DNA of 64,000 bases from Actinomycetospora soli (GTDB taxonomy: Bacteria > Actinomycetota > Actinomycetes > Mycobacteriales > Pseudonocardiaceae): NCBI RefSeq assembly GCF_021026295.1, contig NZ_JAJNDA010000003.1:310001-374000 (forward strand). Direction: 5' to 3'. The notes under the pieces were generated by a model. The model was not told the DNA's origin, did not search any database, and saw only the letters and a program-made list of their open reading frames with translations. Within the stretch, counting starts at the first letter, position 1, and each line of letters starts with the position of its first letter. This document shows positions 1 through 64,000 of this stretch, in pieces. The position numbers and the translations under genes are program-made.

Positions 1-6
1 GGTGGT

Positions 7-762
7 GTGTTCCCGCTCATCGACCACCAGTCCTTCGTCCGTCCGGAGGCTGCCGCTCCCTCGGGTGACACCCGACCGGCGATGATCCCGGCCGCACGCA
101 CCCCCTCCTCGGAGCGGGCGGTGCCGGGCTCGCTCTTCGCGCCGACCCAGCAGCGCTCCCCCGAGGCGCCCGGGCTCTCCGTGCTCGTCGTCGACGGCGA
201 CGAGCGTCGTCGCGACGCGCTCACCCGCTCCCTCGTCGAGGCCGGGGCCGGCACCGTCCTCGAGTCGTCCTCGGCCGAGGACGCCCGCCGCCGCGCCCGC
301 TCCGGGCCGCCGTGCGAGCTCGCCGTCGTCGACCTGGGGCTCGTCGAGGGCGACGCCCTCGCCCTGATCGCCGAGCTGCGGGCCGACGGCTGGCGTGCGG
401 TCGCGGTCGGCCCCGACGACCACACCGCCGCGCAGGCCGCGTTCGGGGTCGGGGCGCTCGCGTACCTGACGTCGGACTCCGGGGTCTGCCGCGTCGTCGA
501 GCCCGACGCCCCGGTCCCCTCGCCGACCGGCACGGGCACCCGGATCGCGGCCGTCGACGGCGCCCCGCGCGAGCTCTCGCAGCGCGAGGTCCAGGTGCTC
601 CAGCAGGTCGCGGACGGCCACTCCAACTCCGAGATCGGCTCGGAGCTCGGCCTCTCGGCGCTGACCGTCAAGTCCCACCTCTCGCGGATCGGGCGCAAGC
701 TCGGCACCGGCGACCGCGCCCAGATGGTCGCGCTCGCCATGCGCGCCGGCGTGGTGCGCTGA
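7..762 (+). CDS. LuxR/NarL-type response regulator with atypical receiver
   Basis: A 251-residue two-component response regulator that should bind DNA as a phosphorylation-dependent or -independent transcription factor. Residues 1-54 are a Pro/Ala-rich extension. Residues 55-160 form a receiver-like domain with acidic pair Asp63/Asp65 and candidate phosphoacceptor Asp109 (AVVDLGL). The conserved lysine expected after the fifth strand is missing; the stretch near 150-158 reads ALAYLTSDS. Residues 190-247 are a clear LuxR helix-turn-helix (LSQREVQVL ... LTVKSHLSRIGRKL). The frame is open to the window edge, so the true start may lie upstream and the GTG at 7 is provisional. No cognate kinase is seen next to it. 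Confidence 0.85.
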   Translation: MFPLIDHQSFVRPEAAAPSGDTRPAMIPAARTPSSERAVPGSLFAPTQQRSPEAPGLSVLVVDGDERRRDALTRSLVEAGAGTVLESSSAEDARRRARSGPPCELAVVDLGLVEGDALALIAELRADGWRAVAVGPDDHTAAQAAFGVGALAYLTSDSGVCRVVEPDAPVPSPTGTGTRIAAVDGAPRELSQREVQVLQQVADGHSNSEIGSELGLSALTVKSHLSRIGRKLGTGDRAQMVALAMRAGVVR

Positions 763-776
763 CGTCCACCGCCCTC

Positions 777-830
777 GTGGCAGGACGGCGTCGAGGTCGC
801 CGCGCGGCAGCGACGACGCTTTCCTGCCAC
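777..830. repeat. Intergenic repeat with inverted arms, copy 1 of the GCTTTCCTGCCAC family
   Basis: Arms GTGGCAGGA (777-785) and TCCTGCCAC (822-830) are perfect inverted repeats. The right part (808-830, core ACGACGCTTTCCTGCCAC) recurs at 20003-20025 with 22 of 23 bases identical. It lies 28 bases upstream of the enoyl-CoA hydratase start. It could be a dispersed palindromic element or a regulator site; the sequence alone does not decide. Confidence 0.6.
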
Positions 831-858
831 CGGGGTGGGGCGGCTAGCGTGCCGCCCC

Positions 859-1647
859 GTGACCGAACTCGTGCACCTCGACGTCGCCGCCGGCCGGGCG
901 ACGATCACGCTGGACTCGCCGACCAACCGCAACGCGCTCTCCGCCCAGCTGCGCCGCGAACTGCGTGCGCACCTGGAGACCGCGCTGGCCGACGACGCCG
1001 TCCGGGTGGTGGTGCTGACCCACACCGGCACGGTGTTCTGCTCCGGCATGGACCTGCGGGAGTCCCGGGGAGCCGGGTCCGGCGACCAGGGCGTGCAGGA
1101 GTTCCCGGCGATCCTGCACCTGCTGTGGACCTCGCCGAAGCCCGTGGTGGCGCGTCTCGCCGGACCGGCGCGCGCCGGCGGGGTCGGCCTCGTCGCAGCG
1201 TGCGACATCGCCCTCGCCGCGCGTGCGGGTGACGGGTCGAAGGGCGCGACCTTCGCCTTCAGCGAGGTGCGCATCGGCGTGGTGCCCGCCGTCATCTCGG
1301 TCCCGGTGCTGCCGCGCCTGCTCCCCCGGGCCGCGCACGAACTCATGCTCACGGGCGAGGTCTTCGACGCCGACCGGGCGGCCGCCGTCGGGCTCCTCAA
1401 CGCCGCGGTCGACGCGGACGCGCTGGACGCCGAGGTGGACCGCTACGTCGCGATGCTCGCCCTGGGCGCCCCGACGGCGCTGGCCGCGACCAAGGAGATG
1501 CTGCGCCGCACCCCGGAACAGGACATGGCCGCCGACTTCGACGCCATGCTCGCGCTCTCCGCGGAGTTCTTCGCCTCCGAGGAAGGGCAGGAGGGCATGG
1601 CGGCGTTCGCGGAGAAGCGTCCTCCCAGGTGGGCTGCGCCCTCGTGA
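859..1647 (+). CDS. Enoyl-CoA hydratase/isomerase (crotonase) family
   Basis: A 262-residue crotonase-fold protein, the usual family length, probably acting on an acyl-CoA in fatty-acid or similar degradation. It has the N-terminal strand pair (ATITLDSPTNRNALS), the oxyanion-hole region GPARAGGVGLVAACDIALAA and the FAFSEVRIGVVPA segment with the position of a catalytic glutamate. I chose the GTG at 859 rather than an in-frame start at 835. The -10-like TAGCGT at 845-850 lies 8 bases ahead, which suits a leaderless message, and the protein then begins like family members. The substrate cannot be read from the sequence. A convergent hairpin follows the stop. Confidence 0.9.
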   Translation: MTELVHLDVAAGRATITLDSPTNRNALSAQLRRELRAHLETALADDAVRVVVLTHTGTVFCSGMDLRESRGAGSGDQGVQEFPAILHLLWTSPKPVVARLAGPARAGGVGLVAACDIALAARAGDGSKGATFAFSEVRIGVVPAVISVPVLPRLLPRAAHELMLTGEVFDADRAAAVGLLNAAVDADALDAEVDRYVAMLALGAPTALAATKEMLRRTPEQDMAADFDAMLALSAEFFASEEGQEGMAAFAEKRPPRWAAPS

Positions 1648-1683
1648 GCACTAACGGTCGCTATAGCAGCCTTTAGTGCTCAC
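1644..1683. terminator. Bidirectional hairpin spanning two convergent stop codons
   Basis: Arms GTGAGCACTAA (1644-1654) and TTAGTGCTCAC (1673-1683) are perfect 11-base inverted repeats, and the loop holds the palindrome GCTATAGC. The left arm contains the stop of the enoyl-CoA hydratase gene and the right arm the stop of the small gene on the other strand, so one hairpin could end both transcripts. Confidence 0.7.
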
Positions 1684-1769
1684 GTGCGGAGCACATGGAG
1701 GACGAGCACCAGCAGGATCAGGGCGATGAGGGTGCCCGTGACCCACAGCCGGGCGTAGCGGCGGCTCAC
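1680..1769 (-). CDS. Tiny single-pass membrane protein (29 aa)
   Basis: A 29-residue protein with a basic N-terminus (VSRRYARLW) and one hydrophobic helix (VTGTLIALILLVLVLHV). Its GTG start overlaps the stop of the preceding small gene in a GTGA arrangement, which implies translational coupling. The stop falls inside a terminator hairpin. I do not recognise a family. Coupling, composition and the placed terminator support it being real. Confidence 0.5.
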   Translation of the reverse strand: MSRRYARLWVTGTLIALILLVLVLHVLRT

Positions 1770-1969
1770 CGGTCGACGGGGCCGCTGCGGCGCTCGAGCG
1801 CCGCGAGGCGCCACGCCACGGTCCGCTCGACGAGGGTGTCCACCAGCGCGGCGAGCCCCCAGCACGCCGGGCCCACCACGCCGACGACGATGATCACCTG
1901 GAGCGTGAAGTCGAGCTGGGTGAGCCAGAGCTCGACCCCGTCCCACCAGGTCGCGACGGCGTGCAGCAC
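1766..1969 (-). CDS. Small membrane protein (67 aa), unknown function
   Basis: A 67-residue protein with a central hydrophobic segment (FTLQVIIVVGVVGPACWGLAALV) and a charged C-terminus rich in Arg. The GTG at 1969 lies 7 bases after the -10-like TACCGT (1982-1977), so the message is probably leaderless. It is the first gene of a two-gene unit with the 29-residue membrane peptide and is transcribed divergently from the MDR oxidoreductase. I know no function for it. Confidence 0.6.
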   Translation of the reverse strand: MLHAVATWWDGVELWLTQLDFTLQVIIVVGVVGPACWGLAALVDTLVERTVAWRLAALERRSGPVDR

Positions 1970-2044
1970 GACGGCCACGGTACCGGGGCCCCGCGATCGG
2001 GCTCCGGGCCGCTCCGTCTCCCGGCGCCCCCGGGCGCGCCCCGA

Positions 2045-2050
2045 TAGGTT
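2045..2050 (+). promoter_or_regulatory. -10 element for leaderless MDR oxidoreductase gene
   Basis: TAGGTT ends 6 bases before the ATG at 2057, so transcription would start on or beside the A of the start codon. There is no Shine-Dalgarno sequence. No clear -35 is seen. Confidence 0.5.
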
Positions 2051-2056
2051 CGGCGC

Positions 2057-3022
2057 ATGTTCGCCGTCTACGCGTCCGAGCCCAACGCCGACGATCCGCT
2101 CGCCTCCCTCGTCGTGGGTGAGCGTCCCGACCCCGAGGTCCCTGAGGGCTGGGTCCGGGTCAAGGTGGAGGCCGCCAGCCTCAACATGCACGACCTCTGG
2201 ACGCTGCGCGGCGTCGGCATCAAGCCCGAGCAGTTCCCCATGATCCTGGGCTGCGACGGCGCCGGCACCCTCGACGACGGCACCCCCGTCGTCCTGCACT
2301 CGCTCATGGGTGACCCGGACTGGAAGGGCGACGAGACCCTCGACCCGAAGCGCAAGATGCTCACCGAGTGGGCGCAGGGCAGCTTCGCCGACTACGTCGT
2401 CGTCCCGCAGCGCAACGCCGTCCCCCGCCCCGAGGGCATGTCGGCCGTCGCCGGCTCGGTCATGGGCACGGCCTGGCTGACCGCCTACCGCATGCTGTTC
2501 ACCAAGTCCGGCCTGCGCGGCGGCCAGACGATGCTCGTCCAGGGCGCCTCCGGCGGCGTCTCCACCGCCCTGATCGCCCTCGGCCGCGCCGCGGGCATGC
2601 AGGTGTGGGTCACCGGACGCACCGAGGAGAAGCGCGAGCTCGCGCTGCGCCTCGGCGCCCACCAGGTGTTCGAGTCGAACGGCAAGCTCCCGGGCAAGGT
2701 CCAGGCCGTGTTCGAGACCGTCGGCGAGGCCACCTGGAAGCACTCGGTGCGCTCGCTGGTGCCCGGCGGCACGATCGTCTGCTCCGGCGCCACGTCGGGC
2801 AACCAGCCGCCCGCCGAGCTCGCGCAGATGTTCTTCCTGCAGAAGAACCTGGTCGGCTCGACCATGGGCACCCTCGACGAGCTGCGTGACCTGCTCGACT
2901 TCGTCGCCACCACCGGCATCACCCCGGAGGTCGGCCAGGAGCTGCCGATGACCGACGCCGAGGCCGGCTTCCGCTCCATGTTCGACGGCGAGACCGCCGG
3001 CAAGATCGTCTTCACCCGCTGA
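2057..3022 (+). CDS. Zinc-free MDR/quinone-oxidoreductase-type dehydrogenase
   Basis: A 321-residue medium-chain dehydrogenase/reductase. The N-terminal GroES-like half reads VKVEAASLNMHDLWTLRG ... PMILGCDGAG. The Rossmann half has the nucleotide-binding loop VQGASGGVSTALIALGRAAG. The structural-zinc cysteine cluster of true alcohol dehydrogenases is absent, so an NADPH-dependent quinone or enone reductase-like activity is likely; the substrate is unknown. The ATG at 2057 sits just behind a -10 box, giving a leaderless transcript. A strong hairpin terminator follows at 3029-3064. Confidence 0.9.
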   Translation: MFAVYASEPNADDPLASLVVGERPDPEVPEGWVRVKVEAASLNMHDLWTLRGVGIKPEQFPMILGCDGAGTLDDGTPVVLHSLMGDPDWKGDETLDPKRKMLTEWAQGSFADYVVVPQRNAVPRPEGMSAVAGSVMGTAWLTAYRMLFTKSGLRGGQTMLVQGASGGVSTALIALGRAAGMQVWVTGRTEEKRELALRLGAHQVFESNGKLPGKVQAVFETVGEATWKHSVRSLVPGGTIVCSGATSGNQPPAELAQMFFLQKNLVGSTMGTLDELRDLLDFVATTGITPEVGQELPMTDAEAGFRSMFDGETAGKIVFTR

Positions 3023-3028
3023 ACCGCG

Positions 3029-3064
3029 TCCCGACGACGGGTCCCCCGCGACCCGTCGTCGGGA
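3029..3064 (+). terminator. Hairpin terminator after MDR gene
   Basis: TCCCGACGACGGGT (3029-3042) and ACCCGTCGTCGGGA (3051-3064) form a perfect 14-bp stem with an 8-base loop, starting 6 bases after the stop. There is no long T tract, as is common in high-GC actinobacteria. Confidence 0.75.
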
Positions 3065-3066
3065 AT

Positions 3067-3092
3067 GTTTGATCTTTCCGGGCTCCGGGAAT
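3067..3092 (+). promoter_or_regulatory. SigF/SigB-type promoter ahead of the sigma gene
   Basis: GTTT (3067-3070), a 16-base spacer, then GGGAAT (3087-3092) fits the actinobacterial SigF-class consensus GTTT-N15/16-GGGTAT with one change. It lies 130 bases upstream of a SigF-family gene, so autoregulation is a reasonable inference. Confidence 0.5.
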
Positions 3093-3221
3093 GGCTATTA
3101 CCCAGGGTTGAGCAACCAGTCTTGGTTCGGGCCTGCCGTCTCCGGTGGCCTGTTGCTCCCCCGTCGTGGTTCACACCGCAGCCAGGCGGACCGCATCCAT
3201 GCGCGTCTGTGAGGTCTGCCC

Positions 3222-4034
3222 GTGTCCGAGCGCACCAGTGCCTACGACCAGTACGCCCCGCAGCTGGAGGAACTCGCCTCCCTGCCGGCGGACGACCCCC
3301 GACGCGACCGGCTCACCGCCGAACTCACCGACGCGTTCCGGCCGGTCGCCCGCAACATCGCGCGTCGCTTCTCGCGCCGCGGCGAGGCCGTCGACGACCT
3401 CGAGCAGGTCGCCGCGATCGGCCTGCTGCACGCCCTGCGACGGTTCGACCCGGACCAGGGCCGCGACTTCCTGTCCTACGCGGTCCCGACCATGATGGGC
3501 GAGGTCCGCCGCCACTTCCGCGACTCGGCCTGGGCCATCCGCACCCCGCGCGGGGTGAAGGACCGCTACCTGCAGGTCGGCACCGCGTCGACGACGCTCG
3601 GCCAGCAGCTCGGGCGCGCCCCCACGGCCACCGAGCTCGCCGAGCACCTCGGGATCGACCGCGAGGAGGTCATCGAGGCGATCTCGGCGCACCACTCGTA
3701 CCGGCCGGACTCGCTCGACTCGACGCTCACGCAGGGCACCGACACGACGGTCGCCGACGTCCTCGGCCACGACGACCCGGACCTCGCGCACGTCGAGTCG
3801 CGGGCCCTCGTGCGGGACCTCGTCGGCACGCTGCCCGAGCGCGAGCGCACGATCCTCGTGCTGCGCTTCGTGCACGAGAAGACGCAGTCGGAGATCGCGG
3901 AGCGGCTCTCGATCTCCCAGATGCACGTCTCGCGGCTGCTCTCCCAGACCCTGGAGCGCCTCCGCGAGCGCGCCCGGGTCCGGGACGCGACCTCCGCCGG
4001 TCAGTCGTCCGCGGTGATCGCCAAGAGCGCCTGA
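3222..4034 (+). CDS. SigF/SigB-family RNA polymerase sigma factor
   Basis: A 270-residue group 3 sigma factor. Region 2 is around residues 35-105 (VDDLEQVAAIGLLHALRRFDP ... FLSYAVPTMMGEVRRHFRD), region 3 around 120-165 and region 4 around 195-255, with the helix-turn-helix SEIAERLSISQMHVSRLL. It resembles the stress and differentiation factors of Streptomyces and Mycobacterium. The GTG at 3222 is preceded by GAGGT at 3211-3215. No anti-sigma (RsbW/UsfX-like) gene adjoins it, unlike the usual sigF operon. Its last 34 bases overlap the 3' end of the convergent FAD-protein gene. Confidence 0.9.
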   Translation: MSERTSAYDQYAPQLEELASLPADDPRRDRLTAELTDAFRPVARNIARRFSRRGEAVDDLEQVAAIGLLHALRRFDPDQGRDFLSYAVPTMMGEVRRHFRDSAWAIRTPRGVKDRYLQVGTASTTLGQQLGRAPTATELAEHLGIDREEVIEAISAHHSYRPDSLDSTLTQGTDTTVADVLGHDDPDLAHVESRALVRDLVGTLPERERTILVLRFVHEKTQSEIAERLSISQMHVSRLLSQTLERLRERARVRDATSAGQSSAVIAKSA

Positions 4035-5935
4035 GCGACCGCGTCGTTCGCGCGGAAGCTGAGGCTGTTCGTGTTCGGCCGGGTGAACGCACCCGGTAGC
4101 CGCACCGTGGTGTGCGGCCCGATCGCGAACAGCCGCGGGTGCGGCTCCTGCTCGGGGCCGGTGAGCACCCGGTGGTCGGCGGGGTCCACGGGGACGAGAC
4201 CCGTGGAGTGCTCGACGACGCCGGAGTAGTCGTCGCCGCGCGAGCAGGCGTTCCAGCTCAGCGTCTCCTCGTCGACGAGTCCGGCCCGCATCAGCGAGCG
4301 CAGCATCGGGTCGGAGCTGCGGCGCACGCTGGGTGAGGCGAGCCGGGCGTCGACGAACGTCGTGGCCCGGGTCGGCGGCGCGTCCAGCGCCGCGCCGGTG
4401 GCCACGAACGACGGCGTGCTCTCGTCGATCTCCACCGACACGCCCGACCCCAGGAACGTCACGAACCCGGCCCGGTTGAGCGCGAGCAGCTGACGCAGCC
4501 GCGGCCCGGGCGGCCCGCTCGCGAGCGACGAGAACAGGTTCTGCCACCAGCCCAGGTCGCGGGCCCGCGACTTCGCGGTGAGCGCGCCACGGCTGGTGAG
4601 CTCGACCGACTGCATGTAGGCGCTCAGGATCGCCGTGAAGGCGCCCAGCTCCTCGGTGTGCGTCGGGTCGACGTGTCGCGCGAGGTCGTCGCTGATGTAG
4701 GTCCGCAGGAACTTATGCAGCGTGTCGGGGTCGGTCCGCAGCCCGTCGAGCGGCCGGTCGAGCTGCTCGAAGTCGAGCCGGTCGGCCTCGTCCGGCACGT
4801 GGTGCTCGACGAGCCGCTCCCGCTCCACCGAGTACCAGTCCACCTCGGCGTAGGCCGCGGCGAAGGTGTCCCAGTCGCCGACGACGCGGTCGGGGTGGCC
4901 GTGGAAGAGCTCGTGGTACCAGCCCCAGCCTGCCTCCTTGGCGATGAGCGGCCACGCGTCCTTGCGCAGGCTCACCCCGCCCTGCCGGGCCGCGAGCTCG
5001 TCGACCTGGTCCGGCCCGAAGAACCGCGGCAGCGGCGGGCGCGGTCCGATCAGCGTGTACTCGGTCTTCGCGTGGTACGGCACGCCCCGGCCGGAGCCGA
5101 CGTGCAGCGACACCTCGCGGCCCGACGGGACGTAGACCAGGCGACCGCGCCCGGACCCGTCGTCGGGACCCTCCGGGTCCTCCTCGAAACGGCCGCCGCG
5201 ACCCTCGAAGAGCAGGACCATGAGGTCGATGAACGCGAGGCCCATCCCGCGCGCGAGCACGGTCTCCCCCGGCGGGATCGTGTCCAGCTCCGAGTCCGAC
5301 GTCTGCTCGGGCGCGAAGTAGCGCAGCCCGAGGCGCTGCGAGCAGCGCAGCAGGGCGGCCTCGTCGTCGGTCGGGGCGGCGTCGAGGTGGCCGGAGGCGA
5401 GGACGACGGCGTCCGCGTGGAGCACGTCACCGTCCTCGAGCCGGACCCGACGCAGGTCGCCGTCGACGAGGCCCGCCGCGCGCTGCTGGTGGACGTGGAC
5501 GCGGACGCCGTCGGGGGCGGAGGCGAGGACGCGGTCGAGGACGTCCGCGAGGTAGTGGCTCTGCAGCTGCCGGGTGGGGAACGTGGCGCCGGTCAGCGAC
5601 CGGATCTCCTCGCCGACGCGGCCCTCGGGCTCCGCGTGCGCGTCCCGGACCTCCTCGGCCCACTCGATGAGGCTCGGGCCGGGGACGATCGGGCCGGTGC
5701 ACGTGACCGAGTCGTCGGTCCACATCGTCACGTCCGCCGCCATGGAGTTCATCCACAGCAGCTCGGACTGCGCCGTGCGCCAGATCCGGCCGGAGCCGGC
5801 GGGGTACGGGTCGACGAGGTGGACGTCGAGCGGATGCTCGGCGTCGACCCCCGCGCCGGGCGCGCCGGCGACGAGACGTTCCAGCACCCCGGTCCCGCGT
5901 GGTCCGCCACCGACGATCACGACCGAACGCGTCAT
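4001..5935 (-). CDS. FAD/NAD(P)-binding protein, large flavoprotein
   Basis: A 644-residue protein with an N-terminal dinucleotide-binding loop (VVIVGGGPRGTGVLERL, residues 5-21) and a second Rossmann-like stretch (DADAVVLASGHLD), as in the FAD-NAD(P)-binding family. No substrate can be assigned. The ATG at 5935 lies 8 bases after TACCGT (5949-5944), so the mRNA is probably leaderless. A longer in-frame extension to 6187 is unlikely because it would cross the palindromic intergenic region. The 3' end overlaps the sigma factor gene by 34 bases on the other strand. Confidence 0.85.
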   Translation of the reverse strand: MTRSVVIVGGGPRGTGVLERLVAGAPGAGVDAEHPLDVHLVDPYPAGSGRIWRTAQSELLWMNSMAADVTMWTDDSVTCTGPIVPGPSLIEWAEEVRDAHAEPEGRVGEEIRSLTGATFPTRQLQSHYLADVLDRVLASAPDGVRVHVHQQRAAGLVDGDLRRVRLEDGDVLHADAVVLASGHLDAAPTDDEAALLRCSQRLGLRYFAPEQTSDSELDTIPPGETVLARGMGLAFIDLMVLLFEGRGGRFEEDPEGPDDGSGRGRLVYVPSGREVSLHVGSGRGVPYHAKTEYTLIGPRPPLPRFFGPDQVDELAARQGGVSLRKDAWPLIAKEAGWGWYHELFHGHPDRVVGDWDTFAAAYAEVDWYSVERERLVEHHVPDEADRLDFEQLDRPLDGLRTDPDTLHKFLRTYISDDLARHVDPTHTEELGAFTAILSAYMQSVELTSRGALTAKSRARDLGWWQNLFSSLASGPPGPRLRQLLALNRAGFVTFLGSGVSVEIDESTPSFVATGAALDAPPTRATTFVDARLASPSVRRSSDPMLRSLMRAGLVDEETLSWNACSRGDDYSGVVEHSTGLVPVDPADHRVLTGPEQEPHPRLFAIGPHTTVRLPGAFTRPNTNSLSFRANDAVAQALLAITADD

Positions 5936-6001
5936 GTCATCCGACGGTAGGCGCGGGACCGGGTCGCGGCCACCCGATGTGGCGCGGTCTCGTGGGCTGA
6001 T

Positions 6002-6024
6002 GTCAGCCGTGGCCCACCGCTGAC
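6002..6024. repeat. 23-base palindromic repeat, copy 1
   Basis: Arms GTCAGC and GCTGAC flank CGTGGCCCACC. The same 23-base design occurs twice in the proB-proA gap (36129-36151 and 36159-36181). It lies between two genes read in the same direction. Confidence 0.65.
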
Positions 6025-6064
6025 GCTCATCGTCAGGACGGCGCCACACCCGGGACGACGAAGA

Positions 6065-6089
6065 GCCCCGTCGCGATGTGCGACGGGGC
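6065..6089 (-). terminator. Hairpin terminator after the RNA helicase gene
   Basis: GCCCCGTCGC (6065-6074) and GCGACGGGGC (6080-6089) form a perfect 10-bp stem with a 5-base loop, 18 bases past the helicase stop on the minus strand. Confidence 0.75.
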
Positions 6090-6107
6090 CCTCCGGGTCG
6101 GTGCGGA

Positions 6108-7922
6108 CTAGCGGGTCGGGCGGTCCCGACGCGGGCCGCGCTTCTCCGGACGCGGCGCGGGCGCCGATCCGCCGGCCTCGGAGGCACGGCGCAGGCCCAT
6201 CGGACGCCCGGCGACGCGGGCCCGCTGGAGCTTCTTGACGACGGGTCCGGGCACGTCGGCGGGCAGCTCGACCAGCGTGTGGTCGGTGCGGATGTCGATG
6301 TGCCCGATGTGCGCGGAATCGAGCCCGGCCTCGTTGGCGATGGCCCCCACGATGGCGCCGGGCTTCACGCGCTGGTTGTGACCGACCTCGATGCGGTACG
6401 TGTCGGTCGCGGACCCGACGTTCCACGACGAGACCGTGGTCGGGCGCTTGCCCTGGCCCCGCCCCGGCTTGTCGTCACGACCACGCTTGTCCCCGCGGGC
6501 GGGGGGCGTGGGCAGCTCGTCGACCAGCAGCGGCTTGCCGCCCTGGACCATCTTGGCCAGCGCCGCGGCCAGCTCGACGGGGTCCACGTCGTGCTCGGCG
6601 ACGTACTCGTCGATGACGCGACGGAACACCGCGATCGGGTCGCCGCCGTCGTCGTGGCCCGAGAGGGTCGCCGTGATCTTCTCGGCGAACCGGGCCCGCC
6701 GGCGGGCGTTGACCTCGTCGGTGCCCGGCACCGACATCTCCTCCGCCTTCTGGCGGGTGGTGTTCTCGATCGCCCGCATCAGCCGGATCTGGCCGCGGGT
6801 GACGAACGAGATCGCGTCGCCGGAACGACCCGCGCGCCCGGTGCGACCGATGCGGTGCACGTAGGACTCGGGGTCGGTCGGCAGGTCGTGGTTGACGACG
6901 AGGCTGATCCGCTCGACGTCGAGCCCGCGGGCGGCGACGTCGGTGGCGACCAGCACGTCGATCTTCCCGGAGCGCAGGTCGGCGATCGTCTTCTCGCGCT
7001 GGACCTGCGACAGGTCGCCCGAGATCGCGACCGACGAGAACCCACGGCGGTTCAGCGCCTCGGTCACGTCGGTGGTGTTCTGGCGGGTGCGCACGAAGAC
7101 GAGGGCGGCGTCGAAGTCCTCGACCTGCAGGATGCGGGCGAGGGCGTCGGCCTTCTGCCGCTCCGGCACGACGACGTAGCGCTGCCGGGTGTTGGCCGCC
7201 GTGGTCGTCTTGCCCTTGATCGACACCTCGGCGGGCGCATTCAGGTGCTTGCGGCTGACCTCGCGGATCGCCGTCGGCATGGTGGCGGAGAACAGCGCCA
7301 CCTGACGGTCGGCCGGGAGCAGGCCGAAGATGTTCTCGACCTCCTCGAGGAAGCCCATGTTGAGCATCTCGTCGGCCTCGTCGAGCACGAAGTACCCGAC
7401 GTCGGTGAGGTCGAGGGTGCCCTTCTCGAGGTGGTCGGCGACGCGACCGGGCGTCCCCACGACGATCTGCGCACCCCGGCGCAGCGCCGAGAGCTGCGGG
7501 CCGTAGGGGGCGCCGCCGTAGAGCTGCACCACGTGGACGTGCGGCAGCGCCGCGGCGAACGACTCGATGGCCTCGGCCACCTGGATCGCGAGCTCACGGG
7601 TGGGGGTGAGGATCAGCGCCTGCGGGGCGCGCACGCTCGCGTCGAGGCGCGAGAGCAGCGGCAGCGCGAAGGCCGCCGTCTTGCCGGTGCCGGTCTGCGC
7701 CAGCCCGAGGACGTCGCGGCCCTCGAGGAGCAGCGGGATCGTCTCGGCCTGGATCGGCGTCGGCGTGTGGAAGCCGGACTCGACCAGGGTGGAGACCACC
7801 CGGTCGTCGAGGCCGAGGGTGACGAAGCCGTTCACGGCGTCGTCGGCCGACGAGTCGTCGGACTCGTCGAGGAAGGGGTCCAGCGGGAGGTCGGAGTCGG
7901 ACAGGACAGCAGCGTGGGTCAC
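6108..7922 (-). CDS. deaD: DEAD-box ATP-dependent RNA helicase with DbpA-type RNA-binding domain
   Basis: A 604-residue cytosolic RNA helicase that unwinds RNA duplexes, probably in ribosome assembly, cold adaptation or RNA decay. All signature motifs are visible: Q motif (FHTPTPIQ), AQTGTGKT, PTREL, VLDEADEML, SAT, ARGLDV and HRIGRTGRAGRSG. A Gly/Arg/Lys-rich linker leads to a C-terminal DbpA-like RNA-binding fold (about residues 470-560, TYRIEVGHNQRVKPGAIVGA) and a basic tail. The GTG at 7922 is the first start fitting family alignments. It stands alone, with a terminator downstream. The name deaD/csdA is by resemblance; the exact orthologue is uncertain. Confidence 0.92.
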   Translation of the reverse strand: MTHAAVLSDSDLPLDPFLDESDDSSADDAVNGFVTLGLDDRVVSTLVESGFHTPTPIQAETIPLLLEGRDVLGLAQTGTGKTAAFALPLLSRLDASVRAPQALILTPTRELAIQVAEAIESFAAALPHVHVVQLYGGAPYGPQLSALRRGAQIVVGTPGRVADHLEKGTLDLTDVGYFVLDEADEMLNMGFLEEVENIFGLLPADRQVALFSATMPTAIREVSRKHLNAPAEVSIKGKTTTAANTRQRYVVVPERQKADALARILQVEDFDAALVFVRTRQNTTDVTEALNRRGFSSVAISGDLSQVQREKTIADLRSGKIDVLVATDVAARGLDVERISLVVNHDLPTDPESYVHRIGRTGRAGRSGDAISFVTRGQIRLMRAIENTTRQKAEEMSVPGTDEVNARRRARFAEKITATLSGHDDGGDPIAVFRRVIDEYVAEHDVDPVELAAALAKMVQGGKPLLVDELPTPPARGDKRGRDDKPGRGQGKRPTTVSSWNVGSATDTYRIEVGHNQRVKPGAIVGAIANEAGLDSAHIGHIDIRTDHTLVELPADVPGPVVKKLQRARVAGRPMGLRRASEAGGSAPAPRPEKRGPRRDRPTR

Positions 7923-8047
7923 AGATCTCTTTCAGGGAGGGGTTCGTCGGACGGTGAGAGCTGTCCGCGGACCCGTCACACGCGCGGTCCATCCCAGGCC
8001 GACAGCTCGGCACCTACATGACCATCGTACGCGAGCCGCCCCGACCC

Positions 8048-8074
8048 GCCGTCGGGAAGGGCCTTCCCGACGGC
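8048..8074 (-). terminator. Hairpin terminator after lepA
   Basis: GCCGTCGGGAAGG (8048-8060) and CCTTCCCGACGGC (8062-8074) are perfect 13-base inverted repeats around one central base, 11 bases past the lepA stop. Confidence 0.75.
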
Positions 8075-8084
8075 AGGTCGTACG

Positions 8085-10004
<1,920 letters not shown>

Positions 10005-10177
10005 CGAGGTCTCGCCTTTCGGTCTTCGGTCGGTCGAGCTCCATCGTCCCACGACACCCCGACGGTCATCGTCGGCGAGGGCCGTTGGTAACCTGGAACC
10101 CACTGCGCCGTGCGGGCTGGACGCCTGTTGCGCGCCCGCACGAAGACACCCCAGCGATCAAGAGGTTCGAAAGCCCC

Positions 10178-10471
10178 GTGGCGAACATCAAGCAGCAGGT
10201 CAAGCGTAACCGCAAGAACGAGGAAGCCCGCCAGCGCAACAAGGCGGTCAAGTCCGAGATCAAGACGGCCATCCGCCGCTACCGCGAGACCGTCGAGTCC
10301 GGCGACGCCACCGCCGCCGACGAGCGTCGCCGCCACGCCGCGCGCCTGCTCGACAAGGCCGTGAGCAAGGGCGTCATCCACAAGAACCAGGCCGCGAACA
10401 AGAAGTCGCGCATGGCGCACCGCGCGGCTGCCTTCACGGTCGACGCGAAGGCCGGCAAGACCCCGGCCTGA
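10178..10471 (+). CDS. rpsT: 30S ribosomal protein S20
   Basis: A 97-residue very basic protein that binds 16S rRNA early in small-subunit assembly. It begins [21 protein letters not shown] and ends in Lys/Ala-rich helices, typical of S20. The GTG at 10178 is chosen because the protein then starts exactly like family members; GAAAG lies close upstream. Divergent from lepA and convergent with holA. A leader of about 80 bases is likely if TAACCT at 10089-10094 is the -10 box. Confidence 0.96.
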
Positions 10472-10487
10472 GGTCCTTCCCGACGAC

Positions 10488-10512
10488 GGGCGTCCCCATC
10501 CCGGGGGCGCCC
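10488..10512 (+). terminator. rpsT terminator
   Basis: GGGCGTCCCC (10488-10497) pairs with GGGGGCGCCC (10503-10512), with one G-U pair, and is followed by TTTCGTCGTT. It begins 16 bases past the rpsT stop. Confidence 0.75.
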
Positions 10513-10541
10513 GTTTCGTCGTTCCGGGGCGACTTCGTCGT

Positions 10542-10595
10542 GAGTGGCACGTGACGCAGGTCAGCGAGTCTCCCGACCTGCCTGGCTGACCACTC
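10542..10595. repeat. Approximately 55-base imperfect palindrome between rpsT and holA (family B, copy 1)
   Basis: The 21-base left arm (10542-10562, starting GAGTGGCACGTGA) and right arm (10575-10595, ending GCTGACCACTC) pair at both ends around a 12-base loop. Similar elements occur at 54136-54188, 54221-54273 and, shorter, at 28208-28241. The left arm shares 17 of 21 bases with 28210-28230. Confidence 0.55.
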
Positions 10596-10604
10596 GCGGC
10601 GGGG

Positions 10605-11606
10605 TCAGCGCCGGCGCGCCTGCCCGGCGAGTCCCGCGAGTTCGGACGTGGCGCGTTCGAGGGCGTACGACGCGTCGGCGGCGACCCCCTTGACGTCCGC
10701 GTTCACGTCCGCGACCAGCGCCATCGCGCGCGTCAGCCCGGGGGCGTCCCAGCCGCGCGCCTGCCCCATCGCCTTCTTCACCTTGAACGGCGGCATCTTC
10801 AGCCGGCTCGCCAGCGCGCCCGGGTCTCCCCGACCGGCGGCCGACACCCGGGCGATGGTGCGCACCGCGTCGGCGAGGGCGTCGGCGACGAGGACGTGGG
10901 GCACGCCCGTGTCCAGGGCGTACCGCAACGCCTCCAGCGCGCCCGCGCGGTCGCCCGACACCGCCTTCTCGGCCACCGCGAACCCCGTGACGTCGGCGCG
11001 CCCACGGTGGAAGCGCCGCACGGAGTCGGCGTCGACCTGCCCGCCCGAGTCGCTGACCAGCTGCGACGCGGCCGCGGCGAGCTCGCGCAGGTCGGCCCCG
11101 ACCGCCTCCAGCAGCAGGCTCAGCGCCTCCCCCGTGATGCCGCCACCCGCCTGCCGGATCTCGTTGCGCACGAAGTCGGCCCGCCGGTCGTTCTCCCACG
11201 GCTTGAACTTCGCGGCCTCGCTGACGGCCGCGCCCGCCTTCTTCAACCCGTCGACGAGGGCCTTGCCCTTCGCGCCGCCGGGGTGCACGACGACGAGGGC
11301 GACCCCGTCCGTCGGCGCCTTCGCGTACCCGACCAGCACGGTGGTCACCTCGGCGTTCGCGTCCTGCGCCGCCTCGAGCACGACCACCCGCGACTCGGCG
11401 AACAGCGACGGGCTGACCAGCTCCGCCAGCACGCCCGCGGTGATCTCGTTGGCCCTCAGCGTGCGGACCTCGACGTCCGGGTCCTGACGGCGGGCCGCGG
11501 CGGTGGCGGCGGCCACGGCGCGTTCGACCAGCAGGCCCTCGTCGCCGACGACGAGACGCACCGGCACGAGCTCGTCGGCGGGCTTGCTCCGGGCGCGGGG
11601 TGGCAC
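10605..11606 (-). CDS. holA: DNA polymerase III subunit delta (clamp loader)
   Basis: A 333-residue protein of the clamp-loader complex that opens the sliding clamp. It begins VPPRARSKPADELVPVRLVVGDEGLLVERAV and has the delta-type AAA-like fold without a Walker A loop, which is normal for HolA. GTG at 11606 lies 6 bases after GAGGAT, consistent with a leaderless message. In mycobacteria holA also lies near the comEA, octT, gpgP, rsfS and nadD group. Here a riboswitch-controlled gene intervenes. Confidence 0.92.
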   Translation of the reverse strand: MPPRARSKPADELVPVRLVVGDEGLLVERAVAAATAAARRQDPDVEVRTLRANEITAGVLAELVSPSLFAESRVVVLEAAQDANAEVTTVLVGYAKAPTDGVALVVVHPGGAKGKALVDGLKKAGAAVSEAAKFKPWENDRRADFVRNEIRQAGGGITGEALSLLLEAVGADLRELAAAASQLVSDSGGQVDADSVRRFHRGRADVTGFAVAEKAVSGDRAGALEALRYALDTGVPHVLVADALADAVRTIARVSAAGRGDPGALASRLKMPPFKVKKAMGQARGWDAPGLTRAMALVADVNADVKGVAADASYALERATSELAGLAGQARRR

Positions 11607-11739
11607 GCCCTCATCCTCGCACCGACCCCCGACAGCGTGGTGTGGGCAACGCGTGGAGCAGTGGCCGTCCGTGCTCCGGGTGCCGTAACGTGCCCGTAGC
11701 GCGACCGCGGGGCGGAGCCCGGCGGACAATCGAATACGG

Positions 11740-11851
11740 CTCATCCAGAGGGGTAGAGGGAACGGCCCGACGACACCCCGGCAACCGGCGGCGCCTCCAC
11801 GTGCGCAAGACCGGTGCCAATTCCGACCCGCGGACCCGCGGGGAAGATGAG
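11740..11851 (+). ncRNA. SAM-I (S-box) riboswitch
   Basis: The region matches the SAM-I aptamer: P1 5' strand CTCATC (11740-11745), CCAGAGGGG, kink-turn and core GAGGGAACGGCCC, CCCCGGCAACC, then GGTGCCAATTCCGACC and P1 3' strand GATGAG (11846-11851). P1 pairs perfectly over 6 bp. The 3' strand of P1 overlaps the Shine-Dalgarno GAGGAG (11849-11854) of the gene downstream, so SAM binding should hide the ribosome site and lower translation. No separate terminator is visible before the start codon. Confidence 0.93.
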
Positions 11852-11865
11852 GAGATCACTCTTCC

Positions 11866-13128
11866 ATGACCCTGACTGCGCCCGACCAGACGGCGACCGG
11901 CTACGACCTCGGCCCGGCCGCCGCCCTCTCGTGTCGCGCCTGCGGCCACCGCACCCCGCTCGCCCCGGAGTTCGCCTGTCCGCAGTGTTTCGGGCCCCTC
12001 GAGATCGCGTACGACTTCCCGTCGATCACCCGGGAGGAGATCGAGCGGGGCCCGAAGTCGATCTGGCGGTACAAGAAGCTGCTCCCCGTGCCGAGCACGG
12101 TCGAGGCGCACCCGAACATGGACCCCGGGTTCACGCGGCTCATCCGCGCCGACCGGCTGGGCGCCGAGCTCGGCATCCGGAACCTGTGGGTCAAGGACGA
12201 CACCGGCAACCCGACGCACTCCTTCAAGGACCGTGTCGTGGCCGTGGCGCTCGCCGCCGCCCGTGAGCTCGGCTTCACCGTGCTGGCCTGCCCGTCGACC
12301 GGGAACCTCGCCAACGCCACCGCCGCCGCGGCCGCCCGCGCCGGGTGGGACTCCGTCGTGCTGATCCCCTCCTCGCTGGAGCGGGCCAAGGTCCTCATGA
12401 CCGCGGTGTACGACACCAACCTGCTCGCCGTCGAGGGCAACTACGACGACGTCAACCGGCTCGCCACCGAGCTCGCGTTCGAGCAGGAGGACTGGGCGTT
12501 CGTCAACGTCAACGTCCGCCCCTACTACGCCGAGGGCTCCAAGAGCCTGGGCTACGAGATCTCCGAGCAGCTCGGGTGGCGCATCCCCGCGCAGACCGTG
12601 ATCCCGGTGGCGTCCGGCTCGCAGCTCACGAAGATCGACAAGGCGTACGGCGAGCTGGTCTCCCTCGGGCTCGTCGACGAGGCGGACTGGCGGATCTTCG
12701 GGGCGCAGGCCGCCGGCTGCTCGCCGGTGTCGACCGCGTTCCGCGAGGGCACCGACGTCGTGAAGCCGCAGCGCCCCGACACGATCGCCCGCTCGCTCGC
12801 GATCGGGAACCCGGCCGACGGGCCCTACGTCCTCGACACCGTCCGCCGCACCGGCGGCGCAGTCACCGACGTGACCGACGACGAGGTCCGCGACGGGATC
12901 CGGCTGCTCGCCCGCACCGAGGGCATCTTCGCGGAGACCGCCGGCGGGGTGACCGTGGCGAACGCGAAGAAGCTCGTCGAGTCGGGACAGCTCGACCCCG
13001 ACGCCGACACCGTCCTGCTCATCACCGGCGACGGCCTCAAGACCCTCGACGCCATCGAGCACCAGGTCGGTCCGAAGGCCACCGTCCCGGCCACGTCGAA
13101 GGCCGTGCGCGAGGCCCTCGGCATCTAG
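11866..13128 (+). CDS. thrC: Threonine synthase family PLP enzyme with zinc-ribbon N-terminus (threonine synthase or MetM-type homocysteine synthase)
   Basis: A 420-residue PLP enzyme. Residues 20-45 form a zinc-ribbon-like motif (CRACGH ... CPQC). The PLP lysine lies in NPTHSFKDRV (about residue 120) and the glycine loop in ACPSTGNLANA. Family members turn O-phosphohomoserine into threonine. The SAM-I riboswitch directly in front is not expected for a threonine gene. A threonine-synthase-like enzyme, MetM, reported from Streptomyces makes homocysteine from O-phosphohomoserine with a sulfur-carrier protein. That role fits the riboswitch, but no carrier gene adjoins it. ATG 11866 has GAGGAG 11 bases ahead. 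Its TAG shares a CTAG with the comEC stop. The symbol follows the family name only. Confidence 0.85.
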   Translation: MTLTAPDQTATGYDLGPAAALSCRACGHRTPLAPEFACPQCFGPLEIAYDFPSITREEIERGPKSIWRYKKLLPVPSTVEAHPNMDPGFTRLIRADRLGAELGIRNLWVKDDTGNPTHSFKDRVVAVALAAARELGFTVLACPSTGNLANATAAAAARAGWDSVVLIPSSLERAKVLMTAVYDTNLLAVEGNYDDVNRLATELAFEQEDWAFVNVNVRPYYAEGSKSLGYEISEQLGWRIPAQTVIPVASGSQLTKIDKAYGELVSLGLVDEADWRIFGAQAAGCSPVSTAFREGTDVVKPQRPDTIARSLAIGNPADGPYVLDTVRRTGGAVTDVTDDEVRDGIRLLARTEGIFAETAGGVTVANAKKLVESGQLDPDADTVLLITGDGLKTLDAIEHQVGPKATVPATSKAVREALGI

Positions 13129-15488
13129 CGCCGCCGCGGGTCCGGCAGGGGGTCGCCGCGGGCGACCACCGCCGGACCCCGCGCACCGGGCACGAGCGCG
13201 AGGTCCCCGCTCTCGTCGGTCCGGCGCACGAGCGCGCCCGTCCCGGCGAGCAGGCCCACGATCGACGGGTTCGGGTGCCCGTAGGAGTTCCCGCGCCCCA
13301 CGCTCACCAGCGCCAGCCGCGAGCCGGGCGCCACGAGGAACGCGGGCAGCGACGACCGCGACCCGTGGTGCGGCACCTTCAGCACCTCGGCGTGCAGGTC
13401 CGCCCCCGCGGCGAGCAGCGCGTCCTGCGACGCCCGTTCCGCGTCGCCCGGCAGCAGCACCCGCCCCAGCGGCGTGCTCGCGCGCAGCACCAGCGACGTG
13501 TCGTTCACCTGCGACCCGTCCTCGCCGTCGACGTGCACGCCCGGGTGCACCGGCCCGAGCACCTCCAGCACCAGCCCCGGCCACCGCAGCACCACGCCCC
13601 TCTCCATCCCGACGACGGGTGCTCCCGCCGCCCGCGCCCGCCCCGTCACCTGCGCGAGCGTCCCCGCCGGTTCCCGCACCGGACCGACGGCGACCGCCCC
13701 CGTCGACCGGCCCCGCAGCGCCCCCGCCAGCCCGCCGACGTGGTCGACGTGCAGGTGCGAGAGCACGACCAGCGCGAGCGAGTGCACCCCGAGCCGCGCG
13801 AGGCAGCGGTCGACCGGTCCCGCGTCGGGCCCGGCGTCGACCAGCACCGCCCGCCCCGGCTCCCCCGTCGCGAGGACGAGCGCGTCCCCCTGGCCGACGT
13901 CGCACGCCACCACCGCCCATCCCGGCGGCGGCCACCCGACGGGGACGACCCGGGTCGGCACGAGGACCAGCAGCAGCCCGATAGCCGCGGCCAGCGCGAC
14001 CAGCCGGACCCGTTGCCACCGCAGCGCGACGGCGGTGAGCACCACCAGACCCGCGAGCACCAGGCCGCCGACGACGCCGCCCGGCCAGCTCACCGTCGCG
14101 CCGTCCACACCCGCGCACCGGCGCGCCACCCACACCAGCCACGACACCTCCGGGCCCGCCAGCCACACCGCGGCGTGGGCACCCCACGTCCACCACGGCG
14201 CGACGACGGCCGCGGTGACGCCGAGCACGGTCGCGGGGGCGACCACGGGCGCGGCCAGCAGGTTGGCCAGGACGGCCACGAGACTGACCTCGCCCGAGAG
14301 CCCGGCCACCACCGGCGCGGTGACCACGTGGGCCGCCACCGGAACCGCCAGCGCCTCCGCGACGCCCGGCGGGATCCGTCGGGCCCGCAGCCCGGTGACC
14401 AGCGGCGGCGCGAGCAGCACCAACGCGCCCGTGGCCAGGACCGAGAGGGCGAACCCCGCGTCGGTCGCCAGTCCGGGGTCGACGAGGAGCAGGCCGACCA
14501 CGGTCGCCGCCAGGGCCGGCAGCACCGACCGCCGACGTCCCAGCGCCAGGGCGAGCAGCACCACCGCGCCCATGGCCGCGGCCCGCAGCACGCTCGGCGA
14601 CGGCCGTGCGAGCACCACGAACCCGACCAGCGCCACCACTGCGAGCACGGCCGCCGCCCGGGGGCCGACCCGCGCCAGACGCACCAGCAGCAGCACCGCC
14701 CCGAGCACGAACGCCACGTTGGAACCGCTGACGGCGGTGAGGTGCGTCAGACCCGCCGTCCGGAAGTCGTCGACGAGGTCCGGCGCGACGCCCGAGGTGT
14801 CGCCCACGACCAGTCCGGGCAGCAGGCCCGCCGGGTCCTCGGCGAGGACCGCGCGGGCGGCGTCGCGCAGCCCGGCGCGCAGGTCGCCGGCCGCCACCTG
14901 CACCGCCGGCGGCGGCGCGACGTCCCGGGGCGGGCCGCGGGTGCGCAGCACCGCCACCGTGAGGTCGCCCCGCGACGACGCCCCGAGCGACCCGCTCGCG
15001 GTCAGCCGCTGCCCCGGGAGGAGCCCGGCCCAGCCCTCGGCGGGGGCGAGCACGACCACCTGCCCCTCCCCCGCCCACCGCCCGCCCCCGGTCTGCGCGG
15101 CGACGAGGTCGGCCCGGGCCACGACCCGGGGACCCCCGAGGCCGGACGAGCGCAGGGGCGCCGGGTCGTCGGTGAGGACCATCTCCAGCGTCGCCGCCGA
15201 GCCTGCGGCGGCCGCCGCCCGCACCGGGTGGTCCGCGACCTGCCAGGCCGCCGACGACGCCACCCCGCCGACCGCCGCCGCACACGCCCCCGCGGCGACC
15301 AGACCCGCCGCCCACCGCCGATCCCGCCGCACGACCCCGACGACGGCCGCGGCGAGCGCCGCGACCGTCACGACGGCGCCCGGCCCCCACCCGACACCGA
15401 GCGCCACCAGCGCCGCGCCCCAGGCCGCGAGTGCCGCGGGGACGAGCCGCGCGTCGAGACGGGGCCGCTCCCCGTCCGGCGCGCTCAC
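13125..15488 (-). CDS. comEC: ComEC/Rec2 DNA-uptake channel protein
   Basis: A 787-residue polytopic membrane protein of the natural-competence type that is thought to carry single-stranded DNA across the membrane. It has an N-terminal membrane/OB-like region, a central competence domain with many helices (from VGDTSGVAPDLVDDFRTAGLTHLTAVSGSN) and a C-terminal metallo-beta-lactamase-like domain (VVLSHLHVDHVGG ... KVPHHGSRSS). The GTG start at 15488 overlaps the comEA stop by GTGA. The stop overlaps that of the convergent gene. Whether the organism is transformable is not shown. Confidence 0.93.
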   Translation of the reverse strand: MSAPDGERPRLDARLVPAALAAWGAALVALGVGWGPGAVVTVAALAAAVVGVVRRDRRWAAGLVAAGACAAAVGGVASSAAWQVADHPVRAAAAAGSAATLEMVLTDDPAPLRSSGLGGPRVVARADLVAAQTGGGRWAGEGQVVVLAPAEGWAGLLPGQRLTASGSLGASSRGDLTVAVLRTRGPPRDVAPPPAVQVAAGDLRAGLRDAARAVLAEDPAGLLPGLVVGDTSGVAPDLVDDFRTAGLTHLTAVSGSNVAFVLGAVLLLVRLARVGPRAAAVLAVVALVGFVVLARPSPSVLRAAAMGAVVLLALALGRRRSVLPALAATVVGLLLVDPGLATDAGFALSVLATGALVLLAPPLVTGLRARRIPPGVAEALAVPVAAHVVTAPVVAGLSGEVSLVAVLANLLAAPVVAPATVLGVTAAVVAPWWTWGAHAAVWLAGPEVSWLVWVARRCAGVDGATVSWPGGVVGGLVLAGLVVLTAVALRWQRVRLVALAAAIGLLLVLVPTRVVPVGWPPPGWAVVACDVGQGDALVLATGEPGRAVLVDAGPDAGPVDRCLARLGVHSLALVVLSHLHVDHVGGLAGALRGRSTGAVAVGPVREPAGTLAQVTGRARAAGAPVVGMERGVVLRWPGLVLEVLGPVHPGVHVDGEDGSQVNDTSLVLRASTPLGRVLLPGDAERASQDALLAAGADLHAEVLKVPHHGSRSSLPAFLVAPGSRLALVSVGRGNSYGHPNPSIVGLLAGTGALVRRTDESGDLALVPGARGPAVVARGDPLPDPRRR

Positions 15489-16321
15489 ACCCGCACCAGT
15501 TCGCGCAGCGTGCCGAACCGGGCCTCGCCGATGCCCGGGATCTCGCGGAGCTGCTCGACCGCGGAGAACCGGCCGTTCTGCGTCCGCCAGTCGAGGATCT
15601 TCTTCGCCGTCACCGGGCCGACCCCCGGCAGTCCGTCGAGCTGCTCGAGCGTCGCCGCGTTCAGGTCCACCTTCCCGTCGGCGGGCGAGGCCGGACCACC
15701 CGCCGGAGCTTGCCCCGGTGCCGGAGCGCCCGCCGGGGCCGTGGGCGCGGCAGCAGCGCCCACGACGATCTGCTGCCCGTCCACCACCCGGGCCGCGAGG
15801 TTCAGCGGCGTGAGGTCGACCTTCGGCAGCGCTCCGCCCGCTGCGTCGACCGCCTCCCCGACCCGGGCGCCGTCCCGCAGCGTCACCAGTCCCGGCCGCC
15901 GCACCTTCCCCGCCACGTGCACCACGACCGGCGCACCCGGCTGCGACGCGGGAACGGAGGCGGAGGCGGAGGCCGAGGGCGACGCCGCCACCACCGGCAG
16001 GCCCGGCACGGGTTCGGCCACCGGCCGACCACCCCACACCCCGAGCCCCGTGACGACCGCGGCGACCACGACCACCGCCGCCAACGCGAGCGCGCCCCAG
16101 CGACCCGGGTCCCACCGCGCCGCGGTCCACGACGCGGGCAACCAGCGGGCCGGCCCACGCGCCGGCGGATCCCACGCACTCGGCGGCACGGGGTCGGGGA
16201 GCGCCTCGTCGTAGACGAGCGACGCCCCGGGCGTCCCCGGGGGCGCCGTCGGCCAGCCCCGCCGCACCGACCCGTCGTCGGGAAGGGCGGCCTGCAGCCG
16301 GAGCCGGGGGTCCTGGGTCAC
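15485..16321 (-). CDS. comEA: ComEA-like DNA-binding protein with SLBB and helix-hairpin-helix domains
   Basis: A 278-residue membrane-anchored protein: a cytoplasmic N-terminal stretch, one helix near residues 75-95 (ALALAAVVVVAAVVTGLGVW), an extracytoplasmic Ala/Ser/Pro linker, an SLBB-type domain (VVVHVAGKVRRPGLVTLRDGARVGEAVDAAGG region), then a C-terminal helix-hairpin-helix pair (DLNAATLEQLDGLPGVGPVTAKKILDW). It should bind incoming DNA and pass it to ComEC, with which it is coupled. GTG start at 16321. Confidence 0.92.
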   Translation of the reverse strand: MTQDPRLRLQAALPDDGSVRRGWPTAPPGTPGASLVYDEALPDPVPPSAWDPPARGPARWLPASWTAARWDPGRWGALALAAVVVVAAVVTGLGVWGGRPVAEPVPGLPVVAASPSASASASVPASQPGAPVVVHVAGKVRRPGLVTLRDGARVGEAVDAAGGALPKVDLTPLNLAARVVDGQQIVVGAAAAPTAPAGAPAPGQAPAGGPASPADGKVDLNAATLEQLDGLPGVGPVTAKKILDWRTQNGRFSAVEQLREIPGIGEARFGTLRELVRV

Positions 16322-16331
16322 CCGCCCGACG

Positions 16332-17117
16332 CTAGGACCGGTCGGCCGCGTCCTCCCAGGTCAGCGCCTCGGCCTGGGGATCACCGGGGTCCACGGTGCC
16401 GCTGTGGACAACCCGGTGGTCCGTCCGGAGCAGCTCGGCCACCGCCTCCCCGACGATCCGGTGCGCCGGCCAGCCCCAGTGGATGCCGTCGGGGTTGCCG
16501 TGCCCGCCGAGCACGTGCTCGACGACCAGCGGCGCCACCTCCAGCACCCGCACCTCCGCGTCCGCCGCCCACGCCCGCATCGCGGCGACGTGCGCGGTCC
16601 GACCCGTGTGCACCCCGCCGTAGAGCGGGGACCGGTGGACCGACGGCAGCAGCAGCACGACCGGGGCGTGCGGGCGCAGGGTGGTCACGGCGACCCGGAT
16701 CCGCTCCAGACACCGCACCGTCTCCGCGGGCGGCAGCGCGGTGGGTCGCCCTCCGGTCAGCCGGACGAGCCGCGCGTGTCCGTGCCGGTACGCCCGTCGC
16801 GCCCGCGAGGACAGCCACGGCGGCCGCAGGACCGGCATGAGCTCCCGCACGGCCGTCGGGAGCGGCGAGGGCAGGGAGTCCATCCCACCGACCCCGAGCA
16901 CCACGGCGTCGGCCGTGCGCACGGACGCCCACACCCGCGGATCGGTCCGTGTGGCGGTCCAGGCGTGCCGCGCCGTCCACCCGAGCCCGGCGTGCAGGTC
17001 GGCCCGCGTCCCGAGACACGACCCGGCGACCTGCGGCCACAGCCGTGGCTCGTCGACCGGGTGGGCGGTGCGGGGCCCGTGGAAGCTCAACGAGTCCCCG
17101 AGCACCAGCAGGCTCAC
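16332..17117 (-). CDS. octT: SGNH hydrolase, probable diglucosylglycerate octanoyltransferase
   Basis: A 261-residue SGNH/GDSL protein with block I LLVLGDSLSF at the N-terminus and the C-terminal Asp/His pair in PDGIHWGWPAHRI. In mycobacteria the gene next to gpgP encodes OctT, which adds octanoate to diglucosylglycerate during methylglucose lipopolysaccharide synthesis. Position and motifs support the same role here; family similarity alone would say only SGNH hydrolase. The GTG start overlaps the gpgP stop (GTGA). Confidence 0.8.
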   Translation of the reverse strand: MSLLVLGDSLSFHGPRTAHPVDEPRLWPQVAGSCLGTRADLHAGLGWTARHAWTATRTDPRVWASVRTADAVVLGVGGMDSLPSPLPTAVRELMPVLRPPWLSSRARRAYRHGHARLVRLTGGRPTALPPAETVRCLERIRVAVTTLRPHAPVVLLLPSVHRSPLYGGVHTGRTAHVAAMRAWAADAEVRVLEVAPLVVEHVLGGHGNPDGIHWGWPAHRIVGEAVAELLRTDHRVVHSGTVDPGDPQAEALTWEDAADRS

Positions 17118-17713
17118 GCCTCGGCGCCCCACCGGACGAGGCGCCAGCGGTCGACCCGGTGCTCCAGGACCGCGGTCCGGCAGTTGCCGAGCGGGGCGAG
17201 CGCGCCCCAGTGGTCGGTCGGCAGGCCGAGGAAGCCACAGGTCAGCGCGAGGATGACGCCGCCGTGGGCCACGAGCAGCGCGGTCCCGTCGAGGTCGGCG
17301 TCGAGCAGTTCCTGCACCACCGGGAGCGCCCGCTCGTACGCGTCGTGCCGGGACTCGCCCTCCGGCGGGCGGTAGTGCGGGTCGAGGCGCCAGGCGTCCA
17401 GCCCGCCGGGCCAGCCCGCGTCCACCTCGTCGTCGACGAGGCCCTGCCAGCGCCCGACGTCGGTCTCGCGCAGCCGCGGCTCCTTGCGGGGCTCGACGTC
17501 GAGCCCCTCGGTCGCGGCCGCCGCCGTCTGCCAGGCCCGGGTCTGGTCGGAGGCGACCACGACGACGGGTCCGAGCTCCCGGACGCCGGGTGCGGTCGCG
17601 TCGGCCTGCGCCTGCCCGGTCTCGTCGAGCGGCGGGTCGAGCCGCCCCTGCATGCGGCGCTCGGCGTTCCACGCGGTGCGCCCGTGCCGGAGCAGGACGA
17701 TGCGGTTCAGCAC
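17114..17713 (-). CDS. gpgP: Histidine phosphatase, probable glucosyl-3-phosphoglycerate phosphatase
   Basis: A 199-residue phosphoglycerate-mutase-fold phosphatase with the phosphohistidine motif LLRHGRTAWN at residues 6-15 and the second catalytic His in LLVAHGGVI. Set between rsfS and octT as in mycobacteria, where GpgP dephosphorylates glucosyl-3-phosphoglycerate on the way to methylglucose lipopolysaccharides. GTG start, 6 bases after the rsfS stop, so co-transcription is likely. Confidence 0.87.
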   Translation of the reverse strand: MLNRIVLLRHGRTAWNAERRMQGRLDPPLDETGQAQADATAPGVRELGPVVVVASDQTRAWQTAAAATEGLDVEPRKEPRLRETDVGRWQGLVDDEVDAGWPGGLDAWRLDPHYRPPEGESRHDAYERALPVVQELLDADLDGTALLVAHGGVILALTCGFLGLPTDHWGALAPLGNCRTAVLEHRVDRWRLVRWGAEA

Positions 17714-17719
17714 CTCAGC

Positions 17720-18103
17720 TCACTCGGCGCTGCGCGGCAGCGAGACCTCGGCCGGCAGGTCGATGTGCGGGCAGTCCTTCCAGAGCCGCTCGAGGCCGTA
17801 GAAGTCGCGCTCGTCGGAGTGCAGCACGTGCACCACGACGTCGCCGAAGTCCAGGAGCACCCAACGCGCCTCCTGCGTGCCCTCGCGGCGCACGGGCTTG
17901 ACGTCCTCGCCGCGCAGCTTCTCCTCGACGTTGTCGACGACCGCCTGCACCTGGCGCTCGTTGGGCGCGGAGGCGATGACGAAGCAGTCGGTGAGCGGGA
18001 GCCGTTCGGAGACGTCGATGGCGACGACGTCCTGGGCGAGCTTGTCGGCGGCGGCCAGGGCCGCGACCTCGGCCAGGCGGCGCGCGTGATCGGTGGCGGC
18101 CAT
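17720..18103 (-). CDS. rsfS: Ribosome silencing factor RsfS
   Basis: A 127-residue RsfS/YbeB/Iojap protein that binds L14 and stops subunit joining when nutrients are low. Typical motifs are KLAQDVVAIDVSERLPLTDCFVIASA and WVLLDFGDVVVHVLHSDERDFYGLERLW. ATG at 18103 lies 7 bases after TAAGCT (18116-18111), so it is probably leaderless and is the first gene of the rsfS-gpgP-octT unit. It is separated from nadD, its usual neighbour, by two genes. Confidence 0.95.
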   Translation of the reverse strand: MAATDHARRLAEVAALAAADKLAQDVVAIDVSERLPLTDCFVIASAPNERQVQAVVDNVEEKLRGEDVKPVRREGTQEARWVLLDFGDVVVHVLHSDERDFYGLERLWKDCPHIDLPAEVSLPRSAE

Positions 18104-18129
18104 CGCGGTGAGCTTACCGCCGCTGCGGT

Positions 18130-18156
18130 TTGACCGTCGGTGGTGGCGTTCATACT
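18130..18156 (+). promoter_or_regulatory. Promoter for leaderless FIST gene
   Basis: TTGACC (18130-18135) and CATACT (18151-18156) with a 15-base spacer, shorter than ideal. The -10 ends 6 bases before the ATG at 18163, so transcription would start at the start codon. Confidence 0.5.
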
Positions 18157-18162
18157 CCCGTC

Positions 18163-19371
18163 ATGCAGGACGTCGCGAGCACGCAGACCTCGGCGTTCGG
18201 GGACGGGCTCGCCCAGGGCCCGGACCTCGAGGCCGCCGCCGAGACCGCCGTCGCCGCGGCCACCGCGCCGCTGCAGGGCCGGCGGCCCGACCTCATGTCG
18301 GTGTTCGTCTCGCACCCCGACCCCGACGTCGCGGCGGCGGTGGCACGCCAGGCCATGCAGATCGCCGGGGCCACCACCACGCTGGGCTGCCGCGCCTCCG
18401 GAGTGATCGGCGACGGTCGCGGCGTCGAGGACGCGCCCGCGGTCGCCGTGTGGGCGGCCGCGCTGCCCGGGGTGCGGGTCACGCCGTTCCACCTGCAGGC
18501 GGCCCGGCACGAGAGCGGCATCTCGGTCGGGGGCATGCCGGTCCCCGCGGAGGACGACGCGGTGGCCGTGCTGCTCGCCGACCCCTTCACGTTCCCCGCC
18601 CAGGGCTTCGTCGAGCAGTCGGGCCAGGCGCTGCCCGGGCTGCCCCTGGTCGGCGGCCTCGCCACCGCACCCGTCGGCAGCTCGGCGCTCGGCCCCGCGC
18701 GGCCCGGACCGGGCGGCGCGCGCCTCTTCCTCGACGGCGAGGTCCACGAGCGCGGCGCGGTCGGAGTGCTGCTCGGCGGCGACGTCGCGGTGCGCACGCT
18801 GGTCAGCCAGGGCTGCCGCCCGATCGGCCCGACGATGACCGTCACGGGCGCGCAGGGCTCGCAGCTCACCTCCCTCGCCGGGCAGCCGGCCTACCGCAAG
18901 CTCGAGGAGATCCTGCGCGAGCTCGGCGAGGAGGACTCGGCGCTGGCCATGCGCGGGCTGCACCTCGGCATCGCGATGGACGAGTACGCCGACGAGCACG
19001 GCCGCGGCGACTTCCTGGTCCGCGGCGTCGTCGGCGCCGACGAGGAGGCGGGGACGGTCGCCGTCGGGGACGTCGTGGAGGTCGGGCGCACCGTGCGCTT
19101 CCACGTCCGCGACGCGTCGACCGCCGGGGAGGACCTCGACGCCCTCATGGCCCTGACCGCCGACGACGCGCCCGCCGGAGGCGCCCTGCTGTTCTCCTGC
19201 ACCGGTCGGGGACGGGTGATGTTCGGGGAGGACACCTCGCACGACGTCCGGGCGATCCGGCGCGGCCTCGCGCCCCGCGTGGCCGGGTTCTTCGCCGACG
19301 GCGAGATCGGGCCCGTCGCCGCGAAGAACCACCTCCACGGCTTCACCGCGTCGGTGCTCGCCTTCGGTTAG
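18163..19371 (+). CDS. FIST N- and C-domain protein (putative ligand sensor)
   Basis: A 402-residue protein with FIST_N (about residues 30-215: SVFVSHPDPDVAAAVARQAM ... LPLVGGLATA) followed by FIST_C (about 220-375, ending ALLFSCTGRGRVMFG). FIST domains are thought to bind small molecules such as amino acids in signalling, but no output domain is fused here. ATG 18163 rather than an in-frame upstream GTG, because a promoter sits immediately before it. Its stop overlaps the convergent YdeI-like gene by 4 bases. The pair interrupts the usual nadD-rsfS order. Confidence 0.85.
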   Translation: MQDVASTQTSAFGDGLAQGPDLEAAAETAVAAATAPLQGRRPDLMSVFVSHPDPDVAAAVARQAMQIAGATTTLGCRASGVIGDGRGVEDAPAVAVWAAALPGVRVTPFHLQAARHESGISVGGMPVPAEDDAVAVLLADPFTFPAQGFVEQSGQALPGLPLVGGLATAPVGSSALGPARPGPGGARLFLDGEVHERGAVGVLLGGDVAVRTLVSQGCRPIGPTMTVTGAQGSQLTSLAGQPAYRKLEEILRELGEEDSALAMRGLHLGIAMDEYADEHGRGDFLVRGVVGADEEAGTVAVGDVVEVGRTVRFHVRDASTAGEDLDALMALTADDAPAGGALLFSCTGRGRVMFGEDTSHDVRAIRRGLAPRVAGFFADGEIGPVAAKNHLHGFTASVLAFG

Positions 19372-19970
19372 CGCTTCTGCGGGTAGATGGTCTCGCCGCG
19401 CTCGAGCATCGCCACGTACTCGGCGATGCGCCGGTCGCGGGTGCGGGTGGTCTTCAGCTGCCCGAGCCGGTGGGTGAGCGCGTACCGGTTCTGGCTGGTC
19501 AACGTCGCGAACATCGCCGAGGCCGCCGGCGAGGCCGCGATCGCGGCGGCCAGGTCGTCCGGCACGGTCGCGGTCGCCGGCCCCGCGTAGGCGGCGTCCC
19601 AACGACCGTCGGACTTCGCGCGCTCGACCTCGGCCAGGCCCGCCGCGTGCATCCGGCCCTCGTCGGTCAGGCGCAGGACGTGCCCCACGTTGCGGGCCGA
19701 CCACGACGAGCGCGCCCGACGCGGGGTGAACCGCTGGAACGTCGTCCACTCGTCCCGACGGCGGGCCTGCCCGTCGATCCAGCCGAAGCACAGCGCCTCG
19801 TCGAGCGCCGTCGCGTGGGTCAGCCGCGTCGGGGGCTCCGGCAACGCCAGCGCCACCTTCTTCGCCAGGACGAGCCACACCCCGCTCGGATCGGTGTACT
19901 TCACCCCCAGCCAGGCGCGCCAGGCGTCGGCATCGGGGAGGAGGAGTTCCGGCTGTTCCACGGGTGACAT
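19368..19970 (-). CDS. YdeI/OmpD-associated family protein
   Basis: A 200-residue protein of the bacteriocin-protection YdeI/OmpD-associated family, recognised from DEALCFGWIDGQARRRDE, FTPRRARSSWSARNVGHVLRL and the C-terminal SQNRYALTHRLGQLKTTRTRDRRI segment. Molecular function is not established for the family. ATG at 19970 is the best start. A repeat unit shared with position 808 lies 33-55 bases upstream. It converges on the FIST gene with a 4-base overlap. Confidence 0.85.
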   Translation of the reverse strand: MSPVEQPELLLPDADAWRAWLGVKYTDPSGVWLVLAKKVALALPEPPTRLTHATALDEALCFGWIDGQARRRDEWTTFQRFTPRRARSSWSARNVGHVLRLTDEGRMHAAGLAEVERAKSDGRWDAAYAGPATATVPDDLAAAIAASPAASAMFATLTSQNRYALTHRLGQLKTTRTRDRRIAEYVAMLERGETIYPQKR

Positions 19971-20002
19971 TCTGACGATGCGGCGTCCCTGCCACTGGAT
20001 GA

Positions 20003-20025
20003 CAGCAACGACGCTTTCCTGCCAC
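20003..20025. repeat. Intergenic repeat, copy 2 of the GCTTTCCTGCCAC family
   Basis: Shares 22 of 23 bases with 808-830 (core ACGACGCTTTCCTGCCAC). A partial direct echo, TCCCTGCCAC, lies just before at 19986-19995. It sits between nadD and the YdeI-like gene. Confidence 0.6.
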
Positions 20026-20037
20026 GAAGGCGGGGGG

Positions 20038-20649
20038 CTACCCCAGGTGCTCCAGCCGCGACGGCGAGCCGCCGTTGCGGTAGAGGCCACGCTTGGCGAT
20101 GTACTGCACCACCCCGTCGGGCACCAGGTACCAGACCGGTTCGCCCTTGCCGACCCGCACGCGGCAGTCGGTCGACGAGATCGCCATCGCGGGCACCTCG
20201 ATCAACGACACCGCACCCTTCGGCAGGTGGTCGGACACCAGCTCGAACCCGGGACGCGTGACGCCGACGAAGTGCGCGATCTCGAACATCTCGTCCGCGC
20301 GGTGCCAGGACAGGATCTGCTCGAGGGCGTCGGCACCGGTGATGAAGTAGAGCTCGTCGTCGGGGAAGACCTCGGCGAGGTCGCGCAGGGTGTCGACGGT
20401 GTAGGTGGGCCCGTCCCGGTCGACGTCCACGCGGCTGACCGTGAAGCGCGGGTTCGACGCGGTGGCCACGACCGTCATCAGGTAGCGGTCCTCGGCCGCC
20501 GTGACCTGCCCCTTCGACTTCTGCCACGGCTGCCCGGTGGGGACGAAGACCACCTCGTCGAGGTCGAAGCGCAGCGCCGCCTCGCTCGCGGCCACCAGGT
20601 GACCGTGGTGGATCGGGTCGAACGTCCCGCCCATCACCCCGACACGCAT
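20038..20649 (-). CDS. nadD: Nicotinate-nucleotide adenylyltransferase
   Basis: A 203-residue enzyme that adenylates nicotinate mononucleotide to deamido-NAD, the step before NadE. It has the nucleotidyltransferase motif [11 protein letters not shown] at residues 7-17 and the second motif ISSTDCR near the C-terminus. ATG 20649 is preceded by GGAGG at good spacing. It lies 17 bases downstream of the VWA gene, so it may be read from that operon. nadE is about 40 kb away in this window. Confidence 0.95.
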
Positions 20650-20666
20650 CAACGCCTCCGTGGAGC

Positions 20667-22121
20667 TCAGACCGGGAGCAGCCCGCCGACGACGCCGGCG
20701 AGCTGGGCCGCCGTGCGGCACTCGTGCATCGGCATGACCCGGCCGTACTCGATCGCCGCCGAGTCACCGGTCCCCCACTGCCGCTGCGGCTCGGGATTCA
20801 ACCAGTGCGCGTGCCGGGCCCTCGCGACGACGGCGCGCAGGACCCCGAGCGCCGGGTCCTGGTGGTTGGTGCGGGCGTCGCCGAGGACGAGCAGCGCACT
20901 GCGGTCGGTCACGGCGTCGGGCCAGCGGTCGGCGAAGCGCTCGAACGCGCGGCCGTAGTCGGAGTGGCCGCTCCACGCGACGAGTCCGCGGCGGGAGTGG
21001 ACCTCGGTGAGGATGTTCGCGAGGTCGGCCCCCGGGGTGAACAGGTCGGTCACCTCGACGCACCCGTCCACGAAGCAGAAGATCCGGATGCGGGAGAACT
21101 GCTCGCGCAGGGCCTGGACCAGCATCATCGTGAAGTGGCTGAAGCCGGCCACGGAACCGGAGACGTCGCAGAGCAGCACCAGCTCGGGGCGGCCCGGCCG
21201 CGGCCGGCGGTGCACCAGGTTCACCGGCACGCCGCCGGTCGACATCGAGCGGCGCAGGGTGCGGCGCATGTCGATCGGGCCGCGGTGCGCCCGACGCCGG
21301 CGGGCCGCGAGTCGCGTGGCGAGGTGGCGACCGAGCGGGGCGACCCGTCGTCGCAGGTCGGCAAGGGTGTCGGCGCCGGCGGAGAGGAAGTCGGTCTGCT
21401 CGGCCTGGCGCCGCACCCCGGTCCGGGCCGCCGCCTCCCGGCCGCGGATCTCGCTGCCGCGCCGGGTCGTCTCGCCCTGCACCATCCGGCGGAACTCGGC
21501 GATCCGCGCGCGGGTCTCGCGCCGTGCGACCTCCTCGGCGAACGGGCTGTCGGCGGCGTCGGCCTGACGGCGGCCGCGCAGCTCGGCGAGGACGCGCGCC
21601 AGCAGCGTCTCGGGCTTGACGCTGTTCAGCGCCTGGTAGGACGAGAAGCCCGACGGCGGGCCCTGGGCGCCGTCGCGCCCCTGTCCCCCGCTGCCGCCCG
21701 AGCCCGGACCGCGACCGGCGCCGAGGGTCCCCAGCCCGTCGACCACCGCGCGGGCGAGTTCGGAGAGGGCGGCCGTGTCGCCGTCGACGAGCAGCTCGGC
21801 GAGCAGGTCGCGCAGCGCGTCGATGTCGACCGAGCCGTCCTCGCTGTAGGGCAGCGCGACCTCGCCGAGCGCCGCGCCCTGCCCCAGCGGCCACCACAGC
21901 TCGAACAGCGCGTCGAAGGTCTGCCGCTGACCGCTGCGGCGCAGCAGGGCCGCGGCGAGCCCCTCCCGGAGCTGCTCGCGGCGCAGCAGGTCGATCTCCG
22001 CCATCACCGCGGCGGCGTCGACGGTCTCCCCGGGGCCGACGTCGACCTGGTGGCGGCGCAGGGCCTGCACGAAGTCGACGAGGTGGGCCGGGAGCCCGCG
22101 GTCCGGGGTCGTCGCGGTCAT
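20667..22121 (-). CDS. VWA-domain (CoxE-like) protein
   Basis: A 484-residue protein. The middle is a Gly/Arg-rich, poorly ordered stretch. The C-terminal half (from about residue 290) is a von Willebrand A domain with MIDAS motif CDVSGSV. The upstream half resembles CoxE, the partner of a MoxR ATPase in metal-enzyme maturation. The start overlaps the MoxR stop by one base (TGATG), showing coupling. Together they probably remodel or load metal into a protein whose gene is not in this window. Confidence 0.88.
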
Positions 22122-23011
22122 CAGTTCAGCCGCAGTTCCGAGGAGGCCTTGACCAGGTCCGCGCGGTGCTTGAGGACGACGCCGAGGCTCTGGCGGACCG
22201 CCTCGTCGTCGAGGGTGTCGAGGCCCAGCGCCACGAGCGTGCGCGCCCAGTCGATCGTCTCCGACACCGACGGCGCCTTGCGCAGCTCCAGCCCGCGCAG
22301 CACCCCGATGATGCGGACCAGCTCCTCGGCGAGCGCCTCCCCGAGCTGCGGGACGCGGGAGGCGACGATCCGGCGCTCGAGCTCGGCGTCCGGGAAGTCG
22401 AGGTGCAGGAACAGGCAGCGCCGCTTGAGGGCCTCGGACAGCTCGCGGGTGGCGTTCGAGGTGAGCAGCGTGAACGGCTTCTGCGTCGCGGTGATGGTGC
22501 CGAGCTCGGGGACGGTCACCTGGAAGTCGCCCAGCACCTCGAGCAGCAGGCCCTCGACCTCGACGTCGGCCTTGTCGGTCTCGTCGACGAGGAGCACCGT
22601 CGGCTCGTCGCGGCGGATGGCGGTGAGCAGCGGGCGGGTGAGGAGGAACTCCTCGGAGAACACGTCGTCGCGGGTGGCGTCCCAGTCCTGCCCCTGGCTG
22701 GCCTGGATGCGCAGCAGCTGCTTGGCGTGGTTCCACTCGTAGAGCGCGCGGGCCTCGTCGATGCCCTCGTAGCACTGCAGCCGCACGAGCCCCGCGTCGG
22801 TCGCCTCGGCCACCGCCCGCGCGAGCTCGGTCTTCCCGACGCCGGCCGGGCCCTCGACCAGCAACGGCTTGCCGAGCCGGTCGGCGAGGAAGACGGTCGT
22901 CGCGACGGCGTTCGAGGCGAGGTAGCCCACGTCGCCGAGGCGCGTGACGACGTCGTCGACGGAGTCGAAGAGAGTCGTCCGGCCGGTCGCGTCGCTGCCC
23001 ACGGACCGCAT
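22121..23011 (-). CDS. MoxR-family AAA+ ATPase
   Basis: A 296-residue AAA+ ATPase with Walker A GPAGVGKT (residues 54-61), Walker B LLVDETDK and sensor 1 LLTSNATRELS. MoxR proteins act as chaperones with VWA partners, as in the Cox and Mox systems; the VWA gene follows immediately. ATG at 23011 is preferred over a longer in-frame GTG. No cox or other dehydrogenase genes adjoin the pair, so the target is unknown. Confidence 0.9.
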   Translation of the reverse strand: MRSVGSDATGRTTLFDSVDDVVTRLGDVGYLASNAVATTVFLADRLGKPLLVEGPAGVGKTELARAVAEATDAGLVRLQCYEGIDEARALYEWNHAKQLLRIQASQGQDWDATRDDVFSEEFLLTRPLLTAIRRDEPTVLLVDETDKADVEVEGLLLEVLGDFQVTVPELGTITATQKPFTLLTSNATRELSEALKRRCLFLHLDFPDAELERRIVASRVPQLGEALAEELVRIIGVLRGLELRKAPSVSETIDWARTLVALGLDTLDDEAVRQSLGVVLKHRADLVKASSELRLN

Positions 23012-23092
23012 CCTGCCCGGAGATCGACGAGTTGTCCCCCGCTGATCACGGGTCGCAGGCCACACCCGCCGTCGGGGACGGGCCGTCCGGGG

Positions 23093-23863
23093 TCACGACG
23101 GCGGGTGCTCCCACATCGTCGTGCGGAAGAGGTCGAGGTAGCCGAGCCGCCGGTAGACGCCGTGTCCGTCGTCGCTGGCGATCAGCACCGACGGCAGCTC
23201 CGGTGCCACGCCCGCGACCGCGGCGGTCAGGGCCGCGCCGTAGCCGCGGCGGCGCACGACGGAGGCCACCCAGTCCACCTCGACGACGCCGTGGTGGACC
23301 GCCGAGCCCGCCGTCGCGACCGGGCGGCCGTCGACGTAGCCGACACGCAGGTGCAGCAGGGACCCGGCGAGGGTGAGGTCGGCGATCGCCGGGGCGCCGA
23401 CCTCCGCCAACCCGTACGCCTCGACGAGGACCGCCTCGAAGTCGGCGAGGGTCGTCGCGTCGCGCACCGGACGGATCTCCAGCCCGGAGGGCGCGGGCGG
23501 GAACGGCGCGGGGACCCGCAGCATGAGCGGCGGGTGACCGACGGGCACCAACCCGGCCAGACCCGGCGTCGGGAAGACGGAGAGCAGGACCCACCACCGG
23601 TCCGGCGGGTAGAACGCCCCCGCGGCGTCCAGCACCGCGGTCCACTCGTCGCCGAACAACGGGCGGGTGACGACGACGGCGTTGTCGTAGCCGAAGGGCG
23701 AGCGCAGGTCGACCATCCGCGCGCCCGCGGCCCACGCCTGCCGGCCGCCGGTGCGCTCGGCCATGGCCGTGATCCGGTCGGCGTAGGCGAGGACGAACCG
23801 GCGGGTGAGGCTGTCCTCCGCCGGCAGTCCGGACTCCCAGCCCGTCGTCAGGACCTCGCTCAT
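23093..23863 (-). CDS. GNAT-family N-acetyltransferase
   Basis: A 256-residue protein. The C-terminal half carries a GNAT fold, with the acetyl-CoA loop in VVRRRGYGAALTAAV and a typical ending YRRLGYLDLFRTTMW. The N-terminal half is less clear. ATG at 23863 lies 6 bases after CACACT (23875-23870), compatible with leaderless expression. The acceptor substrate is unknown. Confidence 0.87.
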   Translation of the reverse strand: MSEVLTTGWESGLPAEDSLTRRFVLAYADRITAMAERTGGRQAWAAGARMVDLRSPFGYDNAVVVTRPLFGDEWTAVLDAAGAFYPPDRWWVLLSVFPTPGLAGLVPVGHPPLMLRVPAPFPPAPSGLEIRPVRDATTLADFEAVLVEAYGLAEVGAPAIADLTLAGSLLHLRVGYVDGRPVATAGSAVHHGVVEVDWVASVVRRRGYGAALTAAVAGVAPELPSVLIASDDGHGVYRRLGYLDLFRTTMWEHPPS

Positions 23864-23891
23864 CGCCCGAGTGTGGCCCAGGACACATCGA

Positions 23892-24899
23892 TCAGGCGAA
23901 CGCGCCCGAGTAGGCGTTGAGCGCCGGCTGCCCGCCGAGGTGGGCGTAGAGCACCGTCGAGCCACGGTCGATCTCCCCGCTCGTGACCAGGTCGACCAGC
24001 CCGGCCATTGACTTGCCCTCGTAGACCGGATCGAGGATCACGCCCTCCAGGCGGGCGGTGAGCTCGATCGCGGCGCGGGTGGAGTCGACCGGGATGCCGT
24101 AGCGCTCGCCGGCCCAGCCCTCGAGGACTGTGACCTCGTCCTCGCGCAGGTCGCGCTCGATGCCGATGAGCTTCGCGGTGTGGCGGGCGATGCGGTCGAC
24201 CTGGTCGCGGGTCTTCGCGAGGGTCGCGGAGGCGTCGATGCCGATCACCCGGCGCGGCCGGTCGGTGTCCGCGAAGCCGGCGATCATCCCGGCGTGCGTC
24301 GAGCCGGTGACGGTGCAGACGACGATCGTGTCGAAGAAGACGCCGAGCGCCGCCTCCTGCTCCTCGACCTCGCGGGCCCACTGCGCGAACCCGAGGCCGC
24401 CCAGCGGGTGCTCCGAGGCCCCGGCGGGGATGCCGTAGGGGACGCCGCCCGCGTCGCGGACCTCCTGGAGCGCACGCTCGTAGGAGTCGCGCAGCCCGAT
24501 GTCGAAGCCCGCCGGGTCCAGGCGGACGTCCGCGCCGAGGATGCGCGAGAGCAGGATGTTCCCGACCTTGTCGTTCACGCTGTCCGGCCAGTCGACCCAG
24601 CGCTCCTGGACGAGGCGGGCCTTCAGCCCGAGCTTCGCGGCGACCGCCGCGACCTGACGCGTGTGGTTGGACTGCACGCCGCCGATGGAGACGAGCGTGT
24701 CGGCGCCGCTCGCGAGCACGTCCGGGACGATGTACTCCAGCTTGCGGGTCTTGTTCCCGCCGTAGGCGAGGCCGGAGTTGACGTCCTCGCGCTTGGCCCA
24801 GACGTCCGCGCCTCCGAGGTGGGCGGTGAGCCGGTCGAGGCGGTGGACGGGGCTCGGACCGAAGAGCAGCGGGTGGCGGTCGAAGTCGTCGAGGGACAC
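23892..24899 (-). CDS. acdS: 1-aminocyclopropane-1-carboxylate deaminase
   Basis: A 335-residue PLP enzyme that breaks ACC, the plant ethylene precursor, into 2-oxobutanoate and ammonia. The PLP lysine is in [11 protein letters not shown], the Ser in [11 protein letters not shown], and the Tyr-Glu pair diagnostic of true ACC deaminases over D-cysteine desulfhydrases is present in [12 protein letters not shown], with Leu in [11 protein letters not shown]. The GTG start is 9 bases behind the GntR gene, so both form one operon. This gene hints at life with plants. Confidence 0.93.
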
Positions 24900-24908
24900 G
24901 GCGGTCTC

Positions 24909-25547
24909 CTAGGTGAGGGTGAGCCAGTTGGCGCGGGCCTCCCGGCCCGCCTCGTCGGCGTCGCCGGCCCGCAGGAGCTCGACGATCCGGGCGTGCTGGG
25001 CGACCGACGCGCGGCCGGTCAGGGACGCGAACCGCGTCCGCTCCATGCGGCGCAGCAGGGGCGTGACCTGGTCGAGGGTGTCGTGCAGCGCCCGGTTGGC
25101 GGCGACCTCGACGGGGACGCCGTGGAAGGCGTCGTCGGCGGCGACGGCGGCGTCGACGTCGTCGTCGTGCAGCGCCCGCTCGAACCGCTCGTTCGCGGCG
25201 GTCATGGCGCGCAGGTGCTCCTCGGTGAGGTGCGGGGCGGCGGACCGGGTGGCGAGCTCGTGCATCGCCGCGGCGACCTGGGCGGCGTCCCGCGCGGCCC
25301 GCTGGTCGAGCGGGCTGACGACGGTGGAACTGCCCGGCTTCACGACGACGAGGCCCGCGAGTTCCAGCCGGGCGATCGCCTCGCGGACGGGGGTGCGGCT
25401 GACGCCGAGCCACCGGCAGAGCTCGGCGTCGTGCAGGCGCTCCCCCGGTTCCAGCGTGCCCTCGACGATCGCGGCCCGCAGCCGGGCGAACACCTGGTCG
25501 CGCAGCGTGGTGCGTGCGGTCGCGGCGTCGGAGCTGGGTACCGGCAT
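24909..25547 (-). CDS. GntR-family regulator with FCD ligand domain
   Basis: A 212-residue regulator. The N-terminal winged helix (residues 14-75) has the GntR signature LRDQVFARLRAAIVEGTLEPGERL and LGVSRTPVREAIARLE. The C-terminal all-helical FCD domain should bind a small acid, probably ACC or a product, since the gene is in an operon with acdS. ATG 25547 is chosen. A near-palindrome over the start codon is a likely operator. Confidence 0.92.
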   Translation of the reverse strand: MPVPSSDAATARTTLRDQVFARLRAAIVEGTLEPGERLHDAELCRWLGVSRTPVREAIARLELAGLVVVKPGSSTVVSPLDQRAARDAAQVAAAMHELATRSAAPHLTEEHLRAMTAANERFERALHDDDVDAAVAADDAFHGVPVEVAANRALHDTLDQVTPLLRRMERTRFASLTGRASVAQHARIVELLRAGDADEAGREARANWLTLT

Positions 25548-25561
25548 GCGATATATTGCAT
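25546..25561. promoter_or_regulatory. Likely GntR operator over the start codon
   Basis: ATGCGATATATTGCAT is a 16-base palindrome with one mismatched pair, in an AT-rich patch that stands out in this GC-rich DNA. It overlaps the ATG of the GntR gene and its probable -10 region and lies 65 bases from the divergent recQ start. Autorepression is the simplest reading. Confidence 0.55.
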
Positions 25562-25625
25562 TCCAGATATGGCGGGATGTCAAGGACCGGCCCACGCTGT
25601 CGGACCCCTGTGCTTTCGTGGAGCC

Positions 25626-27758
25626 ATGACCACCGCAGCCACCGATCTCCGGGCGGACGCCGAGGCCACCCTGCAGCGCCTGGCCGGGCCCGACGCCCGG
25701 CTGCGGGAGGACCAGTGGCGGGCGATCGAGGCGCTCGTCGCGCACGGGCGGCGGGCGCTGGTGGTGCAGCGCACCGGGTGGGGCAAGTCGGCGGTCTACT
25801 TCGTGGCCACGGCGCTGCTGCGGGCGCGCGGGAAGGGCCCGACGGTGATCGTCAGCCCGCTGCTCGCGCTGATGCGCAACCAGATCGAGGCGGCCGAGCG
25901 CGCGGGGATCCGGGCCGTGACGGTCAACTCGGCGAACACCGACGACTGGCAGGCCGTGTACGGCGAGGTCCGCGCCGGCGAGGTCGACGTGCTGCTCGTC
26001 AGCCCGGAACGGCTGAACAACCCGGAGTTCCGCGACCAGGTGCTCCCCGAGCTCTCGCGCACCGCGGGGCTGCTCGTGGTCGACGAGGCGCACTGCATCT
26101 CCGACTGGGGGCACGACTTCCGACCCGACTACCGGCGGCTCCGCACGTTGATCTCGGAGCTGCCCGACGGCGTGCCGGTCCTCGCCACCACGGCGACGGC
26201 GAACGACCGGGTCACCACCGACGTGGCCGACCAGCTCGGCGTCAGCGGCCAGGGCGACGGTGCGCTCGTGGTGCGCGGCGAGCTGGACCGCGAGTCGCTG
26301 CACCTCAACGTGCTGTCGCTGGCGAAGGGCGCCGACCGCTTCGCGTGGCTCGCGCAGCACCTCGACGAGCTCCCGGGCTCGGGGATCGTCTACACGCTCA
26401 CGGTCAGCGCCGCCGACGAGCTCGCCGCGTTCCTGCGCGAGCGCGGCCACGCCGTCACCGCCTACACCGGGAAGACCGACCCGGCCGACCGCGAGCGCGC
26501 GGAGGACGACCTGCTGGCGAACCGGGTCAAGGCGCTCGTCGCCACGTCGGCGCTCGGGATGGGCTTCGACAAGCCCGACCTCGGCTTCGTCGTCCACCTC
26601 GGGGCACCGCAGTCGCCGGTCGCGTACTACCAGCAGATCGGCCGTGCCGGCCGTGGCGTGGAGCGCGCGGAGGTGCTCCTGCTGCCCGGGCCGGAGGACC
26701 GCGACATCTGGGCCTACTTCGCCTCGCTGGCCTTCCCCGGGGAGCCGCAGGTGCGGGTGGCGCTGTCGGTGCTCGGCGACGCGGGGCGCCCGCTGTCCAC
26801 CGCCGCCCTGGAGCCGCGCGTCGAGCTGTCCCGCGGGCGCCTCGAGATGATGCTGAAGGTCCTCGACACCGACGGCGCGGTGAAGCGGGTGAAGGGTGGC
26901 TGGGAGGCCACCGGGCAGCCCTGGGAGTACGACGGCAAGCGCTACCTCGGCCTCGCGAAGGCGCGGCGCGCCGAGCAGCAGGCGATGCTCGACTACATCA
27001 CCACCGACGGCTGCCGGATGGAGTTCCTGCGTCGCCAGCTCGACGACCCCGGCGCGCGCCCGTGCGGGCGGTGCGACAACTGCACCGGGAGGCACTACGA
27101 CCCGTCGGTCGGCGAGGACGTCCGGGTGCAGGCCCAGGAGGTGCTCGACCGGCCGGGGGTGCCGCTCGCGCCCCGCAAGCAGTGGCCGAGCGGGATGGAC
27201 GCCCTGGACGTCCCGCTCAAGGGGAAGATCAAGCCGGAGGAGGCCGCCGAGGAGGGCCGCGCCATCGGGCGGCTCACCGACGTCGGGTGGGGGCCGCGGC
27301 TGCGGCCGCTGCTGCGCGGCGACGACCTGGTGCCCGACGCGGTGGTGGACGCCGCCGTGGAGGTCCTCAAGGGGTGGGGCTGGTCGCAGCGGCCCAGCGG
27401 GATCGTGTGGCTGCCCAGCCGGGGCCGCCCGGCGCTCGTGGAGAGCTTCGCGCAGCGCATCGCGTCGATCGGCCGCCTGCCGCTGGTCGGGGCCCTCGCC
27501 GACGACGCGCCGCCGGTCTACTCCGACCCGGAGGACGACAGTGAGCCGGAGCCGCCGAACTCCGCCCAGCGCCTCGCCGAGGTGTACCGGCGGCTGTCCG
27601 TGCCCGACGGGCTCGACCCGGCCGCGCTGCAGGCGGGACCGGTGCTGCTGATCGACGACGTGTCCGACTCGGGCTGGACGCTCACCGTCGCGGCGATGCT
27701 GCTGCGCCGCGCGGGCGCCCCGGCGGTGCTGCCGCTGACCCTGGCGACGACGAACTGA
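25626..27758 (+). CDS. RecQ-type DNA helicase with C-terminal phosphoribosyltransferase-like domain
   Basis: A 710-residue protein. Residues 1-490 are a RecQ-type superfamily 2 helicase: QRTGWGKSAVYF (a variant Walker A), VVDEAHCISDWGHDFRPDY, TATAN, GMGFDKPDLGFVVHLGAPQSPVAYYQQIGRAGR and the zinc cysteines (CRMEF ... CGRCDNC). The C-terminal about 200 residues end in VLLIDDVSDSGWTL, a PRPP-binding-loop signature of the PRTase fold. It should unwind recombination or repair intermediates; the tail may bind nucleotides. Divergent from the GntR-acdS operon. Confidence 0.9.
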   Translation: MTTAATDLRADAEATLQRLAGPDARLREDQWRAIEALVAHGRRALVVQRTGWGKSAVYFVATALLRARGKGPTVIVSPLLALMRNQIEAAERAGIRAVTVNSANTDDWQAVYGEVRAGEVDVLLVSPERLNNPEFRDQVLPELSRTAGLLVVDEAHCISDWGHDFRPDYRRLRTLISELPDGVPVLATTATANDRVTTDVADQLGVSGQGDGALVVRGELDRESLHLNVLSLAKGADRFAWLAQHLDELPGSGIVYTLTVSAADELAAFLRERGHAVTAYTGKTDPADRERAEDDLLANRVKALVATSALGMGFDKPDLGFVVHLGAPQSPVAYYQQIGRAGRGVERAEVLLLPGPEDRDIWAYFASLAFPGEPQVRVALSVLGDAGRPLSTAALEPRVELSRGRLEMMLKVLDTDGAVKRVKGGWEATGQPWEYDGKRYLGLAKARRAEQQAMLDYITTDGCRMEFLRRQLDDPGARPCGRCDNCTGRHYDPSVGEDVRVQAQEVLDRPGVPLAPRKQWPSGMDALDVPLKGKIKPEEAAEEGRAIGRLTDVGWGPRLRPLLRGDDLVPDAVVDAAVEVLKGWGWSQRPSGIVWLPSRGRPALVESFAQRIASIGRLPLVGALADDAPPVYSDPEDDSEPEPPNSAQRLAEVYRRLSVPDGLDPAALQAGPVLLIDDVSDSGWTLTVAAMLLRRAGAPAVLPLTLATTN

Positions 27759-27777
27759 CGCGCCGGCGCCCGGTCTC

Positions 27778-27783
27778 TATCGT
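27778..27783 (+). promoter_or_regulatory. -10 element of a leaderless small membrane gene
   Basis: TATCGT ends 6 bases before the ATG at 27790. No Shine-Dalgarno sequence lies in between. A -35 is not evident. Confidence 0.5.
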
Positions 27784-27789
27784 CAGCGC

Positions 27790-27990
27790 ATGCGCGCCCG
27801 GACCCCGCTCCGCATCGTCGGCGTCGTCGCCGCCCTGCTCGGCCTGCTGTTCGCCCTGCAGGGCCTCGGCCTGGTCGGCGGCAGCTTCATGACCGGGCAG
27901 CGGCTCTGGCTGGTCATCGGGATCGTGCTCGTCGTCCTCGGGCTCCTCGTGGCGTCCGGCGGGCTGTTCCGCCGCGGCCCGCGCCGCTGA
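27790..27990 (+). CDS. Small two-helix membrane protein (66 aa)
   Basis: A 66-residue protein with two hydrophobic helices (IVGVVAALLGLLFALQGLGLV and LWLVIGIVLVVLGLLVASGGLF), a short loop, and a basic C-terminus (RRGPRR). Such proteins are common in actinobacteria and have no known function. Its own -10 box suggests a separate leaderless transcript. It converges on rpmF. Confidence 0.7.
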   Translation: MRARTPLRIVGVVAALLGLLFALQGLGLVGGSFMTGQRLWLVIGIVLVVLGLLVASGGLFRRGPRR

Positions 27991-27998
27991 GGCGGCCC

Positions 27999-28169
27999 CT
28001 AGTCGTCCGGGCGCAGGATGCCGCGCTGGTAGGCCCGCACCAGCCGGCGCGGCACGCGGATCTCGCGCCCGTCGACCGTGATCGGCACGAGGTCCGGGGC
28101 CTCGGCCTTCCACTGCGAGCGGCGGGCGTGGGTGTTGGCGCGGGACATCCGACGCTTCGGGACAGCCAT
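27999..28169 (-). CDS. rpmF: 50S ribosomal protein L32, zinc-free form
   Basis: A 56-residue L32 ([21 protein letters not shown]...). The four zinc-binding cysteines of the C+ form are all absent, so this is a C- paralogue of the type expressed under zinc shortage to release zinc from ribosomes. ATG 28169 gives the exact family start. A Zur-like box overlaps the promoter region just upstream. A zinc-containing copy would be expected elsewhere in the genome. Confidence 0.93.
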
Positions 28170-28177
28170 GCACGAGA

Positions 28178-28192
28178 TGATAACCGTTACCA
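28178..28192 (-). promoter_or_regulatory. Zur-like operator and -10 box for zinc-free L32
   Basis: TGATAACCGTTACCA is a 15-base inverted repeat around one base (6 of 7 pairs match), like actinobacterial Zur boxes (TGAAAATCATTTTCA-type). It overlaps the -10-like TATCAT (28182-28177), which ends 7 bases before the ATG, so Zur binding would block transcription when zinc is ample. The match is by eye only. Confidence 0.55.
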
Positions 28193-28207
28193 ACAACGCC
28201 GGTCGGC

Positions 28208-28241
28208 GCGAGTGTCACGTGAGGCATGCCGAGCCACTCGC
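28208..28241. repeat. Short palindromic repeat between rpmF and the acyl-CoA synthetase gene (family B, short form)
   Basis: GCGAGTG (28208-28214) and CACTCGC (28235-28241) are perfect 7-base arms around 20 bases. Its left part matches 10542-10562 at 17 of 21 positions. Confidence 0.5.
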
Positions 28242-28358
28242 GAAGCTGCCCGGTGCACCGCTCGCGGCGGACGCAGACACCCCTCCCGGACACTGGACGG
28301 CACTCGATCATTCGGTGAGAGTGACCGGGCACCTGCACGGCCGGAGGAAAGGGACGAC

Positions 28359-29873
28359 GTGGACACCCGCGCCAACACCGTGGACGGCGTCCTGCGCCGT
28401 AGCGCCCGCCGCACGCCCGACCGTCCGGCGCTGGTCTTCGACGACCGGACGTGGACCTACCGCGAGCTCGACGAGGCCACCACCCGCACGGCCGCCTGGC
28501 TGCGCGGGCTCGGCGTGGGCCAGGGCGACCGCGTCGCCACCTACGGCCGCAACTCCGACGCCTACGTGCTCAGCTTCCTCGGTGCCGCCCGCCTCGGCGC
28601 GGTGCACGTGCCCGTCAACTACGCGCTCACCGGCGAGGAGCTCGCGTACCTCGTCGACCAGTCCGGCTCGAAGGTCCTGATCGTCGACCCCGCGCTCGCC
28701 GGCCACGTCGACGCCCTCGACCGCCGGCCCGACCAGGTCGTCCCGATGCGGGACGCCCCCGGCAGCCTGCTCGACGCCGCGCGGACCGGGGCGGTGCCCG
28801 AGCTCGACGTCACCGTCGACGACGGCGACCTCGTCCAGCTGCTCTACACGAGCGGCACGACGTCGAAGCCCAAGGGCGCGATGATGACCCACCGCGGCCT
28901 CGTCCACCACTACGTCTCCTGCATCCACGCGCTGACGCTGGAGCAGGGCGACGACCCGCTGGTCTGCATGCCGATCTACCACTCGGCGGGCATGCACGTG
29001 TTCACGCTGCCCTACCTCGCGGTCGGCGCGACGGTGCGGATGATGGAGGCCCCGGACGTCCCGGAGATCCTCCGCCGCGTGGAGGCCGAGCGCATCGGGT
29101 CGCTGTTCCTCGCCCCCACGGTGTGGGTGCCGGCCGTGAACCACGCCGACTTCGCGACGCGGGACCTCTCCAGCCTCCGCAAGGCCCACTACGGCGCGTC
29201 GATCATGCCCGGCCCGATCCTCGCGCGGCTGCGCGAGCGACTGCCGGAGCTCGGCGTCTACAACTGCTTCGGCCAGTCCGAGATCGGACCGCTCGCCACC
29301 GTCCTGCAGCCCGAGGAGCACGACGAGCGCCCGGAGTCCTGCGGGCGGCCGGTCCTGTTCGTCGAGCTGCGGGTGATCGACGAGAACGGCGACGACGTCG
29401 CCCCCGGCGAGTCGGGCGAGGTCGTGTACCGCTCGCCCCAGCTCTGCGAGGGCTACTGGGACAAGCCCGAGGAGACCGCGGAGGCGTTCCGGGATGGCTG
29501 GTTCCACTCCGGCGACCTCGTCCGCATCGACGAGCAGGGCTTCATCACCGTCGTCGACCGGATCAAGGACGTCATCAACACCGGCGGCATCCTCGTCGCG
29601 TCCCGCGAGGTGGAGGACGCGCTCTACACCCACGAGGCGGTCGCCGAGGTCGCCGTGATCGGGACGCCCGACGACCGGTGGATCGAGGCGGTCACGGCGT
29701 TCGTCGTGCTGCGCCCCGAGCACGCCGACGGGTTCGAGCCGGCCGCCCTCGTCGAGCACGCACGGGGCCGGCTCGCGAAGTACAAGGTGCCGAAGTCCGT
29801 GCACCTGATCGAGGAACTGCCGCGCAACCAGTCGGGCAAGCTCCTCAAGCGGGTCCTGCGGGACACGGTGTGA
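28359..29873 (+). CDS. Acyl-CoA synthetase (AMP-forming)
   Basis: A 504-residue ANL-superfamily ligase that activates a carboxylic acid as acyl-AMP and then acyl-CoA. Motifs: P-loop-like YTSGTTSKPKGAMMTH, NCFGQSEIG (A5), GWFHSGDLVRIDEQG (A7), DRIKDVINTGG (A8) and the catalytic Lys in QSGKLLKR (A10). Acyl chain preference cannot be read; fatty acyl is likely. GTG 28359 has AAAGGG and GGAGG upstream. The stop overlaps the start of the next gene (GTGA), so the two products are made together. Confidence 0.93.
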   Translation: MDTRANTVDGVLRRSARRTPDRPALVFDDRTWTYRELDEATTRTAAWLRGLGVGQGDRVATYGRNSDAYVLSFLGAARLGAVHVPVNYALTGEELAYLVDQSGSKVLIVDPALAGHVDALDRRPDQVVPMRDAPGSLLDAARTGAVPELDVTVDDGDLVQLLYTSGTTSKPKGAMMTHRGLVHHYVSCIHALTLEQGDDPLVCMPIYHSAGMHVFTLPYLAVGATVRMMEAPDVPEILRRVEAERIGSLFLAPTVWVPAVNHADFATRDLSSLRKAHYGASIMPGPILARLRERLPELGVYNCFGQSEIGPLATVLQPEEHDERPESCGRPVLFVELRVIDENGDDVAPGESGEVVYRSPQLCEGYWDKPEETAEAFRDGWFHSGDLVRIDEQGFITVVDRIKDVINTGGILVASREVEDALYTHEAVAEVAVIGTPDDRWIEAVTAFVVLRPEHADGFEPAALVEHARGRLAKYKVPKSVHLIEELPRNQSGKLLKRVLRDTV

Positions 29874-30538
29874 CGGCGCCCGCGGCCCGCCGCGGGAACT
29901 GGTTCACCCGTGGTGGCTGGTGGTTCCTCGTCCACGTGCTGAGCCTGGGCGTGCTGGCGGCGGTGCCCTTCACCCACGCCGCCACGGTCAGCCGCCGTCG
30001 GGCGCACGCCGCGCTCGCCGCCGCCGTCACCGTCGGCACGGTGCTCTGGATCGTGCTGGCCGCCTCGGCTCCGCGCGACAGCACGGGCCGCGCGTACGGC
30101 CCGGTCAACGCGATCGCGGCCCTGGTCTTCTTCCTCCTCCTGGTCGGCGGGGTCGCCGCTCTCATCGTGCTCCGACGGCAGGTCTACGGCGCGGGCGCAC
30201 CGGCCACCGACCCCGCCCTCGCCCGGGCGCTCGCGGGACGGCAGCGCCGCACCGAGGCGCGGCGCCTGGTCGCCGAGGACCCCCTGCTCGCCCGCGAGCT
30301 ACGCATCGGCCGCCCGGACCTGCCGCGCGAGTACGACGACGGCGGGCTCGTCGACCTCAACGCGGCCCCGGCCCCGGCCATCGCCGACGTCTGCGGACTC
30401 GACCCCACCCACGCGGGACGCATCGTGCAGGCCCGCCAGGCCGCGGGGCGGTTCGGGTCCGTCGAGGACGTCTTCTCCTGGACCGAGCTCCCCGTGGAGA
30501 CGTGGGACCGCATACGTGATCGCGCCGTGACGCTCTGA
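29870..30538 (+). CDS. Membrane protein with C-terminal helix-hairpin-helix domain
   Basis: A 222-residue protein. Three or so hydrophobic helices lie in residues 15-105 (WWFLVHVLSLGVLAAVPF, AALAAAVTVGTVLWIVLAA, AIAALVFFLLLVGGVAALIVL). A cytosolic basic linker follows, then a C-terminal ComEA-like HhH unit (VDLNAAPAPAIADVCGLDPTHAGRIVQARQ...). HhH pairs usually bind DNA non-specifically. No function is known for this combination. Translationally coupled to the acyl-CoA synthetase. Confidence 0.75.
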   Translation: MTAPAARRGNWFTRGGWWFLVHVLSLGVLAAVPFTHAATVSRRRAHAALAAAVTVGTVLWIVLAASAPRDSTGRAYGPVNAIAALVFFLLLVGGVAALIVLRRQVYGAGAPATDPALARALAGRQRRTEARRLVAEDPLLARELRIGRPDLPREYDDGGLVDLNAAPAPAIADVCGLDPTHAGRIVQARQAAGRFGSVEDVFSWTELPVETWDRIRDRAVTL

Positions 30539-30576
30539 GCGACACGCCGGTACCCGGGACCACGCGACCCGGATGA

Positions 30577-32178
30577 GTGACTCCTGAGAGCGTTTCGTAC
30601 GGTCGGGGGATCGACCTCACGAGCCTCCCCGCCCGTCGTCGGGGAACCGGACTGCGCACGGCGGTCCTCGACCTGCGCGACGCCGCCACCGCGATCCCCC
30701 GGACCGTCGCCGTCCCGGTGGCGGTCGGGCTGTCGACGGCGCTCGCGACCGTGCTCGCCCTCGCCCTGCGGATCGGGCTGGTCACGCTGCCGGGGCTCGG
30801 CGGCGGGCTGATCGGCGCCGGGGACAACGGGGACGCGTTCCGGCTGTTCTGCACCGCGGGCCTCACCCCGGACACCCCGTCCCGGGTCTCGCTCTGGCGG
30901 GGCGTGGTGGTCACCGCCTTCACCTCCGGCGCCCAGCCCTGCACCGCCGCGCCGTCCTCGTCGGCGTTCCTGCTGGGCCTGGTGGTCCCGGGCGGTCCGG
31001 CGACGTGGTCCCTGACCGCCTACGCGTGGCTGCTCGCGGGCCTCGCCGCCGGCGTCGTCGGGATCGGGGCGGCGACCCTGGCCACGGTGCGCCCGTGGCG
31101 GGCGGTGCTCGTGGTGGTCCCGCTGGTCGGGCTGCTCGGCGTCTCGTGGTGGACGCGCTTCCTGGTCTCGCTCTACGCCGAGCCGACCGCGCTGGTGGCC
31201 GCCGTCGCGGTCCTCGTCGGGCTGCTCGTCGTCGCCGGGACCCGGCCCGAGCACCGGAACCAGCGCCTCGTCGCCCTCGCGCTGCTCGGGCTCGGGGGGC
31301 TCCTCGGGGCGACCTCGAAGCCCGGGTTCGTGCCGATCGGCCTGGTCGCCGCGGCCTGCGCCGCGCTGGTGGTCGTCCGGTCGCGGTCCCGACGGCAGGT
31401 GTGGCGGCTCGCCGGGCCGCTGGTCGCGGTGGCGCTGCTGGCCGGATCCGCGTACCCGGTGAGCGCCGCGATCGAGGGCCAGGAGCGCACGTACGCGCCG
31501 GTCAACGCCCACAACCTGATCTTCACCGCGGTCATGCCCGAGGTCGGGCCGGACGTCGTCGTCCCGGCCCTGGGCCTGCCTCCCGGCGCGGCCGCCCACT
31601 CCGGCGAGGGCTACTACTGGGCCGGCGGCCTCGGCATCCCGGGCTGGGCGACGGCCGTCGGCGACCGGCCCGACGAGGCCCGCGCCACCGCCCGCACGCT
31701 GCTGCTCGAGCACCCCGGGGCGTTCGCGACGATGGTCGGGCGCGGCCTCACCGCCACCCTGCGGCCCCAGCTGACCTACCTGCCGTCGGAACCCTTCGGC
31801 ACCGCTCCCGAGCACTTCGAGGGCCGGACGGTCTACCCCGAGGCGGGCCCGCAGACGAGCCTGCTCGTCCGGTGGCTGGACGCCATCCCGCTCGGCTGGC
31901 TGCCGCTCGCCCTCGTCGTCACGGCGCTCGCGGCGGCCGCCGCGACGGTGCTCCCCCGGGTGCGGCGGGGCGACCCGCTGGTCGTCGGGCTGGTCCGCGT
32001 CGCCGGCGCGGCGGCGCTGCTCGGGCTCGGCATCGTCACCCTCGCGGTCGCCGGCGACGGCTACTACGAGCTCTCCAAGCACGTCTGGCTCGGCTCGTAC
32101 CTGTTCCTGACGGCGGGTGTCACCGGTCTGGCTGCCGTGGTCGCCGCGGCGACGGCCCGGTTCCGCCGCCGCGCCTGA
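30577..32178 (+). CDS. Polytopic membrane protein, possible GT-C type glycosyltransferase
   Basis: A 533-residue protein with about ten to twelve hydrophobic helices. An early extracytoplasmic loop contains GAGDNGDAFRL, and later loops contain WWTRFLVSLYAEPTAL and SKPGFVP. Acidic residues after the first helix and a YAEP-type motif recall lipid-linked-sugar (GT-C) glycosyltransferases, but this is a weak resemblance. The start is uncertain: GTG 30577 opens the frame, and the promoter-like TACGGT lies downstream of it at 30598-30603. Confidence 0.6.
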   Translation: MTPESVSYGRGIDLTSLPARRRGTGLRTAVLDLRDAATAIPRTVAVPVAVGLSTALATVLALALRIGLVTLPGLGGGLIGAGDNGDAFRLFCTAGLTPDTPSRVSLWRGVVVTAFTSGAQPCTAAPSSSAFLLGLVVPGGPATWSLTAYAWLLAGLAAGVVGIGAATLATVRPWRAVLVVVPLVGLLGVSWWTRFLVSLYAEPTALVAAVAVLVGLLVVAGTRPEHRNQRLVALALLGLGGLLGATSKPGFVPIGLVAAACAALVVVRSRSRRQVWRLAGPLVAVALLAGSAYPVSAAIEGQERTYAPVNAHNLIFTAVMPEVGPDVVVPALGLPPGAAAHSGEGYYWAGGLGIPGWATAVGDRPDEARATARTLLLEHPGAFATMVGRGLTATLRPQLTYLPSEPFGTAPEHFEGRTVYPEAGPQTSLLVRWLDAIPLGWLPLALVVTALAAAAATVLPRVRRGDPLVVGLVRVAGAAALLGLGIVTLAVAGDGYYELSKHVWLGSYLFLTAGVTGLAAVVAAATARFRRRA

Positions 32179-32182
32179 CGCC

Positions 32183-33118
32183 TCAGGACCGGACGTAGGT
32201 CCGGGTCCCGATGATCGTCGTCCCGGCCGGCAACTGCGCCATCCCGGGGTTCGGCCCGTCGGGTCCGCCCTTGTCGATCTGGTACTGCAGCAGGGCGTTG
32301 CTGGCCGCGGCGTCGGCGAAGAACAGGTCGATGCGGTACGTCGCGGTGTCGGGGTCGAACTGGCGGCCGAGGTAGTACTGCCCGCAGTCGAAGGTCTCGT
32401 CGGTGCGGGTGACGCACGGCTTGTCCTGCGGGAAGAAACGCCCGGTGCCCGGGTCGAACGTGGTCGCCCACAGCAGGGTGCCCTCGGGCAGCCCGTTGTA
32501 GCTGCCGCCCGTGCGGAAGGTCTTCGGCACCGTGGTGGTGACGGGATCGAGGATCGTCGCGGAGGCCGGCTCCCGCGGCCCGGGCCACGTCGCCAGGGCC
32601 ACCGCGCCCAGCGCCACACCGGCGCCGAGCAGCAGGGAGACCACGGCGACGAGCGCCACCGGCACCCGACGTCGGGAGGACGGTGCGGGCTGCGGCGCCG
32701 GAGCGGGCCGCTCGGGCGCGACGACGGCGCGCGGCGCCGCCTCGGCCGCCCAGGGCGGCGGGTCCGCGGTCACCGCCTCGCCGGCGCGACGACGGGTCTC
32801 GAGGTCGTGCAGGTGCGCCCAGTAGGCGCTCCACGACTCGACCTCGTCGTCGTCCGCCCCGGCCGCCCGCAGCACCGCCCGCACGAGCGGCAGGTCGGGG
32901 AACGTCTCCCCGCGCAGCGCCTTCGCGAGGGCCGAGCGGCTCAGTCGGACGTTCTCCGGGAACCGCGCGAGGATCGTGTCGAGCGTCGGTTCCCCGAGTT
33001 CGGTCAGTGCGGCGCGCAGCCAGTGCGCCAGCTCCCGGCGCGGTGTGCCGTCGCGTTCCACCCGTGTGGGCCGCCGTCCCGGTTCCCCCCGTCGCGGCCC
33101 CTCCCCCTGCTCCCCCAT
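32183..33118 (-). CDS. Membrane-anchored protein with N-terminal helix-turn-helix-like domain
   Basis: A 311-residue protein. Residues 25-105 look like a DNA-binding helical domain (LAHWLRAALTELGEPTLDTILARF ... SRSALAKALRG). After a Pro/Ala linker comes one membrane helix (VPVALVAVVSLLLGAGVALGAVALATW), then about 130 extracytoplasmic residues with two Cys (KPCVTRTDETFDCGQYY) that could form a disulfide. This layout would let an outside signal affect DNA binding. No target is visible. ATG 33118. It converges on the polytopic membrane gene. Confidence 0.65.
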   Translation of the reverse strand: MGEQGEGPRRGEPGRRPTRVERDGTPRRELAHWLRAALTELGEPTLDTILARFPENVRLSRSALAKALRGETFPDLPLVRAVLRAAGADDDEVESWSAYWAHLHDLETRRRAGEAVTADPPPWAAEAAPRAVVAPERPAPAPQPAPSSRRRVPVALVAVVSLLLGAGVALGAVALATWPGPREPASATILDPVTTTVPKTFRTGGSYNGLPEGTLLWATTFDPGTGRFFPQDKPCVTRTDETFDCGQYYLGRQFDPDTATYRIDLFFADAAASNALLQYQIDKGGPDGPNPGMAQLPAGTTIIGTRTYVRS

Positions 33119-33260
33119 GGGTTGTCACTATGCCGCACGCGTGGGAGAGAAATACCTGGTCGGGCGGGCCTTCGTGTCGACCTTTTCGGCGCGGGTGGCG
33201 CGCGACCCGATCTTCTCGGTATCTCTGTGCGGGACGGCGCGAGGGGGGACGGGCCGTCAA

Positions 33261-33286
33261 CCGTGGCCGGCTCCGGCCGGCCACGG
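33261..33286. terminator. Second hairpin in the gap after the symporter gene
   Basis: CCGTGGCCGG (33261-33270) and CCGGCCACGG (33277-33286) form a perfect 10-bp stem with a 6-base loop, upstream of the HTH membrane gene and downstream of the symporter gene. Confidence 0.55.
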
Positions 33287-33300
33287 CCGCTGGGGGGGAG

Positions 33301-33326
33301 CGGCCGGGCACCACGGTGCCCGGCCG
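33301..33326 (-). terminator. Hairpin terminator of the symporter gene
   Basis: CGGCCGGGCACC (33301-33312) and GGTGCCCGGCCG (33315-33326) are perfect 12-base inverted repeats, 9 bases past the stop of the symporter gene. Confidence 0.7.
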
Positions 33327-33335
33327 TGGCCCGCG

Positions 33336-34649
33336 TCAGGCGGGCTGGGGCACCGCGTCCGACCCCGACTCCTCGGTGCGCTCCTCCAGCAGACCCTCCT
33401 GGGCGGCGACGAGCGTCGGCACCGTGATCTGCCCGGCGACGTTCGTGGCGGTCCGCATCATGTCCATGATCGGGTCGATCCCGATGATCACCGCGATGCC
33501 GGCCGCGATCACCGCGGGCGGCATGCCCACGGCGGCCAGGGTCAGCGTGAGCATGGTGAACCAGCCGGTGGTCCCCGCCGTCGCGAGGGCCCCGAAGACG
33601 GCCACCGCGGCGATCACCACGTACTGCCACACCGCGAGCGGCATCCCGGCGAGGTGCGCGATGAAGATGGTGGCGAGCGCCGGGTACACGGCGGCGCAGC
33701 CGTCCATCTTCGTGGTCGAGCCCAGCGGCACCGCGAAGCCCGCGTAGTTGCGCTCGACGCCGAGGTCGATCGCGGCCTGGCGGGAGAAGGGCAGCGAGGC
33801 GCCCGAGGAGCGGGAGACGAAGGCGAACTGCAGGGTCGGCCAGGTCACGCCGAAGAAGCGGCGCGGGCCGATGCCGGCGACGAGGCGCAGCAGCACCGGG
33901 TAGACGACGAACAGCACCAGTGCGCACCCGAGGTAGACGGTGCCGATCAGGCCGAAGAGCGAGCCGACCACGCCGCTGCCGTACGTCGCGAACGCGTTGC
34001 CGATGAGGCCGAGCACGCCGATGGGGGCGAGCACGATGATGCCGCGGATGACGGTCAGGACGATCTCGAAGGCCGACCGCGAGAACGCGACGAACGGCTC
34101 GGCCTTCTCCCCGAGGGCGTAGGCGGCCGCGCCCACGAGCAGCGCCGCCACGACCACCTGGAGGACGTTGTTCTCGGCGAACGCCGCGAGCGGATTGGCC
34201 GGCACGAGATCGGTGAGGAAGGCGCTCCAGGAGCCGGCCGTGCGGCCCTCGACCTTCGCGAGGTCGGCGGGGTCGGCGGTCAGCGACAGACCCTCGCCCG
34301 GGCGGAACACCAGGCCGATCGCGAGGCCGACGACCACGGCGATGAGCGACGTGCCGGCGAACCAGGCGACGGTGCGCCCGCCCAGCCGGGCCGCGGTGCG
34401 GCCGCCGCCGAGGTCCCGGAGGCTGACGATGCCCACGACGATCGCGAGGAACACCAGCGGCGCCACCGTGAACTGCAGCAGGTTCGTGAACACGGTGCCG
34501 ATGGTGTCGAGCGTCGAGGCGAGCCAGTCGGCCCCGGAGACGCGGGCCACGATCCCGAGCAGGGCGCCGAGCACGAGCCCGGCGAGGGTGAGGAGGGCGA
34601 ACACGCGGGGCGCCTTCCAGGCGCGTGCGGCTCGGACGACGAGGGACAA
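33336..34649 (-). CDS. Dicarboxylate/amino acid:cation symporter (DAACS/DctA family)
   Basis: A 437-residue inner-membrane transporter that couples uptake of C4-dicarboxylates or acidic amino acids to Na+ or H+. It has eight or more helices, the serine-rich hairpin FAFVSRSSGASLPFS, and helix 7 signature AVPLGSTTKMDG followed by PTLVAAQEG-type residues near the end. I place the start at TTG 34649, which has AAGGA at good spacing; longer frames run into shadow sequence. Single gene with its own terminator. Confidence 0.9.
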   Translation of the reverse strand: MSLVVRAARAWKAPRVFALLTLAGLVLGALLGIVARVSGADWLASTLDTIGTVFTNLLQFTVAPLVFLAIVVGIVSLRDLGGGRTAARLGGRTVAWFAGTSLIAVVVGLAIGLVFRPGEGLSLTADPADLAKVEGRTAGSWSAFLTDLVPANPLAAFAENNVLQVVVAALLVGAAAYALGEKAEPFVAFSRSAFEIVLTVIRGIIVLAPIGVLGLIGNAFATYGSGVVGSLFGLIGTVYLGCALVLFVVYPVLLRLVAGIGPRRFFGVTWPTLQFAFVSRSSGASLPFSRQAAIDLGVERNYAGFAVPLGSTTKMDGCAAVYPALATIFIAHLAGMPLAVWQYVVIAAVAVFGALATAGTTGWFTMLTLTLAAVGMPPAVIAAGIAVIIGIDPIMDMMRTATNVAGQITVPTLVAAQEGLLEERTEESGSDAVPQPA

Positions 34650-34813
34650 CGGGGTTCCTTTGCGGACGACGGGTCGGGACGGGGTCAGGGGCGACAGCCG
34701 CTGACCACCCGACGGCCCAGGTCGATGACCCGCCGTCGCACCAGGTACGTACCTCTCCCGCGCACGAGCACCACAACGCCCGCGTCGCGCACGGTGTTCC
34801 TGCCGTGTGGCGA

Positions 34814-36067
34814 CTACCTCAGCCCGACGGCCGTGGACGCCGGGACCACCACGAACTGCCGCAGCACGAGGTCGGTGAACACCACCGGGCCGCGCGGGCC
34901 GGGCACGTGGTCGACGTTGATGCCGGTCTCGGGCACGCGGCGCAGCTTGAACCCGTCGAGGAGGCGGGTGGTGGCGTTCCAGAAGGCGCCGGTGCCCGCG
35001 TAGGTGTCGAGGAACGTGCGCGCCGCCGCCTCGTCCGCGGAGACCACGGTGGCCGCCAGCCCCGAGGTCTCGCGGTTGGCGATCGCGGCGGCGTCGGCCG
35101 GTCCGGACGCGGGCGCCACCGTCACCGTCGCCTCGTGCCCGTCGTCGAGGGCCCACTCGTGCCCGAGGGCGTGCTCGTGCGGCGGCAGCGAGGCGGTGAC
35201 CCCGGCGTCGGCGAGCAGCTTGACCAGGATCGGCGTCACCGTGTCCCACTGCGGGGCGTCCACGAGCAGCAGGTTCAGCCGGTTGCACACCCCGAGCCGG
35301 TCGACCGAATCCGTGACGAGCTTCGCCGCCAGGTCGGGATCGGCCGCCCGGTCGACGTAGAGGACCCCGCCACCGTCGGCGTGGGCGAGCGTCCGCACCC
35401 CGTGCTGCGCCGCCTCCAGGCCCAGCGACCGGGTGGTCTCCCCCGAGCCACGGAGGATCACCAGCGGGATCAGGCCCGGGCGGCGCACCAGTTCGACCGC
35501 GCACTCCCGGCTCGCGTCGCCGACCAGCGTCACCGCGTCCGCCGGCAGCCCGGCCGCCGCGAGGGCCGGCCCCACGACGTCCGCCATCAGCGCGCTCGCC
35601 GACGCCAGCGCCGCGCCGCCGGTGCGCAGCACGCCCGCGTTCCGCGACTTGACCAGCTGCGAGGCCACGTCGACCACCACGTTCGGGCGGGCCTCGAAGT
35701 TCGCGCCGATCACCCCGACCGGTCGGCGCCGCTCGATCAGCCGCAGCCCGTCCGGGCGCTCCTCGACCACCGTGTCCCGGGGCGGCACCGGCACGTCGGC
35801 GAGGATGCGCAGCGACTCGGCCATCGTCGCCAGCCGCCCCTCGTCGAGGCGCAGCCGGTCGAGCAGGGCGCCCGTCATCCCGGCGTCCTGCGCGGCGGCG
35901 AGGTCGGCGGCGTTCGCGACGGCGAGCGTGGGGGCCTTCGACACGAGCAGGTCGGCCATCCCCCGCAGCGCGGTGGCGATCTGCGCGTCGTCCGCGGCCG
36001 CCATCGCCGGTGCGGCGGCGGCCGCGCGCTCGCCGCAGTCGGTCACGATGTCGGCGGGAGTGCTCAT
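34814..36067 (-). CDS. proA: Gamma-glutamyl phosphate reductase
   Basis: A 417-residue NADPH-dependent enzyme of proline synthesis that reduces glutamyl-5-phosphate to the semialdehyde. It is a member of the aldehyde dehydrogenase superfamily with the catalytic Cys in DSVDRLGVCNRLN and the glycine-rich RRPVGVIGANFEARPN. ATG start. It follows proB after a 128-base gap holding two palindromes, so expression may be partly separate from the obg-proB operon. Confidence 0.95.
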   Translation of the reverse strand: MSTPADIVTDCGERAAAAAPAMAAADDAQIATALRGMADLLVSKAPTLAVANAADLAAAQDAGMTGALLDRLRLDEGRLATMAESLRILADVPVPPRDTVVEERPDGLRLIERRRPVGVIGANFEARPNVVVDVASQLVKSRNAGVLRTGGAALASASALMADVVGPALAAAGLPADAVTLVGDASRECAVELVRRPGLIPLVILRGSGETTRSLGLEAAQHGVRTLAHADGGGVLYVDRAADPDLAAKLVTDSVDRLGVCNRLNLLLVDAPQWDTVTPILVKLLADAGVTASLPPHEHALGHEWALDDGHEATVTVAPASGPADAAAIANRETSGLAATVVSADEAAARTFLDTYAGTGAFWNATTRLLDGFKLRRVPETGINVDHVPGPRGPVVFTDLVLRQFVVVPASTAVGLR

Positions 36068-36128
36068 CGGCCCAGTATGCCGATCTCGGCACGGCGGTTT
36101 CCCGACGGCGGGTCGGGTCGGGTGGGGC

Positions 36129-36151
36129 GTCAGCCGTGGGCCACGGCTGAC
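36129..36151. repeat. 23-base palindromic repeat, copy 2 (perfect)
   Basis: GTCAGCCGTGG and CCACGGCTGAC are perfect 11-base arms around one G. It is in the proB-proA gap and is followed 7 bases later by copy 3. Confidence 0.7.
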
Positions 36152-36158
36152 ACCTGAC

Positions 36159-36181
36159 GTCAGCCGTGTGCCACCGCTGAC
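36159..36181. repeat. 23-base palindromic repeat, copy 3
   Basis: Begins GTCAGCCGTG and ends CCACCGCTGAC, differing at two positions from the perfect copy 2. Tandem with it in the proB-proA gap. Confidence 0.65.
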
Positions 36182-36195
36182 ATCCCGGGCCGCCC

Positions 36196-37368
36196 CTAGA
36201 CCTGCGCCGCCGACTCCGGCACGTCCCGGCGCCCGACCGGCACCAGGTCGTCGGCGTGCACGACCTCGCGGCGGTGCTCCGGCGCCAGGTCGCGGGTCTT
36301 GCGACCGACGAGCTCCGGCATCTCCTCGGAGTCGAACGCCACGACCCCGCGGGCGACCGTCTCGCCCCGGGGCCCGACGAGGTCGACCACGTCCCCGGCC
36401 TCGAAGTCGCCGTCCGACCCGGTGATGCCCGCCGCGAGCAGGGAGCGCCGCCGCGCGGCCGGCCCGGACGTGATGGCCTGCACCGCCCCGTCGTCGAGAT
36501 GCAGGCGCCCGTGCGAACCGGCCATGTGCCGCAGCCAGAAGCGGCGCGCGGACAGGCGCGGCCCGGTGGGGGCGAACACGGTGCCGACGTCGCCCGGCCC
36601 GAGGGCCGCGGCGGCGTGCGCGGCGCCCGCGACGAGGACCGGCACCCCGGCGCCGGAGGCGAGGTCGGCCGCCGCGAGCTTGGAGGCCATCCCGCCCGTG
36701 CCGACCGACGAGGCGCCCGGCTTCGCGACCCGCACCGCGGCGAGGTCGGCCATCCCGTGCACCTCGTCGATCATCACCGCGCCCGGGACGCGCGGGTCGT
36801 CGTCGTAGACGCCCTCGACGTCGGAGAGCAGTACGAGCGCGTCCGCCCCGACGATGTGCGCGACGAGCGCGGCGAGCCGGTCGTTGTCGCCGAACCGGAT
36901 CTCGTCGGTGGCCACGGTGTCGTTCTCGTTGACCACCGGGACCACGCCGAGCCCGAGCAGCCGCTCGAACGTCCGCTGCGCGTTCCGGTACGGCGCGCGG
37001 CGGACCACGTCGTGGCTGGTCAGCAGGACCTGGCCGACCACCCGCTCGTGGCGCGCGAAGGCGTCCGCGTAGGCCCGGGTGAGGTGGAGCTGGCCGACCG
37101 AGGCGGCCGCCTGCTGGGTGGCGAGGTCACGGGGACGGCGGGCGAGCCCGAGCGGCGACAGCCCGGCCGCGATCGCGCCGGAGGACACGAGGATCACCTG
37201 GGTCCCGGTCGCCGCCCGCTCCGCGACCGCGTCGACGAGCGCGTCGAGCCGCGAGACGTCGAGCCCGCCGGAGACGCTGGTCAGCGACGACGAGCCGACC
37301 TTGACGACCAGCCGCCGCGCCTCCTGCACCACGGCGCGGGCGGAGCCGTTCCCCGTCGCTCCGCTCAC
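36196..37368 (-). CDS. proB: Glutamate 5-kinase
   Basis: A 390-residue enzyme that phosphorylates glutamate for proline synthesis. It has an amino-acid-kinase domain ([36 protein letters not shown] ... [25 protein letters not shown]) and a C-terminal PUA domain (about residues 285-370), so it is the full-length form. The GTG start overlaps the obg stop (GTGA), so it is translationally coupled to obg. Confidence 0.95.
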
Positions 37369-38891
37369 TCCTCGTCCCACCCGTAGGAGTCTCCGCCGTC
37401 GGCCCACGACGCGACGCCGAGTTCGGTGTCGTCCCGGTGCCGGCGGCGCTCCGACCGGGCGGCCTTGCGCTCGGCCGCCGACGACCGCTCGGCCCGGCCG
37501 ACGTTGTCCAGGCGCGCGTCGGTCCCGCGGTTGCCGGACTGCACCGGACCGCCGAGCGCCGCCACCCCGGCCGGTGTGGACGGCTCCCAGTCGAAGGTGT
37601 GCACCCCGATGGTGACCATGTCCCCCGCCGAGGCGCCGGCCTCCGCGAGGGCCTCCTCCACGCCCAGCTTGGCGAGCCGGTCCGCGAGGTAGCCGACGGC
37701 CTCGTCGTTGGCGAAGTCGGTCTGGCGCACCCAGCGCTCGGGCTTCTCGCCGCGCACCAGCCACGCCGGCCCCTCCACGGGGTCGACGGAGGTGTCGGCG
37801 ACGACGGTGAATCCGGCGTCGTCGACCGCCTTCGGGCGCAGCACCACACGCGGCGGGACGGTGACGAGCGCGGTCCGGCGCGCCTCCTCGACGGCCCCCG
37901 CCATGAGGAAGGTGAGCTCCCGCAGGCCGGTGTGCGCGGCGGTCGAGATCTCGACGACGGGCCAGCCGAACGCCTCGACGTCCGGCCGCACCAGCTCGGC
38001 GAGGTCCGCCGCGTCGGGCACGTCCATCTTGTTCAGTGCGACGATCCGCGGCCGCTCCGAGAGGTCGGTGCCCAGCGCCGGGGTGTACGCGGCGAGCTCG
38101 GCCTCGAGCGCGCGGATGTCGGACACCGGGTCCCGGTCGGTCTCGAAGGTCGCGCAGTCGACGACGTGCACGAGCACCGAGCACCGCTCGATGTGCCGCA
38201 GGAAGTCCAGGCCGAGGCCCTTGCCGCCGGAGGCGCCGGGGATGAGGCCCGGCACGTCCGCGACGGTGAAGGTGGTGTCCCCGGCGCTGACGACGCCGAG
38301 GTGGGGCGTCAGCGTGGTGAACGGGTAGTCGGCGATCTTGGGCCGGGCGGCGGACAGCGCGGAGACCAGCGACGACTTGCCGGCGCTCGGGAAGCCCAGC
38401 AGCCCGACGTCGGCCATCGACCGCAGCTCGAGCACGAGGTCGCGGGAGTCCCCGGGCTCGCCGAGCAGCGCGAACCCGGGCGCCTTGCGGGTCGGGCCGG
38501 CGAGCGCGGCGTTGCCCAGGCCTCCACGGCCGCCCGCCACGGCCACGAAGCGCATGCCGGGGACGTTGAGGTCGCCCAGCACCTCACCGTCGGGCGACAT
38601 CACGACGGTGCCCTCGGGCACGGCGAGCTCGACGTCCTCGGCGTTCGCGCCGTTGCGGAACGCGCCCATGCCGGGACGGCCGTTGCCGGCGACGGCGTGC
38701 GGCCGGTGGTGGAAGTCCAGGAGCGTGTGCACCCCCGGGTCCGCGACCAGCACGACGTCGCCGCCGCGCCCGCCGTTGCCCCCGTCCGGGCCGCCGAGCG
38801 GGACGAACTTCTCGCGGCGGATCGAGGCGCAGCCGTGCCCACCGGAACCGGCGGTCACGTGGAGCGTCACGCGGTCGACGAAACGAGCCAT
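37365..38891 (-). CDS. obg: GTPase Obg/CgtA
   Basis: A 508-residue ribosome-associated GTPase linked to 50S maturation and stress. The N-terminal Gly-rich Obg fold runs over residues 1-158. The G domain has GFPSAGKSS, the switch region [17 protein letters not shown] and NKMD. A C-terminal OCT domain follows, then a charged tail typical of actinobacteria. ATG 38891 gives [12 protein letters not shown], the family start. A hairpin between rpmA and obg may lower readthrough from the ribosomal-protein genes. Confidence 0.96.
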
Positions 38892-38914
38892 GATGCCTTC
38901 CTGACACAGACGAA

Positions 38915-38941
38915 GGGGCGGACCCGATTCGGGCCCGCCCC
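38915..38941 (-). terminator. Hairpin between rpmA and obg
   Basis: A 12-bp stem with one G-U pair, GGGGCGGGCCCG and CGGGTCCGCCCC on the minus strand, loop of 3, followed by TTCGTCT. It probably acts as a partial terminator or attenuator. Confidence 0.65.
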
Positions 38942-38970
38942 TCGCCTGGTGTGCTGCTGCTGGAAGAGGC

Positions 38971-39228
38971 TCAGGCCTCGACCGGCACGATGTTGACGTT
39001 CTTGCGCCCACCCTTGGTGCCGAAGGTGACGGCGCCCGGGATCAGGGCGAACAGCGTGTCGTCCCCGCCGCGGCCGACGCCGACGCCGGGGTGGAACTTG
39101 GTGCCGCGCTGGCGGACGAGGATCTCGCCGGCCTTGACGACCTGGCCGCCGAAGCGCTTGACCCCGAGCCGCTGGGCGTTGGAGTCGCGACCGTTGCGGG
39201 AGCTGGATGCACCCTTCTTGTGAGCCAT
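38971..39228 (-). CDS. rpmA: 50S ribosomal protein L27
   Basis: An 85-residue large-subunit protein whose N-terminal tail reaches the peptidyl-transferase centre. Begins [25 protein letters not shown] with no N-terminal cleavage extension like that of Firmicutes. It follows rplU by 13 bases in the usual rplU-rpmA-obg operon. Confidence 0.97.
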
Positions 39229-39241
39229 GTGTTCCGCTCCC

Positions 39242-39541
39242 CTACTTCGAGATGCCGGTGATCTCGACCTGGCTGTAGCGCTGACGGTGGCCGACGCGCC
39301 GCTTGTAGCCGGTCTTGTTCTTGTACTTCATGATCTTGATCTTCGGGCCCTTGACCTCACCGCGGACGGTGCCGGTGATCGACACCTTCGCCAGGTCGTC
39401 GGCCGAGGACAGGACGGTCGAACCGTCGACGACGAGCACGGGCTGCAGGTCGACCGAGTCGCCGTCCAGCAGCTCCACGTCGAGGACGTCGCCGACCGCG
39501 ACCTTGTACTGCTTGCCGCCGGTCTTCACGATCGCGTACAT
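39242..39541 (-). CDS. rplU: 50S ribosomal protein L21
   Basis: A 99-residue protein that binds 23S rRNA. Starts [18 protein letters not shown] and ends with [21 protein letters not shown] 39541 is the family start. A leader of about 100 bases is likely, since GGTATCGT (minus strand near 39655-39648) looks like its -10 region just past the Rne/Rng ribonuclease terminator. Confidence 0.97.
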
Positions 39542-39661
39542 CTCGGACGCAGGCTCCTGTCGTACTGGACGTTCTGTCTGGGTCGGGAGGCCCGCCCTCC
39601 GGGGCGCCTCACCGTGTGCCGACGTGGTCCACCCCGGCACTGCTCGCTCCACGATACCCGC

Positions 39662-39699
39662 CCGGTCCGGCTCCCCCGTGGTCGGGGTCGCCGGACCGG
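39662..39699 (-). terminator. Terminator of the Rne/Rng ribonuclease gene
   Basis: CCGGTCCGGC (39662-39671) and GCCGGACCGG (39690-39699) form a perfect 10-bp stem that opens into a further GC-rich hairpin, 10 bases past the stop. Confidence 0.7.
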
Positions 39700-39709
39700 C
39701 CTCGTGGGA

Positions 39710-42700
39710 TCAGTTCCCGCCGACCGCCACGGGCGGCCCCGCGGGACGGGACGCGCCCCGCCGCCGCTGCCGCTTCGGGGCGGGCTCCGCGTTCCCGACG
39801 GCGGGTGCGGTCCCGTCGGGACCGCCGGCGGCGGCCTCGTCGGACTCGATCGACGCCACCGAGACGGTGGACGCCGACGACGTGGAGGCGTCGGCCTCCG
39901 CCGCCGCGGGCCGCGGCGGCGCCATGGCCCCGATCCGGCCGGTGATGAACGGCTCCTCCGGCTGGTCGGGCTCCTCCGACGCCGGGCCGGCGGCCACGAC
40001 GGGCCCGACGGGCCCGGCGGGCTCGGCCGGCTCCACGGGCTCCCCGGAGCGCTCCGAGTCCCCGGCAGCGGCCTCGCCGGCCGGTTCCGGGGTGCCCGTC
40101 GACTCCTCGGCGAGGTCGGCCTCGAGCGCGACCTCCGGCTCCTCGGCCACGTCCTCGGTCGCCGCCGACGACGCCACGGTCACGCCGCCCGTGTCGGTCG
40201 TGTCGCCCGCGGTCCCGTCGGTCGCCGCCGACTCCTCGGCCAGGTCGGCCTCCAGGGCGACCTCGGGGGCGTCCGCGTCCTCGGCGGTCGCCTCCGCGTC
40301 CGGCGTCACCGCCGTGGTGGTCCCGGTGGTCTCCTCGACGGACCCGGTGGACTCCTCGGCGAGCTCGGCCTCGAGCTCCACCTCGGGCTCCTCCGCGTCG
40401 TCCGCCGCGGACGAGCGGCGGGCCGCCACGTCGGCGGGGCTCGGCACCGGGCCCTCGTGGCCGTTCGCGCTCGCGACGACGGTGTTCGGCGTCCCGCCCT
40501 CGGACGAGGCGCCGCGGCGACCCCGTCCCCGGCGGCGACCCGAGCCCGACCCGTTCGAGCCGTTCGCCCCGGCGGACCCGTTCGAGGTCCCGGCCTCGGG
40601 CGCCGGCGCCGCGGCGGCCTTCGTGGACTCGTGGGTGTGGCCGGTGCCGCTCACACCCGTGACCGGCTCGGTCTGCACGATCACACCGCGGCCCTTGCAG
40701 TGCTCGCAGACCGTGGAGAACTCGTCGAGCAGGCCCTGACCGACGCGCTTGCGGGTCATCTGCACCAGGCCGAGGGAGGTGACCTCGGCGACCTGGTGGC
40801 GGGTGCGGTCGCGGCCCAGGCACTCGGTGAGCCGGCGCAGCACCAGGTCGCGGTTCGACTCCAGGACCATGTCGATGAAGTCGATGACGATCATGCCGCC
40901 GATGTCGCGCAGCCGGAGCTGGCGCACGACCTCCTCGGCGGCCTCGAGGTTGTTGCGGGTCACCGTCTCCTCGAGGTTGCCCCCGGAGCCGGTGAACTTG
41001 CCGGTGTTGACGTCGACCACCGTCATGGCCTCGGTGCGGTCGATCACCAGCGTGCCGCCCGAGGGCAGCCAGACCTTGCGGTCGAGGGCCTTCATCAGCT
41101 GCTCGTCGATCCGGTAGGCGCTGAACACGTCCTCGGGTCCGATGTGGCGCGACAGGCGCGGCACCAGCTCGGGGGCGACGTGCGAGATGTAGCCCTCGAG
41201 GGTCTCCCAGGCCTGCTCGCCCGAGATGACCAGCGAGGAGAAGTCCTCGTTGAACATGTCGCGCACGACCCGGATCAGCAGGTCGGGCTCCTCGTGCACG
41301 AGCGAGGGCGCCTTCGGGCCGGACTTCTTGCCGTTCTTGCCCTTGCCCTCGGCCGCCTCCCGGCCGGTCTGCTCGATGACCTCCCACTGCGCCGCCAGGC
41401 GACGCACGTCGGCCTCGAGCTCGGCCTCCTCGATGCCCTCCGCGGCCGTGCGGATGATGACCCCGGCCTCGTCGGGGACGATCCGCTTGAGGATCTCCTT
41501 GAGGCGCTTGCGCTCCGGCTCGGGCAGCTTGCGGCTGATGCCGGTGGCGCCGCCGCCGGGGACGTAGACGAGGAAGCGGCCGGGCAGGCTGATCTGCGTC
41601 GTGAGGCGCGCGCCCTTGTGGCCGACCGGGTCCTTGGTCACCTGGACCAGCACCGCGTCGCCCGAGGAGAGGGCGTGCTCGATCTTGCGCTGCTTGCCGT
41701 CGAGCCCGGCGGCGTCCCAGTTGACCTCGCCCGCGTAGAGCACCGCGTTGCGCCCGCGGCCGATGTCGACGAACGCCGCCTCCATCGAGGGCAGCACGTT
41801 CTGCACGCGGCCGAGGTAGACGTTGCCGACCATCGAGTTCTGGCCGCTGCCCGCGACGAAGTGCTCGACGAGCACGCCGTCCTCGAGGACGCCGATCTGG
41901 TTCCGGTCGGCCTGCTGGCGCACGACCATGGTCCGCTCGACGGCCTCGCGACGGGCCAGGAACTCCGATTCCGAGAGGATCGAGGGGCGACGCCGCCCGG
42001 CCTCGCGGCCGTCGCGACGACGCTGCCGCTTGGCCTCGAGGCGGGTGGAGCCCTTGACGCCCTTGACCTCGTCGTCGCTGGAGCGGCGCGGCTCCTTGTC
42101 GGCCTTGTCGGCCTTGTCCGCCTTCTCCGCCTTCTCGCGGACGTGGGTGACGGTGTTCGGCGGGTCGTCGTTCGACGATGCGGCGTCCGACGAGTCGTCC
42201 GACCCGCGGCGGCGACGCCGACGACGACGGCGCGAGGAGCCCGACTCCGAGGAGTCGTCGGACGAGGTGTCGCCCTGGTCCTCGGCGTCGTCGGAGTCCT
42301 GGTCGTCGGTGTCCTCGCCGTCCTCGGAGTCCTCGGACTCGTCGGTCGCGTCGTCGTCGCCGTTCGCCTCGTCGCCACCCCGCCCGCGGCCACGACCACG
42401 GCGGCCGCGACGACGGCGGCGGCGCCCGGAGTCGTCGTCGGACTCGGAGTCGGTGCCGTCGGCGGCCGGGCCGGACCCGGTGGAGGTGTCCTCGTCGGTC
42501 GACTCGTCGGGCGTCGCGCGGTCCTCGCCCGGCTCGCCCTGACCCGGCGTCACGACCCCGGCGGACCGGCTGCCACGGCGCCGGCGACGGCCGCCGCCGG
42601 ACTCGGCCTCGTCGGTGTCGCCGCCGCCCCGGGCGGGGGTGGCCGCGTCGGGCGCGAGGAAGAGCGCCGCCGGGGCCGCGGGGGCGGCCGTGATCGCCCC

Positions 42701-43093
42701 GGTGACCCGCGGCTCGGCGTCCGCCGCCGGGTCGTCGAGGGTCAGGTCGGCGGGGATGTCGGGGAGCGTCTCCGGCTGGACCGTGGCCTCGGAGGCCTCG
42801 GCGGCGTCCGCCACGGCCTCGGCGGGCGGCGGCTCGCTGGGGAAGAAGTACTCGACGACCTGGGAGACGGTCGCGCGGTCGACGCTGGACTGGGCGCTGC
42901 GCGCGGCGACCTCGAGCCGGGCGAGCAGCGCGAGCACCTCACGGCTCGACGAGCCGACCAGCCGCGCGAGGGCGTGGACCCGCAGCTTCTCGGGGAGCGC
43001 GGCGAGCGCCGCCTCGTCGGGTCGACCCGGACTGCCCGACGCGGTGTCGGCGGGCTGTGATGACGCCTCGGGGTGTGCGTCGTTCTCGGACAT
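39710..43093 (-). CDS. rne: Rne/Rng family ribonuclease (RNase E/G)
   Basis: A 1127-residue endoribonuclease that starts mRNA decay and rRNA processing. The catalytic core is in the middle: S1-like RNA-binding region near residues 395-470, the DNase I-like metal site (VVDVNTGKFTG, VIDFIDM) and the Zn-link motif CEHCKGRG near 797. Both flanks are long and disordered: an N-terminal arm with Arg-rich and Asp/Ser-rich blocks, as in mycobacterial RNase E, and a C-terminal arm with three copies of a PEVxLEAxLAEES motif. ATG 43093 has AAGGAG upstream. Confidence 0.93.
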   Translation of the reverse strand: MSENDAHPEASSQPADTASGSPGRPDEAALAALPEKLRVHALARLVGSSSREVLALLARLEVAARSAQSSVDRATVSQVVEYFFPSEPPPAEAVADAAEASEATVQPETLPDIPADLTLDDPAADAEPRVTGAITAAPAAPAALFLAPDAATPARGGGDTDEAESGGGRRRRRGSRSAGVVTPGQGEPGEDRATPDESTDEDTSTGSGPAADGTDSESDDDSGRRRRRRGRRGRGRGRGGDEANGDDDATDESEDSEDGEDTDDQDSDDAEDQGDTSSDDSSESGSSRRRRRRRRRGSDDSSDAASSNDDPPNTVTHVREKAEKADKADKADKEPRRSSDDEVKGVKGSTRLEAKRQRRRDGREAGRRRPSILSESEFLARREAVERTMVVRQQADRNQIGVLEDGVLVEHFVAGSGQNSMVGNVYLGRVQNVLPSMEAAFVDIGRGRNAVLYAGEVNWDAAGLDGKQRKIEHALSSGDAVLVQVTKDPVGHKGARLTTQISLPGRFLVYVPGGGATGISRKLPEPERKRLKEILKRIVPDEAGVIIRTAAEGIEEAELEADVRRLAAQWEVIEQTGREAAEGKGKNGKKSGPKAPSLVHEEPDLLIRVVRDMFNEDFSSLVISGEQAWETLEGYISHVAPELVPRLSRHIGPEDVFSAYRIDEQLMKALDRKVWLPSGGTLVIDRTEAMTVVDVNTGKFTGSGGNLEETVTRNNLEAAEEVVRQLRLRDIGGMIVIDFIDMVLESNRDLVLRRLTECLGRDRTRHQVAEVTSLGLVQMTRKRVGQGLLDEFSTVCEHCKGRGVIVQTEPVTGVSGTGHTHESTKAAAAPAPEAGTSNGSAGANGSNGSGSGRRRGRGRRGASSEGGTPNTVVASANGHEGPVPSPADVAARRSSAADDAEEPEVELEAELAEESTGSVEETTGTTTAVTPDAEATAEDADAPEVALEADLAEESAATDGTAGDTTDTGGVTVASSAATEDVAEEPEVALEADLAEESTGTPEPAGEAAAGDSERSGEPVEPAEPAGPVGPVVAAGPASEEPDQPEEPFITGRIGAMAPPRPAAAEADASTSSASTVSVASIESDEAAAGGPDGTAPAVGNAEPAPKRQRRRGASRPAGPPVAVGGN

Positions 43094-43228
43094 GCAACTC
43101 CTTCGGCCCCCGGGCGCGACCTCGCGGTCGCGGCCACACGAGGGCATCGCGTGGTCTCGCCTGGCGGCGGCCGTCCGACGGACGGGCGACCCCCGGGAAT
43201 CTCCGGGACGTGTCCACCCGGGACGGGG

Positions 43229-44155
43229 TCAGCGACCGATCGGGTCGCGGTCCGCCTCGAGCGGGTCGAGCAGCGCTCCGTCGTCGTCGAGCCGGCCCTG
43301 CGCCGTCCTCGTCGACCTGACGGGGACGGGCGGCTCCAGCCCGGCGACGATACGCAGCGCGCTCACCACGTCGTCGGGTCGTACAGCCGGCGTGGTGTGC
43401 CGTACGACCGCCGACAGTGTCCCACACACCGCCGAGCGCGCATGCGTTCGGCGGTCGGTGTCCCGCGTTCCGCGCGTCGGCTCCGCTCCGCTGCGCACCG
43501 CCGTGTCCGCCGACGGGCGTGTCGTCCGCGTGTCGTCCCCTGTCGCTTCATCGTTCGGGTGACGCTCGTCGTGCGCGTCCGTGACGTCGTCGACGGCATC
43601 CCGCGACGGTTCCGCCGGCGGGTCCTCGACGACCAGCGACACGAGCGCCGAGCGGACGTCGAGGGTCCGCGGACCGTTCTTGGTCATCCGCTCGACCTCG
43701 ACGACGTCGGAGTCCAGCAGCGCCGCCACGGCGTCACCGAGGTCGGCCGGGGCCACCCCGGGCAGCTCGATCCGCCAGGACGAGCCGTCGATCCGGTCGG
43801 CGAGGGCGCCCGGCCCGGACCGCACGACGTCCAGGACGACGAGGCCCTCCGGCAGCACCGCCCCGACCTCGCGGGCGACCGCCGCGGGGTCCAGGTCGAC
43901 GGTCAGCCCGATCTCGACGAACTCGGCCTCGCTCGCCGCGCCCGTCGGCGACGCCCCGATCCACGACAGGCGCGGGTGCGGGCTGAACCCCTGGGACAGC
44001 GAGACGGGCACGCCCGCGCGGCGCAGCGCCCACTCCATCGCCCGGGCGACGTCGCGGTGGGAGCTGAACCGGGCGCGGCCGCGCTTCGCGAACCGCATCC
44101 GCACCTTCGCCACGGTCGGCGCCGATGGGTGCGCGGCCTCGCCCTTGTAGCTCAT
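43229..44155 (-). CDS. TIGR03936-type radical-SAM-associated protein (DUF2344)
   Basis: A 308-residue protein. Residues 15-180 match the DUF2344 domain found fused to or next to B12-binding-like radical SAM proteins (RMRFAKRGRARFSSHRDVARAMEWALRRAGVP ...). About 60 charged, low-complexity residues follow, then a short conserved end (VVRHTTPAVRPDDVVSALRI). Function is unknown; in actinobacteria it is always close to the next gene. The start overlaps that gene's stop (ATGA). Confidence 0.87.
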   Translation of the reverse strand: MSYKGEAAHPSAPTVAKVRMRFAKRGRARFSSHRDVARAMEWALRRAGVPVSLSQGFSPHPRLSWIGASPTGAASEAEFVEIGLTVDLDPAAVAREVGAVLPEGLVVLDVVRSGPGALADRIDGSSWRIELPGVAPADLGDAVAALLDSDVVEVERMTKNGPRTLDVRSALVSLVVEDPPAEPSRDAVDDVTDAHDERHPNDEATGDDTRTTRPSADTAVRSGAEPTRGTRDTDRRTHARSAVCGTLSAVVRHTTPAVRPDDVVSALRIVAGLEPPVPVRSTRTAQGRLDDDGALLDPLEADRDPIGR

Positions 44156-46176
44156 CGCGGGTCCTGCCCCGTCGCTCCGCCCGCCCCGGACAGCCTCGGG
44201 TTGTGCACCGGCGTCGAGGTCCGGGTCTCCACCGGCGTCAGCGGCAGCATCCGGCCCGGGGCCATCTCCCCCGCCGTCGGGCCGATCTGGATCTCGGTGC
44301 CCATCTGCGGGCAGACGCCGCAGTCGAAGCACGGCGTCCAGCGGCAGTCGTCCTGCTCCCGGGAGTCCAGCGCGTCCTGCCAGTCGTCCCAGAGCCAGCC
44401 CCGGTCCAGACCGGAGTCGAGGTGGTCCCAGGGCAGGACCTCGTGCTCGTCGCGCTCGCGGGTGGTGAACCAGAACAGGTCCACCCCCTGCGACGGGAGC
44501 TGCTGGGCGGCCGCGGTCTCCCAGCGCTCGAACGAGAAGTACTCGCTCCAGCCGTCGAAGTGCCCGCCGTCGCGCCAGACCGCCTCGATCACGCGCCCGA
44601 CCCGGCGGTCGCCGCGGGAGAGCAGTCCCTCGATCAGCGAGGGCTGCCCGTCGTGGTAGCGCAGGCCGACGTTGCGGCCCAGCGACCGGTCGGAGTTGAT
44701 CGCCTCGCGGAGCTTGCGCAGCCGGTCGTCGACGACCTCGGGCGCGGTCTGCGCCGCCCACTGGAACGGGGTGTGCGGCTTGGGCACGAAGGCGCCGATC
44801 GACACCGTGGCCCGCACGTCCCCGCGGCCGGCCGCCTTGCGCCCGGTGCGGACGACTTCGTGGGCCATGGCCGCGATCTGCAGCACGTCCTCGTCGGTCT
44901 CGGTGGGCAGACCGCACATGAAGTACAGCTTCACCTGGCGCCAGCCGTGCTCGTAGGCCGTCGCCACGGTGGCGATGAGCTCCTCTTCGGAGACCATCTT
45001 GTTGATCACCCGGCGGAGCCGCTCCGAGCCGCCCTCGGGCGCGAAGGTCAGCCCCGACCGCCGTCCGGAGCGGGTCAGCTCCTCGGCGAGGTCGACGTTG
45101 AAGGCGTCCACGCGGGTGGAGGGCAGCGAGAGGCCCGTGCCGGTGCCCTCGTAGCGGTCGGCGAGGCCCTTCGCGATCTCGCCGATCTCCGAGTGGTCGG
45201 CGCTGGACAGCGAGAGCAGGCCCACCTCGGAGTAGCCCGACGCGGCGAGCCCGGACTCGACCATCTCCGAGACGCCCTGCTTGGAGCGCTCGCGCACCGG
45301 CCGCGTGATCATCCCGGCCTGGCAGAACCGGCAGCCGCGCGTGCAGCCGCGGAAGATCTCCACGCTCATCCGCTCGTGGACGGTCTCCGCCATCGGGACG
45401 AGCGGCTTCTTCGGGTACGGCCAGTCGTCGAGGTCGCTGGTGGTGCGCTTGTGGATGCGCTCCGGCGCCGCCGGCGAGGTCGGTCGCACGGCGGCGATGG
45501 AGCCGTCGTCGTGGTAGTCGACGGCGTAGAGCGCGGGGACGTAGACGCCCGGGACGCCGGCGAGCCGCTCGAGCGTCTCGTGGCGCGAGAGGCCCTCCGC
45601 CTTCGCCGCCCGGACGACGTCGGTGATGTCCCCGACGACCTCCTCGCCGTCCCCGAGCGCGACGAGGTCGACGAAGTCGGCGATCGGCTCCGGGTTGAAG
45701 GCGGCGTGGCCGCCCGCGAGCACGAGCGGGTGCTCGGCGGACCGGTCGGCGGCGTGCAGGGGCACGCCGGCGAGGTCGAGGATCTCGAGCAGGTTCGTGT
45801 AGCCGAGCTCGGTCGCGAACGAGACGCCGAGGACGTCGAACGCCGCGACGGGGCGGTGCGCGTCCACCGTGAACTGCGGGACGCCGTGCTCGCGCATCAG
45901 CGCGGCGAGGTCCGGCCACACCGCGTACGTGCGCTCGGCCAGGGCGTCCGGGCGCTCGTTGAGGACCTCGTAGAGGATCATGAGGCCCTGGTTCGGGAGG
46001 CCGACCTCGTAGGCGTCGGGGTAGCAGAGCGCCCAGTGGACGTCGGCGTCCTCCCACGGCGTCACCGTCGCGTTGCGCTCACCGCCGACGTACTGCACGG
46101 GCTTGCGCACCCGGGGCAGCAGCGGCTCGAGCCGGTCGTACACCGACTCCGGCGCGGTCGACAGATCGAGGGACAT
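44152..46176 (-). CDS. TIGR03960-type B12-binding-like radical SAM protein
   Basis: A 674-residue iron-sulfur enzyme. The N-terminal part resembles a cobalamin-binding fold. The radical SAM core has the cluster motif CTRGCRFC (about residue 279) and GGS-type SAM site APEGGSERLRR. The C-terminal CFDCGVCPQMG may bind another cluster. The reaction is unknown, though RNA or peptide modification is often suggested for this family. ATG 46176; coupled to the DUF2344 gene. Confidence 0.9.
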   Translation of the reverse strand: MSLDLSTAPESVYDRLEPLLPRVRKPVQYVGGERNATVTPWEDADVHWALCYPDAYEVGLPNQGLMILYEVLNERPDALAERTYAVWPDLAALMREHGVPQFTVDAHRPVAAFDVLGVSFATELGYTNLLEILDLAGVPLHAADRSAEHPLVLAGGHAAFNPEPIADFVDLVALGDGEEVVGDITDVVRAAKAEGLSRHETLERLAGVPGVYVPALYAVDYHDDGSIAAVRPTSPAAPERIHKRTTSDLDDWPYPKKPLVPMAETVHERMSVEIFRGCTRGCRFCQAGMITRPVRERSKQGVSEMVESGLAASGYSEVGLLSLSSADHSEIGEIAKGLADRYEGTGTGLSLPSTRVDAFNVDLAEELTRSGRRSGLTFAPEGGSERLRRVINKMVSEEELIATVATAYEHGWRQVKLYFMCGLPTETDEDVLQIAAMAHEVVRTGRKAAGRGDVRATVSIGAFVPKPHTPFQWAAQTAPEVVDDRLRKLREAINSDRSLGRNVGLRYHDGQPSLIEGLLSRGDRRVGRVIEAVWRDGGHFDGWSEYFSFERWETAAAQQLPSQGVDLFWFTTRERDEHEVLPWDHLDSGLDRGWLWDDWQDALDSREQDDCRWTPCFDCGVCPQMGTEIQIGPTAGEMAPGRMLPLTPVETRTSTPVHNPRLSGAGGATGQDPR

Positions 46177-46193
46177 GGTTCTCCAGGGTAAAC

Positions 46194-47132
46194 GTGACCG
46201 TGAACCGCCCTGCGCGCGCGGGCGAACGATCTCCCGTGACCGGCACCGAGCGCGTCGTCCGCTCCGGCGACCTGCGGATCTGCACGACGACGACGGGCTC
46301 GCCCGACGATCCGGCCGTCCTGCTGATCATGGGCCTCGGGCTGAGCTACGACTGGTGGCGCGAGGACTTCTGCGCGGCGCTCGCCGCCCGCGGCCGGTAC
46401 GTCGTCCGGTTCGACAACCGCGACGTCGGCCGCTCCTCCCACGTCACCGGGGCCGGCATCTCGCCGTGGGGCTTCCTGACGCGGCGCGCCCGCCCGGTCT
46501 ACTCGCTGGGCGACATGGCCGACGACGCGGCGGCGGTGATCGCCGAGCTCGTGCCCGCCGGCCGGGCGCACGTCGTGGGGGCGTCCCTGGGCGCGATGGT
46601 GGCCCAGGAGGTCGCGATCCGGCACCCGGACCGGACCCTGTCCCTGACGTCGATCATGGGCCGCCCCGGCGACGGCCGGACCGGGAAGGTCTCGTGGCGC
46701 CGGGTCCCCGACTTCCTGCGGCCGCCCGCGTCCGACCCCGTCGAGGACATGGTCCGCACGTTCCGCCGCATCGGGTCCACGACCCGCACCGCGGAGGACG
46801 ACGAGGACGTGCGCGTGACGATGCGCCGCGCCGCCGGCCGGGAGGCGACGGTGGCGCACGACGGGCAGGGCGGCGGTCGTCAGCTCGCCGCGTGCGTGGG
46901 CGAGCGCGACCGCACGGCCGACCTGCACGGACTGCGGATGCCCGCGCTCGTGATCCACGGGGCCGCGGACACGGTCATCCGTCCCGACGGTGGCCGGGCC
47001 ACCGCCGCCGCCATCCCCGGCGCCGAGCTGCTCGAGCTGCCGGGGATGGGTCACGACCTCGCGCGGGCCTCGTGGCCCGCCGTCGTGGACGGGATCGTCC
47101 GGGTCTCCGGGATCAGCCGAACCAGAGCTTGA
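46194..47132 (+). CDS. Alpha/beta hydrolase
   Basis: A 312-residue hydrolase: strand [23 protein letters not shown] loop, nucleophile elbow GASLGAM (Ser near residue 144), acid in [10 protein letters not shown] and His in LPGMGHDLA. Substrate unknown. The frame opens at GTG 46194. GTG 46236 is an alternative start, with AACGAT 5 bases ahead as a possible leaderless promoter. Divergent from the radical SAM unit. Its last 20 bases overlap the end of ndk. Confidence 0.87.
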
Positions 47133-47520
47133 TCTCGCGCTCGGCCGACTCCGGCGAGTCCGAACCGTGCACGATGTTCGAGCCGGTCTCGAGCGCCAGG
47201 TCCCCGCGCAGCGAGCCGGGCGTGGCCTTCTCCACCGGGTCGGTGCCGCCCGCGATCTGCCGGAACGCGGCGATCGCCCGCGGGCCCTCGACGACCATCG
47301 CGGCGACCGGACCGGAGGTGATGAACTCGATGAGCTCCCCGAAGAAGGGGCGCTCGGCGTGCTCGGCGTAGTGCTGCTCGGCCACCGACCGCTCGACGTT
47401 CTTCAGCTCCAGCGAGACCAGCCGCAGGCCCTTGCGCTCGATGCGCGAGACGACCTCACCGACCAGTCCGCGCTGCACGCCGTCCGGCTTCACCAGCACC
47501 AGGGTGCGCTCGTCGGACAC
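47113..47520 (-). CDS. ndk: Nucleoside diphosphate kinase
   Basis: A 135-residue enzyme that balances nucleoside triphosphates. Begins [23 protein letters not shown] and carries the phosphohistidine in NIVHGSDS. Normal length. GTG start with GAGGAG just ahead. In many actinobacteria ndk follows folC and a DUF4233 gene, as here, but with an AbiEi-like gene and a hairpin inserted. Confidence 0.97.
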
Positions 47521-47535
47521 GGCGCTCCTCTCTGT

Positions 47536-48456
47536 TCACTCTCGACTGTCCGCGACGAGCCTACTGAGACCGCCGTCGCACGTTCCGTCCGGCTCCGGCG
47601 GGGGCGGGAGCCGCAGGGGGCGCGGCATCCCCAGCCGTGGTTCCGGGTCCCATCGCTCGTAGGCACGCGAGACCCAGCGCACCACGTCGTCGGCGGCCAC
47701 GCGGGCGCCGGGCCGGATCACCTCCCACCCGATCGCCCGTGCCCGCGCCCACCCGTCGCGGTCCCCGCCCAGCCCGACGCGGGCCTCCGGCCAGGCCAGG
47801 GCGAGACGCGCGACGAGGCCGCCGTCGGTGTCGAGCAGGCGCTGCTCGACCACCGGGACGGGCAGGCCACGCGCGAGGAGCCGCACCCGGCGTCGGGACG
47901 CCTCGTCGTCCGGGCTCCGCGGATCGACCCACGCGAGCACCGGTTCCACGGCCCGGACCTCGCGATCCCCGCGATGGGCGGCAGCGACGGCACGGACGTC
48001 GTCGGGAGCGAGGCCGGTGCGCCGGGTGAGCGCGTCGAGGGCGACGACCGCCTCGCCGCGCGGGAGCCATCGGGCGAGGTCGTAGGCGGCGCGCGCGGGG
48101 GTGGAGGAGCGGAGCCCCCCGCGGTGCTCGGTGAGCTCCTCCGGAGGCAGGTCGAGACGGTGCAGGCGCACGCCCGGGCAGGACCGCCGGCCACCCGGAC
48201 CGACGGCGAGATCGACGGTGACGTCGAGCGGGTCGTCCGGGGAGCCCCACAGCGCCGCGGCCGCCGTCCCCAGGACCACCGCACGAGGGTGGAGGAGCGC
48301 CGCGCCCGCCGCACGCACCGCCATGGTGACGACGGTGTCGCGACCCACCGACACGCCCGGGAAGAGCGATGTGAAGCGGCCGTCGACGACGTGATGACGC
48401 GTGAACGCCCCGGAGGCGATCAGGTCGGCATGGCGGAAGGGTCTGCTGGTGTCCAC
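47536..48456 (-). CDS. AbiEi-antitoxin-like protein with N-terminal winged helix
   Basis: A 306-residue protein. Residues 5-45 (FRHADLIASGAFTRHHVVDGRFTSLFPGVSVG) fit the winged-helix start of AbiEi-type antitoxins and DUF559-type proteins common in actinobacteria. The middle (AVLGTAAAALWG ... HRLDLPPEELTEHRGGLRSSTPARAAYDLARWL) is also typical. No AbiEii toxin is beside it, so a toxin-antitoxin role is not supported. I chose GTG 48456; an ATG at 48522 inside the hairpin would add 22 residues. Confidence 0.7.
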   Translation of the reverse strand: MDTSRPFRHADLIASGAFTRHHVVDGRFTSLFPGVSVGRDTVVTMAVRAAGAALLHPRAVVLGTAAAALWGSPDDPLDVTVDLAVGPGGRRSCPGVRLHRLDLPPEELTEHRGGLRSSTPARAAYDLARWLPRGEAVVALDALTRRTGLAPDDVRAVAAAHRGDREVRAVEPVLAWVDPRSPDDEASRRRVRLLARGLPVPVVEQRLLDTDGGLVARLALAWPEARVGLGGDRDGWARARAIGWEVIRPGARVAADDVVRWVSRAYERWDPEPRLGMPRPLRLPPPPEPDGTCDGGLSRLVADSRE

Positions 48457-48506
48457 ACCGGCTCGGACTCCGCCGCGGGCGGCACGGTTCCACCCTGTTC
48501 GGGCTG

Positions 48507-48571
48507 CTAGGCAGTTGATCATGTCGAGCGCGACGTCGCGGATGTCGCACTCGGCATGATCATCTGCCTAG
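48507..48571. repeat. 65-base long hairpin (28-bp stem)
   Basis: Outer arms CTAGGCAGTTGATCATG (48507-48523) and CATGATCATCTGCCTAG (48555-48571) pair at 16 of 17 positions. Inner arms CGAGCGCGAC (48525-48534) and GTCGCACTCG (48544-48553) pair at 9 of 10. Together they make one stem of about 28 bp with a 9-base loop. It contains the stop of the 57-residue gene and a possible ATG of the gene downstream. Confidence 0.8.
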
Positions 48572-48733
48572 CGGGTCCGGCAGGGGATCCTCGGGGACGC
48601 GCTGCTCGACGTCGTCGAGGTCGAGCGCGTCGACATCGACCTCGACCTCGATCGCGGTCCGCCGGGCACGCCGGACCTCACGCGTCTTGTCCCGCGAGCG
48701 CTGGGCGCGACGGGCACGGTTGTCGGACCCCAT
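48560..48733 (-). CDS. Small charged protein (57 aa), unknown
   Basis: A 57-residue protein with a basic N-terminal half (MGSDNRARRAQRSRDKTREVRRARR) and an acidic C-terminal half (EVEVDVDALDLDDVEQRVPEDP). Reads as a soluble, possibly nucleic-acid-binding peptide. It follows the DUF4233 gene by 17 bases, and its stop lies inside the 65-base hairpin. Family not recognised. Confidence 0.55.
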   Translation of the reverse strand: MGSDNRARRAQRSRDKTREVRRARRTAIEVEVDVDALDLDDVEQRVPEDPLPDPLGR

Positions 48734-48750
48734 CACCCCACCCTCGCAGG

Positions 48751-49143
48751 TCAACGGGACGCGAACCAGGCCTCCTGCCGACGGATCACCTCGCGGCGCA
48801 TCCAGAGCATCAGGCCCCAGACCAGGCAGAAGATCAGCCCGAGGACGCCCAGCGAGGGTGAGAGCACCCAGCCCAGGAGCATCAGGACCTGCAGCCCGAC
48901 GGCGAACGCCAGACCCCACGGCCTCAGGATCACCACGCAGCCGACCACCATGCCGACGGTCAGCACGATCACGAGCACGAGTTTCGCCGCGGTGATGCCG
49001 CCCTCGACGTAGTTCATCACCGGCAGCACGAGCGGCACCGCGATGGCCTCGAGGACCAGGCACGCCGACGCCGGCCCGCGGAAGGCCCGACGGGGGTCCG
49101 GCGGGCGCAGCGGCTCGTCCGGGGTCTCCTCCGGGGCGGTCAT
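48751..49143 (-). CDS. DUF4233 membrane protein
   Basis: A 130-residue protein with four hydrophobic helices and the ending MRREVIRRQEAWF, typical of the DUF4233 family that sits behind folC in actinobacteria. Function unknown. The ATG overlaps the folC stop (ATGA), so it is coupled to folate synthesis at least in expression. Confidence 0.85.
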   Translation of the reverse strand: MTAPEETPDEPLRPPDPRRAFRGPASACLVLEAIAVPLVLPVMNYVEGGITAAKLVLVIVLTVGMVVGCVVILRPWGLAFAVGLQVLMLLGWVLSPSLGVLGLIFCLVWGLMLWMRREVIRRQEAWFASR

Positions 49144-50690
49144 GCGGGCTCCCGTCCGAGCAGCGTGCGGGCCTCGCCGGCCGCGACCACGGAGCCGATG
49201 ACGAGGACACCGCCGCCGGCGGTCGCCCCGTCGTCGGAGGTCTCCTCGGACATCGAGATCGCGGTCTCGAGGGCCGCGTCCATCCGGGTCTCGACGACGA
49301 CGCGCTCGGACCCGAAGCGGGCGACCGCGAGCGCCCCCAGCCGGTCGGGGTCCATCGCCCGGGGCGAGGACATCCCGGTCACGACGATCTCGTCGAGGAT
49401 CGGCTCCAGTGCGGCGAGGATCCCGTCGGCGTCCTTGTCCCCCATGATCGCGACGACGCCGACGAGGCGCCGGAAGGAGAACTCGGCCTTGACCGCGGCG
49501 GCCGCCGCGGCCGCGCCGTGCGGGTTGTGGGCCGCGTCCACGACCACGGTCGGCGCCGAGCGCAGCCGCTCCAGCCGGCCGGGCACGCGGACGGCGGCGA
49601 AGGCGTCCCGCACCGCCTCGAGGTCCAGGCGGCGCGAGGATCCGGCCCCGAAGAAGGCCTCGACCGCGGCCAGCGCGAGCGCGGCGTTGCCGGCCTGGTG
49701 CTCGCCGAACAGCGGCAGGTAGATGTCGTCGTACTCGCCGCCGAGGCCCTGCAGACGCAGCTGCTGGCCGCCGACCGCGACGGAGCGCTCCAGGACCCCG
49801 AACTCGATCCCCGAGCGCGCGACCTCGGCGTCGACCTCCACCGCCCGCTCGAGCAGCACCTGCGCGACCTCGGGCGTCTGCTGCGCGAGCAGCGCCACCG
49901 AGCCCGGCTTGATGATGCCCGCCTTCTCCCGGGCGATCCCGAGGATGTCCGAGCCGAGGTAGTCCTGGTGGTCGAGCCCGATCGGGGTGATCGCGGCGAC
50001 GGCCGCGTCGGCGACGTTGGTGGCGTCCCAGGACCCGCCGAGGCCGGTCTCGATCACGCCGACGTCGACCGGCGCGTCCGCGAAGGCCGCGAACGCCATC
50101 GCGGTGAGCACCTCGAACTTCGAGCAGTGCACGCCGTCCACGCCGTCCCGGGCCCGGTCGACCACCCCGACGTACGGCGCGATCTCCTGCCACGTCTCGA
50201 CGTAGCGCCGGGCGGAGATCGGGCGCCCGTCGAGGGCGATCCGCTCGGTGACCCGCTGCAGGTGGGGGCTGGTGTACCGGCCGGTCCGCGGACCGATCCG
50301 GGTCAGCAGCGCGTCGATCATGCGGGTCACGGACGACTTGCCGTTGGTGCCCGCGACGTGGACGACCGGGTAGGAGCGTTGCGGCTCGCCGAGGACGTCG
50401 CACAGCGCGCGGATCCGGTCGAGCGAGGGCGCGATCCGCGTCTCCGGCCATCGCTGGTCGAGCTGGGCCTCGACCTCGCGCAGCGCCGCGAGGTCCTCGG
50501 CGGTGTCGTGCTCGGCCGCGGGCACGGCGTCCGGGTCGGGCCCGGTGCGGACCATGGCGTCCGCCAGGGCGCCGCCGCCCGCCGTCGTGTCACCGCCCGC
50601 GGCGGCGAGGAGCTGGGCGATCTCGTCCGGGTCGGTGTCGCCCGCGGCGTCCGTGTCGTCGCCGCCGAAGGTGTGGGGCTCGTAGCGCAT
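49140..50690 (-). CDS. folC: Bifunctional folylpolyglutamate/dihydrofolate synthase
   Basis: A 516-residue Mur-ligase-like enzyme that adds glutamate to folates. The ATP loop is HVAGTNGKSS (about residues 110-119), with YTSPHLQRVTERI and a C-terminal Mur ligase domain (VVVDAAHNPHGAAAA). About 65 acidic N-terminal residues precede the fold. ATG 50690 lies 8 bases after TAGGAT (50704-50699), consistent with leaderless expression. The usual valS neighbour is absent; an antiporter unit lies upstream. Confidence 0.94.
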   Translation of the reverse strand: MRYEPHTFGGDDTDAAGDTDPDEIAQLLAAAGGDTTAGGGALADAMVRTGPDPDAVPAAEHDTAEDLAALREVEAQLDQRWPETRIAPSLDRIRALCDVLGEPQRSYPVVHVAGTNGKSSVTRMIDALLTRIGPRTGRYTSPHLQRVTERIALDGRPISARRYVETWQEIAPYVGVVDRARDGVDGVHCSKFEVLTAMAFAAFADAPVDVGVIETGLGGSWDATNVADAAVAAITPIGLDHQDYLGSDILGIAREKAGIIKPGSVALLAQQTPEVAQVLLERAVEVDAEVARSGIEFGVLERSVAVGGQQLRLQGLGGEYDDIYLPLFGEHQAGNAALALAAVEAFFGAGSSRRLDLEAVRDAFAAVRVPGRLERLRSAPTVVVDAAHNPHGAAAAAAAVKAEFSFRRLVGVVAIMGDKDADGILAALEPILDEIVVTGMSSPRAMDPDRLGALAVARFGSERVVVETRMDAALETAISMSEETSDDGATAGGGVLVIGSVVAAGEARTLLGREPA

Positions 50691-50698
50691 CGAACCCG

Positions 50699-50704
50699 AT
50701 CCTA
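50699..50704 (-). promoter_or_regulatory. -10 element for folC
   Basis: TAGGAT on the minus strand ends 8 bases before the folC ATG, with no Shine-Dalgarno sequence between. Confidence 0.45.
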
Positions 50705-50712
50705 CGGCGCGG

Positions 50713-50829
50713 TCAGAACAGGGCCGGAATCTTGATCACGAGCTGGTAGACCCCGTAGAGGAACGGGATCAGCACCCACAGCCAGGCCAGCACCATCAGC
50801 ACCGACCGGGACCCCGTCGCCTGGCTCAT
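50713..50829 (-). CDS. Small subunit of MFS antiporter (38 aa)
   Basis: A 38-residue single-helix membrane protein (VLMVLAWLWVLIPFLYGVYQLVIKIPALF). Peptides like this are found directly behind OFA-type MFS genes and are thought to stabilise or tune the carrier. Its ATG overlaps the antiporter stop (ATGA). The coupling and composition make it a confident small gene. Confidence 0.8.
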   Translation of the reverse strand: MSQATGSRSVLMVLAWLWVLIPFLYGVYQLVIKIPALF

Positions 50830-52169
50830 CGCGCCGCCTCCTCGTGCACCCGGTCGTCGGTGCGGACGTAGTGCTTCGGGTCGACCGGCCGGATGAGCTC
50901 GTTCGAGATGAACCCGACGACCAGCAGACCGATCATGATCATGAAGGACACGCTGTACTTGCCCGGCCCGGGGACGTCGCCCTGGGCGTCGACGATCGCG
51001 TTGACCACCAGGGGCCCGAGCACCCCGGCCGCCGACCACGCCGTCAGGAGCCGGCCGTGGATCGCGCCGACCTGGTAGGTGCCGAAGAGGTCCTTCAGGT
51101 AGGCGGGCACCGTCGCGAACCCGGCGCCGTAGAAGGACAGGATGAGCAGCGAGGCGATGAGGAAGACGATCTTGTTGCCCTCGCCGATCGTCAGGATGAC
51201 CAGGTAGAGCAGCGCGCCGACGCCGAGGTACATCCGGTAGATGTTCTTGCGGCCGATGACGTCCGAGGCCGACGACCACACGAACCGGCCGAGCATGTTG
51301 GCCAGCGACAGGATCGAGACGAACGCGCCCGCGGCCGCGGCGATCACCGTCGCCGGGCCGGTCTCGGCGAAGAAGTCCTGGTAGATCGGGTTGGCCCGCT
51401 CCAGCAGCCCGATGCCGGCCGTGACGTTGAAGCACAGCACGACCCAGAGGAACCAGAACTGCGGCAGCTTGATCGCCGTCGCCGCCGACACCGCGACCTC
51501 GTCGCTCGCCGCCTGCTTCGACTGCTGCGGCGGGTTCGGCGGCGTCCAGTCGTCGGCGGGCACGCGGACGAGCAGCCAGCCCACCGACATGAAGATCGCG
51601 TAGCCGATGCCCATGACGAGGAAGGTCGCGCCCAGTCCGCCGGGCGTGGTGCCGAACGCCGCGAGCAGGTTGGTCTCGATCGGCGCGGCGATGAGCGCGC
51701 CGCCGCCGAAGCCCATGATGGCGATGCCGGTGGCCATGCCGGGACGGTCCGCGAACCACTTCATCAGCGTGGAGACCGGCGAGATGTAGCCGATGCCGAG
51801 GCCGATGCCGCCGAAGAAGCCGTAGCCGATCACGACCAGCCAGAACTGGGACAGGAAGAGCCCGACGGCCGAGATGAGGAAGCCGGCCGAGAAGAAGCAC
51901 ATCGACACGAACATCGCCCAGCGCGGACCGCGCCGTTCGACGGTGGTGCCACCGAAGGCCGCCGACAGGCCGAGCATGACGATCGCGAGCTGGAAGGGCA
52001 GCGCCGTCGCCGTGCCGGAGAGGTCGAGCCCCTCACCCAGCCCGGTCTTCAGGTTGCTCCACGCGTAGGCCTGACCGATGGAGAGGTGCACGGCGAGGGC
52101 CGCGGGCGGGACGAGCCAGCGGCTCCACCCCGGCGGTGCGACGATGGCCGAGCGGTCCAGGAATCCCAA
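50826..52169 (-). CDS. OFA-family MFS transporter (oxalate/formate antiporter-like)
   Basis: A 447-residue carrier with twelve predicted helices. The first part (VHLSIGQAYAWSNLKTGLGEGLDLSG) and FFGGIGLGIGYISPVSTLMKWFADRPGMATGIAIMGFGGGALIAAP are typical of the oxalate/formate antiporter family. Substrate could be oxalate, formate or another monocarboxylate. TTG 52169 has GGAGG five bases ahead. Divergent from fdhD, which supports a link to formate. Confidence 0.87.
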   Translation of the reverse strand: MGFLDRSAIVAPPGWSRWLVPPAALAVHLSIGQAYAWSNLKTGLGEGLDLSGTATALPFQLAIVMLGLSAAFGGTTVERRGPRWAMFVSMCFFSAGFLISAVGLFLSQFWLVVIGYGFFGGIGLGIGYISPVSTLMKWFADRPGMATGIAIMGFGGGALIAAPIETNLLAAFGTTPGGLGATFLVMGIGYAIFMSVGWLLVRVPADDWTPPNPPQQSKQAASDEVAVSAATAIKLPQFWFLWVVLCFNVTAGIGLLERANPIYQDFFAETGPATVIAAAAGAFVSILSLANMLGRFVWSSASDVIGRKNIYRMYLGVGALLYLVILTIGEGNKIVFLIASLLILSFYGAGFATVPAYLKDLFGTYQVGAIHGRLLTAWSAAGVLGPLVVNAIVDAQGDVPGPGKYSVSFMIMIGLLVVGFISNELIRPVDPKHYVRTDDRVHEEAAR

Positions 52170-52271
52170 CGCGACCTCCACTGTGCGCAACCGAGTGTGA
52201 TCGGTGTGTGACCGCTGCACTATCGCACCGGTGGGGACAATCAGCCATTCGGGACGAAGGAGGTGGTTCCG

Positions 52272-53114
52272 GTGGGCAGGGTGACCGTCCGTCGACCCGT
52301 GGTCCGGGTCCGGGAGCGCGGGGTGTCCCGCCGTCCGGACGCGCTCGCGGCGGAGGAACCGCTCGAGATCCGCATCGAGGGGAAGCCGCTGGCGGTGACG
52401 ATGCGGACGCCGGGGCACGACGTCGAGCTCGCCCACGGCTTCCTGCTGACCGAGGGCGTGATCACCTCGGCCGACGACATCGCCACGGCGCGCTACTGCG
52501 ACTCGGTCGACGACACCGGCCGCAACACCTACAACGTGCTCGACCTCGCGCTCGCGCCCGGCGTCGCACCGCCGGACGACTCCGTCGAGCGCCGCTTCTA
52601 CACGACCTCGAGCTGCGGGGTGTGCGGGAAGGCCTCGCTCGACGCGGTCCGCACCCGCACCGCCTTCTCCCCCGCCGACGACCCGGTGACGATCGACGCC
52701 GACGTGCTCTTCGGACTCCCCGACGCCCTGCGCGCCGCGCAGAAGGTCTTCGACTCCACGGGGGGCCTGCACGGGGCCGGGCTCTTCCGGGCCGACGGGA
52801 CGCTGCTCGCGGTCCGGGAGGACGTGGGCCGGCACAACGCGGTGGACAAGGTCGTCGGGCACGCCCTGCTCTCCGGGGCCGTCCCCGCCGCCGGTACCGT
52901 GCTGATGGTCTCGGGGCGCGCGTCGTTCGAGCTGACCCAGAAGGCCGTCATGGCCGGCATCCCGGCCCTGGCCGCCGTGTCGGCACCGTCGTCGCTCGCC
53001 GCCGAGATGGCCGAGGACGCGGGCATGACCCTGGTCGGCTTCCTCCGTGGCCGCTCGATGAACATCTACGCCGGGGCGTCCCGGATCACGGGGATCGACG
53101 AGGATCCCCGGTAA
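52272..53114 (+). CDS. fdhD: Formate dehydrogenase accessory sulfurtransferase FdhD
   Basis: A 280-residue protein that passes sulfur to the molybdenum cofactor of formate dehydrogenase. It has the catalytic Cys loop TSSCGVCGK and the conserved GGLHGAGLF and [15 protein letters not shown] segments. GTG 52272 is selected because AAGGAGG lies 8 bases upstream; GTG 52263 would overlap that site. No formate dehydrogenase gene is in the window. Confidence 0.93.
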
Positions 53115-53178
53115 CGTCACCCGGCGCCACGATCGATACCGCGGACGAGCGGTGCCGAGACATGAACGGGGGCGCAGC

Positions 53179-54117
53179 GTGTCGGGGCAGGGACGCCGGG
53201 TGAGCCGTCGACGGCTCCTGCTCGGTGGTGGAGCGGTGGTCGGCGCCGGTGCGCTGGCCGCCGGCGCGGCGAGCCTCGCGGGGGTCGTCGAGACGCCAGC
53301 GCCGATCCCGCAGCGCGTCCCCGCCGTCCCGCGGCCCCCGCGCACGCCCGACGCCGCCACGACCGTCGAGTGGGTCACCTCGAGGGCACGGAACCGCTCG
53401 GTGCGCCTCGTCATCTCCTCCCCCGCGGGCGTCGACCGGCGGCGGCTGCCCGTCGCGGTCGGCCTGCACGGGCTCGGCGGCAACGCGCTCTGGTGGGGCG
53501 ACCCCGGCATGCGTCGCGCCCTGGGCATCGCCTGGGCGTCCGGGGTGCCGCCGTTCGCGATCGCCGCCCTCGACGGCGGGGACAACTACTGGCACCCGTT
53601 CCGCGTCGGCGACGACCCGATGCGGATGCTGCTCGAGGAACTGCCGGCCTGGCTCGGGCAGCGCGGGATGTCGGGCGTGCCCGCCCTCGCCACCGGGGTC
53701 TCGATGGGCGGCGCCGGGTCGCTCATGTACGCGCGGGCCCGCGCCCGGATGCAGGCGCCGGTGAAAGCGGTCGCCGCGATGTCGCCGGGCCTGTTCACCG
53801 ACTGGGCCGTCGCCGCGCGGCGGCCGTTCGCGGGCGTCGCCGACTGGGAGGCGAACGACCCGCTGCGCTTCTACCCGGAACTTGCCGGCACCCCGACCGG
53901 CATGTGGTGCGGCGACCGGGACTCGTTCGCCGACGCCGTCCGGCGCTACATCGCGCTGGCCCGTCCGCAGTACTCGCGGATCAGCCCCGGGGCGCACACC
54001 GGCTCGTACTACGCGACGATCCTGCCGCAGGTCATCGCGTTCCTGGGCCAGCACGTCGCGCCCTCGACCCTGCCGTTCGGCCCCGTCTCGTCGAACTCGG
54101 CCTACCCGCACCTGTAG
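53179..54117 (+). CDS. Secreted esterase with Tat-type signal
   Basis: A 312-residue protein. The N-terminus VSRRRLLLGGGAVVGAGALAAGAASL is a Tat-like signal with its arginine run and a hydrophobic stretch. The mature part is an alpha/beta hydrolase of the esterase D/antigen 85-like type: VGLHGLGGNALWW, nucleophile GVSMGGAG and His in SPGAHTGSYY. Substrate unknown. GTG 53179 is provisional; GTG 53200 also preserves the signal. Confidence 0.82.
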   Translation: MSGQGRRVSRRRLLLGGGAVVGAGALAAGAASLAGVVETPAPIPQRVPAVPRPPRTPDAATTVEWVTSRARNRSVRLVISSPAGVDRRRLPVAVGLHGLGGNALWWGDPGMRRALGIAWASGVPPFAIAALDGGDNYWHPFRVGDDPMRMLLEELPAWLGQRGMSGVPALATGVSMGGAGSLMYARARARMQAPVKAVAAMSPGLFTDWAVAARRPFAGVADWEANDPLRFYPELAGTPTGMWCGDRDSFADAVRRYIALARPQYSRISPGAHTGSYYATILPQVIAFLGQHVAPSTLPFGPVSSNSAYPHL

Positions 54118-54135
54118 CGCCCGACCGCCCGGCGC

Positions 54136-54188
54136 CGAGGTGCACACCAGGCAGGTTCCGGTGCCCTCCGGCATGCGTGGCTGACCAC
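54136..54188. repeat. Approximately 55-base imperfect palindrome (family B, copy 2)
   Basis: Starts GAGGTGCACACCAGGCAGG and ends GCGTGGCTGACCACT. The end shares TGGCTGACCACT with 10583-10594. It lies between two convergent genes, like copy 1. Confidence 0.5.
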
Positions 54189-54220
54189 TGGCGCGAGCGG
54201 GCCCGGACCCGCCGCTCCCC

Positions 54221-54273
54221 GAGTGGTACACAGCGCAGGAATCCGGGGCCACGAACCTGCGTGGTGTACCAGT
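54221..54273. repeat. Approximately 55-base imperfect palindrome (family B, copy 3)
   Basis: GGTACACAGCGCAGG (54225-54239) and CCTGCGTGGTGTACC (54256-54270) pair at 12 of 15 positions. Adjacent to copy 2. Confidence 0.5.
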
Positions 54274-54293
54274 CGCGGAAGTGAGCCCGAGAA

Positions 54294-54343
54294 CACGAAC
54301 GGGCCGTCCGTCACCGACGAGCGTGACGGACGGCCCGTTCGTG
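54294..54343. terminator. Strong bidirectional terminator after clpX
   Basis: A perfect 21-bp stem (54294-54314 with 54323-54343; stem starts CACGAACGGGCCGTCC) and an 8-base loop, 11 bases past the clpX stop. It could also stop transcripts from the convergent esterase gene. Confidence 0.85.
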
Positions 54344-54354
54344 GGCGTCGAGGA

Positions 54355-55641
54355 TCAGGCCGACTTGTCGCGGCGCTCCCGGCGGGCCGGCTGACGGGGG
54401 ACGATCGTCGGGTTGACGTTCTCCTTCACCGTCTGCTCGGTGACGACCACCTTCGCCACGTCGTCGCGGCTCGGGATGTCGTACATGACCGGGTTGAGGA
54501 CCTCTTCCATGATCGCCCGCAGACCACGCGCGCCGGTACCGCGCAGGATGGCCTGGTCGGCGATCGCCTCGAGGGCCTCGGGATTGAACTCGAGCTCGAC
54601 CCCGTCCATCTCGAACAGCTTCTGGTACTGCTTCACCAGCGCGTTGCGCGGCTCGGTGAGGATCTGCACCAGGCTGGGCTTGTCGAGGTTCGACACCGAC
54701 GCCATCACCGGCACGCGACCGATGAACTCGGGGATCAGACCGAACTTGATGAGGTCCTCGGGCATGGTGTCGGCGAACGACTCGGCGGACTCCATCTCGG
54801 CCTTCGACCGGATGTCCGCCCCGAAGCCGAGGCCGCCGCGGCCGACCCGCTCGGCGATGATCTTCTCGAGACCGGCGAACGCCCCCGCCACGATGAACAG
54901 CACGTTCGTCGTGTCGATCTGGATGAACTCCTGGTGCGGGTGCTTGCGCCCGCCCTGCGGGGGCACGCTCGCCGTGGTGCCCTCGAGGATCTTCAGGAGC
55001 GCCTGCTGCACGCCCTCGCCGGAGACGTCGCGCGTGATCGACGGGTTCTCCGACTTCCGCGCGATCTTGTCGACCTCGTCGATGTAGATGATGCCGGTCT
55101 CGGCCCGCTTGACGTCGTAGTCCGCGGCCTGGATCAGCTTCAGCAGGATGTTCTCGACGTCCTCGCCCACGTAGCCGGCCTCGGTCAGCGCCGTGGCGTC
55201 GGCGATCGCGAACGGCACGTTCAGCAGCTTCGCGAGCGTCTGCGCGAGGTAGGTCTTGCCGCAGCCCGTGGGGCCGAGCATGAGGATGTTCGACTTCGCC
55301 AGCTCGACGGTGTCGTCGTTGCGGGAGTTCTCCCGGTTCTTCTCCCCCGCCTGCACCCGCTTGTAGTGGTTGTAGACGGCGACCGAGAGCGTCTTCTTCG
55401 TGTCGTCCTGACCGATGACGTACTGGTCGAGGAACTCGTGGATCTCGGTGGGCTTCGGGAGCTCGTCGAGCTTGACCTCACCGGCCTCGGCGAGCTCCTC
55501 CTCGATGATCTCGTTGCAGAGGTCGATGCACTCGTCGCAGATGTACACGCCGGGACCGGCGATGAGCTTCTTGACCTGCTTCTGGCTCTTCCCGCAGAAC
55601 GAGCACTTCAGCAGGTCCCCGCCGTCACCGATGCGTGCCAT
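54355..55641 (-). CDS. clpX: ATP-dependent Clp protease ATP-binding subunit ClpX
   Basis: A 428-residue unfoldase that feeds proteins to ClpP. It has the N-terminal C4 zinc finger (CSFCGKS ... CDECIDLC), Walker A GPTGCGKT, Walker B IYIDEVDK, the RKH loop (GGRKHPHQE) and the sensor 2 region [15 protein letters not shown] 55641. A terminator and about 160 more bases separate it from clpP2, so it has its own promoter. Confidence 0.97.
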
Positions 55642-55800
55642 CGCAGCAGACCCCGTGTCCCATCCGGCGCACCCGGACGGTGCGCGCTGTCGTGATTGAC
55701 CGTACCCGTCCACTCCGCCACGGCGGGAGGCTTCGGGGTGCGGCGATCCTGCTGGTCGAGTGCGCGGGACGGGCGGCGACGCGCCGTCCCGGCCGGGCGA

Positions 55801-55834
55801 CGCGGTGGGCGGTCCGTCGGGACCACCCACCGCG
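55801..55834 (-). terminator. Terminator of the tig-clpP1-clpP2 genes
   Basis: A 15-bp stem with one mismatch (55801-55815 with 55820-55834; starts CGCGGTGGGCGG) and a GTCG loop, 5 bases past the clpP2 stop. Confidence 0.8.
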
Positions 55835-55839
55835 GAGCG

Positions 55840-56493
55840 CTACCGGTTCGCCGAGAGCTTCCGGCTCGCGACGACGTCGTCGATGATCCCGTACTCCTTG
55901 GCCTCGTCGGCCGTCAGGATCTTGTCGCGCTCGATGTCCGCGCGAACCTGCTCCGCGGTGCGGTTGGTGTGGTTCGCGAGGGTGGTCTCGAGCAGCCGGC
56001 GCATGCGGGTGATCTCGTTGGCCTGGATCTCCAGGTCGGAGGCCTGCCCGTAGAAGCCCTCGGTGGCCGGCTGGTGGATCATGACGCGCGCGTTCGGCAC
56101 GGCCAGGCGCTTGCCCGGGGCACCGGCGGCGAGCACGACCGCCGCGGCCGACGCGGCCTGCCCGAGGCAGACCGTGGCGATGTCGGGCCGGACGTACTGC
56201 ATGGTGTCGTAGATCGCCATGAGCGCGGTGAACGATCCGCCCGGCGAGTTGATGTACATGGTGATGTCGCGGTCCGGGTCGTTGGACTCCAGGAACAGCA
56301 ACTGCGCCATGACGTCGTTCGCGGACGCGTCGTCGATCTGCACCCCGAGGAAGATGATGCGTTCCTCGAAGAGCTTGTTGTAGGGGTTGGACTCCTTGAC
56401 GCCGTAGCTCGTCCGCTCGACGAACGACGGGAGGATGTAGCGGGCCTCCGGCGACGCCGAGGCACGCCCACCCGGAACGTGAAGCTCACTCAT
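55840..56493 (-). CDS. clpP2: ATP-dependent Clp protease proteolytic subunit ClpP2
   Basis: A 217-residue serine peptidase with Ser in [13 protein letters not shown] and His in [10 protein letters not shown]. Actinobacteria need both ClpP1 and ClpP2, which form a mixed double ring. It follows clpP1 by 11 bases. ATG start. The N-terminal stretch before [13 protein letters not shown] is probably processed. Confidence 0.96.
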
Positions 56494-56504
56494 GGTGCGT
56501 CTCC

Positions 56505-57140
56505 TCAGGCGCTGGTGCCGTTGCCGTTCGAGCCCGCGTCGCTCGCCCGGGTGACCACGTGGTCGATGAAGCCGTACTCCTTGGCCTCGTACGGGTCGAA
56601 CCAGCGGTCACGGTCGGAGTCGGCGGTGATCTGCTCGAAGGTCTGCCCGGTGTGCTCCGCGATCAGCTCGGCGAGCTGACGCTTGAGCTTGCGCAGCGAC
56701 TCCGCACGGATCGTGATGTCGGTTTCCGTGCCGCCGAGGCCACCCGACGGCTGGTGCATCATGATCTGCGCGTGCGGGAGCGCGAAGCGCTTGCCCGGGG
56801 CACCGGCCGAGAGCAGGAACTGCCCCATGGAGGCCGCGAGGCCCATGGCCACGGTGGACACGTCGGGCTCGATCCACTGCATGGTGTCGTAGATCGCCAT
56901 GCCCGCGGAGACCGAGCCGCCCGGCGAGTTGATGTACAGGCGGATGTCGGACTTGGGGTCCTCCGCCGACAGCAGGAGGAGCTGTGCGGAGATCTGGTTC
57001 GCGATCGCGTCGTTGACCTCCTGGCCGAGAACGACGATGCGCTCCCGGAGAAGGCGCTCGTAGACCGAGTCGTTGAGCGTCATCGACCCGCCGGCGGAAC
57101 GCATGACCGCCCCGGACGGGTCGGAGAGGTGCTGGCTCAC
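56505..57140 (-). CDS. clpP1: ATP-dependent Clp protease proteolytic subunit ClpP1
   Basis: A 211-residue ClpP with Ser in [11 protein letters not shown], His in IMMHQPSGG and Asp in the [11 protein letters not shown] region. GTG 57140 gives [12 protein letters not shown] before the conserved [15 protein letters not shown]; an internal ATG is possible. It is co-directional with tig upstream and clpP2 downstream. Confidence 0.95.
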
Positions 57141-57272
57141 CTGTCCCTGCTTTCCTTGGGTTTGGGGTACTTGACGCAGCGCTGCCACCGACCCTAACGA
57201 TCGAGAGGTCCCCGATCGTCCGTCACGGGCCCGTGTTCGCTGTGGGCACACGGACCCGCGACGACCGTGGTG

Positions 57273-58715
57273 TCAGCTCTTCGCGGGAGCGCCCTCGACG
57301 ACCGCGTCCTCGTCCTGGTCGGACCCCGACGCGGCGGTGGCGGTCTCGTCGGCCACCTCGGCGGCGTCGGCGGCCTCGTCGCCCTCCTCGGGCGTCGACG
57401 TGCCGAACAGCTCCGAGAGGTCGACCGGCTCGCCGTCCGGGCCGAGCACGGTGGCGGCCTGGACCACGGAGGCCAGGGCCTTGCCGCGGCGCACGTCGGC
57501 GAAGATCGCGCCGAGCTGGTTGGCCTGCTGCGCCTGCTGGATGTACTGCTCGGGGCTGATGCCGAAGCGCTGGGCCTGCATGAAGATGCGCTCCATCAGC
57601 TCCTGCTGGTCGACCTGGATCTCGCCCTTCTCGGCGACCTCGTCCAGCAGCAGCTGCGTCCGCACGGCCTGCTCGGCCGCGGTGCGCAGCTCGGCGTCGA
57701 ACTCCTCCCGGGTCTGCCCCTGGGACTCGACGTAGGCGGTGAGCTTGTCCTCGTCGTGGTCGAACTCGTGGACCGCCTCGTGCGCGCGGACCTCGACCTC
57801 GGAGGTGACGACGCCCTCGGGCGCCGGGATGTCGGCCGCCTCGAGCAGCGCCTCGAGCACCTTGTCCCGCGCCTGCCCGGCCTGCTCCATCTTCTTGACG
57901 CGGCCGTGGCGCTCGCGCAGGTCGGCCTTCAGCTCGTCGAGCGTGTCGAACTCGCTGGCGAGCTGGGCGAACTCGTCGTCGGCCTCGGGGAGCTGGCGCT
58001 CCTTGACCTGGGACACCGTGACGGTGACCTCGGCCTCCTCCCCGGCGTGGTCGCCGGCGACGAGCTTCGTCGTGAAGGTCTTGGTGTCCCCGGCGGACAT
58101 GCCCTCGAGCGCGTCGTCGAGGCCCTCGATGAGCTGACCGGACCCGACCTGGTGGCTCATCCCGGAGGTCTGCGCCTCCTCGACGGCCTCGCCGTTCACG
58201 GTCGCGGCGAGGTCGATCACCACGAAGTCGTCCTTCGCGGCGGGGCGCTGGACGCCGGTGAGCGTGCCGAAGCGGGCCTGCAGGCCCTTCAGCTGGTCGT
58301 CCACGTCCTCGTCGGTGACCTCGGCGGCGTCGACCGACACCGAGATCGTCGAGAAGTCCGGCAGGGTGATCTCGGGCCGGACGTCGACCTCGGCGGTGAA
58401 GGCGATCTTGTCGCCGTCGTCGATCGAGGTGACCTCGATCTCCGGCTGCCCCAGCGGGTTGAGCTCCGCCTCGCCGACGGCCTCGCCGTACTTCTGCGGG
58501 ACGGCCGTGTTCACGACCTCCTCGAGCACGACGCCGCGGCCGAGCCGCTGGTCGAGGATGCGGGCGGGAGCCTTGCCCGGGCGGAAGCCGGGCACGCGGA
58601 CCTGCTGGGCGATCTTCTTGTACGCCTGGTCGAAGGTCGGCTTGAGCTCGTCGAACGGCACCTCGACGGCGAGACGGACGCGCGTCGGCGACAGGTGCTC
58701 GACGGTGGACTTCAC
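57273..58715 (-). CDS. tig: Trigger factor chaperone
   Basis: A 480-residue ribosome-bound chaperone. The ribosome-docking motif GFRPGKAP is at about residues 44-51. The PPIase domain follows (DDFVVIDLAATVNG ... GSGQLIEGLDDAL), then the helical C-terminal domain, and an acidic tail of about 45 residues (EEGDEAADAAE...) usual in actinobacteria. GTG 58715 has GGAGG 8 bases ahead. Confidence 0.96.
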   Translation of the reverse strand: MKSTVEHLSPTRVRLAVEVPFDELKPTFDQAYKKIAQQVRVPGFRPGKAPARILDQRLGRGVVLEEVVNTAVPQKYGEAVGEAELNPLGQPEIEVTSIDDGDKIAFTAEVDVRPEITLPDFSTISVSVDAAEVTDEDVDDQLKGLQARFGTLTGVQRPAAKDDFVVIDLAATVNGEAVEEAQTSGMSHQVGSGQLIEGLDDALEGMSAGDTKTFTTKLVAGDHAGEEAEVTVTVSQVKERQLPEADDEFAQLASEFDTLDELKADLRERHGRVKKMEQAGQARDKVLEALLEAADIPAPEGVVTSEVEVRAHEAVHEFDHDEDKLTAYVESQGQTREEFDAELRTAAEQAVRTQLLLDEVAEKGEIQVDQQELMERIFMQAQRFGISPEQYIQQAQQANQLGAIFADVRRGKALASVVQAATVLGPDGEPVDLSELFGTSTPEEGDEAADAAEVADETATAASGSDQDEDAVVEGAPAKS

Positions 58716-58899
58716 AGCTCGTTCTCCTCCGGGCGGGACTTCTGAGATCGCGACCCGGGGGCGTACGACGGTGACCCGTACGGGCCTCGACGTCGACACC
58801 CGCCCGGGCGTTGTCCGCGAGTCTAGACGTGCCCCCCGACATCGCGGGGTGGCGGCCCTGACCAGCGCCGATGTCACCGCGCACGCGCGCGACGACCGA

Positions 58900-58905
58900 T
58901 AGGGT
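58900..58905 (+). promoter_or_regulatory. -10 element for leaderless aldo/keto reductase gene
   Basis: TAGGGT ends 6 bases before the GTG at 58912. No Shine-Dalgarno sequence is present between. Confidence 0.5.
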
Positions 58906-58911
58906 GGCGCG

Positions 58912-59829
58912 GTGACCGAGTTCGCCCTGGGCCTGGCCGCGCTCGGCCGACCGACCTACGTCAACGTCGGTCGCGACGGGGTGCACCGCAGCGTCGACGA
59001 GCTGCGGGCGCTCGCGCACGCCACCCTCGACGCCGCGTGGGCGGCCGGGGTCCGGCGGGTCGACGCCGCGCGGTCCTACGGGCGCGCGGAGGAGTTCCTC
59101 GCCGGGTGGCTCGCGACCGACGCCGCCCGCCGTCGGGACTGCGTGGTCTCGAGCAAGTGGGGCTACCGCTACACCGCGGGCTGGGACCCGGACGCCAAGG
59201 TCCACGAGGTGAAGGAGCACACGCTCGCCCACCTCCGCTCCCAGTGGGCCGAGACCCGCGCGGTGCTCGGCGTCCCCGACCTCTACCAGGTGCACTCGCT
59301 CACCACGGACTCCCCGCTGTTCGACGACGGGCCGTTGCAGGCGGCGCTGGCCGAACTGCGCGACGACGGGGTCCGCCTCGGGTTCTCGACGTCGGGTCCG
59401 GACCAGCCGGACGCGGTCCGGCGCGGCCTGGCCCTCGAGGTGGGCGGCGCTCCCCTGTTCACCGCCGTGCAGTCGACGTGGAACCTGCTCGAGACCTCGG
59501 TCGGCCCGGCCCTGGCCGATGCGCACGACGCGGGCGCGCTGGTGCTCGTGAAGGAGGGCGTCGCGAACGGCCGGCTGGTGGTCGACCCGCCGGCGCCGCT
59601 CGGGCGGGTCGCCGCGACGCACGGCGTGGGCGCGGACGCGGTGGCGCTGGCCGCGATCGCCGCGCAGCCGTGGGCCGACGTCGTGCTGTGCGGGGCGGCC
59701 GGTCCCGGGCAGCTGCGGTCCAACCTCGCGCCGGTGTCGCTCACCGACGACGACCTCGCCGCCCTGGACGCGCTCGCGACGCCCGCCGGGGAGTACTGGA
59801 CCGCGCGGCGCGCGATGGCCTGGGTCTGA
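58912..59829 (+). CDS. Aldo/keto reductase
   Basis: A 305-residue TIM-barrel oxidoreductase using NADPH. The catalytic Tyr is in DAARSYGRAEEFLAGW, Lys in VVSSKWGYRY and the Asp before them in RRVDAARSYG. Closest in look to the subfamily with L-fucose or galactose dehydrogenase-type activities; the substrate is unknown. GTG 58912 lies right behind a -10 box. A hairpin follows the stop. Confidence 0.88.
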   Translation: MTEFALGLAALGRPTYVNVGRDGVHRSVDELRALAHATLDAAWAAGVRRVDAARSYGRAEEFLAGWLATDAARRRDCVVSSKWGYRYTAGWDPDAKVHEVKEHTLAHLRSQWAETRAVLGVPDLYQVHSLTTDSPLFDDGPLQAALAELRDDGVRLGFSTSGPDQPDAVRRGLALEVGGAPLFTAVQSTWNLLETSVGPALADAHDAGALVLVKEGVANGRLVVDPPAPLGRVAATHGVGADAVALAAIAAQPWADVVLCGAAGPGQLRSNLAPVSLTDDDLAALDALATPAGEYWTARRAMAWV

Positions 59830-59830
59830 C

Positions 59831-59871
59831 CCCCGTCGGTCGCACACGGATCTCCTCTGCGACCGTCGGGG
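59831..59871 (+). terminator. Hairpin after the aldo/keto reductase gene
   Basis: CCCCGTCGGTCGCA (59831-59844) and TGCGACCGTCGGGG (59858-59871) pair at 13 of 14 positions around a 13-base loop, directly after the stop. Confidence 0.65.
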
Positions 59872-59908
59872 CCGCAACGGAGTCGTCCCCGGGAGAGGTG
59901 ACATCGCG

Positions 59909-60016
59909 ATGGGCAGGTTGCGACGGGCCGGACACGCGGTCGAGCGGGTGCTGACCGTGTTCGACGCGCTGGCGGGCTACGGCACGAAGCGCCGGCGGCC
60001 GGCGAGGCGCCGCTGA
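59909..60016 (+). CDS. Small basic protein (35 aa), previously unnamed candidate
   Basis: A 35-residue peptide beginning MGRLRRAGHAVERVLTVF and ending in an Arg/Lys-rich tail (KRRRPARRR). It is bounded by a good ribosome site (GGGAGAGGTGA, 59891-59901, about 7 bases before ATG) and its own hairpin terminator starting 8 bases after the stop. The middle can form an amphipathic helix. It could bind nucleic acid or membranes. No family recognised. Confidence 0.5.
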   Translation: MGRLRRAGHAVERVLTVFDALAGYGTKRRRPARRR

Positions 60017-60024
60017 GCCACGGG

Positions 60025-60048
60025 CCGGGCGGGGCACACCCCGCCCGG
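60025..60048 (+). terminator. Terminator after the 35-residue gene
   Basis: CCGGGCGGGG (60025-60034), CACA loop, CCCCGCCCGG (60039-60048): a perfect 10-bp stem. Confidence 0.7.
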
Positions 60049-60128
60049 TCCCCCGAGATCCCGGCGTCGATGTCGGTGGAGTCGGGCACACTCCCGGCGA
60101 CCACGTGATCACCGGGGAGGGACCGACG

Positions 60129-62198
60129 GTGCCCGGCATCGGCTCGTACGACTTCAGGAACACCTACCGGCACGGGTTCGCGCGCGTCGCCGCCGCCACG
60201 CTGCGCACGTCGCTCGCCGACCCGCCCGCGAACGCCGAGGCGGTCGTCGCGATGGCCCGGACCTGTCACGACGACGGGGCGGCGCTGGTCGTCTTCCCGG
60301 AGCTGACGCTCTCCGGGTACTCGATCGAGGACCTGCTGCTGCAGGACACGCTGCTCGACGCGGTCGAGGACGCACTCGCGACGGTGGCCGAGCGGACCGC
60401 GGAGCTCGCCCCGGTGCTCGTCGTCGGCGCCCCGCTGCGCCACCGGCACCGGATGTACAACTGCGCGGTCGTGCTGCACCGCAGCCGCGTGCTCGGCGTC
60501 GCCCCCAAGTCCTTCCTGCCGACCTACCGCGAGTTCTACGAGCGTCGCCAGGCCGCCGCGGGCGACGACCAGCGCGGCACGATCCGGCTGCTCGGCGCCG
60601 ACGTGCCCTTCGGGCCGGATCTGCTCTTCGCGGCGACCGACGTGCCGGGGTTCGTGCTGCACGCGGAGATCTGCGAGGACATGTTCGTCCCGGTGCCGCC
60701 GAGCGCCGAGGCCGCCCTCGCGGGCGCCACGGTGCTCGCGAACCTCAGCGGCAGCCCCATCACCGTCGGTCGCGCGGACGACCGTCAGCTGCTCGCCCGG
60801 TCCGCGTCCGCGCGGTGCGCCGCCGCGTACGTCTACGCCGCGGCGGGCGAGGGCGAGTCGACCACCGACCTCGCCTGGGACGGGCAGACCTCGATCCACG
60901 AGTTCGGGCGGCTGCTCGCCGAGACGCAGCGCTTCCCGCAGGGGCAGCAGCACGCGGTCGCCGACGTCGACCTCGACCTGCTGCGCTCCGAGCGCCTGCG
61001 CACGGGCACGTTCGACGACAACCGCCGCGCGCACGCGGACCGCCTCGCCGACTGGCGCACCGTCGAGTTCGCCCTCGAGCCCCGCGACGGCGACCTCGGC
61101 CTGCGGCGCGAGGTCGAGCGCTTCCCGTTCGTGCCCGCCGACCCGTCCCGGCTCGAGCAGGACTGCTACGAGGCCTACTCGATCCAGGTCTCCGGGCTCG
61201 AGCAGCGGCTGCGCGCGATCGGCGAGCCGAAGATCGTGATCGGCGTGTCCGGCGGGCTGGACTCGACCCACGCCCTGATCGTGGCCGCCCGCGCCCTCGA
61301 CCGCGCCGGCCGGCCGCGCAGCGACATCCTCGCCTTCACGCTGCCCGGCTTCGCCACGGGCGAGCGCACGAAGGGCAACGCGCAGCGGCTGTGCGAGGCC
61401 CTGGGCGTCACGTTCGCCGAGATCGACATCACCGAGACCGCGCGGCTGATGCTCCGCAACCTCGACCACCCGTTCTCGCAGGGCGAGCCGGTCTACGACG
61501 TGACCTTCGAGAACGTGCAGGCCGGGCTGCGCACCGACTACCTGTTCCGGGCGGCCAACCAGCGCGGCGGCATCGTGCTCGGCACCGGGGACCTCTCCGA
61601 GATCGCGCTGGGATGGTCGACCTACGGCGTCGGCGACCAGATGTCGCACTACAACGTCAACGGCGGCGTGCCGAAGACGCTGATGCAGCACCTCATCCGG
61701 TGGGTGATCTCCTCGGGCCAGTTCTCCGACGAGGTCGGCGAGGTGCTGGCGTCGGTGCTCGACACCGAGATCACCCCCGAGCTGGTGCCCGCCACCGAGG
61801 ACGCCCCGGTGCAGTCGAGCGAGCAGAAGATCGGCCCGTACAACCTGCAGGACTTCACGCTCTTCCAGATCCTGCGGCACGGGTCGCGGCCCTCGAAGGT
61901 CGCCTTCCTCGCCTGGCACGCCTGGCACGACGCCGCGCTCGGCGACTGGCCCGCCGGGTTCCCCGACGACGACCGCGTGGCCTACGACCTGCCCGAGATC
62001 CGCCACTGGCTCGAGGTCTTCGCGCAGCGCTTCTTCCAGTTCGCGCAGTTCAAGCGCTCCGCGGTGCCGAACGGTCCGAAGGTCTCCGCGGGCGGCGCAC
62101 TCTCGCCGCGCGGCGACTGGCGCGCCCCCTCGGACTCGTCGGCCCGCATCTGGTCGGACGAGATCGCCCGGGAGGTCCCCGAGAACTGGCCCGGCTGA
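60129..62198 (+). CDS. nadE: Glutamine-dependent NAD(+) synthase
   Basis: A 689-residue enzyme that makes NAD from deamido-NAD, using ammonia released from glutamine. The N-terminal carbon-nitrogen hydrolase domain shows Glu in [10 protein letters not shown], Lys in [13 protein letters not shown] and Cys in AEICEDMF. The synthetase domain has the PP-loop GVSGGLDST (about residue 374). Length matches mycobacterial NadE. GTG 60129 is chosen for its GGGAGGGA site; GTG 60105 is upstream of that site. Confidence 0.96.
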
Positions 62199-62273
62199 AC
62201 CCGACTTTCGTCGGTGCCGCCGCCGACGGTCGGGGGCGGTGCGGAGGGGCCGGGGCCGGCCAGGCTCGACGGC

Positions 62274-62750
62274 ATGACCGCAGAGCAGATCCCGCCCCGG
62301 ACCGCCGCCGCGGCGTCACACGCCCCCGGCACCGACGTGGTCGGTCGCCGCATCGTCGGACTGATCGTCGACGTCGCCGTGCTCGGCGCCGTCGGCTACG
62401 TCCTCACGCAGGTGCTCGAGGCGGTGTTCACCGACCCGGCCTACGGCGGCATGTCCCCGGCCGGCCGCATCCTCGCGATCGTGCTGGGCATCGCGTTCTG
62501 GCTCGCGGCCTTCGTCGCGGTCCCGACGGCCACGGGCGGCAGCACCCTCGGGATGCGCCTCGCCGGCGTCCGGGCGGTCCGCGCCGTCGACGGCGGCGCC
62601 CCGAGCGCGGTGGCGCACCTCCTGCGGATGATCTGCCTGATCGTCGACGGCGCCGTGTCCGGTCTGGTCGGATTCGTCATCATCCTGAACTCGAGGAACC
62701 GCCGCCGCCTCGGTGACATGGTCGCCGGGACCCTGGTCGTCCGGAGCTGA
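62274..62750 (+). CDS. RDD-family membrane protein
   Basis: A 158-residue protein with three hydrophobic helices. The RDD hallmark is near GTDVVGRRIVGLIVDVAVLGAVGYV, and the family end GDMVAGTLVV is present. Function unknown; some relatives affect ion homeostasis. ATG 62274 lies 7 bases after CAGGCT, possibly leaderless. It is 2 bases ahead of the DUF418 gene. Confidence 0.85.
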   Translation: MTAEQIPPRTAAAASHAPGTDVVGRRIVGLIVDVAVLGAVGYVLTQVLEAVFTDPAYGGMSPAGRILAIVLGIAFWLAAFVAVPTATGGSTLGMRLAGVRAVRAVDGGAPSAVAHLLRMICLIVDGAVSGLVGFVIILNSRNRRRLGDMVAGTLVVRS

Positions 62751-62752
62751 CC

Positions 62753-63808
62753 ATGACCACCGACCCGACCGTGCCCCGGCAGCGCCCGCCGCGGGCCGAC
62801 GAGCCGTCCACGATCACCACGCCGGGCACGCGCATCGAGTCGCTCGACGTGCTCCGCGGTGTCGCCCTCTGCGGGATCCTGGTGATCAACGTCTACCAGC
62901 AGCTGGTGTGGCTGCGCGGCGACCCCTCGGCGCGAGGCGTGTACCCCGTCGCGATCGACCTGATCTTCTACGAGCGGTTCCTGCCGATCTTCGCGCTGCT
63001 CTTCGGCGTCGGGTTCGGACTGTTCCTCGAGCGCGCTGCCCGCCGAACCGGCCGGCCGCGGGTGGTCCTCACCCGCCGGCTCGCGGTGCTGCTCGTCATC
63101 GGTGGTGTCCACCAGTTCTTCCACATCGGGGAGGCCCTCTTCCCCTACGCCCTGGTCGGGCTGGTGGTCCTGATCCCGCTGTCGTTCCTGTCGCCGCGGG
63201 CGTGCCTCGGCGCCGGGATCGTCCTGCTCGTCCTCCTCCCCCAGGTCCAGACCAGCTACGGCATGGTCGTCGGACTGCTGGCCGTCGGGTTCGGCCTGGC
63301 CCGGGTGGGGGCGCCGGAGGGCCTGGCGCGCCATCCGGGGCGGATCGCCGTCGCGTTCGTGATCAGCGCTGTCGTCGTGGGCGCCTGGACCGCCGCGAAG
63401 GTCGCCGGGGTCGCCCTGCCCGCGGTCAGCGTCCTCGGGGGCGCTCTCGGCGGGAACCTCCTGCAGGCCGCGGCCGCCGTGGCCGGCGCGATCGCGTACT
63501 CCTGCCTGGTGCTGCTCCTGCTGCGCACGCCCGTCGGCCCCGCGCTCGACGCCGTCTTCGCGCCGCTGGGACGCATGGCGTTGACGAACTACCTGTCCGC
63601 CACGGTCCTGTTCCTCGTCCTCGGACCGCTGCTGGGCATCGACTCCCTCGCCGACGCCCCGGCCATCGCCGGGCTGACGCTGGGCATCCTCGTCGTGCAG
63701 GTCGTCTGGAGCCGCCTCTGGCTGCGACGATTCGCCTACGGCCCGGTGGAGTGGGGGTGGCGGTGCCTGACCTGGGGACGGCGTGCGCCGCTGCGACGCG
63801 GGGCGTGA
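62753..63808 (+). CDS. DUF418-type membrane protein
   Basis: A 351-residue protein with about eight to ten helices. Opens with RIESLDVLRGVALCGILVIN, the start typical of DUF418/heparan-acetyltransferase-like acyl-carrier membrane proteins, and has the ALTNYLSATVLF and AYGPVEWGWRCLTW segments that define DUF418. Possible role in acyl transfer across the membrane. Probably co-transcribed with the RDD gene; its stop overlaps the next start (GTGA). Confidence 0.85.
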   Translation: MTTDPTVPRQRPPRADEPSTITTPGTRIESLDVLRGVALCGILVINVYQQLVWLRGDPSARGVYPVAIDLIFYERFLPIFALLFGVGFGLFLERAARRTGRPRVVLTRRLAVLLVIGGVHQFFHIGEALFPYALVGLVVLIPLSFLSPRACLGAGIVLLVLLPQVQTSYGMVVGLLAVGFGLARVGAPEGLARHPGRIAVAFVISAVVVGAWTAAKVAGVALPAVSVLGGALGGNLLQAAAAVAGAIAYSCLVLLLLRTPVGPALDAVFAPLGRMALTNYLSATVLFLVLGPLLGIDSLADAPAIAGLTLGILVVQVVWSRLWLRRFAYGPVEWGWRCLTWGRRAPLRRGA

Positions 63809-64000
63809 AGCCCGCCGACGTGGCCGTCGCGCTGGCGTTCGGACTCTGGAGCGTCGGCCTCGTCGTCCTGTTCCCCCCGCCCCGGCACCCGCTCGTGCCG
63901 TGGTCGGACGCCCTCGCGCTCGTCCTGACCGCCGTGCTGACGGTGGTGCTGGTGTTCCGCCGGGCCCGCCCGATGCTCGTCGCGGTCCTGACGGCGGGTC
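63805..64000 (+). CDS. N-terminus of a membrane protein, probable sensor histidine kinase (partial)
   Basis: 65 residues are visible before the window ends. GTG 63805 overlaps the DUF418 stop. The sequence VKPADVAVALAFGLWSVGLVVLF and then two further hydrophobic stretches resemble the N-terminal membrane domain of NarL-partner sensor kinases of actinobacteria. No kinase motif is reached, so the call is tentative. Confidence 0.4.
   Translation, partial: MKPADVAVALAFGLWSVGLVVLFPPPRHPLVPWSDALALVLTAVLTVVLVFRRARPMLVAVLTAG

Follow-up and report, generated by a model that had tools for sequence, protein, structure and literature searches.

The SAM-I riboswitch that stands ahead of a threonine synthase family gene in Actinomycetospora soli raises the question of which amino acid the encoded enzyme helps to make. 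We analysed the locus within a 64-kb window, the whole stretch of DNA (64,000 nucleotides) to which positions refer unless a contig or locus is named, together with the rest of the genome and relatives. The best explanation overall, to which we give a probability of roughly 0.75, is that gene 11866-13128 encodes a predicted MetM-type homocysteine synthase behind SAM-I. The sequence-only reading had already favored MetM, and that prediction of function from sequence gains support from the clade of the protein, the riboswitch, and a separate ThrC in the same genome. According to this proposal, hom and thrB would supply O-phospho-L-homoserine to MetM, which would swap the phosphate for sulfur from a protein thiocarboxylate to yield homocysteine.

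The carrier MetO delivers sulfur as a thiocarboxylate. Streptomyces MetM converts O-phosphohomoserine to homocysteine (Hasebe et al. 2024, as described in the accessible part of PMC12172450), and the same part of that source places a SAM riboswitch upstream of metM in S. albulus. The A. soli gene resembles the Streptomyces system in its ThrC-like enzyme (63 to 66% identity to 12 Streptomyces orthologues) and its upstream SAM riboswitch, but lacks a metO behind it and lies in a genome that also has metX-metY.

The riboswitch and its gene

The aptamer core and helix P1 reported earlier hold up, as RF00162 is matched over model positions 1 to 108 of 108, well above the gathering score of 44.4, with the P1 pairing aligned (Table 1), and no other RF00162 match in the window exceeds that score. 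The leader has an ordinary single-sequence folding energy (z −0.82; 39 of 200 shuffles were equally good), so the RNA call rests on the covariance-model score and on conservation in relatives. There the association is consistent: SAM-I lies 5′ of the MetM-type gene in 92 of 92 tested loci beyond the window, made up of 52 opened loci from 52 genomes, 20 from named genomes, and 20 additional Pseudonocardiaceae loci, although the same species may recur among them. All six Streptomyces orthologues tested have SAM-I ahead.

Table 1. Positions and basis of the features at the locus
Feature	Position	Strand	Basis
SAM-I (S-box) riboswitch aptamer	11738-11853	+	RF00162, 73.4 bits, E 2.7e-15
Helix P1, 5′ strand	11740-11745	+	Paired columns of covariance-model alignment
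Helix P1, 3′ strand	11846-11851	+	Covariance-model alignment; GATGAG strand in 148/161 loci
Shine-Dalgarno AGGAG	11850-11854	+	Sequence; overlaps P1 3′ strand by two bases
MetM-type homocysteine synthase gene (predicted; ThrC-like, 420 aa)	11866-13128	+	ORF, PALP, tree, fixed differences vs ThrC
Four-cysteine (zinc-ribbon-like) N-terminal segment, residues 23-41	11932-11988	+	Not diagnostic; lost in some relatives
Lysine 121 in SFKDR, presumed to hold PLP	12226-12228	+	Invariant alignment column

The aptamer ends 12 nt before the start of the gene, and its geometry agrees with translational shut-off, in which ample SAM would let the aptamer close P1, the 3′ strand would occlude the Shine-Dalgarno sequence that it overlaps, and translation would drop. 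In every one of the 148 loci with a GATGAG strand, that strand has a partner resembling CTCATC and is followed 8 to 20 nt downstream by a start codon; the search pattern found no such strand in 13 of the 161 loci. The overlap is only suggestive because purines already predominate at this place in the Rfam consensus for P1.

The assignment of the gene to the threonine synthase family is borne out by a PALP domain at residues 87 to 388 and a score well over the TIGR00260 thrC cut-off (263 vs 167 bits); the cut-off of PRK08197 is missed (267 vs 303 bits). TIGR00260, which labels the protein threonine synthase, does not separate MetM from ThrC. The AlphaFold model (mean pLDDT 84.2) has ThrC as its nearest fold in Foldseek matches, but with large rmsd; together with PALP, these matches place the protein among ThrC-like enzymes of PLP fold-type II, and the predicted structure does not tell MetM from ThrC. 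Lysine 121 presumably holds PLP, a role we assign from family knowledge. The CxxC…CxxC N-terminus (cysteines 23, 26, 38, and 41) had been put forward as evidence for MetM. It carries no weight, because the cysteines are replaced by SESD or SECD in one Pseudonocardiaceae locus (L066), Amycolatopsis (L214), and Actinopolyspora (L216), and cysteine-rich N-termini also occur in other ThrC-like proteins. The next long ORF 3′ of the gene is on the opposite strand and overlaps its stop codon, so the gene looks like a single-gene unit and, as noted from the outset, no carrier gene adjoins it.

Descent of the enzyme

In a 47-row tree, 37 MetM-type rows (13 of them from named species) stood apart from six ThrC rows with support of 96/86, a split that all 200 bootstrap trees recovered; four rows fell in no group (three ThrC-like, one CysM). 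The tree proposed earlier as a check thus comes out on the side of MetM: the window protein joins Streptomyces orthologues that have SAM-I and a MetO-like neighbor, which stand in for S. albulus MetM (outside the tree), and lies outside the ThrC group of hom-thrC-thrB operons. Its closest companions within the clade are Actinomycetospora rows, followed by those of Pseudonocardia, and all belong to a group of eight Pseudonocardiaceae rows with 100/100 support; the deep placement is unsure because of long ThrC-like rows. The protein is 97 to 99% identical to those of four Actinomycetospora genomes and 88% identical to the nearest named protein, from Actinomycetospora succinea. A second MetM-type copy was seen in one Pseudonocardiaceae genome (G438:C260:37642-38841), with 65% identity to the window protein.

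Residues fixed in the clade point the same way. At 27 columns, at least 36 of the 37 MetM-type rows are identical and five of five ThrC have another residue, and many of these columns lie in loops, where MetM-type STGNL, VNVNxRPYY, ASGSQ, ETAGG, and GLKT face STGNT, the SVN loop, GNAGN, EPASA, and GLKD of ThrC. The window protein lacks the ThrC set of loop residues (STGNT, the SVN loop, GNAGN, the SA of EPASA, and the D of GLKD), and the MetM loop motifs are retained in 41 to 44 of 44 Pseudonocardiaceae loci. The protein shares with canonical ThrC its fold and, as predicted, its chemistry on O-phosphohomoserine, but differs in these loop motifs and is 34% identical to the ThrC of its own genome.

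The ThrC-derived clade occurs in many actinomycete families behind SAM-I, usually ahead of a MetO-like gene. In the class-level set, 386 of 393 genomes had a match at E ≤ 1e-30, with ThrC counted too, and seven had none at that threshold; among the matches listed (to about 1e-172), MetM-type matches are spread over many families, families such as f2, f6, f24, f31, and f34 have ThrC-level matches only, and two of the same order (f3 and f4) have the gene, outside the 52 opened loci. A search for viral copies gave 23 pattern matches, none of them a relative. The 52 loci were hand-picked from at least 150 or so listed places in the 393 genomes and so lean to strong matches; 47 of them have a MetO-like ORF 3′ of the gene, the exceptions being L065 and L066 (both Pseudonocardiaceae), L073, L077, and L078. 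A scan of named genomes (the best 80 loci plus a Nonomuraea record, L207) found a carrier behind the gene in 59 of 81 loci, including 12 of 12 from Streptomyces and none of 14 from Pseudonocardiaceae or Actinopolyspora. Those 14 are among the 22 loci without metO, as are L213, L224, L226, L238, and L241; the last three, L227, L276, and L279, extend just 802, 81, and 1117 bases past the gene.

By descent, then, the enzyme is of the MetM type as far as sequence comparison can place it, with the SAM riboswitch of that type and without its metM-metO operon. Clade membership is no proof of the MetM reaction, as a Microcystis ThrC makes plain. This protein is 51.6% identical to S. albulus MetM and adjoins a MetO-like gene, is described without a riboswitch, and in vitro made threonine from O-phosphohomoserine and also degraded threonine (accessible part of PMC12172450).

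The sulfur carrier

If the A. soli enzyme is MetM, the question becomes where its sulfur comes from. The suggestion that a ThiS- or MoaD-like carrier be sought was borne out for the genome, not for the neighborhood of the gene: PF02597 finds three carriers, namely ThiS, which exceeds the TIGR01683 cut-off; a MoaD-like protein encoded next to moaA, which falls short of the cut-off of its family; and CysO. Behind metM itself, where metO would be expected, lies the opposite-strand ORF, and a MetO query at E ≤ 1e-5 matches CysO alone in the genome, leaving ThiS and MoaD unmatched. CysO is 57% identical to MetO over the match, far closer to it than ThiS or MoaD, and matches the carrier in 3dwg, a CysM complex, with 116 bits. 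It is flanked by a CysM gene (528 bits to the Mycobacterium O-phosphoserine sulfhydrylase CysM, 3dki) and by a candidate Mec whose JAMM-type match is weak. One residue follows its GG, so trimming would be required before thiocarboxylation. Many CysO and some MetO proteins (L031:6011-6334 and rows of the carrier tree) likewise have at least one residue after GG (R, MR, SR, C, and others).

The absence of metO from the locus extends across the family. MetM (E ≤ 1e-100) was found in 119 of 120 Pseudonocardiaceae genomes and a carrier by MetO query (E ≤ 1e-5) also in 119, with both in 118, and the nearest that a carrier comes to MetM on one contig is 167 kb, among listed matches that include the best carrier of each genome and some of the weaker second ones. 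There was no carrier near MetM in 30 Pseudonocardiaceae loci with flanks of up to 1.5 kb or in six with flanks of about 3 kb. Exactly one MetO/CysO-like carrier was found in 57 of the 120 genomes, including five of five from Actinomycetospora, and in all ten genomes of the 57 in which we examined it (the five Actinomycetospora plus G340, G394, G409, G415, and G417) it sits beside mec and cysM. A carrier tree splits 103 MetO from 48 CysO at 100/99, and its 15 Pseudonocardiaceae rows are all CysO.

Relocation of metO elsewhere in Pseudonocardiaceae genomes was considered and rejected: 62 of them have two or three carrier matches, and none of the ten second carriers examined falls in MetO, eight forming one clade with two other orphans and two lying weakly near CysO. 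These second carriers have neighborhoods of their own. In eight Pseudonocardiaceae genomes (L296-L299, L301-L303, and L305, at about 4200-4700), a ThiS-like carrier ending in SVAGG lies directly 3′ of a protein of about 360 aa that starts like IGTRKGLWLARS, a recurring pair. Another CysO-like carrier (L300 and L304, at about 4300-4660) lies near a gene starting like KVLMI[AS]MPWQGLDTPSSALGILG, perhaps in a specialized-metabolism cluster; in L304, its reading frame continues, by eye, into P450-like sequence.

Because no metO was found behind metM in Pseudonocardiaceae, MetM may borrow the cysteine carrier. CysO of mec-cysO-cysM is the likeliest sulfur donor, and we put at even odds that it serves both cysteine and homocysteine synthesis. 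Thiocarboxylate donors of this kind have precedents. In the Mycobacterium CysO-CysM-Mec system, a carrier thiocarboxylate passes sulfur to a PLP enzyme that makes cysteine from O-phosphoserine; the A. soli genome has the same gene trio (with the weak match for Mec), but the predicted product of MetM is homocysteine. In the HcyS/HcyD/MetY system of Wolinella succinogenes, a protein thiocarboxylate is the sulfur donor for homocysteine, as we propose here, but the enzyme there is MetY-type and here ThrC-like. To our knowledge, CysO has not been linked to MetM.

Alternatively, MetM could work without CysO and take its sulfur from free sulfide, ThiS, MoaD, or another carrier. Such a source would suit the lack of a MetO adjoining metM in the opened Pseudonocardiaceae loci and the presence of both ThiS and the MoaD-like protein in the genome, and a sodium sulfide assay gave an unidentified peak (accessible part of PMC12172450). 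We regard it as rather unlikely, given that CysO alone answers the MetO query in the window genome and that none of the ten second carriers in the family is a MetO. With CysO as donor, the fuller scenario is that Pseudonocardiaceae lost MetO and kept MetM, that CysO became the common thiocarboxylate donor to CysM and MetM, and that SAM closes the methionine branch through P1; the case for this scenario as a whole seems to us evenly balanced. That SAM-I is paired with MetM is already known, and the new points are the absence of metO behind metM across Pseudonocardiaceae and the possible role of CysO; a literature search, with most subscription papers outside its scope, returned neither a Pseudonocardiaceae-wide absence of metO nor a CysO-MetM role. 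If the scenario is true, a ThrC-like enzyme that draws on the same CysO as cysteine synthesis would carry some or all of the methionine synthesis in Pseudonocardiaceae, a large family of soil actinomycetes; both sulfur amino acids would be coupled through one carrier, and pathway models in which such genes figure as surplus threonine synthases would need to change.

Threonine and homocysteine routes in the genome

The genome (6.52 Mb, 69 contigs, 98% complete) contains one operon of hom (NF004976), thrC (TIGR00260), and thrB (TIGR00191), all above cut-off. The second thrC that the sequence-only reading had suggested looking for is therefore there, inside hom-thrC-thrB, and the window gene is not the sole threonine synthase gene. 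Against M. tuberculosis ThrC (2d1f), the genome's own ThrC reaches 497 bits and the window protein 148.

A second true threonine synthase, with supply tied to the SAM level, would account for the passing TIGR00260 score and for the closest solved structures and folds being ThrC, and the related Microcystis enzyme did produce threonine in vitro (accessible part of PMC12172450). In S. lividans, moreover, RF00162 stands ahead of SLIV_16930-SLIV_16925, listed under threonine biosynthesis in the accessible part of PMC8079986. RF00162 thus comes first in both cases, but is followed by two genes in S. lividans and by one in the window. We take the S. lividans genes to be probably its metM-metO pair. 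A second threonine synthase is improbable in our judgment, since a canonical ThrC is already encoded in hom-thrC-thrB, the 27 differing columns lie in many cases in cofactor and substrate loops, and SAM control with a sulfur-carrier neighbor in relatives would be senseless for threonine.

Homocysteine can probably be made in more than one way. The expectation that metX and metY might be missing failed, as both are present and adjoining (metX, NF047917, 527 bits against a cut-off of 475; metY, NF005872, 833 against 703). Next to a gene for cystathionine beta-synthase (TIGR01137, 599 bits), the genome encodes an enzyme of the cystathionine gamma-synthase type. It further encodes another MetY-like protein and one more distant member; metA and HcyBio were not found in it. 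The joint finding that had been named as telling against MetM, a sole threonine synthase gene together with a complete acetyl- or succinyl-homoserine route, thus holds for the metX-metY route and fails for the threonine synthase. With MetX-MetY encoded in parallel, MetM need not be the sole homocysteine route and the cell may not need it; from gene content, A. soli likely has two routes to homocysteine, MetM and MetX-MetY.

That MetX-MetY is the working route and MetM a redundant or decaying remnant after metO loss, as the presence of metX-metY and the absence of metO would allow, is very improbable, given MetM in 119 of 120 Pseudonocardiaceae genomes, the retained loop motifs, SAM-I preserved in all 20 tested loci of the family, and the absence of metX at E ≤ 1e-60 from 7 of 26 tested genomes. 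All seven metX-less genomes also lack metA and HcyBio, and five of them have a single carrier, so that MetM with CysO is the sole homocysteine route that can be named in those five; if the CysO proposal is true, it would be the sole route in such relatives, and the five strains could instead rely on external methionine. Because 71 of the 72 genomes in the metX test set were selected for having a MetM-type gene, we claim no correlation between MetM and metX loss.

SAM control of metX-metY was considered as well and rejected, as that region (L027) has no SAM riboswitch above the gathering score. Among six other regions of the genome scanned, one only (L035) has such a riboswitch, a second SAM-I on the same contig (contig positions 240388-240484; L035:4389-4485; 51.7 bits). 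It stands 5′ of genes for monooxygenase-like proteins, one of which belongs to the NtaA/DmoA FMN family. Some 20 to 30 kb beyond it lie another NtaA/DmoA member and genes encoding a PLP enzyme of the Cys/Met type and a sulfonate-binding protein of the SsuA type, possibly a set of sulfur-scavenging genes under SAM control.
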